Source: Pedobacter sp. D749 (GTDB lineage: Bacteria; Bacteroidota; Bacteroidia; Sphingobacteriales; Sphingobacteriaceae). From it: DNA of 64,000 bases. The position numbers were made by a program, and so were the translations under genes. Below, one piece after another: positions 1 to 64,000 of the stretch (position 1 is the first letter of the stretch; each line of letters begins with the position of its first letter). The stretch is taken from the NCBI RefSeq assembly GCF_019317285.1, contig NZ_CP079218.1:620001-684000 (forward strand), written 5' to 3'. Below the pieces are notes generated by a model. That model was not told the origin of the DNA and did no database searches. It saw only the letters and a program-made list of their open reading frames with translations.

Positions 1-56
1 TATTTTTGCCGTTCGGAAATAGGGTTCAATTTTAATGAAAAAAAAGTTGAAAGTGT

Positions 57-88
57 TTTGTAATTTAAAAACATTAATCCTATATTTG
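57..88 (+). promoter_or_regulatory. Promoter of rpsT
   Basis: A -33-like TTTG at 57-60 is followed after 20 bases by TATATTTG at 81-88, a full match to the Bacteroidota -7 consensus TAnnTTTG. Transcription would start near 95, giving a leader of about 43 nt with no Shine-Dalgarno. Bases 1-56 show no gene. Confidence 0.75.
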
Positions 89-137
89 CAACCCGAATTA
101 TAGGAAACGAATAAGAAAAATAAAAGGCTAAATAGAA

Positions 138-392
138 ATGGCAAATCATAAATCTTCATTAAAAAGAATTAGAGCAAACGCAACAAAACGTTTACGTAAC
201 AGATATCAGGCAAAAACTACACGTACCTTTATTAAAAGATTACGTGCTGCAGAAGATAAAAAATCTGCATCTGATTTATTGCCTAAAGTAATCTCTATGT
301 TAGATCGTTTAGCTAAAAAGAATATTATCCACAAAAACAAAGCGGCTAATAACAAATCAAAATTAACGAAATTCGTTAATGGTTTAAAATAA
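138..392 (+). CDS. rpsT: 30S ribosomal protein bS20
   Basis: Small-subunit protein that binds 16S rRNA early in 30S assembly. The 84-residue product is strongly basic and helical, opens MANHKSSLKRIRAN and contains KRLRNRYQ and NKAANNKSKL, all typical of S20; the length is normal for the family. It is monocistronic: its own promoter lies 50 nt upstream and a strong hairpin terminator follows at 416-448. The ATG has no Shine-Dalgarno upstream, as for most genes in this window. Confidence 0.97.
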   Translation: MANHKSSLKRIRANATKRLRNRYQAKTTRTFIKRLRAAEDKKSASDLLPKVISMLDRLAKKNIIHKNKAANNKSKLTKFVNGLK

Positions 393-415
393 GCCAATTT
401 TTTTACGATATTAAG

Positions 416-448
416 GCATCCTAACCAAAAGTTAGGATGCTTTTTTTT
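416..448 (+). terminator. Intrinsic terminator after rpsT
   Basis: A perfect 10-bp stem (gcatcctaac / gttaggatgc) with a 5-nt loop is followed by eight T. It separates rpsT from radC, whose ATG is only 9 nt beyond the T tract. Confidence 0.92.
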
Positions 449-457
449 GTCTAAAAA

Positions 458-1156
458 ATGAAGAATTACGAACAGAAAGTAGGGATAAAGTTATGGGCTG
501 AAGAGGATCGGCCACGCGAAAAACTTTTATTGCATGGCCGAAGACATTTAACAGATGCCGAACTGATTGCTATTTTAATTGGCTCTGGAAGTAAAAATGA
601 AACCGCTGTCGACTTAAGTAAAAAGATTTTGTCTTTTTACGATAACAATTTAACAAAACTAGGAAAAGCTTCTATTCTGGATCTTTCCAGGTTTAAAGGT
701 ATTGGAGAAGCCAAAGCATTAACTATTATTGCCGCTTTAGAGTTGGGTTTGCGGCGAAAGGAAACCACAGAGGAGGTGATTACGCATGTAACTACTTCTA
801 ACGATGTTTATAAATATTTACATCAAACCTTTGCTAATCTCAATCATGAAGAGTTCTGGATATTACTGTTAAACAGGTCTAACCGGGTAATCGGTAAATT
901 TTTGATCAGTAAAGGCGGGCAGGCAGGTACAGTAGCCGATCCGAAAATTATTTTTAAAACAGCTTTAGAAAACAATGCAGCAAATGTTGTTTTAGCGCAT
1001 AACCATCCTTCAGGAAATTTAAAGCCAAGCGAAAGCGATGATAAGTTGACCAGGGATATGGTTGCTTCGGGGAATTTGCTTAGTCTGTATGTGGTTGATC
1101 ATCTGATTTTTGCCAATAACCGCTACTATAGTTATAGAGATGAAGATCTGATTTAA
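458..1156 (+). CDS. radC: RadC/UPF0758 family JAMM-domain protein
   Basis: 232-residue member of the RadC (YicR) family. The N-terminal third is helical with a helix-hairpin-helix-like stretch (RFKGIGEAKALTI, about residues 78-90). The C-terminal half is a JAB/MPN-like domain with the zinc-binding motif HNHPSGNLKPSESD around residue 180. The cellular role is unsettled; the old link to DNA repair in E. coli was withdrawn, and related proteins often travel with mobile elements. This is the full-length chromosomal form. It starts just after the rpsT terminator, with no clear Shine-Dalgarno. Confidence 0.9.
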   Translation: MKNYEQKVGIKLWAEEDRPREKLLLHGRRHLTDAELIAILIGSGSKNETAVDLSKKILSFYDNNLTKLGKASILDLSRFKGIGEAKALTIIAALELGLRRKETTEEVITHVTTSNDVYKYLHQTFANLNHEEFWILLLNRSNRVIGKFLISKGGQAGTVADPKIIFKTALENNAANVVLAHNHPSGNLKPSESDDKLTRDMVASGNLLSLYVVDHLIFANNRYYSYRDEDLI

Positions 1157-1257
1157 AAGATATTCGGTTATTAAAGTATAATTAACGTTAAATTAGTATA
1201 ATAGCGGCTTAAAATTAGAGGTTGCCTGCCAGCCTGTATGAATTAAATGGTTTAATT

Positions 1258-2103
1258 ATGTTTATGAATACTTTAAAAATCATCCCTGTTTTTCTTTTAT
1301 TAACCATTATGGCTTTTGCTCAGGAAAAAGCTGTTCCAATTAATATCATTACCTATAACATCCGCTTAAATGTGGCATCAGATGGTGTTAACGCCTGGCC
1401 AAACCGAAAAGACAATGTAAAAGCGTTAGTAAAATTTCACGATGCCGACATTCTGTGCGTACAGGAAGCCTTGCCCGAACAATTTGATGCATTGCTCGAA
1501 AATTCTAATTTCGATGTGGTAGGAGTTGGCCGTGAGGATGGGAAAAGAAAAGGAGAATTTTCTGCTGTTTATTTTGATAAAGACCGTTTCACTAAAAAAG
1601 ATGGGGGAACGTTTTGGTTGTCAGAAACTCCTGATGTTCCATCAAAAGGTTGGGATGCTGCGCTGAACCGTGTATGCAGCTGGGTTAAATTGTACGATAA
1701 GTTAAATAATAAAGAATTTATCGTTTTTAATACCCATTACGATCATATTGGGATGAAAGCAAGAATTGAATCAGCTAAATTATTGAAACAAAAAATACAG
1801 CAGATAGCACCTGCTTTGCCGGTTGTTTTTACAGGCGATTTAAATGTAACACCCGAAACTGAAGCCATTGCAACCATCAAATCTTTTCTGACCGATGCTA
1901 AAGAGATTTCGGTAGAGCCACCGTATGGTCCTGCAGGTACTTTTAACGGTTTTCATTTCGATAGCGACTTGAAAGACCGGATTGACTACATTTTTGTAAA
2001 CAAAGGTTTTAAGGTGCAAAAGTTTGCCGTTTTAACCGATAGTAAGGATAAAAGGTATTATTCTGATCATCTGCCAGTTTTCTGTAGACTTTTTTTTAAA
2101 TAA
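1258..2103 (+). CDS. Secreted endonuclease/exonuclease/phosphatase-family hydrolase
   Basis: EEP (DNase I-like) fold metal-dependent phosphodiesterase; the substrate cannot be told from sequence. Visible motifs in order: TYNIRLN near the N terminus, VQEALPEQ with the metal-binding Glu, FNTHYDHIG, FTGDLNVTPE, RIDYIFV and the terminal SDHLPV catalytic Asp-His pair. A signal peptide (MNTLKIIPVFLLLTIMAFA) means export to the periplasm or beyond. I prefer the ATG at 1258 or 1264 over the TTG 36 nt upstream because only the ATGs place the hydrophobic segment at the N terminus. The next gene starts immediately after the stop codon, so they are probably co-transcribed. Confidence 0.85.
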   Translation: MFMNTLKIIPVFLLLTIMAFAQEKAVPINIITYNIRLNVASDGVNAWPNRKDNVKALVKFHDADILCVQEALPEQFDALLENSNFDVVGVGREDGKRKGEFSAVYFDKDRFTKKDGGTFWLSETPDVPSKGWDAALNRVCSWVKLYDKLNNKEFIVFNTHYDHIGMKARIESAKLLKQKIQQIAPALPVVFTGDLNVTPETEAIATIKSFLTDAKEISVEPPYGPAGTFNGFHFDSDLKDRIDYIFVNKGFKVQKFAVLTDSKDKRYYSDHLPVFCRLFFK

Positions 2104-2868
2104 ATGCTACTAAAAACCCTTTCAATTTTTCCTTTTCAATTCGAGCTTTTTGGTAACCAATACCATTATCACTATATTTTCGAAACGCTCGCATTTATAA
2201 TCGGTGTTAGGCTTTATTACTATTATAAAAAAGGCATCGTAGATCAGATTTCTGACGAAAACAGGCTTTGGATTATGTTGGGAGCCATGTTTGGCGCATT
2301 AATAGGATCTCGGGTGGTAGCTGTACTGGAAACTCCAGAGGTAATCAATCACCTAACGTTTTCAATTTTATATCAAAGTAAAACCATTGTTGGCGGTTTA
2401 CTTGGTGGTTTGTTCGGTGTCGAATTGATAAAAAAGATCATAGGTGTGAATATCGCTTCTGGAGACATCTATGTGATCCCGATTTTGGTTGCACTGATGA
2501 TAGGCCGTATCGGCTGCTTTTCCATGGGGATTGATGAACCAACTTATGGAGTTCCCACTCATTTTTTTATGGGTATGGATTTGGGCGACGGAATCCTTCG
2601 GCACCCGATAATGCTCTATGAAATGATTTATCTCCTACTGTTAATTTTTCTTTTTAACAGATTAAAACTGGTGGAAATGATTAACGGCGATCGATTTAAA
2701 CTATTTATGGTATTGTATTTTCTATTTCGCTTCTTAATCGAATTTATTAAGCCTTATCAATCATTATTTTTAAATTTAAGCAGTATTCATTGGTCTGCAT
2801 TGTTTATTTTTATTTATTATTATAGATTCATCATCAGAATTTCTAAACAAATAGCTGCTAAAAAGTAA
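2104..2868 (+). CDS. Lgt-like integral membrane transferase (divergent)
   Basis: A 254-residue multi-span membrane protein resembling prolipoprotein diacylglyceryl transferase. It keeps the family landmarks IVGGLLGG, IGRIGCF, a downstream HPIMLYE and a C-terminal RFLIEF. Canonical Lgt has FHGG with an essential His and GRIGNF with a conserved Asn; here those positions read V and C, so ordinary lipoprotein maturation is doubtful. The conserved Arg of GRIG is present. The ATG directly abuts the stop of the upstream hydrolase, and the radical SAM gene begins 5 nt after its stop, so the three probably share a transcript. Function is best given as phospholipid- or lipoprotein-modifying enzyme of the Lgt superfamily. 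Confidence 0.75.
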   Translation: MLLKTLSIFPFQFELFGNQYHYHYIFETLAFIIGVRLYYYYKKGIVDQISDENRLWIMLGAMFGALIGSRVVAVLETPEVINHLTFSILYQSKTIVGGLLGGLFGVELIKKIIGVNIASGDIYVIPILVALMIGRIGCFSMGIDEPTYGVPTHFFMGMDLGDGILRHPIMLYEMIYLLLLIFLFNRLKLVEMINGDRFKLFMVLYFLFRFLIEFIKPYQSLFLNLSSIHWSALFIFIYYYRFIIRISKQIAAKK

Positions 2869-2873
2869 ACACT

Positions 2874-4268
2874 ATGGCCAATACCAGAGATTATATATAC
2901 TACGATTATACCAAGAGCCTTTGTCCGGAATGTTTACAGCTTTGCGATGCAAAAATTGTTTTTCAGGATGCTAAAGTGTTTATGTTGAAAAACTGCAGAA
3001 CGCACGGTGATAGTAAAGTGATGATTGCTGATGATGTTGAATACTATAAACAGATCAGGAATTACAATAAACAGTCGGAAATGCCACTTAAGTTCAATAC
3101 CAAAGTACATTACGGTTGCCCTTACGATTGTGGTTTGTGTACTGATCATGAACAGCATTCGTGTTTAACGGTAATAGAAGTTACTGATCGTTGCAACCTG
3201 GCCTGTCCGACTTGTTATGCCATGTCGTCGCCAAGTTATGGCAGGCACAGAACCTTGGAAGAAATAGAACGCATGATGGATGTTGTAGTAGCCAACGAAG
3301 GCGAACCCGATGTGGTTCAGCTTTCGGGCGGAGAGCCAACGGTACATCCTGAGTTCTTTAGGATTTTAGATCTTGCCAAAACCAAACCCATTAAACACCT
3401 GATGGTGAATACCAACGGGATCAGGATTGCCAAGGATATTAATTTTGTGGAAAAACTGGCAACTTATATGCCCGATTTTGAAATTTACCTGCAGTTTGAT
3501 AGTTTCAGCGCTGAAGTATTAACAAAACTAAGGGGCGAAGATCTTACCGAAGTGAGGAGAAAAGCAATAGATCATTTAAATCAATTTAATGTATCTACTA
3601 CTTTGGTGGTAACCTTGCAAAATGGGTTGAATGATCATGAAATTGGCGATATTTTAGATTATGCATTAAAGCAGAAATGTGTTCGTGGCGTTACTTTCCA
3701 GCCTACTCAGGTTGCCGGAAGAAATGATGATTATAATGATCAGCAGGGAAGAATCACCTTAACTGAGGTACGCAGAAAAATTTATGAGCAATACCCAACC
3801 TTTACCCCACAAGATTTAATCCCTGTGCCATGTAACCCCGATGCATTATGTATGGCTTATGCTTTAAAAATCGGTGATGAGGTGATCCCGATGACGCATT
3901 TGATCAATCCAGAAGATTTGCTCAACAATTCAAAAAATACGATTGTTTTTGAACACGATGAAAAATTGAAAGAACATATGCTCAACCTGTTTAGTACAGG
4001 TGTTTCAGTAGATTGTGCCGAAGATACCTTTGGCGAATTGATGTGCTGCCTGCCCAGGGTAAAATCAGATAGTTTAAGTTATGACAATTTATTTCGGATC
4101 ATTATCATGAATTTTATGGACCCGCTGGACTTTGATGTACGTGCAGTTAAAAAATCATGTGTGCACATTGTGAGCGATAAATACAAAATGGTACCCTTCG
4201 AAACGATGAATATTTTTTACCGCGACAATAAAATAGATCTGATCAGGGAAAAATTAAATATGAACTAA
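2874..4268 (+). CDS. Radical SAM protein, COG1964 / tetraether lipid synthase-like
   Basis: 464 residues. An N-terminal zinc-ribbon-like part has CPECLQLC and NCRTHG (about residues 17-45). Next is YGCPYDCGLCTDHEQHSCL and then IEVTDRCNLACPTCYA, the CxxxCxxC-type site that would hold the SAM [4Fe-4S] cluster, and LSGGEPTVHPEFF, the SAM-binding GGE motif. This order matches the COG1964 group that includes archaeal Tes (MJ0619 type), which joins lipid chains by C-C bonds. The C terminus keeps a CVHIV...VPFETMNIF remnant of the family tail but without its extra cysteines. Neighbours are an Lgt-like enzyme upstream and two small membrane proteins downstream, which fits lipid work. The substrate is unknown. 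Confidence 0.8.
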   Translation: MANTRDYIYYDYTKSLCPECLQLCDAKIVFQDAKVFMLKNCRTHGDSKVMIADDVEYYKQIRNYNKQSEMPLKFNTKVHYGCPYDCGLCTDHEQHSCLTVIEVTDRCNLACPTCYAMSSPSYGRHRTLEEIERMMDVVVANEGEPDVVQLSGGEPTVHPEFFRILDLAKTKPIKHLMVNTNGIRIAKDINFVEKLATYMPDFEIYLQFDSFSAEVLTKLRGEDLTEVRRKAIDHLNQFNVSTTLVVTLQNGLNDHEIGDILDYALKQKCVRGVTFQPTQVAGRNDDYNDQQGRITLTEVRRKIYEQYPTFTPQDLIPVPCNPDALCMAYALKIGDEVIPMTHLINPEDLLNNSKNTIVFEHDEKLKEHMLNLFSTGVSVDCAEDTFGELMCCLPRVKSDSLSYDNLFRIIIMNFMDPLDFDVRAVKKSCVHIVSDKYKMVPFETMNIFYRDNKIDLIREKLNMN

Positions 4269-4269
4269 T

Positions 4270-4464
4270 ATGGGTGGTTTATTTGGCTTATTTGTAATTT
4301 ATTGTCTTACCGCAATTGTACTTTTTGTAGTTGGGATTATTCAGATTATCATTAAATCATCCAGGAACGAACCGGTAAAATCGGGGCTGAAACTGCTAAT
4401 TATATCAGTAATTATGGTGATAATCGGTTTTGGTGCTTGTGCAGTATTGCTCGCCAACAGTTAA
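4270..4464 (+). CDS. Small two-helix membrane protein (first of a duplicated pair)
   Basis: 64 residues with two predicted membrane helices (about residues 4-26 and 40-62) separated by a basic loop containing NEPVKSGLKL. The ATG begins one base after the radical SAM stop codon, so translation is likely coupled. It aligns along its length with the next gene (shared GIIQII, PVKSGLKL, SVIM and GACAV). I do not recognise a named family. Its role could be to hold or position the two upstream enzymes at the membrane, but that is inference. Confidence 0.75.
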   Translation: MGGLFGLFVIYCLTAIVLFVVGIIQIIIKSSRNEPVKSGLKLLIISVIMVIIGFGACAVLLANS

Positions 4465-4478
4465 TTTTAAAATAAATC

Positions 4479-4673
4479 ATGGAACTTTTTATTGTATACT
4501 GGGTAATTGTAGGATTGTTATTTACAATTGGTATCATTCAAATCATTGTAAAAGCGGCTAAAAATCAACCTGTTAAGTCAGGGCTTAAATTGGTTATTGC
4601 TTCAGTGATTATGCTGGTAATAGGAGCAGGTGCATGCGCGGTAATTCTATCTAATTTAAGTATTGGCCATTAG
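4479..4673 (+). CDS. Small two-helix membrane protein (second of a duplicated pair)
   Basis: 64 residues, same topology and length as its upstream neighbour, from which it is separated by 14 nt. Shared blocks are GIIQII, QPVKSGLKL, SVIM and GAGACAVIL; the first helix and the C-terminal tail (SNLSIGH) differ most. Tandem duplication followed by divergence is the simplest explanation. It is the last gene of the block beginning with the Lgt-like gene; the pheT promoter lies 57 bases downstream. No known family recognised. Confidence 0.75.
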   Translation: MELFIVYWVIVGLLFTIGIIQIIVKAAKNQPVKSGLKLVIASVIMLVIGAGACAVILSNLSIGH

Positions 4674-4729
4674 TCATTTTTATTGTGTCAAGATTGCGGG
4701 TTTGGCTTTCTCCTTTGACCTTTAAATAA

Positions 4730-4802
4730 TATCTTTGCGTTTTATAGAAATAGAGTATCAGTTGAGATTTGTCTTGATACCTGATACTCAAACTTGATAC
4801 TC
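4730..4802 (+). promoter_or_regulatory. pheT -7 box and leader with inverted GTATC repeats
   Basis: TATCTTTG at 4730-4737 matches the -7 consensus, predicting a start near 4744 and a leader of about 63 nt. The leader contains GAGTATCAG (4753-4761) and its exact complement CTGATACTC (4781-4789), followed by another TTGATACTC copy ending 5 nt before the ATG. The hairpin would sit in the pheT 5' UTR. It also belongs to the iterated-word hairpin family seen elsewhere in the window. Confidence 0.6.
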
Positions 4803-4806
4803 CAAA

Positions 4807-7206
4807 ATGAAAATATCATATAACTGGTTAAAACAATTCGTACAGATTGATAAAACGCCTCAGGAACTTTCCTTAATCCTTACCAATGTTGGTTTAGAAG
4901 TAGAAAGTGTAGAAAAAGTGCAGCCCGTTGTTGGCGGCTTGGAGGGGTTGGTTATCGGCGAAGTATTAACCTGTGTTCAGCATCCCAATGCCGATCGTTT
5001 GCGCATTACTACGGTAAACGTTGGTGGTAAAGAAAACCTTCAGATTGTTTGCGGTGCTCCAAATGTAGGCGCTGGTCAAAAAGTGGTAGTCGCTACAGTA
5101 GGTACAACAGTATATCCTTTAGAGGGTGAGCCTTTTAAAATAAAAGAATCAAAAATCAGGGGCGAACTTTCTCAGGGCATGATTTGTGCAGAAGATGAAA
5201 TTGGCTTAGGCAAGTCTCATGATGGAATTATGATCCTTGACGAAGATACCGAAATTGGGATCCGCGCAAAAGACCATTTCAAAATGGATGATGATTTTGT
5301 TTTCGAAATCGGATTAACACCAAACCGTGCCGATGCGGCTTCGCATTTAGGTGTGGCGAGAGATTTAGCTGCTTATTTCAGAAGTGAATATGAAATGCCT
5401 GATCTTTCCGCTTTTAAAACAGATAACGAAAATCTGGTAATTCCGGTAGAAGTAGAAGATTTTGCCGCTTGTCCGCGTTACAGCAGCCTTACCCTTTCTG
5501 GCGTTACCGTAAAAGAATCACCAGATTGGTTAAAAGATAAATTGAAGGTAATTGGTTTACGTCCGATTAATAATGTGGTTGATATTACCAATTATGTACT
5601 TCATGGTTTAGGTCAGCCTTTACATGCTTTCGACGCCGATAAAATTACCGGTGGAAAAGTAATCGTGAAAAAAGTTGCTGAAGGAACACCGTTTATAACC
5701 CTTGATGATGTGGAGCGTAAGTTAAGTGCAGATGATTTAATGATCTGCAATGCTGAAGCACCAATGTGTATTGCAGGGGTTTTCGGCGGAAAGTCTTCTG
5801 GTGTTGACACCAATACCAAAAATATTTTCTTAGAAAGTGCTTATTTCAATTCGGTTTCTGTACGAAAAACATCAAAAAGACATGGTTTAAAAACCGATGC
5901 CTCTTTCCGTTACGAGCGTGGTACCGATCCGGAGATTACAGTAACAGCTTTAAAATATGCAGCTTTATTAATTAAAGAACTGGCTGGAGGCGAAATTTCT
6001 TCATCAGTTTCTGATATTTATCCAAGCCACATCAAGCCGTTTGAGTTTGATGTGAGCTATACCAATATCAATAAATTAATCGGTGCAAATATCCCTTCAA
6101 CCGAAATTAAACACATTATTACAGCTTTAGGTATTTCGGCAACCAATACTTCTGATGATACCCTGGCTTTAAGAGTGCCATCGTTTAAAGTTGATGTGAC
6201 GCGTGAGTGCGATATTACTGAAGAAGTATTACGTATTTATGGTTATGACAATATCGAAATTCCGGCAAAGGTAAATGCATCGCTTTCATACAGCGTTAAG
6301 CCTGAAAAAGAAAATACGCATAATGTAATTGCAGATATGCTTGCCGCTAATGGTTATGCAGAAATTATGTGTAACTCGTTAACTAAATCGGCTTATTCGA
6401 AAAATTTAGACGAAGCAGTATTCATTTTAAATCCGTTAAGCAGCGATTTAAATGTAATGCGCCAGAATTTATTGATGCCGGCTTTAGAAAGCGTAGCCTA
6501 CAACCAGAACCGTAAAAATGCTGATGTTAAGTTTTACGAATTCGGTAAAACCTACCATTTAATCAATGAGCAATATGTAGAGCGTCCAAGGTTGTTATTG
6601 TTGATTTCGGGCGCTAAACAAAGCGAGCAATGGAACCATAATGCGAAGTCATCTACTTTCTATAATTTAAAATCAGCAGTTGATGCAATTATATCGCGTT
6701 TAGGCGTTACAAGCTATCAGTCTGATACTTTAAATGATGAAAACTTTGCTTACGGCATCAAATATTTCCGTGGAGATAAAATCCTGGTAAGTTTCGGTGC
6801 GGCTTCAAAAGCCGACCGCAAAGTGGCTGATGTAAATGCAGAGGTATTTTATGCTGATTTCGATTGGGCAACTTTATTAGATATTGTAAGGAAAAATAAA
6901 ATCGTACACAAAGATGTTTCTAAATACCCGCAGGTTCGTCGCGATCTTTCATTGTTGATTGATCAAAATGTAACCTTCGATACCTTAAAGGGTATTGCAT
7001 TTAAAACCGATAAAAAGCTGATCAAGGAAGTTGGTGTATTCGATGTATACGTTGGTGATAAATTGCCGGAGGGAAAAAAATCTTATGCCTTGAATTTTAT
7101 TTTGCAGGATGAAGAACAAACCCTAACCGATAAGCAGATTGAAAACACGATGCAGAAATTAATCGCGAATTTAACGGCACAAGCTGGTGCAGAAATTAGG
7201 AAATAA
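4807..7206 (+). CDS. pheT: Phenylalanine-tRNA ligase beta subunit
   Basis: Beta chain of the alpha2-beta2 enzyme that charges tRNA-Phe. 799 residues, the usual bacterial length. N-terminal KISYNWLKQFV, then an EMAP-type tRNA-binding domain (HPNADRLRITTVNVG, about 55-75), the B3/4 region, a B5 domain containing TRECDITEEVLRIYGYDNI (about 460), a catalytic-like core domain, and a C-terminal anticodon-binding FDX-ACB domain starting near KYPQVRRDLSLL (about 706). pheS is not in the window, so the subunits are encoded apart. The next gene follows after 31 nt and may be co-transcribed. Confidence 0.97.
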   Translation: MKISYNWLKQFVQIDKTPQELSLILTNVGLEVESVEKVQPVVGGLEGLVIGEVLTCVQHPNADRLRITTVNVGGKENLQIVCGAPNVGAGQKVVVATVGTTVYPLEGEPFKIKESKIRGELSQGMICAEDEIGLGKSHDGIMILDEDTEIGIRAKDHFKMDDDFVFEIGLTPNRADAASHLGVARDLAAYFRSEYEMPDLSAFKTDNENLVIPVEVEDFAACPRYSSLTLSGVTVKESPDWLKDKLKVIGLRPINNVVDITNYVLHGLGQPLHAFDADKITGGKVIVKKVAEGTPFITLDDVERKLSADDLMICNAEAPMCIAGVFGGKSSGVDTNTKNIFLESAYFNSVSVRKTSKRHGLKTDASFRYERGTDPEITVTALKYAALLIKELAGGEISSSVSDIYPSHIKPFEFDVSYTNINKLIGANIPSTEIKHIITALGISATNTSDDTLALRVPSFKVDVTRECDITEEVLRIYGYDNIEIPAKVNASLSYSVKPEKENTHNVIADMLAANGYAEIMCNSLTKSAYSKNLDEAVFILNPLSSDLNVMRQNLLMPALESVAYNQNRKNADVKFYEFGKTYHLINEQYVERPRLLLLISGAKQSEQWNHNAKSSTFYNLKSAVDAIISRLGVTSYQSDTLNDENFAYGIKYFRGDKILVSFGAASKADRKVADVNAEVFYADFDWATLLDIVRKNKIVHKDVSKYPQVRRDLSLLIDQNVTFDTLKGIAFKTDKKLIKEVGVFDVYVGDKLPEGKKSYALNFILQDEEQTLTDKQIENTMQKLIANLTAQAGAEIRK

Positions 7207-7237
7207 AATATAAATTCGTATTTTTAGAAATAAATTC

Positions 7238-7528
7238 ATGACTTCTGTTGCAGATCAGTTAGATAAAGTATTACAAAAAACAGCTCAGGTAATTGAGTTA
7301 TGTAATGCGCTACAGGAAGAAAATGATTTATTAAAGCTTGAAAATCAATCGTTAAAAGTAGCACTCGATACAGCGAAAGGCAAAAATTTGGAACTTGACG
7401 AAAAATTAAGGGTTACAAAATTGGCTAAAAGTATAGAGGGAACAAGTGAAAAATCGCTTGACATTAAACAAAAAATTAACGATTTTGTGCGTGAGATTGA
7501 TAAGAATATTGCATTATTAAAAAAATAA
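7238..7528 (+). CDS. Small coiled-coil protein upstream of zapA (ZapB-like)
   Basis: 96 residues, almost entirely predicted coiled coil (residues about 5-75: LCNALQEENDLLKLENQSLK, then LELDEKLRVTKLAKS). No membrane or enzyme motifs. A short coiled-coil gene directly before zapA is a recurring Bacteroidota arrangement and suggests a partner of ZapA at the division ring, comparable in form to ZapB. That function is inferred from position and shape only. Spacing is 31 nt from pheT and 33 nt to zapA. Confidence 0.8.
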   Translation: MTSVADQLDKVLQKTAQVIELCNALQEENDLLKLENQSLKVALDTAKGKNLELDEKLRVTKLAKSIEGTSEKSLDIKQKINDFVREIDKNIALLKK

Positions 7529-7561
7529 TGATGCAAAGAAATCAGAAACTAAGCTAAACAA

Positions 7562-7852
7562 ATGGGAGAAATCTCGATTAAAATAACCATTTCCGACCGT
7601 ATTTATCCACTAAAGGTGAATATGGAAGAGGAAGAAATTGTGAGACGGGCAGCAAAAATGATCAATGAGCGCATAAAAGATTACCAGGATAATTATGCGG
7701 TTAGAGATAAGCAGGATCTTCTTTCTATGGCCGTGTTGCATTATGCAACAGCCGTATTAAGAACAGAAAACAAAGTACAAAGTCAGGATACTGCTGTTGC
7801 CGATAAAGTTGAAGAATTGGATGTTTTACTCAATAATTTCTTTTCAAAATAA
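7562..7852 (+). CDS. zapA: Cell division protein ZapA
   Basis: 96 residues. The N-terminal beta-rich globular part (ISIKITISDRIYPLKVNMEE) and the following helix EEIVRRAAKMINERIKDY match ZapA, which bundles FtsZ filaments at midcell. The C-terminal helix (LLSMAVLHYATAVLRTENK) is the dimerisation coiled coil. The gene lies between a coiled-coil gene and a 6S RNA, the same zapA-6S neighbourhood seen in many bacteria. No Shine-Dalgarno precedes the ATG. Confidence 0.92.
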   Translation: MGEISIKITISDRIYPLKVNMEEEEIVRRAAKMINERIKDYQDNYAVRDKQDLLSMAVLHYATAVLRTENKVQSQDTAVADKVEELDVLLNNFFSK

Positions 7853-7870
7853 GGTTCGTTCTTTCGGCAT

Positions 7871-7945
7871 TCGTCACTCTGAACTTGTTTCAGGGGCTGT
7901 TTAATAAGATCCTGAAAATCCGATAGTTATCGGATCAGGATGATG
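7871..7945. repeat. Palindromic dispersed repeat (cactctgaacttgtttcagg type)
   Basis: The segment runs from tcgtcactctgaacttgttt to atcaggatgatgg and contains a perfect inner hairpin ccgata-gt-tatcgg at 7920-7933. Outer parts are loosely complementary (cctgaaa and tcagg; cgtca and tgatg). This type of REP-like element is common in intergenic DNA of many bacteria. It lies between zapA and the 6S RNA. Confidence 0.6.
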
Positions 7946-7964
7946 GGGCCAATATTTAGCATAA

Positions 7965-8144
7965 AGACATAGCCGCGGCTAGTTTTTGAGTTTCAAATTT
8001 TATAAAACTTAACACTTCAATATCTATAGGGTTAAGAGGGCGTATTTCATCTGCTATGGCACCTGAAAATGGCTTAAACCCTAATTATGCTTAGTTGAGG
8101 TTTAAAATGTATGAGACTTTAAAAATTAGTTGCGGTTTTTTTTT
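7965..8144 (+). ncRNA. ssrS: 6S RNA (6S-Flavo type)
   Basis: The RNA would bind the RNA polymerase holoenzyme by mimicking an open promoter. Direct support is structural: 7973-7987 (ccgcggctagttttt) pairs along its whole 15 bases with 8121-8135 (aaaaattagttgcgg), counting G-U pairs. The stem continues inward between about 7989-8003 and 8103-8118. A large internal bubble follows, then a terminal stem pairing agggttaag (8028-8036) with cttaaaccct. The closing stem is followed at once by nine T (8136-8144), a natural 3' end. Position between zapA and rny matches 6S RNA placement in Bacteroidota. The exact 5' end is uncertain. Confidence 0.75.
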
Positions 8145-8158
8145 ACTTAAAAAACAAA

Positions 8159-9730
8159 ATGGAAATAGTTGAAATATTAGGATACGTATTTGCCGTAATA
8201 GCGGGTATAGCTATCGGAGTAGTGGTAGGAAGATTCCTCCTGCGTAACTTGCTTAAACAGCAGGAAGTTGCCGCACAGAACAAAGTGAAAAAGATTTTAA
8301 AAGATGCAGAAAACAATGCAGAGATATTAAAAAAGAATAAACTTTTAGAAGCAAAAGAAAAGTTTTTGCAAATGAAAGCGGAGCATGAGCAAGAAGTGAA
8401 TGCCAAAAATAATAACATTAACCAACGCGAAAACACCATGAAGCAGAAAGAGCAATCGGTGAACCAGCGCATGGAAAACTTCAATAAAAAAGAACAGGAA
8501 CTCGATAAGCACAAAAGCAACCTCGAAAAACAAACTGAACTTGCTATTAAAAAGCAAGAAGAGGTAGAAGTGCTTAAAAATCAACACCTAACACAATTGG
8601 AAACTATTGCAGGTTTATCGGCCGAAGAGGCTAAAAACCAGTTGGTAGAAAATCTAAAAGAAGTTGCCCGTACACAGGCCATGATCCAGATTAAGGATAT
8701 TGTTGACGAAGCAAAATTAACGGCGAGCAAAGAAGCTAAAAAAGTGGTGATCCAAACCATTCAGCGTACGGCCACCGAAGCTGCGATTGAAAACTCTGTT
8801 TCTATTTTTCATATCGAAAGTGACGAGATTAAAGGTCGCGTTATTGGTAGAGAAGGTAGAAATATCCGCGCTTTAGAAGCGGCAACCGGTATTGAGATTA
8901 TTGTGGATGATACACCAGAAGCCATTATTTTATCCGGTTTCGACCCGGTAAGAAGAGAAATTGCCCGTTTAGCTTTACACCGTTTGGTAACAGATGGTCG
9001 TATCCACCCGGCGCGTATTGAGGAAATTGTAGCGAAAACCAAAAAACAGATCGAAGATGAGATTGTAGAGATTGGTGAGCGTACAGTGATCGATTTAGGT
9101 ATCCATGGTTTACATCCGGAGCTGATCCGCATGGTTGGCCGTATGCGTTACCGTTCATCTTATGGACAAAACTTATTACATCACTCTCGTGAGGTAGCTA
9201 ATTTCTGTGCTACCATGGCTGCAGAATTAGGTTTAAATGCTAAAATGGCCAAACGCGCTGGACTATTACACGATATAGGTAAAGTGCCTGATGATAATCC
9301 TGAATTGCCACACGCAATTTTAGGGATGCAACTGGCCGAAAAATATAAGGAACACCCTGAAATCTGCAATGCCATTGGTGCTCACCACGATGAAATTGAG
9401 ATGACTTCAATGATTTCTCCAATCATTCAGGCTTGCGATGCTATTTCTGGTGCCCGTCCTGGTGCCCGCCGTGAGGTTGTAGAAAGTTACATCAAACGTT
9501 TAAAAGATCTTGAAGAACTGGCTTTATCTTACCCTGGTGTAGAAAAAACTTTTGCTATCCAGGCTGGTAGAGAGTTACGTGTAATTGTAGAAAGCGAACG
9601 TATTACCGATGCACAGGCAGAACTTTTAGCCGCTGATATTTCGACTCGTATTCAAACCGAAATGACTTATCCGGGGCAGATTAAGGTTACTGTAATCAGG
9701 GAAACCCGTTCTGTAGCATTTGCGAAATAA
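8159..9730 (+). CDS. rny: Ribonuclease Y
   Basis: Membrane-anchored endoribonuclease that starts bulk mRNA decay. 523 residues: an N-terminal membrane helix (about 5-25), a long charged coiled coil (about 35-190), a KH domain with [16 protein letters not shown] (about 225-240), and an HD domain with [10 protein letters not shown] and [11 protein letters not shown] (about 340-375) supplying the metal-binding His/Asp pairs, then a second HHDEIE. Length and order are standard. It begins 15 nt after the T tract of the 6S RNA, so its promoter must lie within or before that RNA, or some transcripts read through. Confidence 0.96.
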
Positions 9731-9736
9731 AGAAGG

Positions 9737-9845
9737 TGATTACACAGATTTTGTGATTACACTGATTAAAATTTATCTCGCTAGCCTCGGTTCGTGTCCT
9801 CACGAAACGATACGAGCAAAAGGTTTGTGAAGACACAAACCTTGG
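9737..9845. repeat. Intergenic repeats: direct TGATTACAC pair and two short palindromes
   Basis: tgattacacagatt (9737-9750) and tgattacactgatt (9754-9767) form a direct pair of a kind common in Bacteroidota intergenic DNA. They are followed by two hairpins with related words: ttcgtg-tcct-cacgaa (9791-9806) and ggtttgtg-aaga-cacaaacc (9822-9841). Both hairpins read as variants of one element. Confidence 0.6.
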
Positions 9846-9869
9846 CGAATGAATTAAACAAAATATTAA

Positions 9870-9896
9870 GCGATGGAATATCCATCGCTTTTTTTT
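9870..9896 (+). terminator. Intrinsic terminator downstream of rny
   Basis: An 8-bp perfect stem gcgatgga / tccatcgc with a 3-nt loop precedes eight T. It sits 140 nt after rny and only 12 nt before the ATG of the next gene, so that gene either has its promoter inside this hairpin region or depends on read-through. Confidence 0.85.
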
Positions 9897-9907
9897 ATTT
9901 TTACATA

Positions 9908-10423
9908 ATGAGCAAGCAAACTATCCAAATCGAACCAAAGAGACTTGTAGATGTGCTTTTTGACAAGTATGCCGAAAGTCACCAAAACCCGACTAACAAA
10001 CTGGTACACTGGATCTGCGTTCCATTAATCGTATTCAGTTTATTGGGTTTAATCTGGCAAATTCCTTTTCCGCATATTGGCTTTTTGGGTAGCTATAACG
10101 GTTTCTTTAACTGGGCTTCGTTCCTTTTAGCCTTTAGCTTGTATTATTATTTTACTTTATCACCTGTATTGTTTTTTATGATGATCTGGGTGGTTGGCCT
10201 AATGAGTTACATCATCGTAAAAATTGAGCAGGTGGTAGGCTTAGGAACTGGCACTGCTTATGCCATTTATGCAGCAATATTTGTTGCGGCCTGGATTGGT
10301 CAGTTTATTGGTCACAAAATCGAAGGAAAGAAACCCTCATTCCTGGATGATGTTAAGTTCCTGTTAATCGGTCCGATCTGGTTATTGCACTTCATTTGCA
10401 AGAAAACGGGGATTAAATATTAG
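9908..10423 (+). CDS. Mpo1-like (DUF962/YGL010w) membrane protein
   Basis: 171 residues with about four membrane helices. The N-terminal motif ESHQNPTNKLVHWICVP and the late GHKIEGKKPS are the conserved His-containing signatures of the DUF962/Mpo1 family. Yeast Mpo1 is an iron-dependent dioxygenase that shortens 2-hydroxy fatty acids during phytosphingosine breakdown. Sphingobacteriaceae make sphingolipids, so a related role is reasonable but inferred. The ATG at 9908 is preferred: an upstream in-frame extension would run back through the terminator hairpin at 9870-9896. Nothing in the neighbours helps assign a pathway. Confidence 0.85.
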   Translation: MSKQTIQIEPKRLVDVLFDKYAESHQNPTNKLVHWICVPLIVFSLLGLIWQIPFPHIGFLGSYNGFFNWASFLLAFSLYYYFTLSPVLFFMMIWVVGLMSYIIVKIEQVVGLGTGTAYAIYAAIFVAAWIGQFIGHKIEGKKPSFLDDVKFLLIGPIWLLHFICKKTGIKY

Positions 10424-10436
10424 GATTGAAATGTTG

Positions 10437-10514
10437 TTAACTTAGAATTAACCTTAAGGTAAACAAACCTTAATTAACATCTAACCTGCAGTTAACACTG
10501 TGGTAATAATTTTG
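10437..10514 (+). promoter_or_regulatory. Pho-box-like array of 11-bp direct repeats and -7 box
   Basis: TTAAC-type pentamers recur at exact 11-base steps: 10437 TTAAC, 10448 TTAAC, 10459 GTAAA, 10470 TTAAT, 10481 CTAAC, 10492 TTAAC. The -7 box TAATTTTG sits at 10507-10514, ten bases after the last TTAAC. PhoB binds direct repeats on an 11-bp pitch and activates with its last box about 10 bp upstream of the -10, so the geometry suggests phosphate-starvation control. Transcription would start near 10521. Confidence 0.65.
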
Positions 10515-10535
10515 CCCTTATCAAATAAAGGCAAA

Positions 10536-13343
10536 TTGGAATTACTAAACTCTTTTAGAAGAGCGGCACTTACTGTGTTCGCTTTGACGATCAGCATACT
10601 TTCGTATGCTCAAACCGGAAAAATTTCTGGAAAAATAACGGATAAATCTACGGGTCAAACGTTGGTGGGATTATCTGTCCAAATAGAAGGAACATCAATT
10701 GGTAGTACCAGTGATGCTGAAGGTAATTATGTTCTTAATACTGTAAAACCAGGGACTTACCGTGTAAGTTTTTCTTTTATTTCCTTTAAAAAACAGACAA
10801 TTCCGAATGTAAAAGTTACTCCAGGAAAAACGACTGTAATAGATGTTGTAATGGAAGATGATCAATCTACCCTTAATGATGTCGTAATTACAGGATCCAG
10901 AAAAACAGGTACTGAAGTTTCTCTTTTGGCAGAGCTGAAAAAATCCCAGTCCATTGCAAACGGGGTTTCATCTCAAACCATTCAGAGATCTGGTGATACG
11001 GATGCAGCACAGGTGGTGAAACGTGTGCCGGGTATTACTATTGTAGATAATCGCTTTATTAATATCCGTGGTTTAGCCGAACGTTATAATAACGTTCAGT
11101 TAAACAATGTGACAGCACCAAGTTTGGAAACTGACGTTCGGTCTTTCTCTTTTGATTTAATTCCAAGCAATCAGATTGATCGCGTATTGGTTTATAAAAG
11201 TCCTTCTGCTGATATCCCGGCAGATTTCGCAGGAGGTGTTGTAAAAGTCTTTCTTAAGAGTATTCCCGATGACGACCGGTTAACAATAGATTATGGTACA
11301 AGTTACCGCCAAAATGCTACTTTCAAAGATTTCAAGAGGACTAATACTGGAAACTTATACTTTACTGGCTTCAATACAGGTGAAAATGATCTACCTGTTA
11401 ATTTCCCTTCAAATTTAAACCAGGTTAGTGCGAACAAATTAAATGCTGCGGGGCATGCACTCAGAAATAACTGGGTACCTGATGTTAATACTGCTAATTT
11501 GGATCAAAAACTAAATATCTACGGTAGCAAGCGATTTAACATTAACAATAAGTTATTGGGAAATATTACAGCGGTTACCTATAGTAATAGCAAAACAAAT
11601 AATGCTGTTTTTAGAGGAAACTACGAGGTTTACGATCCAATTTCAAAAATTGCTGAAGAAAATTACAGGTATAATGATGATCAATACACCTACAATGTTC
11701 GTTTAGGGGTTGTGCACAACTGGGCTTTTAAATTAGATAACAACAATACTTTCGAGTTCAAAAACTTATACAATCAATTAAGTACATCACAATATGTTAG
11801 TCGCCTGGGGTCTGAAAAGCAGCAAGAGTATGCCAATTATGCATCGAATGTTTTATATCGTGGCATCTATTCCGGACAATTATCGGGTGTTCATAAATTC
11901 AATGAAGAGCATACAAAATTTGACTGGGTTTTAGGTTACAGTAAATCATTTAGAGACCAGCCAGATTATTCACGTTACAGAACACTCGCTAATGGAGATG
12001 GTACATACAATATTTTTGTGCCAACTGGCGGTGCCCAACCAGAGTTCCTGGGAAGATTTTATTCCAAAATGAATGAGGACATCAAAACTGGTGCATTTAA
12101 TGTAGAACAGGCACTTGCTCCAAAATCTGAAGGTTTTAAGCCTTCGATAAAAGTTGGCGGTTATTATGAAGATAAACAAAGAACATTTTCTTCAAGAAAC
12201 ATCGGGTATGTAAGGGCTAATTCATTAAATTTTGATCAGTCATTGTTGAAAGGAACTATAAGTGAGCTTTTTGATTGGAAAAATATCAATACAACTACAG
12301 GAATCAGACTAGACGAGAAATCTAATCCTTACGATAATTATGATGCTTCAAATAAACTATTAGCTGGATTCGCAAATTTTGTTTTGCCATATAAAGACAA
12401 ACTAACAATAGTTGCAGGTGCAAGAGTAGAGAATAACGTTCAAAAACTGAACAGTTTTGATACTGGAGGCCCCGTTAATGTTAATAATGATATTACAAGG
12501 GTACTTCCTTCTGCAAATGTACAGTACAATATAAACGAAAAATCTTTATTCAGGCTGGCTTATGGTAAAACATTAAACAGACCGGAATTCAGAGAAATCG
12601 CTCCTTTTTCATTTTATGATTTTGATCAGAATTTCAATGTTGCAGGTAACCCAAATTTAAAAACAGCAAAGATTGATAATTATGATTTAAAATATGAATT
12701 CTATCCTTCGACAAGCGAACTGATCAGTATTTCAGGTTTCTATAAAAAATTTAAAGATGCGATTGAGATGACTGCTATACCAGGTTCTAATGCACAATCT
12801 TTTAATTTCAATAATGCTCAGAACGTTAGAAATATAGGTGTAGAGCTGGAAATGCGTAAATCACTTGCAGGATTAAGTGAAAGTAAGTTTTTAAATGACA
12901 TCACAATTTTGTTAAATGCCTCTTACATTAATAGTAAAGTAATGTTTGATGGTGCCAACGCAATTGGACAATCAAATAATCGTCCGATGCAAGGTCAATC
13001 TCCATATATTTTAAACGCGGCTATATTCTATAATAACATTAAATCTAAATTTCAAGTTAACCTGCTTTATAATGTTGCTGGAAAACGTATTGCATTTGTT
13101 GGTACAGATCTGATCAGGGATATTTATGAAATGCCGAGAAATGTAGTTGATTTAGTTGTGACAAAAAACTTCACTAATAAACTATCGTTAAAAGCCAACT
13201 TCAACGACTTGCTCAATCAGAACTTTACATTGATGCAAGACGGAAATCAAGATGGAAAATTTGATCAATCAGAAGATCAGGTAACTGCACAATTTAAAAG
13301 TGGCCGTCAATTCGGATTAACACTTTCTTACAAAATATTTTAA
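10536..13343 (+). CDS. TonB-dependent outer-membrane receptor, possibly phosphate-regulated
   Basis: Outer-membrane transporter of about 935 residues. After a signal peptide ending in LSYAQ comes a carboxypeptidase-regulatory-like domain (KISGKITDKSTGQTLVGL), then a plug domain (AAQVVKRVPGITI, INIRGLAERYN, DFAGGVVKV), then a long beta-barrel ending in the aromatic-terminated strand GLTLSYKIF. A GTG at 10500 is in frame, but it lies upstream of the -7 box at 10507-10514, so it would not be on the transcript; the TTG at 10536 gives a 15-nt leader and a well-placed signal peptide. The lipoprotein gene follows after 30 nt and is probably its surface partner. Substrate unknown; the promoter hints at a phosphate-containing ligand. 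Confidence 0.85.
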   Translation: MELLNSFRRAALTVFALTISILSYAQTGKISGKITDKSTGQTLVGLSVQIEGTSIGSTSDAEGNYVLNTVKPGTYRVSFSFISFKKQTIPNVKVTPGKTTVIDVVMEDDQSTLNDVVITGSRKTGTEVSLLAELKKSQSIANGVSSQTIQRSGDTDAAQVVKRVPGITIVDNRFINIRGLAERYNNVQLNNVTAPSLETDVRSFSFDLIPSNQIDRVLVYKSPSADIPADFAGGVVKVFLKSIPDDDRLTIDYGTSYRQNATFKDFKRTNTGNLYFTGFNTGENDLPVNFPSNLNQVSANKLNAAGHALRNNWVPDVNTANLDQKLNIYGSKRFNINNKLLGNITAVTYSNSKTNNAVFRGNYEVYDPISKIAEENYRYNDDQYTYNVRLGVVHNWAFKLDNNNTFEFKNLYNQLSTSQYVSRLGSEKQQEYANYASNVLYRGIYSGQLSGVHKFNEEHTKFDWVLGYSKSFRDQPDYSRYRTLANGDGTYNIFVPTGGAQPEFLGRFYSKMNEDIKTGAFNVEQALAPKSEGFKPSIKVGGYYEDKQRTFSSRNIGYVRANSLNFDQSLLKGTISELFDWKNINTTTGIRLDEKSNPYDNYDASNKLLAGFANFVLPYKDKLTIVAGARVENNVQKLNSFDTGGPVNVNNDITRVLPSANVQYNINEKSLFRLAYGKTLNRPEFREIAPFSFYDFDQNFNVAGNPNLKTAKIDNYDLKYEFYPSTSELISISGFYKKFKDAIEMTAIPGSNAQSFNFNNAQNVRNIGVELEMRKSLAGLSESKFLNDITILLNASYINSKVMFDGANAIGQSNNRPMQGQSPYILNAAIFYNNIKSKFQVNLLYNVAGKRIAFVGTDLIRDIYEMPRNVVDLVVTKNFTNKLSLKANFNDLLNQNFTLMQDGNQDGKFDQSEDQVTAQFKSGRQFGLTLSYKIF

Positions 13344-13373
13344 ATAAAAAAATAAAGACTTAAAATAGGAAAA

Positions 13374-14903
13374 ATGAATATGAAAAAGCTTTACAAGCCA
13401 AAATTTGGTACTAACGGATTCAAAACAATGGTATTTGTTTTGGCAGGGACATTAATTTTTAGTTCATGTAAAAGAACAACTATTATCGAATACAATGAAG
13501 CAGGATATAATTCTGGTAACGGATCTGGCCCAGGTACAAATCCAACTACAGGATTTACTAAACCAATAGTAGAAGTTGCGAATGGAAGCATTACGACAAA
13601 TACTAAATGGACTAAAGACAAAATTTACAGACTTAATGGTTTTGTTAGAGTGGGTAGAGATGCCAAAAACAAAGCTGGTTTAGCGGCAGTTGAAGGAGTT
13701 ACTTTAGAAATTGAAGCAGGTACGGTGATCATCGGCGATAGGGAAACAAAAGGTACTTTAGTAGTACAAAGAGGAAATAAATTAATTGCTGAAGGTACTG
13801 CATCTCAACCAATTATTTTTACATCGGAACGTGCTGCAGGGTTACGTGAGCCAGGAGACTGGGGTGGTGTGGTGTTATGTGGAAAAGCAACTAACAATCA
13901 AGCAGGTGGTGAGGCCGAATTAGAAGGAGCTTACGAAGGCTGGCACGGTGGTACTGTTGATACTGATAACTCTGGTATTTTAAAATATGTTAGAATTGAT
14001 TATGCTGGTACACCGATTAATCCAAACCAAGAGGTTAACTCTTTAACTATGGGCTCAGTAGGTTCGGGAACTGTAATTGATTATGTACAGTGTTCTTATG
14101 GTTTAGATGATGCTTTTGAATGGTTTGGCGGAACTGTAAATGCAAAACACTTAATTGCGTATCGTGGTCTTGATGATGACTTTGACGTTGATTTTGGTTT
14201 CCGTGGTACTGTTCAGTTTGCTATTGGTATCCGCGATGCAAATTCTGCCGATCAATCTGGTTCTAATGGTTTTGAAGTTGATAACGATGGAACTGGATCA
14301 AGCGTTGCACCTTACACATCTGCTCAGTTTTCGAACGTAACAATTATTGGCCCAAAGAAAGACAGAACAAAAACTATTTCAACTCAATTTCAAAATGCAA
14401 TGCATTTGAGAAGGAATAATAAAATAAAAATTTACAATTCTGTATTTACAGCGTATCCTAATGGATTGTTTATAGATGGTTCAACCACATTGGCTAATGC
14501 TGCAAATGGCGAGCTGGTATTAAAAAATATTGTTTTGGCAGGTGTTGATGGTTGGGGGGCAAATGGTTACGGTACTGGTGGTACAACAACATTTCCAAAT
14601 CCAATTGGGGTTGAAACGAAATCAACTGGTAATGTTGGTACGCAGGCAATTGATGTTTGGTTTAAAACAACGTCATTCGCAAACGAAACTTATGGAAAAT
14701 GGCAAGATTTAGGTATTGATGAAACTATTTTTGATTTAGGTGGTACTCCTAAATTCACTTTAAATACCGGATCAATTTTATTAACAGGTGCTAGCTTTAC
14801 AGGCTTAACTGGTTTTGATGTGGTAACTCACCGTGGCGCATTTGGTACTTCAGACTGGACAGCAGGTTGGGCTAACTTTACGCCTCAAACTAGCGTTTAT
14901 TAA
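13374..14903 (+). CDS. Beta-helix-like lipoprotein paired with the TonB receptor
   Basis: 509 residues. A lipoprotein signal peptide ends in the lipobox LIFSSC (about residues 27-32). The body is repetitive, Gly/Asn/Thr-rich and made of short beta strands typical of right-handed beta-helix (pectate-lyase-like) folds: TLEIEAGTVIIGD, KLIAEGTASQPIIFTS, GDWGGVVLCGKA, LKYVRIDYAG. It would sit on the cell surface beside the receptor encoded 30 nt upstream. Such pairs bind and hand over a substrate in Bacteroidota. No catalytic motif is visible. An ATG at 13374 or 13380 are both possible. A terminator follows at 14925-14954. Confidence 0.8.
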   Translation: MNMKKLYKPKFGTNGFKTMVFVLAGTLIFSSCKRTTIIEYNEAGYNSGNGSGPGTNPTTGFTKPIVEVANGSITTNTKWTKDKIYRLNGFVRVGRDAKNKAGLAAVEGVTLEIEAGTVIIGDRETKGTLVVQRGNKLIAEGTASQPIIFTSERAAGLREPGDWGGVVLCGKATNNQAGGEAELEGAYEGWHGGTVDTDNSGILKYVRIDYAGTPINPNQEVNSLTMGSVGSGTVIDYVQCSYGLDDAFEWFGGTVNAKHLIAYRGLDDDFDVDFGFRGTVQFAIGIRDANSADQSGSNGFEVDNDGTGSSVAPYTSAQFSNVTIIGPKKDRTKTISTQFQNAMHLRRNNKIKIYNSVFTAYPNGLFIDGSTTLANAANGELVLKNIVLAGVDGWGANGYGTGGTTTFPNPIGVETKSTGNVGTQAIDVWFKTTSFANETYGKWQDLGIDETIFDLGGTPKFTLNTGSILLTGASFTGLTGFDVVTHRGAFGTSDWTAGWANFTPQTSVY

Positions 14904-14924
14904 GTCTTCAAGAATATAAAATAC

Positions 14925-14954
14925 AAAAAGCCAGATAGAGATATCTGGCTTTTT
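14925..14954 (+). terminator. Terminator of the receptor/lipoprotein operon
   Basis: A 13-bp stem aaaaagccagata / tatctggcttttt with a 4-nt loop. It is A/T symmetric, so it could act in both directions. A related CAGATA/TATCTGG hairpin recurs at 17062-17094. Confidence 0.85.
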
Positions 14955-15058
14955 GTATTTTATATTTCGTGTATAATGTATTTTTAAGCATTAGTTTTAG
15001 TCTTTTAACTTGATGTTTAGTTAATATCGTTTTAATATTCATCATATATTTTTAGTTG

Positions 15059-16765
15059 ATGGAAAACTTAAAAATTAAAGCGCTCAAGATTGCAATAGTT
15101 GCGATTATGTTGTCTGCAGCTATAGTAAGCTGTAAGAAAGAAAGTAGCCCCCTCACGGAGCCTGCTACTTTAAAAATACCAAATAAAATGGCAGTTATTC
15201 CAACTCATGTTTTTGACTGGGAAACAACTGATTATATGCCTACCCCAGTGGGTTTACCGCCTATCTTGGTCCCATGGGCATCTGGCAGTAATCAGTTATT
15301 CCCGGATGAAATTGCTTTTGATTATAAAAAGGCTGATGGTTGGAATCTGGTCTATAATACTTTTAGCCCTACACAAGTAACATCTCCAAATTTTTTCGCA
15401 CTTTACAACAAGTATAGAGGAATAATACGCTTTTACCTGTATCTACCTCCCGGAAGCCCGTATGCATCTTCGTACTTTAGTGATGGATTAGGGATATCTG
15501 GTGGATATGCGTCTTCAATAATGAATTTTTCTAAAGAGATTATTGAGCCTGAAAATGTACAAAAATCTGTAACAAAAATTCAAAATTATCAAATACTATC
15601 AACCGGTGCTTGGTATGCTTGTCAATATGAACTAGCATATGATCCATATATTGCAAACGCCAATCATGAGAATTTAAACTTTGTTTGGAATGTGTCTTCA
15701 ACTAATTTATCACAAATCGTTCTAAATGGAACGTCAAATAGAACTTTAAACGGTACAGTTGGTACTGCAAATTCTGGTGGTTTTAACTTAGGTAGTTTAT
15801 TGGGTAATTTAGGAAATACGGCTATTCATGTAGCTGGTTTTAAGGGGATACAAGCACTAAATCTACCTAAATCAAAAGTCTTTGGAACAGATGTTACAAA
15901 GTCTATAGAGGATGGTATTAAAGGCGGATTAAGTGGTGCGGTTAAAGGGTTTTTTAGTGCGATATTAGGTGGGTCTGCTAGTAGCCCTCAAGTAGTTGAT
16001 TTAAAATTAAAAGTAGAAACTAATTTAACGGGCTCAATAACAAATAATAGTGGTATCCTAAGTACTACTTTAGCAATGCCAGGATCGGCGAATTCGAATA
16101 CAGTTGGATATATACCAAACTATAATAAAATTATGGGTGTTGTAAATATTACTAAATCTCCGGTAGTACATGTTTTTACTGAATTGCTTAACTCACTTGA
16201 AACTCAATCTACTCCAAAAAAATATATAAATGATCATAGCTTAATTTATCTTGATTATGAAAATACGGATAATATTATTTATAATCCAGAAGTTACAAAT
16301 GATGGAACTACAGTTAACCTTATAAGAACGGACTTGTTAGTACCTTATAGGCATAGATATTGGTATCAAGGGGCTAATATTCCTATTCGAAAACCAGTTG
16401 GCGTAACCTGGAACGGTATTGAAAAAACAACAATAGTTCCATTCATAGCTGGAGAATATTTTTCATATAATCTATCTTCTTATACGCTTCCTAAATTTTC
16501 AGGGCGAGATATTGTGAGCGACGAAGTATATATGTATGGGAGTAGTTCAGAAATTAAAAATGATCGTTTTATCGCCTTTAAAGTTCAACATCGTCAAGAT
16601 ATTAGTGGAGGAGGGACATCTAATTATAATGCTACTGATCTTAATGGTGTTTGTGTACGATATACTTTTTTAGTAACTCCACCAAATGGTTCAAATCCTG
16701 TCACAATAGTTAAAACATTTAAAGCAAGTATTGCACCAATAGGTGAAAAAATAACATATCCATAA
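15059..16765 (+). CDS. Lipoprotein of unknown function
   Basis: 568 residues. A lipoprotein signal peptide ends in AAIVSC near residue 25, followed by a KKES sorting-like stretch, so it is anchored in the outer or inner membrane. The mature part is rich in Asn, Ser, Tyr and Thr with no cysteine cluster, no HExxH and no recognised domain. A Gly-rich stretch (GGFNLGSLLGNLGN, then GIKGGLSGAVKGFFSAILGG) sits in the middle. The ATG at 15059 overlaps a TTG three bases earlier; I use the ATG. It stands alone in an AT-rich stretch with no partner gene, which suggests acquired or fast-evolving content. I do not recognise a family. Confidence 0.8.
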   Translation: MENLKIKALKIAIVAIMLSAAIVSCKKESSPLTEPATLKIPNKMAVIPTHVFDWETTDYMPTPVGLPPILVPWASGSNQLFPDEIAFDYKKADGWNLVYNTFSPTQVTSPNFFALYNKYRGIIRFYLYLPPGSPYASSYFSDGLGISGGYASSIMNFSKEIIEPENVQKSVTKIQNYQILSTGAWYACQYELAYDPYIANANHENLNFVWNVSSTNLSQIVLNGTSNRTLNGTVGTANSGGFNLGSLLGNLGNTAIHVAGFKGIQALNLPKSKVFGTDVTKSIEDGIKGGLSGAVKGFFSAILGGSASSPQVVDLKLKVETNLTGSITNNSGILSTTLAMPGSANSNTVGYIPNYNKIMGVVNITKSPVVHVFTELLNSLETQSTPKKYINDHSLIYLDYENTDNIIYNPEVTNDGTTVNLIRTDLLVPYRHRYWYQGANIPIRKPVGVTWNGIEKTTIVPFIAGEYFSYNLSSYTLPKFSGRDIVSDEVYMYGSSSEIKNDRFIAFKVQHRQDISGGGTSNYNATDLNGVCVRYTFLVTPPNGSNPVTIVKTFKASIAPIGEKITYP

Positions 16766-17061
16766 ACAACTAACAATAATGGTTAACTAAAGTAAAACAA
16801 TAACCTTTGAGTTTGTAATTATGACCTTTGAGATAATACTTGTCAATCACCCGATAAATTATTGGTAAACGCAATATAAATCGGCAGTCAGTTTATAATA
16901 TTTTTTGGCTTCGGATAGGTTTAAAAATGCAGGAACTATGGTTGGGTTTACGTAGAATGATAATTTGCCATGTCTACAAAAGTTGATTTTTTTATTTTAA
17001 GCATTTCCATTCGCTCGTCTGGGGCGTTAGATTAGAAGTTCTAATTGTTAAATAATATTAT

Positions 17062-17094
17062 AAAGTCAGATAGCTATATCTGGCTTTATTTTTG
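17062..17094 (+). terminator. Orphan terminator-like hairpin
   Basis: aaagtcagata (17062-17072) pairs with tatctggcttt (17077-17087) over 11 bases with one G-T pair, then tatttttgg. No intact gene ends nearby: the closest stop is about 300 bases upstream. It resembles the hairpin at 14925-14954 and may mark the end of a lost gene. Confidence 0.6.
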
Positions 17095-17099
17095 GTGCG

Positions 17100-17400
17100 C
17101 AGCGCAAGGCAATAAACTATAAAGTTAGAATCCAGAACCGCTCTGCAGTAGGAAGTGTTAGCTTAAAACAAGGGTGTCTGGGTGAACTGCGAAAAGGAAG
17201 TCGGTGGCAAATATGGGGCTTACAAACAGAAAATGTATATGGAGGTGGATTTAGTTCGGGTGATATTGCCAAACAAACAGAAGCCTAATATTGGACGGGA
17301 ACTATTACGTATATACAGCGGCACATCCATAGGAAGTAGATTGTCTTACCTGGGGGTGAATGAGTTCTATCGAATGTCGATTGGATGATAGTCTTCCAAA
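17100..17400 (+). pseudogene. Possible gene remnant
   Basis: Short open stretches occur in different frames (around 17140-17283 and 17182-17388) with protein-like composition, for example WQIWGLQTENVYGGGFSSGD in one frame before a stop. No frame is intact and no start is convincing. It could be the decayed 3' end of a gene or chance. No family recognised. Confidence 0.25.
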
Positions 17401-17457
17401 TAATTATTTGGAAGACTTAGCCACTAACCATAAAATTAATGGCTTCAGAGGATATAA

Positions 17458-17632
17458 TTACCTTTTATGGTTACCAGATTATCCCCATAATAACTTCTCC
17501 TGTACCTCATCTTTACCAATCCTTTACCCTCTAGGTAATAAATAGGTAGAGAAAAGGTAAGCAAAGGGTAACCCTGGGGTTAACTTGGTGTACAGAAAGG
17601 GTAAACAACAGGTAAAGAAAGGGTAAGCAATT
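17458..17632. repeat. Inverted array of 11-bp units (TTACC left, GGTAA right)
   Basis: Right half: GGTAA-type starts fall at 17534, 17545, 17556, 17567, 17578, 17589, 17600, 17611 and 17622, nine units of exactly 11 bases (consensus GGTAAngAAAG; the fifth is GGTTA and the sixth TGTAC). Left half, opposite orientation: TTACC-type words at 17458, about 17469-17471, 17480, 17491, 17502, 17513 and 17524, also on an 11-base pitch but more worn. The halves meet at ttaccctctaggtaa. The next gene, an M57 protease, starts 237 bases downstream. Confidence 0.8.
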
Positions 17633-17868
17633 TCATGTTGTTATACACTAATTTTAATCTATCAATGTTGTACTGTATTAAAATAGATGAAATGAATTAA
17701 TATCTTATAAAAAATGCAGGTATATTGTTTAATTTAATGTATTTTTTGTTTGTTTATTATTGGCGATATCTGTTGTATAATTTGTATTTTTTATTAGATT
17801 AAACTTAATGATTTATTCATTATAGCTTAACACTAAGATGGTTAACTTGTTTGAAGGAAAACCTAACT

Positions 17869-19041
17869 ATGAAAAAAACATCTATTTTAAGCTCATTCTC
17901 CAGGAAAGTGGGCTTGGCAGCTTTGCTGCTAACCTTAAGCATCTATTCATGTAAAAAATCTGAACCCTCTGTTATCGCGACTGAAAGCAAAGCAGAAGTT
18001 GACGCTACTGCACTTGCAAAAATCAAAGAAATGGGCTTTCAAACAGATGGTATTAAAGAATCTGGCGATTACTACGTGGTGGAAGGTGATATCCTGATTT
18101 TGAAGAAATCACTAGTTGAAAATATTGAAAAAGCAACAAATACTGGTGGTAAAATAGCGCAGGCAAATGCAAATAATTTACTTCAGGGAAATTTAACCAA
18201 TGTGATCATTACAACGGAAGATTACGATATCAGATGGCACTATGCAATCAGGGAAGCTGTTGCTGCCTGGAATGCAATTGGCAACTGTCGGATTAACCTT
18301 ATCCATTCCTATAGTCAATTTTATCCTCCGTATACGAATTCGGTGACACCTACAATTACTATAAAAAAATCGAATTTAGGAACTGGTGTTTTTGGGCAGG
18401 GACAACTTCCTACCACATCTGGTACTGCTGGAGCAATTCTGATGGTAAACCCTTTTACAAATAATGTTAATAGTAACGTGCAAGATAATGGTATTCCTAG
18501 AAGCCACGAGCAAGATGTTTATATGTTAGTACACGAAATTGGCCACTGCCTTGGTTTTAGACATACGGATTGGAAGGCGGAAGGTACTGGTGGAAGTGCT
18601 GTAGGTGCAAATCCGATCCCAGGTACACCTAATAATGGAGATCCCGGTAACGACCCTAATTCAGTAATGAATTCAGGTAGGTTAGGTACATCAAACACGT
18701 GGTCGAGCTTCTCTTCTTATGATGTAATTGCTGCCCAATATTTATATCCACCAGTAATCACGCCATTTGTGAGCACATTTAAAAATGTAATCAATGGTCC
18801 ATCTTCCAATTCAGCAGGTAGCGAAGTGATCAGTACCGCCGGAGCCATGTACAATGGCGGTTACTATGAATGGAGAATGTTAGACCAAAGTTTAAATGTT
18901 GTATTGCCAGTAAGCAGTTTTAGTAATTCGGCACAACAGGAATGGACGCACAGTACTCCTGGAACTTATTATTTAGAGTGTCGTTTGGTTGGTTTAGAGT
19001 GTGCAGGAGAGTGGGCAAGACAAACCGTTACTTTTAATTAA
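17869..19041 (+). CDS. M57-type (HEIGH) zinc metalloprotease lipoprotein
   Basis: 390 residues. A lipoprotein signal peptide ends in SIYSC (about residue 28). The catalytic site is VHEIGHCLGFRH, an HExxHxxGxxH zinc motif with the HEIGH spelling that defines the dual-action HEIGH/M57 peptidases. The segment before it (AVAAWNAIGNCRINLIHSYS) is the usual lead-in helix of metzincin-like domains. The C-terminal part (about 290-390) is beta-rich and may be a substrate- or surface-binding domain. The ATG at 17869 is chosen over a TTG 18 nt upstream because it places the Lys-rich N region first. Stands alone; the hairpin at 19071-19114 ends it. Confidence 0.9.
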   Translation: MKKTSILSSFSRKVGLAALLLTLSIYSCKKSEPSVIATESKAEVDATALAKIKEMGFQTDGIKESGDYYVVEGDILILKKSLVENIEKATNTGGKIAQANANNLLQGNLTNVIITTEDYDIRWHYAIREAVAAWNAIGNCRINLIHSYSQFYPPYTNSVTPTITIKKSNLGTGVFGQGQLPTTSGTAGAILMVNPFTNNVNSNVQDNGIPRSHEQDVYMLVHEIGHCLGFRHTDWKAEGTGGSAVGANPIPGTPNNGDPGNDPNSVMNSGRLGTSNTWSSFSSYDVIAAQYLYPPVITPFVSTFKNVINGPSSNSAGSEVISTAGAMYNGGYYEWRMLDQSLNVVLPVSSFSNSAQQEWTHSTPGTYYLECRLVGLECAGEWARQTVTFN

Positions 19042-19070
19042 GTGCCAGCTGATCAAACAAATCAGTTGCA

Positions 19071-19114
19071 AAAAAAGCAGGGTAATTTCCATTAGAAAAT
19101 TATCCTGCTTTTTT
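19071..19114. terminator. Bidirectional terminator between convergent genes
   Basis: aaaaaagcagggtaattt (19071-19088) pairs with aaattatcctgctttttt (19097-19114) across a short loop, with A and T tracts on both sides. It serves the protease on the plus strand and the small basic protein gene on the minus strand. Confidence 0.85.
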
Positions 19115-19178
19115 CTTTAAAACTGGTATATGCTATAAAAAAGCTTTTATGGCCGTGTTCGCTTAATTGAATTTTAAT

Positions 19179-19484
19179 TTACTCCGCTATCGGCTCTTTT
19201 TTTACTGCTTTCTTTTCTGCAACAGGTTTAGCTGTTTTTACCTTCGGAGCTGCAGGAGTAATTTGCTCTTCTTTGATGTATGGCGTTATAGAATCATCCT
19301 GAGTATGGAAAGTAACTTTTTTAGTTAATTGCTTTGCAAATTTTTCGATTACTTTATCCGTTTTTTTCGCTTTGCCGTATTGGATAACAAGTTCGTTAAA
19401 TGCAAGGGCCAATTTCGATTCTAATTCTTTACGTAATTTTTTGCTTGTCGAATGATTTTTCGACTTAGATTTATTCTTTTTCAT
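19179..19484 (-). CDS. Small Lys-rich protein of unknown function
   Basis: 101 residues, very rich in Lys. Residues about 15-60 (KLRKELESKLALAFNELVIQ) are predicted helical; the C-terminal 30 residues are a Lys/Ala/Pro tail (KTAKPVAEKKAVKKEPIAE) like those of small nucleic-acid-binding proteins. No signal peptide. The head could oligomerise and the tail bind DNA or RNA, but this is inferred from composition. No named family recognised. The gene is transcribed toward the bidirectional hairpin at 19071-19114. Confidence 0.75.
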   Translation of the reverse strand: MKKNKSKSKNHSTSKKLRKELESKLALAFNELVIQYGKAKKTDKVIEKFAKQLTKKVTFHTQDDSITPYIKEEQITPAAPKVKTAKPVAEKKAVKKEPIAE

Positions 19485-19631
19485 TAAAACTTATGGGTTT
19501 TTCCAAAGGTAAAGAATTGGAAAGTTAAATTAATATTATGATTATGTTAACACATGGCTGACTGCTTAACATATAAAATATTTCTTATAACTTAGGTTAA
19601 ATCACATAGGTTAGCATTTAATCGAACAAAT

Positions 19632-19784
19632 ATGAATTACCCAATAGTAATCGGCGTTGCAGTTCTGGTCATTATTTTAATTGCTTATCTGATCATAAGA
19701 AACCAAAAAGACAAAAAGGAGTTTGAAGAGGAGGTAATCCAGTCAGAACTTCCACCTGAGAAAGATGATAAAGAAAATGGCTAA
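19632..19784 (+). CDS. Small single-helix membrane protein
   Basis: 50 residues: MNYPIVIGVAVLVIILIAYL gives one N-terminal membrane helix, followed by a basic then acidic tail (RNQKDKKEFEEEVIQ, EKDDKENG). This design is frequent among unnamed small proteins of Bacteroidota. The ATG is clear and no other reading fits. Its stop codon overlaps the stop codon of the convergent gene at 19781-20062. Function unknown. Confidence 0.7.
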   Translation: MNYPIVIGVAVLVIILIAYLIIRNQKDKKEFEEEVIQSELPPEKDDKENG

Positions 19785-20062
19785 AAACTATTTCCTGGTG
19801 CGATGCCTCCACCCAGATCCAGTGTATTCTGGAAACCTTCCAGGTATTGAAGTAAATGCCGCTCTGCATTTGCATAAGAAGTAAATGTGGATGCCGGTTC
19901 ATAGGCATCAGCATCAGTTTTGCTTTTGTAAAATGAACTGATTTTGAAAACGAAAATTTTGTCGTCATTTATAGGCGACATAATTCTAGCCTTTATGGCG
20001 TGGCCGTTTACCTCAACAAAAAATTCTTTTATAACAGTATAGATAACAGCAGACATAGACAA
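19781..20062 (-). CDS. Hypothetical cytoplasmic protein
   Basis: 93 residues, mixed alpha/beta with no signal peptide or membrane helix. The N-terminal half alternates strands (VIYTVIKEFFVEVNGHAIKA, then DDKIFVFKISSFYK) and the C-terminal half is helical (TSYANAERHLLQYLEGF). Another reading frame across 19693-19968 is a shadow. Its last bases overlap the small plus-strand gene at 19632-19784. No family recognised. Confidence 0.6.
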   Translation of the reverse strand: MSMSAVIYTVIKEFFVEVNGHAIKARIMSPINDDKIFVFKISSFYKSKTDADAYEPASTFTSYANAERHLLQYLEGFQNTLDLGGGIAPGNSF

Positions 20063-20192
20063 GGTTTTAGATTTAACTCAAATATAAAGGGTCTAAATTA
20101 CCTTAAATAGCTCATGAATCAGTCTGTTATTGATAAATTAATATTCTTTTAACATTAATTTAATGTTTGTTTTTTTTATTTAATACGAATTC

Positions 20193-21401
20193 CTATTTCT
20201 TAACAGGCTCGTAGGCATAAACCACTTCATATTTACTGTTCTTGAAATTTGAAGAAAGTTGCCCGATTTTTAAGTTTTGTGCCTGTGGTGTAGGCTCACA
20301 GTAAGAATACTTCCTGCCTTTATAAGTAACCGGTTCGCCAATTGGTTTATCGAACTGTACGGCGATAGTTAAATGTTTAGGGTAGAGCAGGGCAATCATC
20401 GGCAGGTTATAGATTTCCTTTACCAGATAGAAAAATAATGCGGCCCGGTCATCGCAATCGCTGTAGGTACTTAATAAGGTTTGTTCAGGCGAGAAACGTT
20501 TTTCTTTGCCAAAGTTTTCATCGTCATCTTCGTATAAAAAACCATAACGGGTAAATCTCATGAGGTAATCAACACCTTTTTTCTGATCCATGTGTTTCAG
20601 GTTTTCTTTCAGGGTAGGAATAAGAGAGCTATATGTTTCCCTGCTCAGCGGAATATTAAAATAACTTTCAAAATCTACTACCGGATAATTTTTAAAAATG
20701 GTTTGTACATCTTCATTAACTTTTAACTTAAAATGATGGATTTTTTGACGGTAACTAAATTCGATATCTTTTTCCTGGTAACTTTCCGGTTTAAAATCGG
20801 GCATTCTGGTTACCTTATAAGAAAAAGGATTTTTAGCCTCCGGAATCGAAATTTTAACGGGCTTGTAAGCATCGGCCTGTTTAAATAGTTTGCCATAATC
20901 ATGATAATTCAAACACATAAACTTTTTGTTGTCAATCATGAAAAATGGAATATCGCTAATGTCCTCTTCATTCCTTACATAAAAGATAACCTGATCATTC
21001 CCTACAGCTAACCGTGCATCGTAGCCGCATTTACTCAGTAAAAACCATTTATATAAAGTATAAGCAAAATAATTATCTGCTTTCGGACTAATCTGTTCAG
21101 CTGTCTTACGGATCAGTTGATAATAAATCCAGTCGTTTAAATGATATTTTTTCTGGTATTTTTCTAAAGAGGAAATAAGCGGCGCATATTGGCCAGAAGA
21201 GATGCGGCTGTAAAAGTTAGAAACAGCTGATGTTGTAGCTGTTTTAGGTATAGGAAAAACGACTGAAGAATCTACATTAAAGTTGAAAGTTCCATCATAA
21301 AAATCGAAAGAATAATGCTGTCCCTTCGAGATGACGGTATTCATCATCAGGAAAACGAACAAAATGGTCCTCAAAATATATGTGTAAATTCCTCTTTTCA
21401 A
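20193..21401 (-). CDS. Secreted transglutaminase-like (papain-fold) protein
   Basis: 402 residues with an N-terminal hydrophobic signal (YILRTILFVFLMMNTVISKG). The C-terminal third carries the transglutaminase-like triad region: YSDCDDRAALFFYL with the candidate Cys (about residue 324), LLYPKHLTIAV with the His (about 354), and a following YCEPT acidic residue. These domains act as cysteine proteases or amide-transfer enzymes; the substrate is unknown. The first 250 residues have no recognised domain. It stands alone on the minus strand, 126 bases downstream of the acyltransferase gene. Confidence 0.75.
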   Translation of the reverse strand: MKRGIYTYILRTILFVFLMMNTVISKGQHYSFDFYDGTFNFNVDSSVVFPIPKTATTSAVSNFYSRISSGQYAPLISSLEKYQKKYHLNDWIYYQLIRKTAEQISPKADNYFAYTLYKWFLLSKCGYDARLAVGNDQVIFYVRNEEDISDIPFFMIDNKKFMCLNYHDYGKLFKQADAYKPVKISIPEAKNPFSYKVTRMPDFKPESYQEKDIEFSYRQKIHHFKLKVNEDVQTIFKNYPVVDFESYFNIPLSRETYSSLIPTLKENLKHMDQKKGVDYLMRFTRYGFLYEDDDENFGKEKRFSPEQTLLSTYSDCDDRAALFFYLVKEIYNLPMIALLYPKHLTIAVQFDKPIGEPVTYKGRKYSYCEPTPQAQNLKIGQLSSNFKNSKYEVVYAYEPVKK

Positions 21402-21527
21402 AATGCTCCATATTTGGTTACATTAAATTTACCTATTATTAACATAAAAGCAACAATTTCTTTATGTGAACAATGGGGTAGCGCTTAACGGAGAATTAAC
21501 ATTGGATTTTCGTAAATTCAAATAGGA

Positions 21528-22334
21528 TTAATTTTTTAGTGCATAAAGTTCTTCTCTTAAATGTTTTAAAAGTGAGATATTACAATCTTTACACGCTATT
21601 TCTTTCAAATAAATGGGTTTGCCGATACTGATTTTTAACTGGTGACCATTTTTGTTGAATAACTCTGAAATTAGCTTTGCTGTTTGTAAAGAAGGGTGTA
21701 TAAATTTCAGCAGGCTAAAAAAGATGCCATTATTGCCGTGAAAATAAACTGGTAGTATTGGTACATTGGCTTTGGAGATGATTTTTCCAACCACGGGATG
21801 CCATTCGCGGTCGGTAATCTGATTTTTTCTGAATTTATAGGAAGAAACTTCGCCTGCCGGAAAAATAGCAACTGGGCAGCCGTCTTTTAAAGCTTTTAAA
21901 GTTGTTTTTAATCCGCTGATACTTGATGAATCCTGAACTTTTTCGAACGGATTTACCGCGATAATACATTTCTCCAGATTTGGGATTTTCTTTAACAGAA
22001 AATTTCCCATAAACTTTGTGTCTGGTCGGTGATTGGCAAGGATACTTAATAATGCTAATGATTCTATCGCACCGTAGGGATGATTTGCAATCGCAATAAA
22101 TGCACCTTCTTTTGGAATGTTGGCTAAATCCTCATCGCTGATCTGAATAATAACGCCCAGAACATTCAGGATATGATTGGCAAATTTTTCTCCTTCTAAA
22201 GTATTAGCATCTCTAATAATTCCATTGAAGTCGTTAATCTTTAAGAACTTCATTAAAAAGGAAGCAAGACCAGGAATTGGAATATTACAAATGCCTGTTG
22301 CCTTTGAAAAATTCTCTTTAGAAATGACTGTCAT
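21528..22334 (-). CDS. PlsC-type O-acyltransferase, stand-alone paralogue
   Basis: 268 residues of the lysophospholipid acyltransferase family. Motifs in order: AIANHPYGAIE (His with Glu in place of the usual Asp, about residue 87), FPAGEVSSYK (about 160), and PVYFHGNNG (about 200). It matches the N-terminal half of the next gene's product nearly end to end (shared NPFE.VQ.SSSISGLKTT, WHPVVGK, FIHP.L.TAKL), but lacks the GNAT half. It would transfer an acyl chain from ACP or CoA to a lyso-lipid hydroxyl. It could work with the fused paralogue or serve general phosphatidate synthesis. Bases 22335-22631 upstream show no gene. Confidence 0.88.
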   Translation of the reverse strand: MTVISKENFSKATGICNIPIPGLASFLMKFLKINDFNGIIRDANTLEGEKFANHILNVLGVIIQISDEDLANIPKEGAFIAIANHPYGAIESLALLSILANHRPDTKFMGNFLLKKIPNLEKCIIAVNPFEKVQDSSSISGLKTTLKALKDGCPVAIFPAGEVSSYKFRKNQITDREWHPVVGKIISKANVPILPVYFHGNNGIFFSLLKFIHPSLQTAKLISELFNKNGHQLKISIGKPIYLKEIACKDCNISLLKHLREELYALKN

Positions 22335-22631
22335 AATTATAGTTCAAAATTGATTCCATTAGAGAACCAACCTGATAAATGATTTTTTATTTGAGCTAAA
22401 TATAAGGGTGGGAAACATTCGGTTCTCGCGAAGAAGAATGTTTATCATAGCTCATACAGAGTACCTAAAGATAATGGAATAATATGAATAAGAGTGTATT
22501 AATCAATTAAGAAATTGTAAGGAATAAAATTCTATAAATAACATTTCATTAACATGAATTTAATAACATGAGTCTACTTTTGTGGCATAAATATTTGGTT
22601 AGTATTTATAAAGTTTAGGTTAGTTGATAAT

Positions 22632-22662
22632 AAAAAACCCAGATGGATGTCTGGGTTTTTTT
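22632..22662 (-). terminator. Terminator of the fused acyltransferase gene
   Basis: aaaaaacccaga (22632-22643) pairs with tctgggtttttt (22650-22661) around a 6-nt loop. On the minus strand it lies 12 nt after the stop codon of the fused gene, isolating it from the downstream paralogue. Confidence 0.85.
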
Positions 22663-22673
22663 ATTGAATTAAT

Positions 22674-24425
22674 TTACAGGTTTTTGCCGAGTTTTTCGAG
22701 CATTTCTGGTGGAATATTATGCGTATCAACCACTAAGAAACCATCCAGACAGTCAGAGAATTTAGGATCGATATTAAATGAGATAATCTTCGCATTCAGG
22801 TTCATGTACTGCCTCAACAGCACCGGTACTTTAATATGTGAATTTTCAATGTCTCCGATTATGCTATCCAGATCTTTAAAAGACTCGCTGCTATCAACCA
22901 ATGTATCCGTCGAAATTGGTAAAAGATCGGCTTTAAATTTGTTTCTTGGCTTCACATATTTGGCCATCTCATAATCGAAATGGTTTTTGGTAATATAATC
23001 TACAATTAAGGCCTTGCTGAATTTCGAAAAATTGTTGCTGATACTTACCGGACCGAACATGTAACGGTACTGCGGGTTATCGATTAGGTATTTTAAAATT
23101 CCTTTCCACAGTAAGAACAATGGCAGTGGCTTGCCCTGGTATTCTTTTCTGATCCACGATCTGCCCAACTCGATACCCTGCTTTAACATGGGGTAAAACT
23201 GATCTTTCATTTTAAAAAGTTCAGAAAGGTAGAAACCACGGCGACCCATGCTTTCTAAAATTTCATCACCTTTACCAATACGGTAGGCACCTACAATATT
23301 TTCTAAATCCTTATCCCATATAAATAAGTGGTTATAGTAGATGTCGTAATTGTCGAGATCGATTTTTTTGTTGGTACCTTCGCCCACTTCGCGGAAAGTA
23401 ATTTCCCGTAAACGGCCAATTTCTCTTAAAATATTCGGGATTTTTAAAGTCGGAACAATATATACCTCATAATTTTTCTCCGTCCAAACCCTGAAATCTT
23501 CCAGAAGCGTTACTTCATTTTTAATCAAAAGCCTCGAAGTTTCTTCAATTACCTCAGCAGGTTTCTTTTTAATTTTAAATAAGTTTAATGGGTTAAAGAG
23601 TTTCTTCTCTGTATCTAAACCAATACCAAGCGCATACGTACGGGCTCTTAGAAAGTCCATCAGTTTATTGCTGCTGTTCATGTGCGAAATTTCAGATATG
23701 GCTATTGGTTTACCAATCCGTACCTTAATGGTGCGCCCATGTTTATTTAAAAATTCAGAAGGTAATTTTGCTGTGCGCAGGGTAGGGTGTATGAAGCTCA
23801 AAATGTTAAAGAAAACACCGTTATTACCATGAAAATAAATAGGTACAACAGGTACTTTTGCTTTAGCAATCAGTTTTCCAACAACAGGATGCCACATCCT
23901 GTCCGTTACCTGCTGAGCATCTAATTTAAAGGTAGAAACTTCTCCTGCAGGGAAAATACCAATTGGGATTCCATTTCTAAGCAAATCAAAAGTAGTTTTT
24001 AATCCACTGATACTTGAAGAATGCTGCACATTTTCGAAAGGATTTACCGCAACAAAAAATTCATCAAGGTTTGGTATTTTTTTCAAAATGAAATTTACCA
24101 TTACCTTAGCATCCGGCCTAACCGTACACAATAGTTTAACTAAAGCCAAACCTTCTACACCACCATAAGGATGATTTGCAATGGCGATAAAAGGGCCTGT
24201 TTTAGGAATACAATTTAAATCATCATCATCAAATTCTATAGAAACGCCAATGGTTTCTAATATCTTGTCTACAAACTCTAAGCCTTTAAAATGTTGATTT
24301 TGAGCAAATACGTCATTAATGTCGTTCAGTTTCATGATCTCCATCATCAAACCTGCTAAACCCGGTACACCTAGCTTATCTATCTTTGTTGCTTTCGCAA
24401 ACTCAGATGTAGTTATGATCTTCAT
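22674..24425 (-). CDS. Bifunctional O-/N-acyltransferase, OlsF/GlsF-like
   Basis: 583 residues. The N-terminal half (1-275) is PlsC-like with AIANHPYGGVEG (about 87), FPAGEVSTFK and PIYFHGNNG. The C-terminal half (about 310-583) is an OlsB-like GNAT N-acyltransferase: LREITFREVGEG, IVGAYRIGKGDEI, YLSELFKM, ELGRSWIRKEYQGK. The same order occurs in OlsF of Serratia and in Flavobacterium homologues, which acylate an amino acid (ornithine or glycine) first on N and then on the 3-hydroxyl of that chain. It therefore probably makes the cell's aminolipid; which amino acid is used cannot be told. The ATG at 24425 is preferred over an upstream alternative start. The -7 box TATTTTTG lies at 24482-24475. 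Confidence 0.88.
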   Translation of the reverse strand: MKIITTSEFAKATKIDKLGVPGLAGLMMEIMKLNDINDVFAQNQHFKGLEFVDKILETIGVSIEFDDDDLNCIPKTGPFIAIANHPYGGVEGLALVKLLCTVRPDAKVMVNFILKKIPNLDEFFVAVNPFENVQHSSSISGLKTTFDLLRNGIPIGIFPAGEVSTFKLDAQQVTDRMWHPVVGKLIAKAKVPVVPIYFHGNNGVFFNILSFIHPTLRTAKLPSEFLNKHGRTIKVRIGKPIAISEISHMNSSNKLMDFLRARTYALGIGLDTEKKLFNPLNLFKIKKKPAEVIEETSRLLIKNEVTLLEDFRVWTEKNYEVYIVPTLKIPNILREIGRLREITFREVGEGTNKKIDLDNYDIYYNHLFIWDKDLENIVGAYRIGKGDEILESMGRRGFYLSELFKMKDQFYPMLKQGIELGRSWIRKEYQGKPLPLFLLWKGILKYLIDNPQYRYMFGPVSISNNFSKFSKALIVDYITKNHFDYEMAKYVKPRNKFKADLLPISTDTLVDSSESFKDLDSIIGDIENSHIKVPVLLRQYMNLNAKIISFNIDPKFSDCLDGFLVVDTHNIPPEMLEKLGKNL

Positions 24426-24474
24426 ATAAATTCTTAGATTGTTGATAGGCAAAACCTATTCTGTTTTGCAATCC

Positions 24475-24482
24475 CAAAAATA
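24475..24482 (-). promoter_or_regulatory. -7 box of the OlsF-like gene
   Basis: On the minus strand this reads TATTTTTG, a match to TAnnTTTG. The predicted start leaves a leader of about 43 nt. The short divergent gap to the helix-hairpin-helix gene (24426-24519) must hold both promoters. Confidence 0.55.
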
Positions 24483-24519
24483 AGATTTATATTTATAATA
24501 CACATGTCATATCGCATCA

Positions 24520-25419
24520 ATGAGAATTTGGTTTAACAAAAATTTTGGTGTTAGCAAAAGTGAGTTCAACGGATTGTTGTTTCTTGTCTCTATTATTGTT
24601 GTAATTAAAGCCATTCCAACGATATATGGCTACTATCAGCCAATTTCGAGCGATGATCCGAATCTTTTAGCACAAATTCAGCAGATCAGTATAACAGATC
24701 AGGCATATCCCAATACTGTTCGCGATCGGATTGAAGACGCTAACCCTCGAAAAATAATTAAACTTTTTAAGTTCAATCCCAACACCTTAGATGCAGAAGG
24801 TTGGCAAACTTTAGGCTTATCTGCAAAACAGGCACAATCAATTATAAATTATACCGCTAAAGGCGGCAAATTTTACAAAGCCGAAGATCTTCAGAAAATG
24901 TATACCATTTCTCCGGATATGTATAAAAGGATATTGCCTTATGTTAACATACCCGATCAGCCCATCAATGCCTCAAGGAAGTATGTACCTTTTGAAAAAA
25001 AGGAATATGCTAAAAAAGCTGCTGTGATTGTTGATATTAATAAGGCAGACTCGATGCAATTGGATGAGATTAAAGGGATTGGTGGAACTTTTGCACTTAG
25101 GATTATTAAATACCGTGAACGTTTAGGCGGTTTTTACAAAAAAGAACAACTTCTTGAAGTTTACGGTTTAGATTCCAGTAAGTATGCTGAAATTAAAGAT
25201 CAGATTGAAATCAGCAATGTTCCATTAAAAACAATAAATATCAATACAGCAACTTTTAACGATTTAAAGCGCAATCCATATCTTTCTTTCAAACAGATCA
25301 ATGCCATTATTCAATACCGTAAACAGCATGGCAATTATGCTAACCCATCCGATTTAAAAAAGATCATCATTTTAAACCAACAGGTTATTGATAAGATTAC
25401 GCCTTATATTTCTTTTTAG
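24520..25419 (+). CDS. Membrane-anchored helix-hairpin-helix protein (ComEA-like)
   Basis: 299 residues. An N-terminal membrane helix (about 18-40, LLFLVSIIVVIKAIPTIYGY) is followed by three ComEA-type helix-hairpin-helix units: FNPNTLDAEGWQTLGLSAKQ (about 85), VDINKADSMQLDEIKGIGG (about 172) and ININTATFNDLKRNPYLS (about 240). Each is followed by a Y-x-x-GGxF/Y-type turn. Such repeats bind double-stranded DNA without sequence preference. A role in DNA uptake or envelope-associated DNA binding is likely, but no other competence gene is nearby. Transcribed divergently from the OlsF-like gene. Confidence 0.85.
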   Translation: MRIWFNKNFGVSKSEFNGLLFLVSIIVVIKAIPTIYGYYQPISSDDPNLLAQIQQISITDQAYPNTVRDRIEDANPRKIIKLFKFNPNTLDAEGWQTLGLSAKQAQSIINYTAKGGKFYKAEDLQKMYTISPDMYKRILPYVNIPDQPINASRKYVPFEKKEYAKKAAVIVDINKADSMQLDEIKGIGGTFALRIIKYRERLGGFYKKEQLLEVYGLDSSKYAEIKDQIEISNVPLKTININTATFNDLKRNPYLSFKQINAIIQYRKQHGNYANPSDLKKIIILNQQVIDKITPYISF

Positions 25420-25468
25420 AAACTTAAACTTAGCGCCTGTTTAAAATTAAATAAAATTTATTTCGTAT

Positions 25469-25646
25469 GTCAGTCTGAGCGTAGTCGAAGACCATTTCAG
25501 CGCATTTATAAAAGCAATCCATTATGCTATCATTGACAGCCTCCAAAAATTCGTCATTGCGAGAAGGAACGACGAAGCAATCTATCATCCAGTGATCCAT
25601 ACTATAAAGATTGCTTCGTCGGCTGAAAAGGCATTCTTATAATGAT
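25469..25646. repeat. REP-like dispersed repeats
   Basis: tgtcagtctgagcgtagtcgaagac (25469-25493) resembles one widespread intergenic repeat. From 25551 the sequence tcgtcattgcgagaagg...gacgaagcaatct is answered by agattgcttcgtcggctga...ttcttataatgat, a worn palindrome that is a second copy of the element at 30305-30410. Bases 25420-26363 hold no gene; this and the next two entries are what is visible there. Confidence 0.7.
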
Positions 25647-25681
25647 ATTATGTAAACAACTGATATTCATTGTTTTTTTTT

Positions 25682-25742
25682 GACCATATAAGATATTTAA
25701 GGACCATATAAGCTTACATTTTCTTATATTCCTTATATGGTA
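25682..25742. repeat. Inverted repeat built from ACCATATAAG
   Basis: gaccatataag occurs at 25682-25692 and 25702-25712 and is answered by the complement cttatatggta at 25732-25742, with a further ttcttatatt between. It is one of the hairpins made of an iterated short word. Confidence 0.7.
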
Positions 25743-25911
25743 GGATTATTTAATGAATTAGATGTTCTTAGGTGGTTAATTAAACGTTATAAAAATTTAA
25801 ACAGTCTCTTAAAGCTAAAATTTTAATTGTGACTTGGAAAGCAATACCAGTGCTAATCGGTTACGAAAGCCCTGTTTTACAATTACTCACCGATTAAAAA
25901 AAACCGGGATT

Positions 25912-26011
25912 TGTGTTCGTTTCAATCAGGTTTAATCATGTAGGGGCAATGCTGGTTAACCTCAAATCATAGTATCGGCCGTGCCACCTAAACCTGATCG
26001 GAACGAACACG
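25912..26011. repeat. Long inverted repeat in a gene-free gap
   Basis: tgtgttcgtttcaatcaggt... at 25912-25933 is complementary to aaacctgatcggaacgaaca... at 25990-26011 (about 20 of 22 bases), enclosing 56 bases. Flanking sequence continues with gtgaaacggagtaaagtgg. No open frame is present. It looks like a small dispersed element, but copy number cannot be judged from one window. Confidence 0.55.
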
Positions 26012-26363
26012 AAGTGAAACGGAGTAAAGTGGAGAGCAGGACTGAATAGTGACAAACGCTCTGTACCTGATTTCCAAAAAGAAGATAACCAATTTAAAGT
26101 TATGCATTCCTGTTCAAGTTAATTATTGGAGTTAATTGCTTGCAAGATTTAAAAATAGTCCATTATGCACCATAATTAGCTTATTCGGCTAAAATTGTAA
26201 AAAAATAGAAAAAACTTTCCCTGTTAATTTCAAGGTTTAAAATTAACCGATAAACTAATTGAACCGAATACCATTTCATTCTGTAATTGCACAAATATTT
26301 AATGGTAACTAACTATCAAATAATTGTTTATAATTGCCTCAACTAACTTTAAAATATAAATTA

Positions 26364-27518
26364 ATGAGCGTAAGCTTCGATTTTTCAGAAACAGAAACTC
26401 AGCAGAGCGTAAAGGCCATGGTCCGCGATTTTGCAGAGAAAAACATTCGTCCACATATCATGGAATGGGATGAAGCACAGCATTTTCCTGTCGGATTGTT
26501 TAAACAGCTCGGAGAGTTAGGCTTAATGGGCGTTTTGGTTCCGGAAGAATATGGAGGCTCCGGATTGGGCTACCAGGAATATGTAGATGTGATTGTAGAA
26601 GTGGCGCGGGTTTGCGGTTCAATCGGCTTATCATTAGCCGCACACAACTCTTTATGTACCGGCCATATTCTGGCCTTTGCGACCGAAGAACAGAAACAAA
26701 GATGGTTACCGAAACTGGCTACTGCCGAATGGATTGGTGCCTGGGGATTAACCGAAGCAAATACAGGTTCGGATGCCTTAAGAATGATGACCACTGCTAT
26801 TGAAGATGGCGACGATTATATTATAAACGGCGCAAAAAACTGGATTACCCATGGCAAAAGCGGAGATATTGCGGTTGTGATGGTAAGAACAGGGGAGCAG
26901 GGAAGCTCGAAAGGGATTTCGGCCATTATAGTAGAACGTGGTACACCAGGTTTTACAGCGGGCAAAAAAGAAAATAAACTAGGCATGCGCGCATCAGAAA
27001 CCACAGAAATGATTTTTGATAATTGCCGTGTACCGAAAGCCAATTTATTGGGCAATGTTGGCGAAGGTTTTAAGCAGGCCATGAAAGTTTTAGATGGCGG
27101 ACGAATTTCTATTGCCGCATTGGCTTTAGGAATTGCAAAAGGTGCTTTTGATGCAGCAGTAGCCTATTCGAAACAACGGCAGCAGTTTGGACAGCCAATC
27201 TCCAGCTTTCAGGCCATTAGTTTTAAACTGGCTGATATGGCTACAGAGATTGAAGCAGCAGAATTATTGATCCGCCAGGCAGCAGATTTAAAGAACAGGC
27301 ATTTACCTATGACAAAAGAATCGGCCATGGCGAAATATTTTGCCTCAGAGGTTTCGGTAAGGGTAGCAACTGAAGCGGTTCAAATATTTGGGGGTTATGG
27401 TTATACCAAAGACTTTCCGGTTGAGAAATTTTATCGCGACAGCAAGTTGTGTACAATAGGCGAGGGAACATCGGAAATACAAAAGATTGTAATTGCCAGA
27501 GAAATATTATCAAGGTAG
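26364..27518 (+). CDS. Acyl-CoA dehydrogenase
   Basis: FAD enzyme that makes the alpha-beta double bond in acyl-CoA, the first step of beta-oxidation or branched-chain degradation. 384 residues, standard length. Visible signatures: [14 protein letters not shown] (about 70), [11 protein letters not shown] (about 132), [15 protein letters not shown], the [19 protein letters not shown] helix (about 272), and the C-terminal [19 protein letters not shown] containing the expected catalytic Glu in EGT. Chain-length preference cannot be read safely. The ATG at 26364 is chosen over an alternative start 30 nt upstream. It is monocistronic and followed by iterated repeats and a terminator. Confidence 0.93.
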
Positions 27519-27597
27519 AAGGTTTTAAGGTAGAAGGTTTAGGGCTATATGCGTTGAACCTTATACCCTAAGCCTTACGTCTTCAACCTTATATACA
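27519..27597. repeat. Hairpin of iterated AAGGTTTA-like words
   Basis: Immediately after the dehydrogenase stop, aaggtagaaggttttaaggt followed by agaaggtttaggg is answered by ccctaagccttacgtcttcaaccttata on the other side of gctatatgcgtt. Both arms are short degenerate tandem repeats complementary to each other. The element at 61173-61244 uses the same word. Confidence 0.65.
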
Positions 27598-27619
27598 ACA
27601 AACCAAATATATTATGAGT

Positions 27620-27652
27620 AATCCGGATGGTTTAACTACCTCCGGATTTTTT
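27620..27652 (+). terminator. Terminator after the acyl-CoA dehydrogenase
   Basis: aatccgga (27620-27627) pairs with tccggatt (27641-27648) around a 13-nt loop and is followed by T residues. Confidence 0.8.
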
Positions 27653-27694
27653 GTTTTAAAGTTTTCAAAACCAACTTTCAATTGCCAATGTTTT

Positions 27695-27737
27695 GACTAA
27701 AGACTAAAGACTAAAGACTAAAGACTAAAGACTAAAG
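27695..27737. repeat. Perfect heptanucleotide tandem repeat (GACTAAA)6
   Basis: Six exact head-to-tail copies of GACTAAA occupy 27695-27736, followed by a GT-rich run (ggcgcttagtgtttggcgtttggcg). The same word reappears inverted at 28001-28090. The array lies 90 bases before the DUF6496 gene. Confidence 0.9.
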
Positions 27738-27826
27738 TAGTTTGGCGCTTAGTGTTTGGCGTTTGGCGTCAGTTAGCCGATTTAAACAATTAATCGATTA
27801 GAGATACTAACTAATGAACTAAAGCT

Positions 27827-28000
27827 ATGGCAAAGTATTCAGAAAAAGCTGGTGAGAAAGTAGAAAAAACCATGCATGAGATGAAAGAAGGTAAGCTTAA
27901 GAGCGGATCAGGTAAAAAAGTGACATCCAAAAAGCAGGCAATTGCTATAGGGCTATCCGAAGCCAAAAAAGCAGGAGCGAAGGTACCTAAGAAAGGTTAA
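27827..28000 (+). CDS. Small DUF6496-type basic protein
   Basis: 57 residues: MAKYSEKAGEKVEKTMHEMK then a Gly/Lys linker and KKQAIAIGLSEAKKAGAKVP. This MxKYSEKA...MHEMKEGKL...SGKKVTS.KQAIAIGLSEA pattern is the signature of the DUF6496 family, widespread small Lys-rich proteins of unknown function, often annotated as plasmid-stabilisation-like or stress-associated. The ATG is clear. The gene is convergent with the next one; an inverted repeat of ACTAAAG words starts right at its stop codon and may serve as the shared terminator. Confidence 0.85.
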   Translation: MAKYSEKAGEKVEKTMHEMKEGKLKSGSGKKVTSKKQAIAIGLSEAKKAGAKVPKKG

Positions 28001-28090
28001 AAGCTTAAAGACTAAAGACCAAAGCAAATAGGTGTGGTGACTAAACTATCTTCCCAGGGCTTTAGTCTTTGGACTTTTCGCTCTAAGCTT
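28001..28090. repeat. Inverted repeat of ACTAAAG words between convergent genes
   Basis: aagcttaaagactaaagacc (from 28001) is answered by ctttagtctttggacttttc...taagctt ending at 28090. The arms pair imperfectly over about 25 bases. The right end overlaps the stop codon of the minus-strand gene, and the left end abuts the plus-strand stop. It may act as a bidirectional terminator. Confidence 0.7.
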
Positions 28091-28475
28091 ATTGCGGTAT
28101 GTCTTTCGAAGTTAAAATGCTGTCAACCACATAAACGCTAAATCCCCGCCATGGTAGGGAGTGTTTATATTCTTTGTAGTGTAATTCGAAAAACTTACCA
28201 CTATTGGCCATCATTTTTTCAGCAATTTCCTGGTTAGCGATAGAGAATTCGAATTCGTTGTTCTGCAGCGTTCCTGTTTGCCGGGATTTTATTCCGCTTT
28301 GAATTAATTTGCCTTCATAGGTTTTAAATACGTAGCCTTTTTTTACTACATAGTTTAACTCTCCTGCTTTAACACCTTCACCAAAAACAAAGAAATAACG
28401 GTAGTAACAAATTGCGATTAATGCGATAACAACTATAACTGCGATAATTGAACCTACTTTTTTACCTTTTGTCAT
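28089..28475 (-). CDS. Single-span membrane protein of unknown function
   Basis: 128 residues with one N-terminal membrane helix (VGSIIAVIVVIALIAICYY, about 7-25) and a soluble extracytoplasmic part of about 100 residues. Conserved-looking segments include GVKAGELNYVVKKGYVFKTYEGKL and FELHYKEYKHSLPWRG. Homologues in Bacteroidota are often given enzyme names that the sequence does not justify; there is no catalytic motif. Function unknown. No operon partner. Confidence 0.75.
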   Translation of the reverse strand: MTKGKKVGSIIAVIVVIALIAICYYRYFFVFGEGVKAGELNYVVKKGYVFKTYEGKLIQSGIKSRQTGTLQNNEFEFSIANQEIAEKMMANSGKFFELHYKEYKHSLPWRGFSVYVVDSILTSKDIPQ

Positions 28476-28579
28476 ATATGATTATGTATATATAAATGTA
28501 GCTAAACAACACATAAGTTCTACTAATGATTTAAATAAAAATTCTTTTTATAAATCTTTCTATTTTTCAATATTTTGCT

Positions 28580-28630
28580 TACATTTGCAGCCCCGATAAC
28601 ACGGGAAATTTAAAAACCACGAGAGGAGGT
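28580..28630 (+). promoter_or_regulatory. rpsU promoter and canonical Shine-Dalgarno
   Basis: TACATTTG (28580-28587) fits the -7 consensus. The leader then carries AGGAGGT at 28624-28630, 11 nt before the ATG at 28642. Most genes in the window lack such a site. In Flavobacterium, bS21 is part of the pocket that hides the anti-Shine-Dalgarno, and a strong site before rpsU is thought to give autoregulation. Confidence 0.7.
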
Positions 28631-28641
28631 ATTTCAGCGTT

Positions 28642-28836
28642 ATGATCATTATCAACATTAAAGACGGCGAATCATTAGATAAAGCCCTTAAACGTTTCAA
28701 GAAAAAGTTTGAAAAAACTGGTGTATTGAGAGAACTACGTAGTCGCCAAGCATACGAGAAAAAATCCGTTGCTCGCCGTACTGAAATTAAACATGCTGTT
28801 TACATTCAGAACATGAATCTAGATACAACTTCTTAG
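28642..28836 (+). CDS. rpsU: 30S ribosomal protein bS21
   Basis: 64 residues, basic and helical: ESLDKALKRFKKKFEKTG, then RSRQAYEKKSVARRTE, both typical of S21, which sits beside the 3' end of 16S rRNA on the platform. In Bacteroidota it helps sequester the anti-Shine-Dalgarno. It has its own promoter, a rare strong Shine-Dalgarno, and a terminator at 28856-28892, so it is a separately controlled unit ahead of xerC. Confidence 0.96.
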   Translation: MIIINIKDGESLDKALKRFKKKFEKTGVLRELRSRQAYEKKSVARRTEIKHAVYIQNMNLDTTS

Positions 28837-28855
28837 TTGTTCACGATATAAATAC

Positions 28856-28892
28856 AAAAAGTCCTTCCGATGTTAAATTGGAAGGACTTTTC
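28856..28892 (+). terminator. Terminator after rpsU
   Basis: aaaaagtccttcc pairs with ggaaggactttt around an 11-nt loop, then tctttttaaa. Confidence 0.88.
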
Positions 28893-28997
28893 TTTTTAAA
28901 AAGAAATCAGGAACATTTCAATAAACAATTAATTAATGATTTCTTTATATCAAAACTATTTGTAACTTCATATCAATGCCCCGCAAAAAGATATTGA

Positions 28998-29879
28998 ATG
29001 CTGCTAAAAAGTTTTATCACCTATTTAACTCACGAGAAGCGCTATTCTCCACATACCATTACCTCTTATCAGGTAGATTTAGATCAGTTTGAAGTATTTA
29101 TTAAGGCATTAGAACTGGATTTTTCTGAAATAAAACATACTCACCTGCGCAGTTACCTGGTTGAGTTAATGGAAAAGGAAAATTCAGAAAATACCATTAA
29201 CAGAAAAATATCTGCTTTACGAAGCTTTTATAAATTTTTACATCGAACCGGAGCGATTGATCAAAATCCTGCTGTTTTAATTAAGGCGCCAAAAATACCT
29301 AAAAGGCTGCCCGTATTTATAGATGCGCAGAAAATGGATCATTTGCTGGATTCTGAGCAATATTTCGATGAAAGTTTTCCTTCCGTTCGCGATCATCTGG
29401 TCATTGAACTGCTTTTTGGAACCGGTATCCGTTTGGCTGAACTGTTGCAATTAAAAGATACTGATATTGATATGTATTCAGGAACGATAAAGGTGCTGGG
29501 TAAAAGGAATAAAGAAAGAATTATTCCAGTAAATAAACAGCTTATCAATCAGGTAAATACCTACATTGACCTAAAAAAGTTGCAAAAGTTTAATAACAAT
29601 TTGCTTATATTAATCGTTACCAATACAGGTGCAGCGGCATATCCGAAATTAATATACCGTATTGTTACCTCGTACCTAAACCATGTATCAACCAATGAAA
29701 AGAAAAGTCCCCACGTGCTGCGGCATAGCTATGCCACTAGCCTGTTAAATGCAGGAGCAGATTTAAATGCGATTAAAGAACTTTTGGGCCATGCCAGTTT
29801 AGCAGCAACCCAGGTTTACACCCACAATTCGATCGAAAGATTAAAAACAATTTATAAACAAGCCCATCCAAAGGCGTAA
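28998..29879 (+). CDS. xerC: Tyrosine recombinase XerC/XerD
   Basis: Site-specific recombinase that resolves chromosome dimers at dif. 293 residues, normal length. N-terminal SAM-like core-binding domain (about 1-85, EKRYSPHTITSYQVDLDQF), then the catalytic domain with GTGIRLAELLQL (first Arg, about 140), a Lys in KVLGKRNKERIIPV, HVLRHSYATSLL (His-x-x-Arg, about 235), LLGHASLAATQVYTH (final His and nucleophile Tyr, about 260-270). A complete active site suggests a housekeeping Xer protein rather than a phage integrase, and the rpsU-xerC-raiA order is common in the phylum. Whether it is XerC or XerD cannot be told here. Confidence 0.92.
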   Translation: MLLKSFITYLTHEKRYSPHTITSYQVDLDQFEVFIKALELDFSEIKHTHLRSYLVELMEKENSENTINRKISALRSFYKFLHRTGAIDQNPAVLIKAPKIPKRLPVFIDAQKMDHLLDSEQYFDESFPSVRDHLVIELLFGTGIRLAELLQLKDTDIDMYSGTIKVLGKRNKERIIPVNKQLINQVNTYIDLKKLQKFNNNLLILIVTNTGAAAYPKLIYRIVTSYLNHVSTNEKKSPHVLRHSYATSLLNAGADLNAIKELLGHASLAATQVYTHNSIERLKTIYKQAHPKA

Positions 29880-29883
29880 AAAA

Positions 29884-29889
29884 AGGAGG
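29884..29889 (+). promoter_or_regulatory. Canonical Shine-Dalgarno of raiA
   Basis: AGGAGG lies four bases before the ATG at 29894, directly after the xerC stop codon. It is the second strong site seen in the window, the other being rpsU. Confidence 0.75.
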
Positions 29890-29893
29890 AAAA

Positions 29894-30241
29894 ATGAAAA
29901 TCGGAGTTCAATCAATCCACTTCAGTGCAGACAGTAAGTTGTTAGATTTTATACAGAAGAAAGCAAACAAGCTTGATCAGTTTTTTGACCAGATCATTAG
30001 CGGAGAAGTGTATTTAAAGTTAGAGAACGTAGAGGACGAGGCTAATAAAATTAGTGAGATAAAATTAATTGTACCCGGAGGTACCCTCTTCGCTAAAGAA
30101 CAATGTAAATCATTTGAAGAAGCCACAGATCTGGCCATCGAATCGTTAAGAAAGCAGATTACGAAACATAAAGATAAAACACGTGCAAAATTAAGTGAGC
30201 ATAAAGCAATTTTAAGTGAGAGCGAAGCCGCTGATTATTAA
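29894..30241 (+). CDS. raiA: Ribosome hibernation/translation inhibitor (HPF/RaiA)
   Basis: 115 residues of the short HPF/RaiA family, which bind the mRNA/tRNA channel of idle 30S subunits. N-terminal IGVQSIHFSADSKLLDFIQK, then KLDQFFDQIISGEVYLKL and the C-terminal helix FEEATDLAIESLRKQITKHK are typical. It follows xerC with a 14-nt gap and is likely on the same transcript, but with a strong Shine-Dalgarno of its own. A hairpin terminator at 30262-30297 ends it. Confidence 0.93.
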   Translation: MKIGVQSIHFSADSKLLDFIQKKANKLDQFFDQIISGEVYLKLENVEDEANKISEIKLIVPGGTLFAKEQCKSFEEATDLAIESLRKQITKHKDKTRAKLSEHKAILSESEAADY

Positions 30242-30261
30242 TAATAGCTTAATTATAAAAG

Positions 30262-30297
30262 TAAAAGAGCGACGCAGTTAATGCGCCGCTCTTTTTG
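30262..30297 (+). terminator. Terminator after raiA
   Basis: aaaagagcg-acgca and tgcg-ccgctcttttt pair as an interrupted stem (30264-30296) with a T run at the end. Confidence 0.85.
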
Positions 30298-30304
30298 TTA
30301 TAAT

Positions 30305-30410
30305 AAAGTCGTCATTGCGAGGAACGAAGCAATCCTAATGCGAACGCTGGTAGCGATCGTCGTAAGATTGCTTCGTCGGCTGAAAAAGCCTTCTCGCAAT
30401 GACGACTTTT
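30305..30410. repeat. REP-like palindrome (gtcattgcgaggaacgaagc type)
   Basis: aaagtcgtcattgcgag (30305-30321) pairs perfectly with ctcgcaatgacgacttt (30393-30409), and the inner cgaagcaatc pairs with gattgcttcg. This element occurs in many bacterial genomes. Worn copies in this window lie at 25551-25646 and 45319-45354. From here to the tRNA promoter (30411-30764) I see nothing else. Confidence 0.85.
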
Positions 30411-30764
30411 ATTCTATAATCTATTAATAATAATTGTATGCAACCTCGAGATGAAAGCTTTTATGGCTCAGTTTTTTAAAATAATTTAAAGAAATCGGAA
30501 ACTATTCGTACAATTTCTATAAACCAAATTTAATTTTCTAAGCAATTCTCCGTGAAAAAATCTCCCTCACGATATAAATTTTAAATTTATTGAGATTAAT
30601 ACATTTGTTATTTTCTGTTGATTATTGTGATTATAGATTATAATCATGTTTATAAGGACAACAGGCATAAAAAAATATTCGATTTTAAGAGATTGATTAT
30701 TAAGCTCCTTCAGGTGTATGATGAGCACTAACTAAAATAACTTCATTATTTTTTTCAAATTTAT

Positions 30765-30794
30765 TTTGAAGTGAAATATAAGTGTGTATATTTG
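30765..30794 (+). promoter_or_regulatory. Promoter of the tRNA-tuf operon
   Basis: TTTG at 30765-30768 and TATATTTG at 30787-30794 are spaced by 18 bases, close to the ideal Bacteroidota promoter. The leader to the first tRNA is about 120 nt. Confidence 0.75.
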
Positions 30795-30922
30795 CATTCC
30801 CTTTCGGAAACGGCGTTACGCTAAGAAGAAAAGGGTTGTTCTTTAAAAAGATAAAAGTTTTAAAAAAACACGTTAATAGTATGAAAAATGAAGATTTTTC
30901 GTATCATTGCACAAAATTTAAA

Positions 30923-30995
<73 letters not shown>

Positions 30996-31034
30996 CTTTT
31001 TATTTTAAAGTGTTAACATTTTGAAGTAAAAAAT

Positions 31035-31117
31035 GGGGAGATTCCAGAGCGGCCAAATGGGACAGACTGTAACTCTGTTATCGCAAGATTTCGAAGGTTC
31101 GAATCCTTCTCTCCCCA
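31035..31117 (+). tRNA. tRNA-Tyr (GTA)
   Basis: An 83-nt class II tRNA with a long variable arm (ttatcgcaagattt region), acceptor GGGGAGA / TCTCCCC and anticodon GTA. CCA is not encoded. Confidence 0.95.
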
Positions 31118-31126
31118 CACTTTAAA

Positions 31127-31195
31127 TGAATGACCAAATGTTTTAATGATGGAATAATTCTCTCATTCTTTCATTCAATCAATCAATGATTTTTA
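31127..31195. repeat. Weak inverted repeat of AATGA words between tRNAs
   Basis: aatgaatgaccaaatg...aatgatgg is loosely complementary to tcattctttcattcaatcaa. It is a weak member of the iterated-word hairpin family and uses the same word as the stronger element at 32909-32988. Confidence 0.4.
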
Positions 31196-31198
31196 GAA

Positions 31199-31271
31199 GC
31201 GGAAGTAGCTCAGTTGGTAGAGCGATAGCCTTCCAAGCTATAGGTCGCGAGTTCGAACCTCGTCTTCCGCT
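31199..31271 (+). tRNA. tRNA-Gly (TCC)
   Basis: Acceptor GCGGAAG / CTTCCGC, anticodon TCC in loop CTTCCAA, T-arm GAGTTCGAACCTC. Unlike the other tRNAs here, CCA is encoded (31272-31274). Confidence 0.96.
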
Positions 31272-31352
31272 CCAATAAAAATTAGAAAGTGGGCAGTTAT
31301 CGGTAACAGTTTTGATATAGTAAAACTAAAGGCTGGAACTGGAAACTAAAAA

Positions 31353-31424
<72 letters not shown>

Positions 31425-31550
31425 CAGGATAATAAAGCTTTGTTAAATCTGTTTAATATGCAGGGTAGACAAGGTTTTTTGTGTTGCATTGCATCAAAAC
31501 AATAAATAAAAATTAATAAAAAGTTAACCTACTAATTAGTTATAAATAAA

Positions 31551-32738
31551 ATGGCAAAAGAAAAATTTGACCGTAGTAAACCGCACTTAAACATCGGTAC
31601 AATCGGTCACGTCGATCACGGTAAAACAACTTTAACAGCAGCTATTACAAAAGTTTTAGCTGATGCAGGTTTATCTGAGGCACGTTCATTCGATTCAATT
31701 GACTCTGCTCCAGAGGAAAAAGAAAGAGGTATTACTATTAATACTGCGCACGTTGAGTATTCAACTGCAAACCGTCACTACGCACACGTAGATTGTCCAG
31801 GTCACGCGGATTATGTTAAAAACATGGTTACAGGTGCGGCTCAAATGGATGGTGCTATTATCGTTGTTGCTGCTACTGATGGTCCAATGCCACAAACTCG
31901 TGAGCACATCTTATTGGCTCGTCAGGTTGGTGTACCTTCATTGGTTGTATTCATGAACAAAGTGGATATGGTTGATGATCCTGAATTATTAGAATTAGTA
32001 GAAATGGAAGTTCGTGAATTATTATCGTTCTACGATTTCCCTGGTGATGATATTCCTGTTATTCAAGGTTCTGCTTTAGGTGGTTTGAACGGAGATGCTA
32101 AATGGGTAGCAAAAATTATGGAATTAATGGATGCTGTTGATAGCTACATTCCAATTCCTCCACGTTTAACTGATCTTCCATTCTTAATGCCTGTTGAAGA
32201 TGTATTCTCGATCACTGGTCGTGGTACTGTAGCAACTGGTCGTATTGAGCGTGGTGTAATCAACTCTGGAGATCCTGTTGAAATCTTAGGTATGGGTGCT
32301 GAGAACTTAAAATCTACAGTTACTGGTGTTGAGATGTTCCGTAAGATCTTAGATTATGGTGAAGCTGGTGATAACGTAGGTTTATTGTTACGTGGTATTG
32401 AGAAAACTGATATCCGTCGTGGTATGGTAATCTGTAAACCAGGTTCAGTAACTCCTCACACTGATTTCAAAGCTGAGATATATGTATTATCAAAAGCAGA
32501 AGGTGGTCGTCACACTCCATTCTTCAACAAATACCGTCCTCAATTCTATTTCCGTACTACAGATGTTACTGGTGAGATTTCACTAGCTGAAGGTACTGAG
32601 ATGGTAATGCCAGGTGATAACGTTACCATCACTGTAAAGTTGATCAACGCTATCGCAATGGAAAAAGGTCTACGTTTCGCTATCCGTGAAGGTGGTAGAA
32701 CAGTAGGTGCTGGTCAGGTAACTGAAATTTTAAAATAA
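31551..32738 (+). CDS. tuf: Elongation factor Tu
   Basis: GTPase that brings aminoacyl-tRNA to the ribosome. 395 residues with GHVDHGKT (G1, about 19), [12 protein letters not shown] (G3, about 81), NKVD (G4, about 136), and the C-terminal beta-barrel domains 2 and 3 ([29 protein letters not shown]). Downstream are tRNA-Trp, secE and nusG. The first four tRNAs plus tuf have the same order as thrU-tyrU-glyT-thrT-tufB in E. coli. Codon use is strongly biased to GGT, GTT, CGT, as expected for high expression. Confidence 0.98.
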
Positions 32739-32772
32739 ACCCAAACCCCTTAAGGGTTTCAGGTAAATAACT

Positions 32773-32812
32773 GAAAGCAAAGTGTTTGAGTTCACTTAAG
32801 CACTTTGCTTTC
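32773..32812 (+). terminator. Hairpin between tuf and tRNA-Trp
   Basis: A perfect 12-bp stem gaaagcaaagtg (32773-32784) / cactttgctttc (32801-32812). There is no T tract, and the tRNA starts 5 nt later, so partial termination or an RNA-processing signal are both possible. Confidence 0.55.
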
Positions 32813-32817
32813 TAAAT

Positions 32818-32888
32818 ACGGGAATAGTTCAACGGTAGAATAGAGGTCTCCAAAACCTTTGATCAGGGTTCGAATCCTTGTTCCCGTG
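32818..32888 (+). tRNA. tRNA-Trp (CCA)
   Basis: A 71-nt cloverleaf: acceptor ACGGGAA / TTCCCGT with discriminator G, anticodon CCA in loop CTCCAAA, T-arm GGGTTCGAATCCT. The 3' CCA is not encoded. Lies between tuf and secE, as in many bacteria. Confidence 0.96.
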
Positions 32889-32908
32889 CTCAAAACAATG
32901 GTTGGGTA

Positions 32909-32988
32909 ATTGAATGAGTGAATGATTGAATTTGAAAGTTTACTTTCGGATATTATCATTCACTCATTTACTCATTCAGTCATTCAAT
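32909..32988. repeat. Inverted repeat of AATGAGTG words before secE
   Basis: attgaatgagtgaatgattg (from 32909) is answered by tcattcactcatttactcat...tcattcaat ending at 32988, with an inner gaaagt-tt-actttc palindrome at the centre. Every repeat is a variant of a 4- or 8-base word. The secE ATG is 10 bases further on. Confidence 0.75.
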
Positions 32989-32997
32989 AAATTAAAT

Positions 32998-33195
32998 ATG
33001 GCTAAAGTAGTTGAGTTTATAAAAGAATCGTACGATGAAATGACCAATAAGGTTACATGGCCTACATGGGGCGAACTGCAAAGTTCTGCAATTCTTGTAT
33101 TGGTGGCTTCTTTAATTATTGCATTGGTTATTTTTGCAATGGATAAAGGTTCTACATTTGTGTTAGATACTTTTTATAAATCACTTTCTAATTAA
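32998..33195 (+). CDS. secE: Preprotein translocase subunit SecE
   Basis: 65 residues, the short one-helix form. N-terminal amphipathic helix KVVEFIKESYDEMTNKVTWP (KVxWPT is the SecE signature) and one membrane helix (AILVLVASLIIALVIFAMD, about 31-50). It clamps SecY in the translocon. The ATG at 32998 is chosen: an upstream extension would translate the AATGA repeat. nusG follows after 9 nt. Confidence 0.95.
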   Translation: MAKVVEFIKESYDEMTNKVTWPTWGELQSSAILVLVASLIIALVIFAMDKGSTFVLDTFYKSLSN

Positions 33196-33204
33196 TATTT
33201 ACTA

Positions 33205-33744
33205 ATGAGCGATCTAAAGTGGTACGTTGTAAGGGCTGTTAGCGGTAAAGAGAAGAAGGTAAAACAGTACATTGATGCTGAGATCAGCCGTTTAGGTTTC
33301 TCTCATTTGGTTCCACAGGTATTAATCCCGATGGAAAAATATTACCAGATGAAAGATGGTAAAAAAATTGCCAAAGAGCGTAACTTTTATCCTGGTTATG
33401 TTTTAATCGAAGCTACTCTTGATGGTGAGCTGGAGCACATCATTAAAGGAATTAATAGCGTTATTGGTTTCTTAGGTGATAAAGCCGGTAATCCAATTCC
33501 AATGCGCCAGGCAGAAGTTAACCGTATTTTAGGTGTGGTTGATGAAATGAGCGAACAGGGTGAAACCATGAATGTGCCTTACTATGTTGGCGAAGGTATT
33601 AAAGTTATGGATGGACCTTTCAACGGTTTCTCAGGTATTATCGAAGAGGTAAACGAAGAGAAGAAAAAACTGAAAGTGATGGTTAAAATCTTTGGTCGTA
33701 AGACGCCTCTTGAGCTTAACTACATGCAGGTAGAAAAAGAGTAA
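33205..33744 (+). CDS. nusG: Transcription termination/antitermination factor NusG
   Basis: 179 residues. NGN domain opening KWYVVRAVSGKEKKVKQYI with FYPGYVLIEA (about 65), linker, and C-terminal KOW domain containing EGIKVMDGPFNGFSGIIEEV (about 132-155). It binds the clamp of RNA polymerase and links it to Rho or the ribosome. A terminator-like hairpin follows at 33764-33800, and a non-ribosomal gene separates it from rplK. Confidence 0.96.
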   Translation: MSDLKWYVVRAVSGKEKKVKQYIDAEISRLGFSHLVPQVLIPMEKYYQMKDGKKIAKERNFYPGYVLIEATLDGELEHIIKGINSVIGFLGDKAGNPIPMRQAEVNRILGVVDEMSEQGETMNVPYYVGEGIKVMDGPFNGFSGIIEEVNEEKKKLKVMVKIFGRKTPLELNYMQVEKE

Positions 33745-33763
33745 AAAATTATTTAAAATATTT

Positions 33764-33800
33764 GAAAGGCCTTAGGATTTATTTTCTGAGGTCTTTTTTG
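33764..33800 (+). terminator. Terminator-like hairpin after nusG
   Basis: aaaggccttagga pairs with tctgaggtctttt (with two G-T pairs) around a short A/T loop and runs into ttttttgtttt. It implies that rplK needs its own promoter, which is present at 34513-34520. Confidence 0.75.
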
Positions 33801-33884
33801 TTTTACATCGATTTTAATTTATTAACACTAGTGGTTTTAGTTTATCTTTAATAAGGTATCGATGTTTTAAAAACCATAACGGCT

Positions 33885-34403
33885 ATGAAAGGACTTCTTC
33901 TATTTTTGATTTGTATGTTTTTTTATGGCGTTGATAGTTTTAGTGCAAGTCATCATTCAATCAAAACGTCGATTGATACTCCAACCGTTATCAGAAAAAT
34001 ACAATCAGACTTTTCGGCAATCAATAAAGATTTAAGGTTTTACCGAAAGAAAACTAAGGATGCACCCGACATGTCGGCAGAAGGTGGAGAGGTAACCGGC
34101 TATTATGATAAAAATATTCTAAAAAAGATACATTGTACTTTTTACGGCGAAATGGGTAAGGCAGAGGAAGACTATTATCTTAATAGTAAGGGCTTATTCT
34201 TCGTATTCAGAAGAGAAATATTTTACGATAAGCCAATGTACCTGAAAGATTTTAAAATAAAAAGTACTACTGAAACACGTTATTATCTGTATGATGGAAA
34301 AGTGATAAAAAGTATCGTGAAACCCAAAACATCAACAATATTATCTGATCAAGAAATAGTGGGAGAACTAAAACAGATTATAAGTATCTTAGCAGAGAAA
34401 TAA
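33885..34403 (+). CDS. Secreted protein of unknown function between nusG and rplK
   Basis: 172 residues. An N-terminal signal peptide (MKGLLLFLICMFFYGVDSFS) precedes a mature part of mixed alpha/beta character: PTVIRKIQSDFSAINKDLRF, GYYDKNILKKIHCTFYGEMG, EDYYLNSKGLFFVFRREIFY, RYYLYDGKVIKSIV. Strands and Tyr/Phe pairs suggest a small all-beta domain like those that bind periplasmic ligands; no family recognised. It has no functional link to its ribosomal neighbours and its flanks carry a terminator before and a promoter after it. Confidence 0.75.
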   Translation: MKGLLLFLICMFFYGVDSFSASHHSIKTSIDTPTVIRKIQSDFSAINKDLRFYRKKTKDAPDMSAEGGEVTGYYDKNILKKIHCTFYGEMGKAEEDYYLNSKGLFFVFRREIFYDKPMYLKDFKIKSTTETRYYLYDGKVIKSIVKPKTSTILSDQEIVGELKQIISILAEK

Positions 34404-34512
34404 ATTCACTATTAATTTATCTGCGACAGCTTATTTTTAAACTTATAAGCGGTAGTTGCTAGATAATAAAATATATTTCTTCTTATCTATTGCAGTAATG
34501 TAAGATTATCCA

Positions 34513-34520
34513 TATCTTTG
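34513..34520 (+). promoter_or_regulatory. -7 box of the rplKAJL-rpoBC operon
   Basis: TATCTTTG matches the consensus, with TTG at 34490-34492 as a possible -33. The predicted leader is about 86 nt. Confidence 0.7.
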
Positions 34521-34612
34521 CAGTCCTTTAAGCTTTATAGGAGCTCTAAGGAATTAAATGTTACATGCTTCCAATATTTAACATTGAGTTTTAAATAAAC
34601 AAAAAACACAAA

Positions 34613-35056
34613 ATGGCAAAAGAAGTCAGTGCAATGATCAAATTACAGATCAAAGGCGGAGCGGCAAATCCATCGCCACCAGTAGGACCTGCATTAGGTG
34701 CTAAAGGGGTGAACATTATGGAGTTTTGCAAACAGTACAACGCTCGTACCCAAGATAAAGCAGGTAAAGTATTGCCAGTTGTAATTACTGTTTATGCTGA
34801 TAAGTCATTCGATTTCATCATCAAAACCCCTCCGGTAGCTATCCAGTTAAAAGATGCTACTAAATTACAGAGTGGTTCTGCTGAGCCTAACCGTAAAAAA
34901 GTTGGGTCGGTGACCTGGGACCAGATTAAAGTTATTGCTGAGGATAAAATGCCTGATTTAAATGCATTTACAATCGAATCTGCAATGAGTATGGTTGCTG
35001 GAACAGCACGCAGTATGGGAATCACCGTTTCTGGTGACGCACCCTGGAACAATTAA
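34613..35056 (+). CDS. rplK: 50S ribosomal protein uL11
   Basis: 147 residues. Forms the GTPase-associated centre of the 50S subunit with 23S rRNA. N-terminal domain [20 protein letters not shown] (about 10-30) and C-terminal rRNA-binding domain with [20 protein letters not shown]. Full length. rplA starts 20 nt later. Confidence 0.97.
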
Positions 35057-35076
35057 TTAAAAAACAGTTTACAACA

Positions 35077-35775
35077 GTGGCGAAATTAACTAAAAATCAA
35101 AAAAAGGCACACGCTAAAATAGAAGCTGGTAAAGCTTATACTTTACAGGCTGCTGCTGCTTTGGTAAAAGAAATCACTACCACTAAATTCGATGCGTCAG
35201 TTGATATTGATGTATCTTTAGGTGTTGATCCGCGTAAAGCGAATCAAATGGTACGTGGTATTGCTACTTTACCACACGGTACAGGTAAAACTGTTCGTGT
35301 TTTAGCTTTGGTAACTCCTGATAAGGAAGAAGAAGCAAGAGCAGCCGGCGCAGACTTCGTAGGTTTAGACGAATATGTGGCTAAAATTGAAGGTGGTTGG
35401 ACCGATGTAGACATTATTATCACAACACCAGCTTGTATGGCAAAAGTAGGTAAATTAGGCCGCGTTTTAGGTCCAAGGAACTTAATGCCAAATCCAAAAT
35501 CTGGTACAGTAACTAACGAAGTTGGTAAAGCTGTAACAGAGGTTAAAGCAGGTAAGATTGATTTTAAAGTAGACAAAAGCGGTATTATACACGCTTCAAT
35601 AGGGAAAGTATCATTCCCAGCAGATAAAATTTATGAGAATGCACTTGAAATCATTCAGGTAATTTCAAAATTAAAACCATCTGCTGCTAAAGGAACTTAT
35701 TTTAAGAGCATTCACGTGTCTTCTACAATGAGTCCTGGAATTGCAATTGAAACAAAATCAGTAGCGGGGATTTAA
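35077..35775 (+). CDS. rplA: 50S ribosomal protein uL1
   Basis: 232 residues, standard. GTG start with the common [20 protein letters not shown] opening. Conserved [20 protein letters not shown] (about 45-63) and [11 protein letters not shown] (about 138). uL1 forms the mobile stalk near the E site and in many bacteria represses its own operon by binding the leader; no obvious mimic was identified here. rplJ starts 3 nt after its stop. Confidence 0.97.
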
Positions 35776-35777
35776 TC

Positions 35778-36299
35778 ATGAACAGAGAAGAAAAAAACGA
35801 AGTAGTTTTAGAACTACAAGGACAAATGCAAGAGTATGGCAATTTCTATATTGCTGATACCTCTAGCCTTTCTGTTGAGCAGATTAACAACATCCGCCGC
35901 AAATGTTTCGAAGGTGATATCATCATGAAAGTAGCTAAAAACTCTTTAATCCGCAAAGCGATTGAAGGTTTAGATGGCGATGCTTCTGAGATATACGAAG
36001 CCCTTAAAGGTTCATCATCATTATTATTCTCAAAAACAGCAAACGCTCCGGCTAAGTTGATTAAAGCTTTGAGAAGAACATCTGATAAACCATTGCTTAA
36101 AGCAGCATTTATAGATTCATCAGTATACGTTGGCGATGACCAATTGAATAACTTAGTAAGCTTGAAATCAAGAGAAGAGCTTATCGGAGATATCGTTGGA
36201 TTATTACAATCACCAGCTAAGAATGTTATATCTGCGCTTAAATCAAGCGGAGGCAAAATTGCAGGAATTGTTAAAACTCTACAAGAGAGAGAAGGTTAA
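35778..36299 (+). CDS. rplJ: 50S ribosomal protein uL10
   Basis: 173 residues. N-terminal RNA-binding part NREEKNEVVLELQGQMQEYG, then MKVAKNSLIRKAIEG (about 54-68), and the C-terminal helix KSSGGKIAGIVKTLQEREG that carries L7/L12 dimers. It is the base of the stalk that recruits translation GTPases. The preceding stop is 3 nt away, suggesting coupling with rplA. Confidence 0.96.
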   Translation: MNREEKNEVVLELQGQMQEYGNFYIADTSSLSVEQINNIRRKCFEGDIIMKVAKNSLIRKAIEGLDGDASEIYEALKGSSSLLFSKTANAPAKLIKALRRTSDKPLLKAAFIDSSVYVGDDQLNNLVSLKSREELIGDIVGLLQSPAKNVISALKSSGGKIAGIVKTLQEREG

Positions 36300-36363
36300 C
36301 GAACACCTTAAGTTCGCAATAAAACAAAATTATTTTTACGTAAATTTTTAAAATCTTAATAAA

Positions 36364-36741
36364 ATGGCAGATTTAAAATCGTTTGCTGAGCAATTAGTAA
36401 ACTTAACCGTTAAAGAAGTTAACGAATTAGCTCAAATCTTAAAAGACGAGTATGGTATCGAGCCTGCAGCTGCTGCTGTAGTTGCTGGTCCTGCTGCTGG
36501 TGGTGATGCACCTGCTGCTGCTGCAGAAAAAACATCATTTGATGTTATCTTAAAAGAAGCTGGTGGCGCTAAATTAGCAGTTGTGAAACTTGTTAAAGAC
36601 TTAACTGGCCTTGGTTTGAAAGAAGCAAAAGACTTAGTTGACGGAGCACCAAAAGAATTAAAAGCTGGTGTTACTAAAGACGAAGCAGAAGCTCTTAAAA
36701 AACAATTAGAAGAAGCTGGAGCAGTAGTTGAGATTAAGTAA
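36364..36741 (+). CDS. rplL: 50S ribosomal protein bL12
   Basis: 125 residues. N-terminal dimerisation helices, an Ala/Gly hinge ([20 protein letters not shown], about 34-55) and the C-terminal factor-binding domain ([20 protein letters not shown], then [19 protein letters not shown]). Standard. An attenuator-like hairpin follows at 36773-36799 before rpoB. Confidence 0.97.
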
Positions 36742-36772
36742 TCACTTAACTTAGCTAAGCTAAAAATGTATC

Positions 36773-36799
36773 AGACACCGACTGAAAATGTCGGTGTCT
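36773..36799 (+). terminator. Attenuator between rplL and rpoB
   Basis: A perfect 10-bp stem agacaccgac / gtcggtgtct with a 7-nt loop, followed by only a weak T run (ttacct). It is in the place where E. coli has its rplL-rpoB attenuator, so partial termination is likely. Confidence 0.75.
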
Positions 36800-36897
36800 T
36801 TACCTGTTTATAAACATCTCATTTTGTTTGGTTAATGAGCATGGTTAGAACGAAACCAAACAAATAGTTTATTCTTAAACTAAAATCTTTTAGTCCA

Positions 36898-39800
36898 TTG
36901 GCAAAGACAGTCGAACAAAGAGTAAATTTTGCAACTAGTAAGCACATTATAGACTATCCGGATTTTCTGGATGTGCAATTGCAATCATTCAGAGAATTTT
37001 TCCAGATAGATACCACATCAGACGATCGCTCTAGCGAAGGTTTGTTTAAAGTGTTTGCTGAAAACTTTCCAATAACAGATTCAAGAAATATCTTCGTATT
37101 AGAGTTTCTTGATTATTTTGTTGATCCGCCACGTTACGATATACACGAGTGTATTGAGCGTGGATTAACCTACAATGTTCCATTAAAAGCAAAGCTGAAG
37201 CTTTCTTGTAATGATGTAGAACATGAAGATTTTGAAACTATTATCCAGGATGTGTACTTAGGTACTATCCCGTATATGACACCAAAAGGTACGTTTGTTA
37301 TCAACGGTGCAGAACGTGTTATCGTTTCGCAATTACACCGTTCTCCAGGTGTGTTCTTCGGTCAAAGCCGTCACACAAATGGAACCAAATTGTATTCTGC
37401 ACGTGTTATTCCTTTCAAAGGTTCATGGATCGAGTTCGCTACAGACGTTAATAACGTGATGTATGCGTATATCGATCGTAAGAAAAAATTCCCGGTTACC
37501 ACTTTATTACGTGCTATCGGTTACGATTCTGATAAGGACATCTTAGAACTTTTTGATCTTGCTGACGAAGTAAAAGTTAGTAAATCGGGTTTAAAGAAAT
37601 ACATCGGTCGTAAACTGGCTGCAAGGGTATTGAAAAAATGGGTTGAAGATTTTGTTGATGAAGATACTGGTGAGGTAGTTTCTATCGACCGTAATGAAGT
37701 GATTCTTGAAAGAGAAACCGTTTTAGAAGACGAACACATTGATATGGTTATCGAAGCTGGCGTAAAAAGCATCATCTTATCAAAAGAAGATGGCGCAAGT
37801 CAGGCAGATTATACCATTATATATAATACATTACAGAAAGATACATCAAACTCAGAAAAAGAAGCTGTAGAAAACATCTATCGTGCTTTGCGTAACGCAG
37901 AACCACCTGATGAGGAAACAGCCCGTGGTATCATTGATCGTTTATTCTTCTCGGATAAACGTTACGATTTAGGAGATGTTGGTCGTTACCGCATCAACCG
38001 TAAATTAAAAATGAATACCCCTGATGAGGTTAAAGTATTAACAAAAGCAGATATTATTGCAATTGTGAAATACCTGATCAAATTGATCAACTCAAAAGAA
38101 GAGGTGGATGATATCGATCACTTGTCTAACCGTCGTGTACGTACGGTAGGTGAGCAATTGTACGCACAATTTGGTGTTGGTTTAGCCCGTATGGCCAGAA
38201 CAATCCGTGAGCGTATGAATATTCGCGATAACGAGGTGTTTACCCCAACTGATTTGATTAACGCACGTACGTTATCATCAGTGATCAACTCTTTCTTTGG
38301 TACTAACCAGTTATCTCAGTTCATGGATCAAACGAATCCATTAGCAGAGATCACTCACAAACGCCGTTTATCGGCTTTAGGTCCAGGTGGTTTATCACGT
38401 GAGCGTGCCGGTTTCGAGGTACGTGACGTTCACTATACTCACTATGGTCGTTTATGTACTATTGAAACTCCAGAGGGACCAAACATTGGTTTGATTTCAT
38501 CACTTTGTGTGCATGCAAAAATCAACAATTTAGGTTTCATTGAAACACCATACAAACGTGTTGAAGATGGTAAAGTAGTTGTTGATTCAGACGTTATTTA
38601 TTTATCTGCAGAAGATGAAGATGGTAAAACCATTGCTCAGGCTAATGCAGAGTATGATGATAAAGGTAACTTTACCACGCCACGTGTTAAAGCGCGTTAT
38701 GAGGGTGACTTCCCGATTATTGAGCCTGAGAAATTAGACTTAATGGACGTTGCGCCTAACCAGATTACTTCAATCGCTGCTTCGTTAATTCCGTTCTTAG
38801 AACATGATGATGCGAACAGGGCTTTGATGGGATCGAACATGCAACGTCAGGCCGTACCATTGTTGCGTCCTGAAGCACCAATTGTAGGTACAGGTTTAGA
38901 AGGTCGCGTTGCACGTGATTCAAGAACTTTGATCAACGCAGAAGGTGACGGTGTTGTAGAGTATGTTGATGCTAACGAAATTACCATTAAATATGAGCGT
39001 AACGAAGATGATCGTTTGGTTTCATTTGAAGGTGATAGCAAAACTTACCGTTTAATTAAATTCAAAAAAACCAACCAGAATACTTGTATCAACTTAAAAC
39101 CAATCGTTAAGAAAGGTCAGAAAGTTACTAAAGGACAAGTGCTTTGCGAAGGTTATGCAACTGAAAATGGTGAATTGGCATTAGGTAGAAACTTAAAAGT
39201 GGCATTCATGCCTTGGCAAGGTTTCAACTTTGAGGATGCGATTGTAATTAACGAGCGTATTGTTCGTGATGACGTTTTCACTTCATTGCATATTGAAGAG
39301 TTTGAATTAGAAGTACGTGATACTAAACGTGGAGAAGAGGAATTAACACCAGATATCCCGAACGTTTCTGAAGAGGCTACTAAAGACCTTGATGAAAACG
39401 GTATTATCCGTATTGGTGCTGATGTAAAAGAAGGTGATATTTTAATTGGTAAGATCACTCCAAAAGGAGAATCTGATCCTTCACCGGAAGAGAAATTACT
39501 ACGTGCAATTTTTGGTGATAAAGCAGGTGATGTTAAAGATGCGTCTTTAAAAACTCCTCCTTCAATCCAGGGTGTAGTAATTGATACTAAATTATTCAGC
39601 CGTGCTAAAAAAACTACAAAAGCTGAAGAAAAATCGGCAATTGAGAAATTAGACAAAGGATATAACAATATCACTGAGAAATTAAAAGCAGAATTAGTAG
39701 ACAAATTATTCACCATTGTAAACGGAAAAACATCTCAGGGTGTATTTAACATTTACAAAGAATTATTAGTTGCTAAAGGCGCTAAATTTACTCAGAAAAT

Positions 39801-40701
39801 TTTAGCTGAACTTGATTATAATCACATTAGCCCTAACAAATGGACTACTGATGATGATAAAAACGAGATGATTAAAATGTTGCTTCACAACTACGGTATC
39901 CGTGTTAACGAAGAACTTGGTGCTTACAAACGCGATAAATTCGCGATCAGTGTAGGTGATGAGCTTCCTTCAGGAATCGTACAGATGGCAAAAGTTTATG
40001 TAGCTAAAAAACGTAAATTAAAAGTAGGTGATAAAATGGCGGGTCGCCACGGTAACAAAGGTATTGTTGCACGTATTGTACGTGATGAAGATATGCCTTT
40101 CTTAGCTGATGGTACTCCGGTTGATATCGTGTTGAACCCACTGGGTGTACCTTCACGTATGAACCTTGGTCAGATCTACGAAACTATTTTAGCTTGGGCA
40201 GGCCAGGAATTAGGTGTTAAATTTGCGACACCGATTTTTGATGGAGCTACCCACCAGGAGGTTGAAGAATGGATCGCTAAAGCAGGAGTTCCTGCTTCAG
40301 GAAAAACCTACTTATACAATGGTTTAACAGGTGAGCGTTTCGATCAGACTACAACTGTAGGTATTATCTACATGTTGAAATTAGGTCACATGGTTGATGA
40401 TAAGATGCACGCCCGTTCAATCGGACCATACTCATTAATTACACAACAACCATTGGGTGGTAAAGCCCAGTTCGGTGGTCAGCGTTTTGGTGAGATGGAG
40501 GTTTGGGCATTAGAGGCATTTGGTGCAGCTAATATTCTTCAGGAGATCTTAACCGTTAAATCTGATGATGTAATCGGAAGAGCCAAAACTTACGAAGCCA
40601 TTGTTAAAGGTGAAAACCTACCAACGCCAGGTGTACCAGAATCGTTCAACGTATTGGTACATGAGTTACGCGGATTAGGTTTAGATATTACGTTAGACTA
40701 A
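36898..40701 (+). CDS. rpoB: RNA polymerase beta subunit
   Basis: 1267 residues, the usual Bacteroidota length. TTG start ([14 protein letters not shown] opening). Seen in order: the rifampicin-site region [20 protein letters not shown] then [20 protein letters not shown] (about 460-505), the [17 protein letters not shown] active-site motif (about 1045), and the C-terminal [21 protein letters not shown] (about 1180). The rifampicin-site residues D, H, R, S look wild type. A hairpin of GTATC words separates it from rpoC. Confidence 0.98.
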
Positions 40702-40774
40702 GTATTAAGTATAAAGTATCGAGTATCAAGAAGGTTAATTCAATCTCGATACTTGATACTAAGTACTTGCTACT
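40701..40774. repeat. Inverted repeat of AGTATCAAG words between rpoB and rpoC
   Basis: agtattaagtataaagtatc plus gagtatcaaga (to 40731) is answered by tctcgatacttgatactaag plus tacttgctact (40744-40774). Each arm is three to four degenerate copies of one word. It overlaps the last base of rpoB and ends 14 bases before the rpoC ATG, inside an essential operon. The pheT leader element at 4753-4802 uses the same GTATC word. Confidence 0.8.
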
Positions 40775-40788
40775 AAAAACAAAAAGAT

Positions 40789-43700
40789 ATGTCTTACAAA
40801 AAGGATAATAAATTAAAAAGCAATTTCACATCAATCACGATTAGCTTATCGTCTCCAGAAATTATTTTGGAACGCTCAAGCGGTGAGGTGTTGAAACCAG
40901 AAACCATTAACTACCGTACTTACAAACCTGAGCGTGATGGTTTGTTCTGTGAGCGTATTTTTGGTCCGGTAAAAGATTACGAATGTCATTGCGGTAAATA
41001 CAAACGTATCCGTTATAAAGGTATTGTTTGCGATCGTTGTGGCGTTGAAGTAACGGAGAAAAAAGTACGTCGTGAGCGTATGGGACACATTGCTTTAGTG
41101 GTTCCTGTTGCACACATCTGGTACTTCCGCTCTTTACCAAACAAAATCGGTTATTTATTAGGTTTACCTACTAAAAAATTAGATTTAATTATCTATTACG
41201 AGCGTTACGTAGTTATTCAATCAGGCTTAATGGCTGAAGAAGGTATCAACTATATGGACTTCTTAACGGAAGAAGAATATTTAGATATCTTAGATAAATT
41301 ACCTAAAGAAAACCAATACTTAGATGATAAAGATCCTAATAAATTCATCGCCAAAATGGGTGCTGAAGCATTAGAAGATTTATTAAAACGTATTGATTTA
41401 GATACTTTATCTTATGATTTACGTCACCAGGCAGCTAACGAAACTTCTCAGCAACGTAAAAATGAGGCTTTAAAACGTCTTCAGGTTGTTGAAGCTTTCC
41501 GTGGTGCTAATACACGTATTGAGAATCGCCCTGAGTGGATGATTGTTAAAATCGTTCCGGTTATTCCACCAGAACTACGTCCGTTAGTGCCATTAGAAGG
41601 TGGTCGTTTCGCTACTTCCGATTTAAATGATTTATACCGTCGTGTAATTATCCGTAACAACCGTTTAAAACGTTTGATCGAGATTAAAGCACCAGAGGTA
41701 ATTTTACGTAACGAGAAACGTATGTTGCAGGAAGCTGTAGATTCGTTATTCGATAACTCACGTAAAGTTAACGCGGTAAAAACTGAAGGTAACCGTGCTT
41801 TGAAATCACTTTCAGATATCCTGAAAGGTAAACAAGGTCGTTTCCGTCAGAATTTATTAGGTAAACGTGTGGATTATTCAGCTCGTTCGGTAATTGTTGT
41901 AGGGCCTAGCCTTAAATTACACGAGTGCGGTATTCCTAAAGATATGGCTGCTGAGCTTTACAAACCGTTCATTATTCGTAAGATGATTGAGCGTGGTGTG
42001 GTAAAAACAGTTAAATCTGCTAAGAAAATCGTTGATAGAAAAGATCCATTAGTTTGGGATATCTTAGAAAATGTATTAAAAGGTCACCCGGTATTATTAA
42101 ACCGTGCACCTACGCTACACAGACTAGGTATTCAGGCTTTCCAGCCAAAATTAATTGAAGGAAAAGCAATCCAGTTACACCCGTTAGTTTGTACTGCATT
42201 CAACGCCGATTTTGATGGTGACCAGATGGCTGTCCACTTACCTTTAGGTAACGCAGCAATTTTGGAAGCCCAGGTATTGATGTTGGCCGCACATAACATC
42301 TTAAACCCTGCAAATGGTACGCCAATTACAGTACCATCACAGGATATGGTTTTGGGTCTTTACTATATTACTAAAGGCCGTAGAACAGATGAAACCAGAG
42401 TTGTAAAAGGACAGGATTCGAATTTCTATTCTCCGGAAGAAGTTATTATTGCTTATAACGAGAAAGAATTAGACTTGCATGCATTTATCAAAGTAAGGGT
42501 AAATGTGAAGCAAAATGATGGATCGATCGTTAATAAATTAACTGAAACAACAGTTGGTAGAGTATTATTCAACCAAATGGTTCCTGAAGAAGTTGGTTAT
42601 ATCAATGAGTTATTAACTAAAAAATCGTTAAGAGATATTATCGGTGAGGTAGTTAAAATGACTGGTATGGCACGTGCTTCTCAGTTCTTAGATGATATCA
42701 AAGAATTAGGATTCCGTATGGCATTCCAGGGAGGTTTATCGTTCAACTTACAAGACGTAAACATTCCGGTAGAAAAACATACTTTATTAGAACAGGCAGC
42801 TGCAGAAGTTGAAGAGGTAAGAAACAACTATAACATGGGTTTCATTACCAACAACGAGCGTTACAACCAGATTATCGATATCTGGACCCGTATCAACAAC
42901 AGGTTAACTACTTTCGTTATGACTCAGTTATCTTCAGATAACCAAGGTTTTAACTCAGTTTACATGATGCTTGATTCAGGTGCACGTGGATCTAAAGAGC
43001 AGATTCGTCAGCTTTGCGGAATGCGTGGTTTGATGGCGAAACCTCAAAAATCTGGTTCAGGTGGTGATATCATTGAAAACCCGATCTTATCAAACTTTAA
43101 AGAAGGCTTATCGGTATTAGAGTACTTTATCTCTACTCACGGTGCGCGTAAAGGTTTGGCAGATACGGCGTTAAAAACAGCTGATGCGGGTTACTTAACC
43201 CGTCGTTTACATGATGTTGCACAGGATATGATTGTTAACTCAGTTGATTGTGGTACTTTAAGAGGTATGTACACAACTGCGTTGAAAGATCAGGAAGATA
43301 TTGTTGAGCCATTATACGACAGGATTTTAGGCCGTACTTCATTACATGATGTTTATAATCCTTTGGATAACACATTGTTAGTAAGTGCAGGCGAAGATAT
43401 CAACGAAGATGTTGCTAAACTGATCGAAGAGTCTCCATTAGAAGGTATCGAAATCCGTTCGGTATTAACTTGTGAGAACAAACGTGGTGTTTGCGCATTA
43501 TGTTACGGTCGTAACCTGGCATCTGGTAAACGTGTTCAAAGAGGTGAGGCAGTTGGTGTAATTGCAGCACAATCAATCGGTGAGCCGGGTACACAGTTAA
43601 CACTTCGTACTTTCCACGTGGGTGGTACTGCATCAAACATTGCTGCAGAATCTAACATCGTAGCTAAGTTTGATGGTGTAATCGAATTCGAAAATATCCG

Positions 43701-45075
43701 TACTGTAGATACACAAACAGAAGAAGGAACAGTTCAGGTAGTATTAGGTCGTTCAGGTGAGTTCAAAATTGTTGAACCAGGAACCGGACGTATCATTGTA
43801 ACCAACAACATTCCTTACGGTGCATTCTTGTTCGTAAAAGAAGGTGATAAACTTACTAAAGGTGATAAAATCTGTTCATGGGATCCGTACAACGCGGTTA
43901 TTCTATCAGAATTTGCCGGTAAAGCACAATTTGATGCCATTATTGAAGGTGTAACCTTCCGTGAAGAATCAGATGAGCAAACTGGTCACCGTGAAAAAGT
44001 AATTATCGATACACGTGATAAAACGAAAAACCCTTCAGTTCAGATCGTTGATAAGAAAGGTGAATTCATCAAAGGTTATAACATTCCGGTAGGAGCCCAC
44101 GTTTCAGTTGATGAAGGTGAAGCCATCCAAACTGGTCAGATTATCGCTAAGATTCCTCGTGCAACTGGTAAAACCCGGGATATTACAGGTGGTTTACCTC
44201 GTGTAACCGAATTATTTGAAGCACGTAACCCATCTAACCCAGCTGTAGTAACTGAGATTGATGGTGTGGTAACTTTAGGTGGCGTTAAACGTGGTAACCG
44301 TGAGATCACAATCGAATCAAAAGATGGTGAAGTTAAAAAATACCTGGTTCCATTGTCTAAACACATCCTTGTACAGGATAATGACTTTGTGAAAGCAGGT
44401 ATGCCGTTATCAGATGGTTCAATTTCTCCTGCGGATATCTTATCAATTAAAGGCCCTGCAGCGGTTCAGGAATACTTAGTAAATGGTATTCAAGAGGTTT
44501 ACCGTTTACAAGGTGTGAAAATTAACGATAAGCACTTCGAGGTAATTGTTCACCAGATGATGCAGAAAGTTCACATTGAAGATCCGGGTGATACTATTTT
44601 CTTAGAAAACAATGCTGTTGACCGTTGGGATTTTGCCGACGAGAACGATGCGATGTACGACAAGAAAGTGGTTGAAGATGCAGGTGATTCGACAGAAATC
44701 AAACCAGGTCAAATTGTTTCATTACGTAAATTAAGAGATGAAAATTCTCAATTAAAACGTAAAGATTTAAAACAGATCACGGTTAGAGATGCAAGACCAG
44801 CAACTGCAAGTTCTATCTTACAAGGTATTACACGTGCGTCATTAGGTACTAAATCGTTCATTTCTGCGGCTTCGTTCCAGGAAACTACGAAAGTATTAAA
44901 TGAGGCAGCTATTGCAGGTAAACGCGATAATATGTTAGGCTTGAAAGAAAACGTGATCGTTGGTCACTTAATCCCTTCAGGTACTGGTGTACGTGGTTAC
45001 GAAAGAATCATCGTTGGTTCTCAGGAAGAATACGATAAATTATTAGCTTCGAAACAAGAAGAAGTAGAAGCTTAA
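40789..45075 (+). CDS. rpoC: RNA polymerase beta' subunit
   Basis: 1428 residues. N-terminal zinc site [20 protein letters not shown] (about 66-85), clamp helices, the catalytic [12 protein letters not shown] with three Asp that hold magnesium (about 472), the bridge and trigger regions ([10 protein letters not shown] and [16 protein letters not shown]), and the second zinc site [13 protein letters not shown] (about 895). Full length and intact. A strong terminator follows at 45093-45132. No gene for omega is present here. Confidence 0.98.
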
Positions 45076-45092
45076 TAAAATTCATATTTTTT

Positions 45093-45132
45093 AAAAGGGC
45101 TGCACCATTAAATTGGTGTAGCCCTTTTTTTA
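45093..45132 (+). terminator. Terminator after rpoC
   Basis: aaaagggctgcaccatt pairs with aattggtgtagcccttttt with one G-T pair, then a T tract. Bases 45133-45509 hold no gene; a worn REP copy (45319-45354) and one half of a flanking repeat (45388-45477) are visible. Confidence 0.9.
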
Positions 45133-45318
45133 TAATCAGTATTTTCTTCCAACTGTAAAGATCCACTTTGTCATTTATTTCCATCCTCATCCGGGGTGAA
45201 ATTAGGTGCATTATTACAAGTTTTCAATAGAAGGGAAATATTTTGTAAGTCATTCTTTCAGTTTACTTTACTGAAATCATTATAAAAGCTTATAAAGCTA
45301 TCATTCCTATTAAATACA

Positions 45319-45354
45319 TCGCTTCTTCAGCGGAAAAGGCTTCTCGTAAGAATG
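45319..45354. repeat. Worn REP-like fragment
   Basis: cgcttcttcagcggaaaagg...ttctcgtaagaatgg corresponds to the right arm of the palindrome at 30372-30406 (gcttcgtcggctgaaaaagc...ttctcgcaatgacg), with several substitutions. Confidence 0.6.
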
Positions 45355-45387
45355 GAAAAAATAGGTTAGTAGTTGCCCTATAGGAGA

Positions 45388-45477
45388 ACTTATTTTTAAT
45401 ATTAAGTAAGTAGTCAACGATCGACCTGGATATCGGGAGGCTCAGTGTGAAAGGAAGTAGGGTAAGGATAAAATTTA
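45388..45477. repeat. Left flanking repeat of the TonB block
   Basis: aacttatttttaatattaag...gatcgacctggatatcggga...tcagtgt...aaatttaaa matches 49990-50096 at about three quarters of positions over its core. The two copies are in the same orientation and bracket the minus-strand block 45510-49659. Confidence 0.55.
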
Positions 45478-45509
45478 AACGAACCCTTAATGTTTAGCGA
45501 TTTGAATAA

Positions 45510-45752
45510 TTAAGATCTGGTTTTATAATAAATTCTCTTTTTTTTCTGTCTTTTAGAAAGAATATCTCCGGTACCTGCGGTGATGATAATGATACTTAAA
45601 GGAATAAGATATCCACAGAATGCTAAGGGTAAACTTAAGGTAGGTCTGTCATAAAATGACTTTTTTTTTGAAGAATTTTTCTGATTAGTAAGTATAAAAC
45701 AAGATGAAACCCCGAATAATAGCATGATTATGCCAATAATTATTTTTTTCAT
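45510..45752 (-). CDS. Small two-helix membrane protein
   Basis: 80 residues with two predicted membrane helices (MKKIIIGIIMLLFGVSSCFI and LSLPLAFCGYLIPLSIIIIT) joined by a basic loop and ending in a very basic tail (KRQKKKRIYYKTRS). The first helix ends in a Cys that could be a lipobox (GVSSC), so a short lipoprotein is an alternative. The ATG at 45752 is preferred over a TTG 9 nt upstream. Function unknown; it lies 111 bases downstream of the beta-barrel gene, beyond its hairpin. Confidence 0.5.
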   Translation of the reverse strand: MKKIIIGIIMLLFGVSSCFILTNQKNSSKKKSFYDRPTLSLPLAFCGYLIPLSIIIITAGTGDILSKRQKKKRIYYKTRS

Positions 45753-45812
45753 TGCTTGCAAAAAAAAATCGCTTCAATTATTAGGCTGATGGATCAATAC
45801 GATTTAAATTTA

Positions 45813-45856
45813 ATATCTGATAAAAGAGATCAGTGATTAGCTCTTTTATCAGATAT
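45813..45856 (-). terminator. Hairpin terminating the TonB operon
   Basis: A perfect 16-bp stem atatctgataaaagag (45813-45828) / ctcttttatcagatat (45841-45856), 8 nt past the beta-barrel stop codon on the minus strand. No strong T tract follows. Confidence 0.75.
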
Positions 45857-45863
45857 GATTAAC

Positions 45864-46595
45864 TTATTTAAGGTTATAAGATAAACCTAAAGTAGTCTGT
45901 ATTTCGGATATAGGTTGTTTAGTCACCAATCTGCCCGCATTGATATTACGGTTATCGTTAGTGATCTTAATTCCATCAGCACCAATGTAATTTCCTCTTA
46001 AAGCGAGACCTATTTTATTGGTTAAGCTATAGCGTAATCCTATTCCGCCGCCATAAGCAAATGTAGACGCAGTAGAACTACGCTGGTAAAAAGTGTGTGT
46101 AGGATCATCTTCCAAATCAACTTTTAATTCTGGTGTAGAAAAACTTTTAATCACCCCAGCAACTGCCCGCACATCAAGGATCAGTTTAGGATGAAGTAGA
46201 AACGAATATTGAGGGCCTACCAGCACATTTAGATTACGGTAGCGTTTATTCGAAGTAACTGTCGAATTATCTACAGCAAAGCCATCCGTATATCCTGCAG
46301 AAAGATTTTCTACATCCTTATGGCTTAATCTTCCCTGATCCTGATAAGATATTACACCTGCTAAGGCAAGGTTTTTATAGAAGTACCAGGCACCGTCTAC
46401 ACCAAAAGTAAAACCGTTTTTTGCGTAACCTGCTTTGTTGTTCTCCTTATAGATTTCTCCATACTCCGACTTTGCAAAATTGTCGATTGGTGAGGATAAT
46501 CCACCAAAAAATCCGATATAACTTTTAACCTGTGCACTCGCGCTGAAAACAGTAAAAATTAATAAAAATAACGGTAATAATAAGTATTTTCTCAT
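45864..46595 (-). CDS. Outer-membrane beta-barrel protein
   Basis: 243 residues. A signal peptide (LLLPLFLLIFTVFSASAQ) precedes alternating amphipathic strands: SYIGFFGGLSSPIDNF, FTFGVDGAWYFYKNLAL, YRNLNVLVGPQYSFLL, FAYGGGIGLRYSLTNKIGLA, and a final strand TTLGLSYNLK, typical of an 8-strand OmpA/OmpW-like barrel. It is the last gene of the minus-strand TonB operon, 17 nt after the lipoprotein gene. Its role may be structural or in ligand sensing; no enzymatic motif. Confidence 0.8.
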   Translation of the reverse strand: MRKYLLLPLFLLIFTVFSASAQVKSYIGFFGGLSSPIDNFAKSEYGEIYKENNKAGYAKNGFTFGVDGAWYFYKNLALAGVISYQDQGRLSHKDVENLSAGYTDGFAVDNSTVTSNKRYRNLNVLVGPQYSFLLHPKLILDVRAVAGVIKSFSTPELKVDLEDDPTHTFYQRSSTASTFAYGGGIGLRYSLTNKIGLALRGNYIGADGIKITNDNRNINAGRLVTKQPISEIQTTLGLSYNLK

Positions 46596-46612
46596 GATAA
46601 AAGGCTCAAAAA

Positions 46613-47254
46613 TTAGTTAATAGCTACTTTAAAATTCACATCAAGATCTGTTGAACCAGGAGCAAAAGTTCCGTTTTTAGCGTTAGGCTGGTGACGTAAG
46701 ATTACCTCCAGATTACCTGTACTTGCTGCTCCTGTGGTAAATAGGTCGGTTAATCCTACTTCTAATGCCGGACTGTTGGTGTCACGATCCGTTCTACTTA
46801 CTGCAAGGTTGAGGTAGGGGCCTTTTGAACTGGTTAACGTACCTGGGATATAAGGGCTTGTATTGCCTGTGATCAGGTTAGCACTGGATATTGGTGTAGG
46901 CTGGAAAAATAAAAGGTGATAATTTTGCCTTTCTTTAATTTCATTACCTACATTAAATACTGGAGTTTGTTGTTCATCATAAATATTTACCACGGCATTA
47001 TATTTCGCATTTGCTTTAAGCTTTAATACGGTAGAATCTGAAGACTTCACATTACCGGAGTTATCAAAATAATACTTATACCTGCAGGAGGTAGTATCAC
47101 TTACATCGGCCTGGTTGGTCAGGTTAAGTACCACTGTAGTTAAAGATTCATTTGCTATTGTTGGAGCAACTGCCTGCTCTTCTTTTGAACACCCTGCAAA
47201 AAACAAGGTAGCCCCGCATAACAGCAGGCTTAGGGATTTAAATTTAGTCATCAT
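46613..47254 (-). CDS. Lipoprotein of a TonB-receptor operon
   Basis: 213 residues. A lipoprotein signal ends in LFFAGC (about residue 21). The mature domain has repeated beta strands: LTTVVLNLTNQADVSDTTSC, STVLKLKANAKYNAVVNIYD, VGNEIKERQNYHLLFFQP, GNLEVILRHQPNAK. This type of surface lipoprotein is repeatedly found next to receptors of this class in Bacteroidota, sometimes under mistaken enzyme names. A ligand-binding partner for the receptor 47 nt upstream is the simplest role. Confidence 0.75.
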   Translation of the reverse strand: MMTKFKSLSLLLCGATLFFAGCSKEEQAVAPTIANESLTTVVLNLTNQADVSDTTSCRYKYYFDNSGNVKSSDSTVLKLKANAKYNAVVNIYDEQQTPVFNVGNEIKERQNYHLLFFQPTPISSANLITGNTSPYIPGTLTSSKGPYLNLAVSRTDRDTNSPALEVGLTDLFTTGAASTGNLEVILRHQPNAKNGTFAPGSTDLDVNFKVAIN

Positions 47255-47301
47255 TTTTATGTTTTAATTGTTGTGTATTTGTATTCATTAGTATCAATTA
47301 A

Positions 47302-49659
47302 TTACCGATTGGTATGGGTGGTTTTTGAGATTTTAAAAGGTACTTTGAGGCGAACAATAAAGTTTCTTCCGGGCTCATCCGTGAAATAACGGAAGCGGTC
47401 CAGGTAATCACGGTAAGCTGTATTGGTTAAATTATTAACGGCAAAGCTGACGTCGGCATAATTGTGCAGGTAGTTTACCCTAAAGCTCAGTTGTAAATTA
47501 ATCAGATTATAACCAGCAGGTGGCAACACATAATCCTGCCCCACTGGTACCCGGGATTGCTTACTTACATAAACATCTTCCACACTAAAGAAAATACGCT
47601 TTAAGCCTGATAAATTACCAAAATGATAACCGATACTATTTTGAAAGCGACTTGGAGGAGTATAAATCAGATAATCATGAATGGTTTTATTGTAAGCGTA
47701 AATCAGTGACGTTTTTGAATTAAGTTCCAGAGAATCTACCGGCTTTAGGATTAAGTTAAAATCCAGTCCCCTAAAGTAAACATCAGCTTGTGTGTAATTG
47801 AAAACCAATGCAGGTCCACGAACGGTGCGTGTATATTGATTTGTTGGATTTGCAAAGATAAAGTTATTGATGCTGTTATAATAAGCCTGAACATTTATTA
47901 ATAACCTTGAAGTGGTATAATCTAAATTTATATTAAAATTGTTGGCACGCTCCGTATGTAAATCTGGATTTCCAATTTCATAGGAGACTAAGCTCTGGTG
48001 TATTCCGTTGGAGTATAATTCGTTAACTGTTGGTGCCCTGAAAGCTGAACTGTAATTGCCACTTAATTTTAATGCATCGGTTATACTATACGTGGTACCA
48101 ATCGTATAGCTGGCACTCTGATAGTGAGTTGTAGGTGTCTCTATTAAAGCTGTATTGTTATTCAGTTTATACGCCCTAAGCCAGCGGTAATCATACCTTA
48201 AACCCGCTTCCAGCAATAAATTACCGTGTGTATATTTCTCTATAAAGTAAGCTCCTCCTCCATAATTCCTGTAATTAGGGATGAGGTATTCATATTTTCG
48301 AATATTGCCCTGAGTAATACCATTAAAACCAAATGAGCCTGAGAAATTGCCTAAATCTTTATGTTCATAATTGATATCTGCAGTCTGTGTATTGATTTTA
48401 AGATATAATTCTGGATTGATTCTTCCATTAAGTGGCAAAAAGTCATATTCTTCCCGGGTATTGGTCTGATTAGCAAATTGAAACCGCAGCTTACTGCCAT
48501 TTTCAAAATTGTAAAAGCTATTCAGTTTTAAGGTTTGGTGATTTACAGTTTGGTAGGGGCGATCAATGGCGTAAGTAAAAAAAGATGGTGTTAAAGGTTC
48601 AGTCTGTTCAATAGCTAATTTTAAATCTGCAATGGAGCCTACTTCTGCTCCCTGAAAGATACCTAGCTTTGTATTGAACACACTATAGTAAGCCTCAAAT
48701 CCATAATTTTTATGATGGTACTGTACTGCTGCAGAACCATCCTGTTCTCTCAGTCCGGTATTTGCAAGCAGATAATTAGGCGTACTGCTGTTTCCCGCAA
48801 TTTTGAAAGTTCCTTGTAAACGGTAGCTTAATCCGGTAAGCTTTTTATCAAAAGCGCCTTCCAGCATACCTGAAAATGCGCCAAGTCTACTATTAGACAT
48901 CCCAATGGCGTTTATTTCTCCATCCATTCCGGGGTTTTTAGGCAGCGCTTTAGGTTCAGCAAGAATCACCCCACCTATAGCATCCGATCCATAACGGATG
49001 CTGGCAGCACCTTTGATCACTTCAAGCCGGTTAGCAATAAAAGGATCAATTTCCGGAGCATGTTCAGATCCCCACTGTTGAGCCTCCAGTCGTACGCCAT
49101 TGTTTAAAATCAGAATTCGGTTGCTATATAAACCATGGATAATAGGCTTGGCAATGGAAGGACCTGTTTGAAAAGTAGTGACACCTGTAATAGATTTTAA
49201 CGATTCTCCAAGGCTAAATCCTCGGGTATGATCCAGCTGCTCTCCCTCCAATATAGATAGGCTTTGGGTAGCGATTTCTTTAGGGGAACCAGTACCTTTT
49301 ACCTTGACCTCTTTTAAATTTTGTTGGGAAATGGTTAATGATAGATTAAGTACAACATTAGAATTAACCTGGACTAAGGTATCTAAAGGAATATATCCTA
49401 TAAAATCACATTTCAAGTGATAAATACCCTGTTTAACGCTAAATTTATAATTTCCGTTCTGATCTGAGTGCGTTGCACTCGAAGGAACCGAGAGGCTAAG
49501 ATTGGCACCAACCAGAGCCAAATGAGTGCTAAGATTTGTTACGCTTCCCGTTATCAGATATTCTCCTACCTGTTCATGGTTATTTTGCGCATACAATAAG
49601 TTAGTTGCCAATAGCAATAACAAGGAAAATAGGGATGATTTTATCAACGTTTGATACAT
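47302..49659 (-). CDS. TonB-dependent receptor, metal-type (ZnuD-like)
   Basis: 785 residues. Signal peptide (LFSLLLLLATNLLYAQ), a carboxypeptidase-regulatory-like domain (LVGANLSLSVPSSATHSDQN, about 45-65), a plug with SLGESLKSITGVTTFQTGPS, GLYSNRILILNNGVRLEAQQ and ASIRYGSDAIGGVIL, then the barrel ending in NFIVRLKVPFKI. The plug motif NNGVRLE.QQWG.EHAPEIDPF resembles ZnuD/HmuR-like metal receptors, so zinc or another metal is a candidate ligand. A palindrome overlapping its promoter (49691-49705) fits metal repression. Confidence 0.82.
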   Translation of the reverse strand: MYQTLIKSSLFSLLLLLATNLLYAQNNHEQVGEYLITGSVTNLSTHLALVGANLSLSVPSSATHSDQNGNYKFSVKQGIYHLKCDFIGYIPLDTLVQVNSNVVLNLSLTISQQNLKEVKVKGTGSPKEIATQSLSILEGEQLDHTRGFSLGESLKSITGVTTFQTGPSIAKPIIHGLYSNRILILNNGVRLEAQQWGSEHAPEIDPFIANRLEVIKGAASIRYGSDAIGGVILAEPKALPKNPGMDGEINAIGMSNSRLGAFSGMLEGAFDKKLTGLSYRLQGTFKIAGNSSTPNYLLANTGLREQDGSAAVQYHHKNYGFEAYYSVFNTKLGIFQGAEVGSIADLKLAIEQTEPLTPSFFTYAIDRPYQTVNHQTLKLNSFYNFENGSKLRFQFANQTNTREEYDFLPLNGRINPELYLKINTQTADINYEHKDLGNFSGSFGFNGITQGNIRKYEYLIPNYRNYGGGAYFIEKYTHGNLLLEAGLRYDYRWLRAYKLNNNTALIETPTTHYQSASYTIGTTYSITDALKLSGNYSSAFRAPTVNELYSNGIHQSLVSYEIGNPDLHTERANNFNINLDYTTSRLLINVQAYYNSINNFIFANPTNQYTRTVRGPALVFNYTQADVYFRGLDFNLILKPVDSLELNSKTSLIYAYNKTIHDYLIYTPPSRFQNSIGYHFGNLSGLKRIFFSVEDVYVSKQSRVPVGQDYVLPPAGYNLINLQLSFRVNYLHNYADVSFAVNNLTNTAYRDYLDRFRYFTDEPGRNFIVRLKVPFKISKTTHTNR

Positions 49660-49672
49660 TTCTTAAATGCAG

Positions 49673-49705
49673 CAAAGATGCATTTGTTTTTGCAACAATA
49701 TTGCA
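49673..49705 (-). promoter_or_regulatory. Promoter with 15-bp palindrome upstream of the TonB receptor
   Basis: On the minus strand CATCTTTG (49680-49673) is a one-mismatch -7 box; the mRNA would start near 49666 with a leader of about 7 nt. TGCAACAATATTGCA (49691-49705) is an inverted repeat TGCAA-N5-TTGCA covering about -25 to -39, where a repressor would block polymerase. A Fur-family metal regulator (Zur-like) is a guess from gene content. Confidence 0.5.
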
Positions 49706-49989
49706 TATAGGTAATGTAATAAATACGATACAAATGAAACTAAGTTGCTTTATTAGCTTTAGAGTAGCTAACCAAATCTATCATCGGGTCTCTCGTAGCG
49801 AGAAATAATTTTTTGATATTAGGCAGGTTTTTATAAAAATAAGGTCTCATTCAATATTCTAATTTATGGTTCCGGCCGTTTTTACGAAGAATATTGATCA
49901 TTTCTGGTATACCATAAAACCTTTGAAAACTTTGTAGGATGGATTATTAAAGTTATGGGGTGAAAAATACGTGGATGCTTTTTTATCTA

Positions 49990-50096
49990 AAACCTTATTT
50001 TAATAGTAAGCAAAGAAGCCATTAATGATTAATCTTGATATATAGGGAAGATCAGTGTTGCAGAAAAGCAGGATAATTGTACCATTAAAATTTAAT
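49990..50096. repeat. Right flanking repeat of the TonB block
   Basis: aaccttattttaatagtaag...gattaatcttgatatatagg...tcagtgt...aaaatttaa, homologous to 45388-45477 with small gaps and many substitutions. Bases 49706-50243 contain no gene; this copy is the main structure seen there. Confidence 0.55.
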
Positions 50097-50243
50097 AGGC
50101 TACCTGATAACATACATATCTTTTTAAAAGGGTTATTTCGATAAGGAGTAGACCTTTTTTGTTTTTAATAAATTTTAAAGCTTGGCACTTAAATATTACC
50201 TTTAAAGGCTTATAGTTTCAATAAACGCATTTATAATAATATT

Positions 50244-50555
50244 ATGGAAGAACAACAAAACGAAAATCAATTAAATATAGAATTATCAGAAGAAATTGCT
50301 GAAGGAATTTTTTCTAACCTGGCTATTATTACCCATTCAAATACCGAATTTGTATTAGATTTTATCCGTGTAATGCCAGGCATTCCGAAGGCAAAAGTAA
50401 AATCAAGAATTATCCTAACTCCGGAACACGCAAAGCGCTTATTATCAGCATTGGAAGATAATATTGAGAAGTTCGAGACGGTAAACGGCCGGATTAAAGC
50501 ACAAGAGGAACCGCCTTTCCCGATGGGTTTTGGCGGACCGACTGCCCAAGCCTAA
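50244..50555 (+). CDS. DUF3467 family protein
   Basis: 103 residues. The central NLAIITHSNTEFVLDFIRVM and RIILTPEHAKRLLSALEDNI blocks are the DUF3467 signature, followed by a Pro/Gly-rich tail (PPFPMGFGG). Its function is not known; in many Bacteroidota it follows rpoC directly, which hints at a transcription-linked role. Here about 5.2 kb of other DNA lies between the two genes. The FadL-type gene follows after 76 nt with its own promoter. Confidence 0.9.
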   Translation: MEEQQNENQLNIELSEEIAEGIFSNLAIITHSNTEFVLDFIRVMPGIPKAKVKSRIILTPEHAKRLLSALEDNIEKFETVNGRIKAQEEPPFPMGFGGPTAQA

Positions 50556-50572
50556 AACGCATAAAATTCTTA

Positions 50573-50614
50573 CAAACAAATATTTGTTTGCTATGCTAAC
50601 ATAGTATATATTTG
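50573..50614 (+). promoter_or_regulatory. Operator palindrome and promoter of the FadL-type gene
   Basis: CAAACAAATATTTGTTTG (50573-50590) is a perfect 18-bp palindrome whose last TTTG can serve as the -33 element. TATATTTG (50607-50614) is a perfect -7 box 16 bases later. A dimeric regulator (TetR/FadR-like or similar) bound here would overlap polymerase. Leader about 11 nt. Confidence 0.65.
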
Positions 50615-50631
50615 TGTATAACCATTTATAA

Positions 50632-51855
50632 ATGAAAAAATTTTTATTGAGCGCATTACTTTCTGCTCCACTTTGGGTTTTGGGGCAGGGTTTCCAGGTT
50701 AATTTACAAGGTCAGAAACAAATTGGTATGGCTGGTGCAGGTTCTGCATTGGCTTTAGATGAGGCTTCTGTATTTTATAATCCCGGTGCAGTAACTTTCT
50801 TAGAGAAAAACTCAGTTTCCGCAGGTGTAAACCCACTATTATTTAAATCAGCTTTTAAACAGAGCGGTTCGAATGTTACAGAAGATGTAAAAAACAAAAT
50901 TGCTCCTCCTTTCGAGTTTTATGCGGTTTGGGGACCAAAATCAAACAAATGGAAGCTAGGCCTGGGGGTTTATACACCATTTGGTGGTTTGGTAGATTGG
51001 GGCGATAACTGGTCTGGTAAGTATGCACTAACCTCATTAAATTTAAAAGCCATTTATTTCCAACCTACTTTAAGTATTAAAATTACTGATCGTATTGGTA
51101 TAGGGGCAGGCTTTGTTTATAACCATGGCGAAGTAAACCTTCAACGCGCACTTCCGGTAAATTATCCTGACGGACGTTCTGGTCATGTTACCTTAGATGG
51201 TACAGGAACAGGTTATGGATGGAATGCTGGTTTATACATTAAAACCTTAAGCAATATCTCGTTTGCTATCGTACATAAATCGAAAGTAATTACCAAACTG
51301 GATGGTGGTACTGCAGATTTTACAGTTCCGCAATCATTAGCAGGATCTTTTCCTGCTGGCAATACATTCAATGCCGAACTGCCTTTGCCTGCAACAACCA
51401 GTTTAGGTGTAGGTATTCCTTTATCGAAAAGTACGGTTTTAGCATTTGATGCAAGTTGGGTGCAGTGGCACATTTACAAAGAACTGGCTTTTGATTATGC
51501 AACAAATACTTCGGCATTAGCTGACACAAAATCAGCGCGTAACTATCATGATGGTTCATCATTTAAATTGGGTATCAATCACCAGGCATCAGAGAAATTG
51601 GCTTTAAGAGCGGGTGTAGGTTATGCTTTTTCTCCGGTTCAGGATGGTTATGTAACACCAGAAGCACCAGATGCTGATCGTTACATTTTAAGTGCAGGTT
51701 TAGGTTATACACCTACCCGCCATTTCGAAGTTAATGCATCGTTCTTTTTTGAAGATGTAAAATCGCGTAAACAGAAAAATATCGAAACAGGTTTGGATGG
51801 TACTTTTAAAACTTTGGTTTATGCACCAGGTCTTTCATTAACTTATAAATGGTAG
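50632..51855 (+). CDS. OmpP1/FadL/TodX family outer-membrane channel
   Basis: 407 residues, the 14-stranded barrel family that passes long-chain fatty acids or hydrophobic compounds. Signal peptide MKKFLLSALLSAPLWVLGQG; the family N terminus FQVNLQGQKQIGMAGAG and DEASVFYNPGAV (NPA-like hatch motif, about 45-60) are clear; later GLGVYTPFGGLVDWGDNWSG and the final strand ending LSLTYKW. The GDSL lipoprotein follows after 12 nt, so the two probably form one operon for lipid capture and hydrolysis. Confidence 0.92.
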   Translation: MKKFLLSALLSAPLWVLGQGFQVNLQGQKQIGMAGAGSALALDEASVFYNPGAVTFLEKNSVSAGVNPLLFKSAFKQSGSNVTEDVKNKIAPPFEFYAVWGPKSNKWKLGLGVYTPFGGLVDWGDNWSGKYALTSLNLKAIYFQPTLSIKITDRIGIGAGFVYNHGEVNLQRALPVNYPDGRSGHVTLDGTGTGYGWNAGLYIKTLSNISFAIVHKSKVITKLDGGTADFTVPQSLAGSFPAGNTFNAELPLPATTSLGVGIPLSKSTVLAFDASWVQWHIYKELAFDYATNTSALADTKSARNYHDGSSFKLGINHQASEKLALRAGVGYAFSPVQDGYVTPEAPDADRYILSAGLGYTPTRHFEVNASFFFEDVKSRKQKNIETGLDGTFKTLVYAPGLSLTYKW

Positions 51856-51867
51856 GAGAAATTACAA

Positions 51868-53172
51868 ATGAAAAAATATATATTAAATAGTTTCGTTGCT
51901 GCTGCCATTCTTTTTACCGCAGCCTGCAAACCAGAAATAGAAACACCTGCAGGCTCTACTGCCGGACAAGCTAATTTTAGCAAGTACATTGCCGTAGGCA
52001 ACTCTTTAACTTCTGGCTTTGCCGATGGAGGCTTATATTTAGAAGGCCAAAAAGTAGCTTATCCAAATTTAATTGCAGCCAAAATGGCTTCAGTTGGTGG
52101 TGGAGCATTCACTTCTCCATTTTTTACTGACGCACAAGCTAATGGTTCTGGATATATTTCACTTACAGCTTTAGTAAATGGTGTCCCAACTTTAACTCCT
52201 GTTTTAGGTAATGGTTGGCGTAATTCGCCAACAAATAGTCGTTTATTTAAATATTCTGGCGAAATCCAAAATTTGGGTATTCCTGGTATGCGTGTCGATT
52301 TATCTTTCGACCCAACACTTACTTTTAGTGCCGCCAATCCATATTTCGAGCGTTTATTAACTGATGCACAAGTGGGTAAAACCAATTACTTTCAGTATAT
52401 ACAGGGCAGAAACCATACCTTTTTCTCGCTTTGGTTGGGAAATAATGATGTATTGGGGTATGCTTTAAATGGTGCAGTTACCGTTACAGGTGATCCAACT
52501 ACTGTATTAACAGATAAAGTAACATTTTCATCATTGTATGCTAATTTTTTAAATGCATTAACTGCTGGTGGTCAGAAAGGTATCGTGGCAACTATTCCTG
52601 ATGTAACTGCTGTTCCTTATTTTCATACGGTTACCGTAGCTGCTTTATTAAATGCTGCTAAAGCAATTAATCCTGCAGCGGCAGCTATTTATATTCAAAC
52701 AGGAACGGGTGTGGTAAGGCCTGCAACTGCTGAAGATTTAATCCGTTTGCCGTTTCAATCAGAAGGCATATTTGGAAAACCAAATGGTTCTGGAATTCCT
52801 TATGGCTTACACCCCTTAAATCCGATAGAAAATAAATGGGTATTGGATAAAGATGAGGTAGTTAAGGTGAAGGACTATGTAAACAGTTATAACAGCAGTA
52901 TTAAATCTTTAGCTACCAGCAAAGGCCTGGCCATTGCAGATACTTATGCTTATTTTAATCAGGTTAAAACTGGTATTAATGTTCAGGGTGTTGGTATCAA
53001 CGCTTCATTTATTACGGGTGGCGCATTCTCTTTAGATGGTATTCACTTAACGCCTCGTGGAAATGCAGCAATTGCCAATGTATTTATTGATGCCATTAAT
53101 GCTAAATACGGTTCTACTGTACCTTCTGTTGATATTACACAATATAGGGGAGTAAAATTCCCTGATAAATAA
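51868..53172 (+). CDS. SGNH/GDSL-type hydrolase lipoprotein
   Basis: 434 residues. A lipoprotein signal ends in LFTAAC (about residue 20). SGNH blocks: block I YIAVGNSLTSGFADGG (catalytic Ser, about 47), block III LWLGNNDVLGYAL (about 190), and block V DGIHLTPRGNA with the Asp-His pair (about 390). Such enzymes hydrolyse esters of lipids or polysaccharides. Position directly after a FadL-type channel suggests release of fatty acids at the surface for import. A bidirectional hairpin at 53182-53222 follows. Confidence 0.88.
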   Translation: MKKYILNSFVAAAILFTAACKPEIETPAGSTAGQANFSKYIAVGNSLTSGFADGGLYLEGQKVAYPNLIAAKMASVGGGAFTSPFFTDAQANGSGYISLTALVNGVPTLTPVLGNGWRNSPTNSRLFKYSGEIQNLGIPGMRVDLSFDPTLTFSAANPYFERLLTDAQVGKTNYFQYIQGRNHTFFSLWLGNNDVLGYALNGAVTVTGDPTTVLTDKVTFSSLYANFLNALTAGGQKGIVATIPDVTAVPYFHTVTVAALLNAAKAINPAAAAIYIQTGTGVVRPATAEDLIRLPFQSEGIFGKPNGSGIPYGLHPLNPIENKWVLDKDEVVKVKDYVNSYNSSIKSLATSKGLAIADTYAYFNQVKTGINVQGVGINASFITGGAFSLDGIHLTPRGNAAIANVFIDAINAKYGSTVPSVDITQYRGVKFPDK

Positions 53173-53181
53173 TTTATACAA

Positions 53182-53222
53182 TAAGAATGAGGTATCAGAA
53201 ATTTTGAGATACCTCATTCTTA
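53182..53222. terminator. Bidirectional terminator between convergent genes
   Basis: taagaatgaggtatc (53182-53196) pairs perfectly with gatacctcattctta (53208-53222). It separates the hydrolase from the convergent matrixin gene. Confidence 0.8.
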
Positions 53223-53252
53223 CTATAGTATATTAATAGTTGAAAAACCTTT

Positions 53253-54341
53253 TTAGTTATGTATTGTAAACGGAGTAGATTTTATTGCAAGAATAGTATT
53301 ACAATCATTCATGTTTGCTTGCATACGAACCTCTCCAATATATTGACCGTTTGTTCTGACTTTAAGCCTAGAAGTTCCTTGCCCACTTATTAAATCAACT
53401 CCTTGTGGTATTATCCATGTTATAGTTTGATAACGAAACGGAGGGAGAGCATTTTCATTATAACTAATACGCGGACCAGTTCCAAACATATTCCAGATAT
53501 CAATCTCTACGGAATAAAATAACCAAAATTCTAATTCTGTTCCAACAGCTACAGATCCATAGCTAGGGGTCATTCCATGTTGGTATGTAGGGTCATTACC
53601 ATATATAATTCTAGACCCTACAACATCATCAACACTCAGAGTTCTCATATTCAATCCAAAATAGTGAGGGGTCATCGTAGCATTTATGCATTCTGAATGG
53701 TCTAATCCGATAGTGTGCCCAAATTCATGTGCTGCGACAGAAGCTATATCTATAGTCCCAAACTCAGGACCAAGTGATGAAGCAGACCAGTTTTCATCAT
53801 CATCAAAATGAATAACCCCACTGGTAGGATAAAAAGCATGTGCCAAAACTCCACCTCGGCCATCAAAGGCGTTATTGGCTCCGTCACCATGATCTCCTTT
53901 GTACCAGCCTATTTTGATGTCTGCATTATTGATAGAAGTTGTATAACCAATAGTTATGTTAATACCTGGAAGGAAATTTTCCTGAAACCATGCCCCTATA
54001 CCTTTAAAGACTTCATCTTTGGCGACTTGTGGATTAATACTGCTAGGATTATTAATAAAAGTGATTAATAAACGATGGCCTCCAGGTTGAAAGATATTAC
54101 CTTGGGCCACCCAAGATTTTAAAATGTCATTAAGAGTGTTATTTTCTGTAGTTGCTAGTTTTTGAACTATGCTAGAATGCGGCACACTTTCTAATGGTAT
54201 CCAATCTTTAATAAACTTAATGTTTTTATAAATGTCAGGTTTCAATTCCTCCGTTGTGGTTTCATTCTTTTTACAAGACGAAACGAATAGACTTAAAAAA
54301 AAAGTCGCTAAAAGAGTACAAATGTAGTTTTTGTTTTTCAT
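53253..54341 (-). CDS. Matrixin-type (M10A) zinc metalloprotease lipoprotein
   Basis: 362 residues. A lipoprotein signal ends in LFVSSC (about 23). The catalytic domain has the calcium/zinc-binding run [20 protein letters not shown] (about 152-171), HFDDDENW and the zinc site [12 protein letters not shown] (about 208-219), all hallmarks of matrix-metalloproteinase catalytic domains. No cysteine-switch PRCGxPD propeptide is apparent. The C-terminal ~100 residues are beta-rich. Presented at the cell surface; target unknown. It is a different clan member from the M57 protease at 17869. Confidence 0.9.
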
Positions 54342-54446
54342 AATTAAATGTTTTTAAGTTTCCCTTACCAAACTTAAAAATTTAATTCATGATAATGTAT
54401 GTATAACTACATTTTTGATAGTAAAAATTATAATTGTTTTGTAGTA

Positions 54447-55364
54447 TTATATACTTCTATGTGTTATTGAAATTATGTAATTTGTGATTTGATCCTTTTC
54501 TTCTGGCTCAAACCAGTTAATCTCCTCATCTCTTCTAAACCAGGTAAGCTGGCGTTTAGCAAAGCGGCGGGTATTTTGTTTAATTGCCGAAGCAGCATTC
54601 TCAAGAGATAAATTTCCGTCCAGGTAATCGAAAATTTCACTATAACCTACCGTGTTTAAAGCATTGTATTTTTTAAATGGTATTAGCGATTTTACTTCAT
54701 TTACTAAACCATCAGCAATCATTTGATCAACTCTTCTGTTAATTCTATCATAAAGTACAGCCCGATCAGTATTTAACCCAATTTTGATTATTTTAAACGG
54801 TCTTTCCTTTTTTGTAGCTGAAAGCATTGAAGAAAGTTTTTGACCAGTCGATAAATATACTTCCAAACCCCTGATCATTCTTTGTGGATTTTGCTGATCT
54901 ACCTTTGCAAAATATTCGGGATCTAACTCGGCCAGTTGGTTTTGTATAACTGCTAAACCTTCTTCTTCAAACTGTTTGTTTAATTTTTCCCTGATCGATA
55001 AATCGATCTCGGGCATTTCATCTAAACCATTTATTAAAGCGTTTACATATAATCCAGAGCCCCCGACCATAATGGCGAGATCGTGCTTTTGGAAAATTTC
55101 TTCAAGTGTTTTTAAGCCTTCTACCTCAAAATCGCCCGTACTGAACAGCTGTGTTACAGTATGTGAATCGATAAAATGATGTTTTGCCGCTGCTAATTCC
55201 GCAGCGTTGGGCTTTGCCGTGCCAATGGCCATTTCCTTAAAAAACTGGCGTGAATCTGCAGAAATAATTTCTGTGCCAAAATGTTGAGCCAGTTGAATAG
55301 CCAGGGCTGTTTTGCCAATTGCAGTAGGACCAACTATGGATATTAAGGTTTTGGGTTGAGGCAT
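54447..55364 (-). CDS. miaA: tRNA dimethylallyltransferase MiaA
   Basis: 305 residues. Adds a dimethylallyl group to A37 of tRNAs reading U-starting codons. P-loop GPTAIGKTALAIQLAQ (about 11-26), SADSRQFFKEMAIGTAKP (about 38-55), the MVGGSGLYVNALINGLD motif (about 100) and the C-terminal TRRFAKRQLTWFRRDEEINWF. Complete. It heads toward the matrixin gene and follows the pRiA4b-type gene, from which it is insulated by a hairpin. Confidence 0.96.
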   Translation of the reverse strand: MPQPKTLISIVGPTAIGKTALAIQLAQHFGTEIISADSRQFFKEMAIGTAKPNAAELAAAKHHFIDSHTVTQLFSTGDFEVEGLKTLEEIFQKHDLAIMVGGSGLYVNALINGLDEMPEIDLSIREKLNKQFEEEGLAVIQNQLAELDPEYFAKVDQQNPQRMIRGLEVYLSTGQKLSSMLSATKKERPFKIIKIGLNTDRAVLYDRINRRVDQMIADGLVNEVKSLIPFKKYNALNTVGYSEIFDYLDGNLSLENAASAIKQNTRRFAKRQLTWFRRDEEINWFEPEEKDQITNYIISITHRSI

Positions 55365-55380
55365 GGGGTTTGTATAAAAT

Positions 55381-55414
55381 AAAAGCTGCCAAATTTAAAT
55401 ATTTGGCAGCTTTT
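55381..55414 (-). terminator. Terminator between the pRiA4b-type gene and miaA
   Basis: aaaagctgccaaat (55381-55394) and atttggcagctttt (55401-55414) form a perfect 14-bp stem. Confidence 0.88.
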
Positions 55415-55435
55415 GTAATATTATTTTGTTGCTAA

Positions 55436-56086
55436 TTAATAGTCGTCTTTATGGCTATCATCTTCGAAGTTATCACTATCAGAAAATTCATCTCCAAATT
55501 CATCTTCTTCACTTTCCTCATCTTCATCCCTTTCTTCCTCATTGATGCCCATTTCGCCCATGGCTTCTAATTCGTCGGTGTCTTCAGGCACAAAATTCAT
55601 TTCATTTAAGAAATCAAATTCACCTGCAACTGCACTAACAGCTGCGCCAGGATCGGCAATGGGTGCATTGCTGCTTTCGAAAATTTTTGGTGCCTCACCA
55701 CTACTTTTGGCTAAAAATGGGTATTCTATATTTGGATCGGCATCTAAAATTATTTTTACCAGTTCTACATGGAAATCATAAGGGCGATCGAAATTATAGA
55801 TATAGTAAAACTTTTGATGTGGATCTTCAATAAAACCACTCAGTTTAGAATTCTCCATTAAAACTACACGGTCTTTTTTACGTTCGTTTGGTAAATAGGC
55901 AATTTCATCACCTTTTAACCAATTATCAGTGCTCACATAAAAAGAAGAAGATTTCTCGGCATTATAACCTGTAGATCTGTGAATAGCCTTGTGGAGGTCT
56001 TCAAATGTTTGGTTTGATTTAATGTCGATCTCTCTCACAACATCATCAAAATCTTCAAAAGTAATTCTAAATTTATAAATAGCCAT
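55436..56086 (-). CDS. pRiA4b ORF-3-like (IS1096 TnpR-like) domain protein
   Basis: 216 residues. N-terminal KFRITFEDFDDVVREIDIKS and FEDLHKAIHRSTGYNAEKSS with FYVSTDNW are the ORF-3 family pattern; the C-terminal ~50 residues are almost all Asp and Glu (EEERDEDEESEEDEFG). The domain also occurs in mobile-element passenger proteins, but this lone chromosomal form is conserved in Bacteroidota near tRNA-maturation genes. The ATG at 56086 is preferred over an upstream alternative start because the family begins MAIYKFRI. Function unknown. Confidence 0.82.
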   Translation of the reverse strand: MAIYKFRITFEDFDDVVREIDIKSNQTFEDLHKAIHRSTGYNAEKSSSFYVSTDNWLKGDEIAYLPNERKKDRVVLMENSKLSGFIEDPHQKFYYIYNFDRPYDFHVELVKIILDADPNIEYPFLAKSSGEAPKIFESSNAPIADPGAAVSAVAGEFDFLNEMNFVPEDTDELEAMGEMGINEEERDEDEESEEDEFGDEFSDSDNFEDDSHKDDY

Positions 56087-56187
56087 TATTGTATTTTGGA
56101 ATCGTAAAAATAAAGTTAATTTATAATTACCACAAATATGATGTGCCATAAAAAAGACACCATATTCATATTGTTACGGCAATTAAA

Positions 56188-57597
56188 TTATTTATTAACA
56201 GGATTAAATCCCATTTGTTTTGCCTGATTGAGCATAAAATTAAACGCTTCCTGATAATCGTTTGTGATCTCACCTTCCAATATGGCTTCACGAATGGCAT
56301 TTTTAATTATGCCGACTTCTTTGCCTGCATCAAGACCAAAAGTTTCCATAATATCGTTGCCAGAAATTGGAGGTTGCCAGTTTCTGATTTTATCGCGTTC
56401 TTCTACGTCCTTTAGCTTTTGTTTAACCAGTTCAAAGTTATTTCTATATTTTGTTTTTTTGTATTCGTTTTTTGTTGTTACATCGGCATTGCAGAGTAAC
56501 ATCAAGCTTTCAATTTCTTCTCCGGCATCAAAAAGTAAACGCCTTACGGCAGAGTCGGTAACAGTTTCCTGTGCCAGAACAATCGGGCGTAAATGAAGCT
56601 GTACCAATTTTTGCACATACTTCATTTTTTCATTTAAAGGAAGTTTTAGCTGTGCAAATATTTTCGGTACCATGCGTGCACCGCGGTCTTCGTGGCCATG
56701 AAACGTCCAGCCGTGGCCTTCTTCAAAACGTTTGGTAGCGGGTTTGGCTATATCGTGTAAAATAGCTGCCCAGCGTAACCATAAATCATCGGTATCTGCA
56801 CAGATATTATCTAATACTTCCAGAGTATGGTAGAAATTGTCTTTATGTCCTTTTCCTTTAACAATCTCCACGCCATAAAGCTGTGCCATTTGGGGGAAAA
56901 TGATCTGCAATAATCCGGTATCAAAAAGATGTTTAAAGCCTATCGACGGTTTTTTAGATAAGATGATTTTATTCATTTCATCCGTAATGCGTTCCTTTGA
57001 TACAATACCGATGCGCTGTTTCTGAGTTTTAATGGCATTGAGCGCTGCCGGATCGATATCGAAATTAAGTTGTGAAGCGAAACGGATGGCCCGCATCATG
57101 CGCAATGGATCGTCTGAGAAAGTAATTTCCGGATCGAGCGGGGTACGGATCAGCTTATTTTCTAAATCTTTAATCCCATGAAAAGGATCTAAAAGTTCAC
57201 CAAAATACTCAGCATTTAAATTGATTGCCAATGCATTGATGGTAAAATCCCTGCGGAGCTGGTCATCTTCTAAAGTGCCGTCTTCAACAATCGGTTTACG
57301 CGAATCCGATCGGTATGATTCTTTTCTCGCCCCTACAAATTCGACCTCTAAATCCTGATATTTGATGTTTGCCGTACCGAAGTTCTTAAATACAGCCACT
57401 TTTGTGTTTAATTTTCGACCTACGGCTTCTGCATATTCGATTCCACTACCTACAACAACTACGTCAATATCTTTTGAAGGGCGATTTAAAAACAGATCTC
57501 GCACAAATCCTCCGATTACATATGCTTCGGTTTTGCTCTTATCGGCAATTGTAGATAAGGTTTTAAATATTGGGTTTTGTAGGTGTTGTTGCATCAA
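56188..57597 (-). CDS. cca: CCA-adding tRNA nucleotidyltransferase with HD domain
   Basis: 469 residues. Nucleotidyltransferase head [20 protein letters not shown] (GG...DxD catalytic pair, about 26-46), the [13 protein letters not shown] motif (about 135), [12 protein letters not shown] (about 165) for tRNA/nucleotide binding, and an HD domain with [15 protein letters not shown] (about 275). It builds or repairs the 3' CCA of tRNAs. In this window four of five tRNA genes lack an encoded CCA, so the enzyme is needed for maturation and not only for repair. Confidence 0.9.
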
Positions 57598-57609
57598 GTT
57601 AGTTATTTT

Positions 57610-57676
57610 GTCACGCTGAGATAGAAAGCATCTGCGTGCTATGAAACAGATCCTTCGTGCCTCAGGATGACAATAA
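57610..57676. repeat. REP-like element (gtcacgctgag type)
   Basis: tgtcacgctgagatagaaag...cagatccttcgtgcctcagg...atgacaat: outer tgtcacgctgag and ctcaggatgaca are complementary with mismatches. It separates cca from tsaC and resembles a second widespread dispersed repeat. Confidence 0.65.
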
Positions 57677-57696
57677 GAATTACAAAAGTAATAAAA

Positions 57697-58263
57697 TTAC
57701 TTGCGAATAAACTCAAACTGTCCACCAGCAGAAAGTTTCATAATGGTTGATGGCTTTTTGCTGGTTCGATTTTCTTGTTCGAAATCTACTACATAATCAA
57801 CAGCATCGATAATTTCAGGATCAATGTCGTCAAAGAATTTTGGCGAAGGTTGTCCGCTTAAATTTGCAGAGGTTGAAACAATAGGTTTTCTAAAACGCTG
57901 GATTAATGGTGTGCAAAAATCGTGTTTAACAATCCTGATGCCTACACTGCCATCTGCATTGATTACATTTTCAGCCAGGTTTTTGGCATTCGAAAAAACG
58001 ATGGTCAGCGGGTTTTCTGCATATTCGATCAGATCGTAAGCTACATCAGGTATTTCGGCAACATAACTTTGCAATTTGCTGTCTACATCCAATAGAACAA
58101 TTAAGCTCTTTTCTGCCGGACGGTTTTTTATTTTAAGCACTTTATCCACGGCTTCAGGATTGGTGGCATCACAACCTATTCCCCAAATGGTGTCGGTAGG
58201 ATAGAGGATCACCCCGCCCGATTTTAATACTTCAAAAGCTTTGTTAATCTCGTCTCTTAGCAT
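57697..58263 (-). CDS. tsaC: Threonylcarbamoyl-AMP synthase
   Basis: 188 residues of the YrdC/Sua5 family (short form). It makes threonylcarbamoyl-AMP for t6A37 of ANN-decoding tRNAs. Motifs: GGVILYPTDTIWGIGCDATN (about 14-33), KIKNRPAEKSLIVLL (about 43-57), VGIRIVKHDFCTPLIQ and PIVSTSANLSGQPSPK (about 130-145). It is the third tRNA-maturation gene in a row on this strand with miaA and cca. Confidence 0.94.
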   Translation of the reverse strand: MLRDEINKAFEVLKSGGVILYPTDTIWGIGCDATNPEAVDKVLKIKNRPAEKSLIVLLDVDSKLQSYVAEIPDVAYDLIEYAENPLTIVFSNAKNLAENVINADGSVGIRIVKHDFCTPLIQRFRKPIVSTSANLSGQPSPKFFDDIDPEIIDAVDYVVDFEQENRTSKKPSTIMKLSAGGQFEFIRK

Positions 58264-58428
58264 TTTGCAAAGTTAATTTATTAAGAGGAAGTTAAATAAT
58301 GTTAATGTGTATTTCCTGTGCTGTCAGATATTTCTATCTGACACTTGTAATATTGATAAAGGAATTTTTATGATCGTAACATATTCTTTATCTTTTATTT
58401 ATAACGACTGATGTGTTTTAATGCGATA

Positions 58429-58451
58429 AACCTGTATTTTAGTAACAGGTT
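58429..58451. promoter_or_regulatory. Small inverted repeat upstream of the first DUF4136 gene
   Basis: aacctgt (58429-58435) and acaggtt (58445-58451) are exact complements separated by 9 bases, 17 nt before the ATG. A protein site or a 5' hairpin are both possible. Confidence 0.35.
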
Positions 58452-58468
58452 ATTAAATAAAACATAAA

Positions 58469-59020
58469 ATGAAACACACACTTAAATGGGGTATGCTGTT
58501 TACTATTGTAATGGCATTTACCAGTTGTATTACTGTGCTTACGGCATCAGATTACGACAAAAAGATCGATTTTTCTAAGTTAAAATCCTTTGCTTACTAT
58601 GAAAAAGGAATTGAGCATTTAGAATTAAACAACCTCGACAAGCCCAGGATGTTAGATGCCCTTGAAACTGCCATGGCAAAAAAGGGCTTTACTAAAGCTG
58701 GCCGACCAGATTTTTTAGTTAATGTAGTGGTTTTGAGCAGCATTAATGCGAGGGCCGATTGGGGTTATAGCGGAGGCGGTTATCAATGGGATGCTGTTTC
58801 ATCTTCGTACCAATGGAGAGATTCGCAATTCGGACCGCTCAACAGCAGCAAAGAATACCAATCCGGCACCATTATCATTGATTTTTTGAATCCCGAAACC
58901 AAAGCAATTATGTGGCACGGGGTAGGATCGGGCTTTAATTTTGATGATTATGAAAATAGAGAAGAAAGAATAAAACTGGCCGTAAAACAGATCTTATCGG
59001 AATACCCACCAATTTATTGA
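58469..59020 (+). CDS. DUF4136 lipoprotein (first of a tandem pair)
   Basis: 183 residues. A lipoprotein signal ends in AFTSC (about 20). The DUF4136 domain shows ASDYDKKIDFSKLKSFAYYE, LNNLDKPRMLDALETAMAKK, GTIIIDFLNPETKAIMWHG and a terminal VKQILSEYPP. Envelope protein of unknown function found throughout Bacteroidota. It matches the next gene at most positions outside a Ser/Trp-rich middle. Confidence 0.88.
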   Translation: MKHTLKWGMLFTIVMAFTSCITVLTASDYDKKIDFSKLKSFAYYEKGIEHLELNNLDKPRMLDALETAMAKKGFTKAGRPDFLVNVVVLSSINARADWGYSGGGYQWDAVSSSYQWRDSQFGPLNSSKEYQSGTIIIDFLNPETKAIMWHGVGSGFNFDDYENREERIKLAVKQILSEYPPIY

Positions 59021-59197
59021 TTCCTACGATTAATCCAATTGTAAAATATTTAGTCTGAGTGATATAACGTCAAAACATAATCGAATAGAAATCGTTTTAC
59101 AGATAACAATCTGATTGTAAAAAATGTTAAATGAGTTGCCATTTGGTTTATAATATCGTTATATTTATGTCAGGTTATTTATACAAGAGCGCACAAA

Positions 59198-59752
59198 ATG
59201 AGAACAGCACAAAAATTATTAATGCTTTTTACAGTAGTATTGGCATTAGCAGGATGTACATCACTCCGAACCGCATCAGATTATGATAAAAATGTTGATT
59301 TAAGCGGATACAAAACTTACAATTTTTACGATAAGGGGATTGCTAGGATTAAGCTTAACAATTTGGACAAGCGCAGATTAATGGCTGCGGTTGAATCTGA
59401 AATGAATGCAAAAGGATTTACAAAATCAGATCGCCCGGATTTGTTGGTTAACCTGGTTGTAGTTGCCCGGGAAAAAACTGATGTGTATGGCCCAGGTTAC
59501 TATGGTGGCTGGGGATGGGGCTGGCGTGGCGGCTGGGGAAATCCTTTTTGGGGCGGCGGAACCTACGTAAATCAATATATTGACGGTACCATTGTCATCG
59601 ATTTTCTGGATCCGGCTAAAAAGATTTTGTTCTGGCATGGACAGGGATCAGGTTTTAACCTCGATAACTTTAATAAAAGAGAACAACGTTTGTATACTGG
59701 TGTAAAAGAAATATTAGCACAATATCCACCAAATGTTACCGCTGCTAAATAA
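59198..59752 (+). CDS. DUF4136 lipoprotein (second of a tandem pair)
   Basis: 184 residues, signal ending in ALAGC. Same domain as the upstream gene: ASDYDKNVDLSGYKTYNFYD, LNNLDKRRLMAAVESEMNAK, GTIVIDFLDPAKKILFWHGQ, VKEILAQYPP. The middle carries a Gly/Trp/Tyr-rich insert (YYGGWGWGWRGGWGNPFWGG) absent in that form from its neighbour. A terminator hairpin (ggccgttgaattt / aaattccggcc) follows at 59780-59812. It lies 177 bases from the first copy, so each may have its own promoter. Confidence 0.88.
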   Translation: MRTAQKLLMLFTVVLALAGCTSLRTASDYDKNVDLSGYKTYNFYDKGIARIKLNNLDKRRLMAAVESEMNAKGFTKSDRPDLLVNLVVVAREKTDVYGPGYYGGWGWGWRGGWGNPFWGGGTYVNQYIDGTIVIDFLDPAKKILFWHGQGSGFNLDNFNKREQRLYTGVKEILAQYPPNVTAAK

Positions 59753-59779
59753 GTTGTAATATTAAATTAAGAACACAAG

Positions 59780-59818
59780 AGGGCCGTTGAATTTTAAATA
59801 AATTCCGGCCTTTTTTTG
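59780..59818 (+). terminator. Terminator after the DUF4136 pair
   Basis: gggccgttgaattt and aaattccggcc form an interrupted stem followed by ttttttt. Bases 59819-60059 hold no gene; a tccgat-ccttc-atcgga hairpin near 59896 within a gcggaaagcccggaa-rich stretch looks like part of a dispersed repeat. Confidence 0.75.
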
Positions 59819-60059
59819 TGGTTTTATAGCTTTTATTTCTTAATTGTTACTACAGTCTCCCCCAATCTAAACCTGACATTCGCGGAAAGCCCGGAATCCG
59901 ATCCTTCATCGGATGAGGACTTGCAGCATTGGCAGGACTAACATTTAACAGCAGCACTAACCTTGCTTTTCAAATATTAAAACTAAATTTTTGAAAATCG
60001 ACCTGAATAAGTTACACATTCATTATGCGCTAAGCTATATGAACGGAATTTGAGGATTA

Positions 60060-61169
60060 TTAAAGAGATAAGTAGCAATCCATTAACTGCTGCGTCACCA
60101 AATTGCTGTCGAATTTTTGAACAAATTCCAATCCTTTTTCTTTCATCTCTTTTTGCTGCTGAGGACTTTCCAGAATTTGATTAATGGCTTTTGCAAGTTC
60201 TTTAGCGTCATTTGGCGAAACGTATAAGCTATCTGGTCCGCCGGCTTCTTCTAAGCATGAGCCTGTAGCCGCAACCACCGGAACACCTGAATATAAGGCC
60301 TCTATAATGGGAATGCCAAAGCCCTCATAAAAGGAAGGATAAACAAAAATACTGGCCATCTGGTAAATGCCAGGCAGATCGGCAAAAGGAATGTTTTTTA
60401 AGAAGATGATCCTGTTTTTAAGACCAAGCTTTTCGATTTCTTTCTCTACAGTTTTAAAATAAGCCGTTTGTTTGCCTATTACCACAAGTTTATATTCCTC
60501 ACTAACCTCTTTTAAAGCCTGTACAGCCAATTTAAGGTTCTTGCGTTCTTCGATGGTGCCAACGTTCAGTATGTATTTTTCAGGGAGTTTATAGGTTGCC
60601 TTAATGCGGCTTAAGGTTGGTGCAGCAAAAGCTGTTTTGAAACTATCATCGCAGCTTTGGTAAATCACCTCAATTTTTTCAGGACTGATCCCGTATAAAT
60701 CTATGATGTCTTCTTTTGTTTTTTCGCTGATGGCGATAATTTTATTAGCACGTTTACAGGCCGATTTGCTTTTCCATTTGTATAATTTCCGGTCGATGAA
60801 TTTATAGTATTGGGGGAAACGCAGAAAAATCAGATCATGTATAGTAACTATCGATTTAATCCTTGTATGCTGTATGGCTAATGGGATTTCATGACTCAGT
60901 CCGTGAAAAATCTGGCAGCCGTCCTGATTTAAATCTTTTAGGATATTTAAAGTTCTCCATAAAAAAGGGCCGTTTTTAGGGAGTTTAAGTTCGATGTTAT
61001 CTTTTTCAAAAAATGCATCAATCTGTCTGGCCGCTTTTAATTTTGGAGCATAAACAAGATACTCGTGTTCGGGATACTGACTTGCCAAATGCTCAATTAA
61101 AGACCGGCTGTAATTGCCCAATCCGGTTAAATTATTGGCGGCGCGCTTGCCATCGTATCCAATCTTCAT
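60060..61169 (-). CDS. Family 4 glycosyltransferase
   Basis: 369 residues, GT-B fold. N-terminal Rossmann half with NNLTGLGNYSRSLI (about 10-23) and the KSIVTIHDLIFLRFP acceptor-side segment; C-terminal half with YILNVGTIEERKNLKLAVQA (about 205), YPSFYEGFGIPIIEALYSG containing the E-x7-E retaining-GT4 motif (about 285), and a final EKGLEFVQKFD. It would transfer a sugar from a nucleotide donor to a polysaccharide or lipid. The ATG at 61169 is chosen because a longer frame would translate the AAGGTTTA repeat. No other sugar genes are adjacent. Confidence 0.88.
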   Translation of the reverse strand: MKIGYDGKRAANNLTGLGNYSRSLIEHLASQYPEHEYLVYAPKLKAARQIDAFFEKDNIELKLPKNGPFLWRTLNILKDLNQDGCQIFHGLSHEIPLAIQHTRIKSIVTIHDLIFLRFPQYYKFIDRKLYKWKSKSACKRANKIIAISEKTKEDIIDLYGISPEKIEVIYQSCDDSFKTAFAAPTLSRIKATYKLPEKYILNVGTIEERKNLKLAVQALKEVSEEYKLVVIGKQTAYFKTVEKEIEKLGLKNRIIFLKNIPFADLPGIYQMASIFVYPSFYEGFGIPIIEALYSGVPVVAATGSCLEEAGGPDSLYVSPNDAKELAKAINQILESPQQQKEMKEKGLEFVQKFDSNLVTQQLMDCYLSL

Positions 61170-61172
61170 TAG

Positions 61173-61244
61173 AGGTGTAAGGTTCAAGGTAAAAGGTTTA
61201 AGGCTTTGGGTGTTACCTTACACCTTAAGCCCTATACCTTAAAC
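61173..61244. repeat. Inverted repeat of AAGGTTTA words
   Basis: ggtgtaaggttcaaggtaaa then aggtttaaggctt is answered by aaccttaca-like words (accttacaccttaagccctataccttaaacc). It lies between two minus-strand genes and uses the same word as the element at 27519-27597. Confidence 0.7.
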
Positions 61245-61247
61245 CAT

Positions 61248-62066
61248 TTATACTGCTACATTATTTTCTCTCAACGCGTCGTTAAGCGAAGTTTTTTTAT
61301 CTGTACTTTCTTTACGTTTTCCGATAATTAATGCACAAGGCACCTGAAATTCGCCCGCAGGGAATTTTTTAGTGTAACTACCAGGAATTACTACTGAACG
61401 TGCAGGAACAACACCTTTGTATTCTACCGGAGTTGGGCCGGTAACATCAATAATTTTGGTTGACGCTGTTAATACCACATTGGCACCAAGAACTGCTTCT
61501 CTTTCTACTTTAACACCTTCTACAACAATCGCTCTCGAACCTAAAAAGGCATCATCTTCGATAATAACCGGAGCAGCTTGTACAGGCTCTAAAACACCAC
61601 CAATCCCCACACCACCACTTAAGTGAACGCGTTTACCAATTTGTGCGCAAGAGCCAACAGTAGCCCAGGTATCAACCATGGTACCTTCATCAACATAAGC
61701 ACCGATGTTTACGTACGATGGCATCATGATTACACCTTTTGCTAAAAATGAACCATAACGTGCACTTGCCATAGGCACCACACGTACACCAGTTGCTTTA
61801 TAATCAGTTTTTAATTCCATTTTATCATGGTAAACAAACGGACCGCTTTTAATTTCCTTCATCTCACGGATCGGGAAATATAAAATTACCGCCTTTTTTA
61901 CCCATTCATTAATGCCCCAAGAGTTTAAAACTGGTTCAGCAACACGAATTTCACCTTTATCTAAACCCTGAATTACGGTTTCGATGGCTTCGCAATAGTT
62001 GCTATATTGTAAAAGGGTTCTGTCTTCCCAAGCGGCTTCAATTAATTTCTTTAAATCTGAATACAT
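61248..62066 (-). CDS. dapD: Tetrahydrodipicolinate N-succinyltransferase
   Basis: 272 residues. Lysine/diaminopimelate pathway enzyme that succinylates tetrahydrodipicolinate. N-terminal helical domain, then a left-handed beta-helix with hexapeptide repeats: VRVVPMASARYGSFLAKGVI, MMPSYVNIGAYVDEGTMVDT, VGIGGVLEP, DDAFLGSRAIVVEGVKVERE. Trimeric by family. Complete and standard length. Other dap genes are not in the window. Confidence 0.95.
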   Translation of the reverse strand: MYSDLKKLIEAAWEDRTLLQYSNYCEAIETVIQGLDKGEIRVAEPVLNSWGINEWVKKAVILYFPIREMKEIKSGPFVYHDKMELKTDYKATGVRVVPMASARYGSFLAKGVIMMPSYVNIGAYVDEGTMVDTWATVGSCAQIGKRVHLSGGVGIGGVLEPVQAAPVIIEDDAFLGSRAIVVEGVKVEREAVLGANVVLTASTKIIDVTGPTPVEYKGVVPARSVVIPGSYTKKFPAGEFQVPCALIIGKRKESTDKKTSLNDALRENNVAV

Positions 62067-62243
62067 GATGTTTTTAAATTTTACGCAAAATAAATCAATT
62101 TTTGTTTATTAAAGGGCTAATTGTTTAAATTGTTTGTAGATAGCTTAGTGCAAAGATTATCGAATTGTTCGATTGCTGGTCTTAACGGCTTTGAAAATGA
62201 GAATGATTTAACAATAAAGCAATAAAACAATTTAACAATTCTT

Positions 62244-62251
62244 TACTTTTG
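62244..62251 (+). promoter_or_regulatory. -7 box of the Hsp15-like gene
   Basis: TACTTTTG matches TAnnTTTG only 7 bases before the ATG at 62259. Transcription would begin at about 62258, giving an essentially leaderless mRNA. Confidence 0.5.
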
Positions 62252-62258
62252 AGGCTTT

Positions 62259-62657
62259 ATGACAGAGACAGAAAAACTTAGGATAGATAAATATTTATGG
62301 GCCATCAGGTTGTTTAAAACCCGGAGCCTTGCTACTGATGCCTGTAAAGCCGGAAGGGTGAAATTGAAAGGTCAGAATATTAAACCATCGGCCATTGTAA
62401 AAGTTGGTGATGTTTATCAGGTATCGAAAGGGGTCGAGAAGAAAATCATTGAAGTGGTAGAACTTTCGTACAACAGAACTGATTCGCCAACGGCCTTAAC
62501 GAAATACAAAGATTTAACTCCAGTAGAAGAAACACATGCCTTTAAATCGATGTTCCATGCGCCAAGCTTAAAACGCGATAGGGGTACAGGACGTCCGACT
62601 AAGAAAGATCGTCGCGAAACAGATGACCTGATTGGAGGAATGTTTGAGGAAGAATAG
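62259..62657 (+). CDS. hslR: S4-domain RNA-binding protein (Hsp15-like)
   Basis: 132 residues. N-terminal S4 domain: LRIDKYLWAIRLFKTRSLAT, KAGRVKLKGQNIKPSAIVKV, GDVYQV. The C-terminal tail is basic then acidic (KRDRGTGRPTKKDRRETDDL). Hsp15 recycles stalled 50S subunits that still carry a nascent chain. The -7 box directly before the ATG predicts a leader of a base or so. It is convergent with the EcsC-family gene across a repeat hairpin. Confidence 0.88.
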   Translation: MTETEKLRIDKYLWAIRLFKTRSLATDACKAGRVKLKGQNIKPSAIVKVGDVYQVSKGVEKKIIEVVELSYNRTDSPTALTKYKDLTPVEETHAFKSMFHAPSLKRDRGTGRPTKKDRRETDDLIGGMFEEE

Positions 62658-62795
62658 TTAGTCCTCAGTCTTGAGTCCAAAGTCTGTAGTCTGTTTGATA
62701 ACTATAGACTTCAGATTAAAACCATCAATTCCCTTTCTCCAGTCTGAAATCACTGATTGGCTCATGACTCAAGACTACGGACTGAAGACTAAAAT
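62655..62795. repeat. Inverted repeat of AGTCT words between convergent genes
   Basis: tagtcctcagtcttgagtcc...aagtctgtagtctg is answered by ctcatgactcaagactacgg...actgaagactaaaat. The arms are complementary tandem variants of a short GACT/AGTC word. The right arm runs into the 3' coding end of the EcsC-family gene. Confidence 0.75.
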
Positions 62796-63498
62796 ACCTC
62801 ATTCTATAACTCATTATAGCAGTTTTGCCCAGTTTTTCGATCAGTTTATAATTGGCAACTGCTCCTACCGCTGCGCCAACAAAAGGCAACATCTGGGCAA
62901 GTTTGGCCAAGTCGATATAATCGCGGTATTGCTGTTGAAAGGTAAGCCAATCAAATTCATCAATGTTAGTCGGTAACTGATGGGCTTTATCATCCCAGTT
63001 CTGCATTTTATAAAATATATTCTGGCTTTCTTCTTTGCTCGAAAAGGCCAGTTGAAAAATGTGTAATATATATAAACGCTCGCGGTAATCTTTAACATCG
63101 TATCCGTAAACCGCGGCAATATCAAAAAGCATCTTCATTTTAATGCCCAGCAATAAAGGGAAATCTGCCAGGCTCATTAAAAAACCACCAGCACCCGTAA
63201 TCCCACCTTCTGCCGCTCCGGTTTTTTTGTAGGTGTCAATTTTTTGTTTTACCAACGCTTCCCGGTGCATTAAGGTTAAATCGGTAATGGGTTTCGAGGT
63301 TGTAAAGGTAGATCCTAAAAGAACCGCCTTAACCATTTGTTTAATCGCAGTGGTAATGGCATTGTGAACCTTGTCGGGAATATAGCTGTTTATTTTTTTC
63401 TGCACTTTATCCGTCACCTTACTCAAAAGCGAAGGTTTCTGCAAGGTTTTAAACTTCCAGAAATTTAGTTCACCACTTATTTTTTGTTCGTAGGTCAT
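62725..63498 (-). CDS. EcsC family protein
   Basis: 257 residues. The core is typical EcsC: VHNAITTAIKQMVKAVLLGS, AEGGITGAGGFLMSLADFPL, IKMKMLFDIAAVYGYDVKDY and MLPFVGAAVGAVANYKLIEK (about residue 205). In Bacillus the family name comes from the ecs locus; the biochemical role is unknown. The last 20 or so residues (SLQSVVLSHEPISDFRLEK) are encoded by the AGTC-word repeat, so the natural C terminus was probably closer to SYRMRYF. It lies convergent with the Hsp15-like gene. Confidence 0.85.
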   Translation of the reverse strand: MTYEQKISGELNFWKFKTLQKPSLLSKVTDKVQKKINSYIPDKVHNAITTAIKQMVKAVLLGSTFTTSKPITDLTLMHREALVKQKIDTYKKTGAAEGGITGAGGFLMSLADFPLLLGIKMKMLFDIAAVYGYDVKDYRERLYILHIFQLAFSSKEESQNIFYKMQNWDDKAHQLPTNIDEFDWLTFQQQYRDYIDLAKLAQMLPFVGAAVGAVANYKLIEKLGKTAIMSYRMRYFSLQSVVLSHEPISDFRLEKGN

Positions 63499-63607
63499 GT
63501 TTCAATGCTACAATAATTATTCCTTAAAATTTAACATAAAATAACTTTGAAGAATAAAGAATAAACTATATATTTAGTTACCTGAATATAAACTTAATCC
63601 TTTCATT

Positions 63608-64000
63608 ATGAAAACCTTAAAATTGTTCTGTTCACTGGTGTTGGCTGCGGGAGTGGCTAATGCTCAAGGGGTAAAATTTTCAGCTGATCAACCTGCGGCA
63701 GGAAGTACCGTTAAATTTACCTACGATCCAAAAGGAACCAACCTGGAAAACCTGGCCGATGTAAAATGTAAGAGTTATACTTTTTTTTCGAAAACCAACC
63801 CAAAAGACACCAAGATTGAGCTGGTAAAAGAAGGGGCGATTTATAAAGGGGAAATTACTGCGCCGGATAGCGTTACCGTGGTTGGACTTGCTTTTTCGGT
63901 TGGCGATCAGAAAGATGAAGCGCCTGCGGGTTATGTACTTGAATTTACCAAAGGTGGAAAAGTGCCTGCTGAAGCCTATCTTAACGAAGCCTTTTTATAC
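63608..64000 (+). CDS. Secreted protein, N-terminal part (cut by window end)
   Basis: 131 residues are visible, open at the right edge. A signal peptide (MKTLKLFCSLVLAAGVANAQ) precedes an all-beta, Ig-like domain: VKFSADQPAAGSTVKFTYDP, IYKGEITAPDSVTVVGLAFS, GYVLEFTKGGKVP. This resembles the N-terminal domain of large thioredoxin-like (TlpA-type) proteins of Sphingobacteriaceae, but the diagnostic CxxC part would be beyond the window. The ATG is clear. Confidence 0.7.
   Translation, partial: MKTLKLFCSLVLAAGVANAQGVKFSADQPAAGSTVKFTYDPKGTNLENLADVKCKSYTFFSKTNPKDTKIELVKEGAIYKGEITAPDSVTVVGLAFSVGDQKDEAPAGYVLEFTKGGKVPAEAYLNEAFLY

Follow-up and report, generated by a model that had tools for sequence, protein, structure and literature searches.

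Four adjacent genes in a 64,000-nt window of Pedobacter sp. D749 (the window being the whole stretch of DNA that was analysed) belong to a set that recurs in other bacteria: a paralog of Lgt, a radical SAM enzyme (rSAM) of the superfamily that includes Tes, and one or two tiny membrane proteins that end shortly after a cysteine. That a system of co-conserved genes exists is well supported, and the small proteins are a key part of it. What it does chemically has to be inferred. I propose, at a probability of roughly 0.4, that it is a dedicated three-component modification system for the tiny membrane protein. Both small proteins of the window carry the conserved C-terminal cysteine, and they are probably the substrate of the system.

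The four genes (Table 1) are tightly packed, separated by 5, 1 and 14 nt, just as an earlier, sequence-only reading of the window had described them. Judged by dN/dS against five Pedobacter-type relatives, all four look real and are under purifying selection: 0.06-0.08 for the Lgt paralog, 0.01-0.02 for the rSAM, 0.05-0.08 for small protein 1 and 0.07-0.09 for small protein 2. The genome is a single contig of 5.84 Mb and has a second Lgt gene, of the canonical type, at 1,423,192-1,424,274. A search of the same genome for further, unlinked small proteins returned only the pair at this locus as significant, the next match having an E value of 0.03.

Table 1. The four genes of the set, with positions in the window
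Feature	Position	Strand	Evidence
Lgt paralog, 254 aa, distinct from the genome's canonical Lgt	2104..2868	+	Pfam LGT; AF2/Foldseek match to E. coli Lgt; R135 and R209 invariant
Radical SAM enzyme (rSAM), 464 aa, Tes/TrsS superfamily	2874..4268	+	Pfam/NCBIfam; PDB 7tol sequence match; Foldseek 7tom
Small two-helix membrane protein 1, 64 aa, Cys57 (codon 4438-4440) 7 residues from C-terminus	4270..4464	+	Family conserved beside rSAM; dN/dS
Small two-helix membrane protein 2, 64 aa, Cys53 (codon 4635-4637) 11 residues from C-terminus	4479..4673	+	Tandem copy, family of small protein 1; dN/dS

The grouping of these genes is far beyond chance. In a sample of 198 genomes across the phylum, the rSAM (counted at E <= 1e-20) is found in 18 and the Lgt paralog also in 18, the latter at a limit of E <= 1e-10 that was chosen post hoc, once the matches were known, and that leaves out weaker matches (59 genomes in all at E <= 1e-5). 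Both enzymes occur in 17 genomes (Fisher p = 2e-22, kinship ignored), and in 16 of these the two genes lie within about 1.3 kb of each other; in G034 they are on separate contigs. One genome (G066) has an rSAM, at 35% identity, without the Lgt paralog, and one (G017) has the Lgt paralog without the rSAM.

The picture within the genus is sharper still. Among 119 genomes, with limits of E <= 1e-60 for the rSAM, 1e-25 for the Lgt paralog and 1e-4 for a profile of the small protein, the rSAM is present in 53, the Lgt paralog in the identical 53 (the lists were matched by eye) and neither enzyme in 66. The small protein is present in those 53 and in five more. In G202, one of the five, the radC-pheT site holds just a relic, the last helix and the cysteine tail; in G266 the match is a relative of 90 residues whose cysteine has other surroundings; the remaining three matches fall inside frames of 481-485 residues. 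Some of the 53 genomes hold broken copies, for example of the rSAM in G199 and of the Lgt paralog in G206. The absence of partial sets outweighs the p-value, since joint loss of neighbouring genes is partly to be expected. The sequence-only reading had called for a search for co-occurrence across Bacteroidota and would have fallen had the pair not been conserved in relatives. As the two enzymes are kept together in both samples, the pair is conserved.

A scan of contigs confirmed 585 relatives of the rSAM, and the named loci discussed below are the best 80 of these. The nearest named records among them are from Pedobacter (98-99% in the rSAM), and 79 of the 80 are labelled Bacteroidota, the exception (L083) being a MAG called Limnohabitans. 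The Lgt paralog is near the rSAM in 73 loci, and in 62 of the 73 the two genes overlap or leave no more than 60 nt between the end of the paralog and the start of the rSAM. Two loci (L089 and L149) have the paralog split across two frames. Of the seven loci without it, four (L091, L093, L100 and L127) have an rSAM that starts less than 0.9 kb from a contig edge, and in the other three (L116, L143 and L150) no Lgt paralog was found in the 5-6 kb upstream of the rSAM.

Downstream of the rSAM, 75 of the 80 loci have one (40 loci) or two (35 loci) short membrane ORFs with a cysteine near the C-terminus, mostly within the tail motif [GS]-x-[GS]-x-C. In the remaining five, the small protein was not found in L092, L117 and L150, and in L120 and L143 the contig ends less than 300 nt from the rSAM. 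The motif was also counted with no selection for cysteine. When ORFs are taken only by where they start relative to the rSAM stop (-30 to +60 nt), one with the tail motif is found in 68 loci, one without it in 4 and no ORF in 8. Among hydrophobic ORFs of 45-110 residues, the motif, a pattern defined after inspection of the sequences, occurs in 104 of 117 near the rSAM stop and in 15 of 422 elsewhere in these loci.

The tail was described from 114 candidates, short hydrophobic ORFs that adjoin the rSAM and have a cysteine among their last 16 residues; a few of them (on the upstream side or overlapping) may be spurious. Counting back from the cysteine, 107 candidates have G or S at position -4 and 106 have G, S or A at position -2, and the last cysteine is never more than 13 residues from the end. 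The usual lipobox has a small residue (G, A or S) just before the cysteine. Here that residue is often Thr, Ile or Val (T 31, I 31, A 21, S 10). In L147 one of two tandem copies has Phe in place of the cysteine, beside a copy that retains it. An alignment of 29 chosen members, with a mean column identity of 21%, is variable outside the tail; its invariant cysteine is no independent evidence, since the members were picked for having it.

Charges around the tail were examined in 109 small proteins, 104 from the 80 loci and 5 from distant loci. In 104 of the 109, 15-20 uncharged residues precede the cysteine; a Lys or Arg closes this run in 102, and the region ahead of it is net positive in 96. 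By the positive-inside rule, a positive flank stays on the cytoplasmic side of a membrane, so the cysteine end is predicted to lie outside, in the periplasm, on the side where Lgt acts. The tail thus resembles, in its sequence, the layout of a lipoprotein signal that has been moved to the C-terminus. Given the C-terminal site and the Thr or Ile that often stands just before the cysteine, it is doubtful that the usual signal peptidase cleaves here. Pfam and NCBIfam scans of small proteins (the two of the window, two of M. branderi, one of Nonomuraea and one of L066) yielded no family above its cut-off, nor did a Pfam scan of those of L067 and L105.

A dedicated short partner, present as two tandem candidate copies in 35 of the 80 loci, variable outside its tail and with no leader identified, might suggest something RiPP-like: a precursor with residues (the cysteine, for example) modified by the rSAM and a product lipidated or exported by the Lgt paralog. 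I consider this unlikely. The nearest profiles to the rSAM are Tes and TrsS, and the SPASM peptide maturases are weak matches, far below cut-off. The tail of the small protein is hydrophobic and membrane-embedded, and no protease or transporter is conserved beside the set in the loci examined. Nor need the small protein be a substrate. It could instead serve as a subunit in the membrane, bringing the rSAM to the Lgt paralog or lending its cysteine to the active site, and it is indeed kept beside the rSAM in L116, where no Lgt gene was found in 6 kb upstream. This strikes me as very unlikely, considering that the predicted outward cysteine lies away from a cytosolic rSAM and that a substrate would better explain both the tandem copies and the rapid change of the sequence outside the tail.

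What of the enzyme that might act on such a cysteine? The product of the first gene scores 71.7 bits against Pfam LGT (cut-off 24.9), and its AF2 model (pLDDT 92.0) has E. coli Lgt as its sole PDB match at E <= 0.001 (Foldseek 5azb, E 1.8e-6, TM 0.67), bearing out its earlier assignment to the Lgt superfamily as a membrane protein. Against the best NCBIfam model of Lgt itself it scores 35.4 of 334 bits, below cut-off. R143 and R239 are described as essential in E. coli Lgt in the portion of PMC4728403 used here. Their equivalents, R135 and R209, are invariant in 49 sequences, and also in a set of 10 that includes the genome's canonical Lgt. It is tempting to take the loss of E. coli His103, likewise essential, and of Asn146 as proof of a different reaction. 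The idea fails: the canonical Lgt of the same genome lacks both, with Tyr and Cys in those places, and none of the 10 sequences has a His where His103 should be. Its absence therefore does not separate the paralog from the canonical enzyme, and the paralog may well be capable of the ordinary donor chemistry. The likeness to the lipoprotein pathway extends to the fold, the essential arginines and the place of the acceptor cysteine, where a helix that follows positive charges reaches its outer end. The differences are that the acceptor sits C-terminally in a mini-protein with several helices, that the sequence before the cysteine is odd and that there is a partner of the radical SAM type.

That partner has the fold of Tes but falls short of the Tes cut-off. 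The second ORF scores 93.1 bits for Radical_SAM and 65.2 for the Zn_ribbon_HMPTM domain (cut-off 27), and it has the cysteine layout that had been read from the letters: C17xxC20..C41xxH44, then GC82PYDC86GLC89, then C107xxxC111xxC114. It matches PDB 7tol by sequence (E 1e-65). Comparison of a predicted structure with Tes had also been suggested, and Tes proves to be the top PDB match for the AF2 model (Foldseek 7tom, E 2e-34, TM 0.79), which has a pLDDT of 75.7 and its minimum at 352-398, a stretch that holds C391 and C392. By these comparisons it shares with Tes the fold, the rubredoxin-type CX2CX20CX2H site, the N-cluster motif, the cysteines of the RS cluster and Met439, the ligand residues and the rubredoxin-type site of Tes being taken from the part of PMC9433317 used here.

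There are also differences. The rSAM reaches 273.6 of the 450 bits required by the NCBIfam model of Tes. According to the text drawn on from PMC9433317, Met439 and Tyr459 are invariant in archaeal Tes, the latter in 1,000 archaeal homologs; in the alignment Met439 corresponds to Met412 and Tyr459 to Ile432, and of the four Tes cysteines around Met439 only one is matched, by C429. The enzyme differs from Tes (GDGT-MAS, MJ0619) in its partners as well, an Lgt paralog and a Cys-tailed protein. The best-scoring NCBIfam model, nearly full length, is that of the radical SAM (seleno)protein TrsS (NF045646), yet here too the score is below cut-off (316.7 of 490 bits) and there is no Sec. TrsS outscores Tes in all four rSAMs scanned (those of the window, L163, L161 and L066), none of which reaches either cut-off. 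A TGA flagged in the rSAM of G121, which might have hinted at a selenoprotein, is simply the stop codon of that gene, where the match ends. The bacterial membrane-spanning lipid synthase Mss is credited with coupling acyl chains (in the parts of PMC13274423 and PMC11868695 used here), and the window's rSAM is likened to it by description only. In a small tree of 29 rows, a branch (support 95/72; 94% of 200 bootstrap trees) separates the Lgt-linked rSAMs from Tes, Salinirubellus, M. vanbaalenii and G066. Several rows have long branches or odd composition, and the Tes row is only the printed core stretch. Four rows (L116, L127, L143 and L150) are labelled 'lgt' by clade, with no Lgt gene on the DNA examined, so the count of labels tilts towards the reading offered here.

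The sequence-only reading took the four genes for a candidate lipid-modification system. The co-conserved system stands; tetraether synthesis as its function is not supported, in view of the Tes score below cut-off, Ile432 and the tree. A fuller version would have the rSAM join the ends of phospholipid acyl chains into membrane-spanning lipids, with the Lgt paralog exchanging or attaching the coupled lipid and the small proteins serving as scaffold subunits. The Tes fold and Tes-type cofactor motifs speak for it, as do the coupling of chains by Tes and Mss (parts of PMC9433317 and PMC13274423) and the proposal that bacterial Tes homologs make brGDGTs (part of PMC8941075). I nonetheless regard it as distinctly unlikely, for besides the low Tes score and the lost Tyr459 it leaves the conserved C-terminal cysteine unexplained. 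Furthermore, the three rSAMs of actinobacterial trios lack the N-cluster motif, which makes the N-cluster dispensable for whatever the members of the trio share.

The model I prefer, a dedicated modification of the small protein, begins with the Lgt paralog. Lgt transfers diacylglyceryl from phosphatidylglycerol to prolipoproteins. At somewhat less than even odds, the paralog would transfer the same group from the same donor to the C-terminal cysteine of the small protein, an acceptor that is probably left uncleaved. What suggests this is that the paralog is inherited together with a protein in which nothing is as constant as the cysteine at its lipoprotein-like site. The rSAM may then modify acyl chains, either in the donor lipid or on the protein once it is lipidated, a more tentative step. 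Acting on acyl chains, before or after their transfer, would be its simplest role, since its superfamily couples lipid chains: Tes, according to the portion of PMC9433317 used here, binds phospholipid chains and draws them into a hydrophobic tunnel. The main alternative, that the rSAM acts on the peptide of the small protein itself, seems less probable again.

The weak point of the model is location, since a cytosolic rSAM is to be expected and the cysteine is predicted to be outside. The enzyme would need to work on donor lipid while this is still in the inner leaflet, to reach the ends of the chains in the middle of the membrane or to act on the peptide prior to insertion. I count against the model the missing His103 and a residue before the cysteine unlike that of a lipobox, and also the loci and genomes with an incomplete or split set (L116, L143, L150, G034, G017, L092 and L117, neither partner having been found in L150) and the copy with Phe in L147. 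I count in its favour the co-occurrence and adjacency of the genes, the small protein with its motif and topology, the recurrence in another phylum, the Lgt fold and arginines, the Tes fold and an ICMT-family gene in two distant loci. In its boldest form, which I think improbable, the Lgt paralog would anchor diacylglycerol on the C-terminal cysteine of an uncleaved mini-protein and the Tes-like rSAM would couple or edit the acyl chains, giving a protein-tethered and possibly membrane-spanning lipid in Bacteroidota and Actinomycetota.

The two distant loci (L066 and L067, from the phylum sample) have rSAMs 39% and 37% identical to that of the window. In both, the genes run rSAM, membrane methyltransferase, DUF4395 protein and Lgt paralog, followed by a small protein that has a cysteine near its end. 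The methyltransferase that joins the set is of the ICMT family (membrane Cys methyltransferase-type); this and the DUF4395 assignment were made by Pfam, scanned for L066. In G096 a protein ending GLLSGGMCIFLPQPL lies between the Lgt gene and the rSAM, overlapping the former. The range outside Bacteroidota was drawn from plasmid records, which makes it a lower bound on the phyla concerned. Ten such records have a match to the rSAM; neighbours were inspected in six, and the trio is present in four, Persicobacter (L162), Nonomuraea (L165), M. branderi (L163) and M. avium (L166). The trio thus recurs in Actinomycetota, in the last three records, where the tails of the small proteins resemble SILSAGICTGINPSLYG. 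In plasmid records of M. vanbaalenii and Salinirubellus, a methyltransferase gene adjoins the rSAM.

Each enzyme is a member of a known superfamily, yet the set as a whole does not fit any of the known systems as defined, among those compared. No description of it was found in the open-licence PMC literature (most subscription papers and preprints lie outside that scope), and none had been known to the earlier reader. Bacterial Tes homologs are reported without a confirmed role in the parts of PMC8941075, PMC9433317 and PMC11868695 used here. One bacterial branch of the superfamily now gains a concrete set of partners and a likely protein substrate. If the model is true, the set is a post-translational modification system that unites lipoprotein-type and radical chemistry. 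If instead the paralog does no more than transfer diacylglyceryl and the rSAM has its target elsewhere, the set is less novel.

An origin in phage or in anti-phage defence was considered and rejected. PADLOC returned only viperin models, by way of the radical SAM core, and PHROGs only families with a radical SAM domain; neither had any match to the Lgt paralog or to the two small proteins. Directly upstream of the Lgt paralog, with zero gap, is a gene for an endonuclease/exonuclease/phosphatase protein (1258-2103). It is not counted in the set, because a gene of this kind is found upstream on the same strand in only 11 of the 80 loci, all of them Pedobacter/Nubsella-type. L142 also has a match, on the opposite strand.

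There is one genome in the same-genus sample, G202, that has neither the radical SAM gene nor the Lgt paralog and yet keeps a relic of the small membrane protein that accompanies them; this remnant between radC and pheT is a trace of operon loss. At locus L147, the first small ORF after the radical SAM gene carries Phe at the position of the conserved Cys, while the next tandem copy retains the Cys, and the roles of the two copies may differ. The canonical Lgt of the window genome has Tyr at the position of the essential His103 of E. coli and Cys at that of Asn146.

Among the 80 loci compared (the best 80 of 585 radical SAM relatives from named contigs), a gene of the endonuclease/exonuclease/phosphatase family stands upstream of the Lgt-like gene, on the same strand, in 11 loci of the Pedobacter/Nubsella type and in none of the remainder. 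In the window the gap between the two genes is 0 nt. Contig L083 belongs to a MAG whose title names Limnohabitans, but its radical SAM protein clusters with Pedobacter/Nubsella sequences, and the contig is probably mis-binned.

On the plasmids of M. vanbaalenii and Salinirubellus, a SAM methyltransferase gene replaces the Lgt set after a related radical SAM gene, and directly upstream in M. vanbaalenii lie genes for a thiol-disulfide protein and CcdA.

Features of the window and of the loci compared with it
Feature	Location	Remark
Endonuclease/exonuclease/phosphatase-family gene	window 1258-2103	Pfam Exo_endo_phos
ICMT-family membrane methyltransferase + DUF4395 protein	L066 (distant locus) 4784-5858	between radical SAM gene and Lgt paralog
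ICMT-family membrane methyltransferase + DUF4395 protein	L067 (distant locus) 7883-8951	between radical SAM gene and Lgt paralog
Small-protein relic, last helix + Cys tail	L168 (G202), about 2039-2173	between radC and pheT
Canonical Lgt	G000:C1:1423192-1424274 (L003)	
Radical SAM gene, then SAM methyltransferase gene	L161 6977-9345	M. vanbaalenii plasmid
Radical SAM gene, then SAM methyltransferase gene	L164 4893-7171	Salinirubellus plasmid
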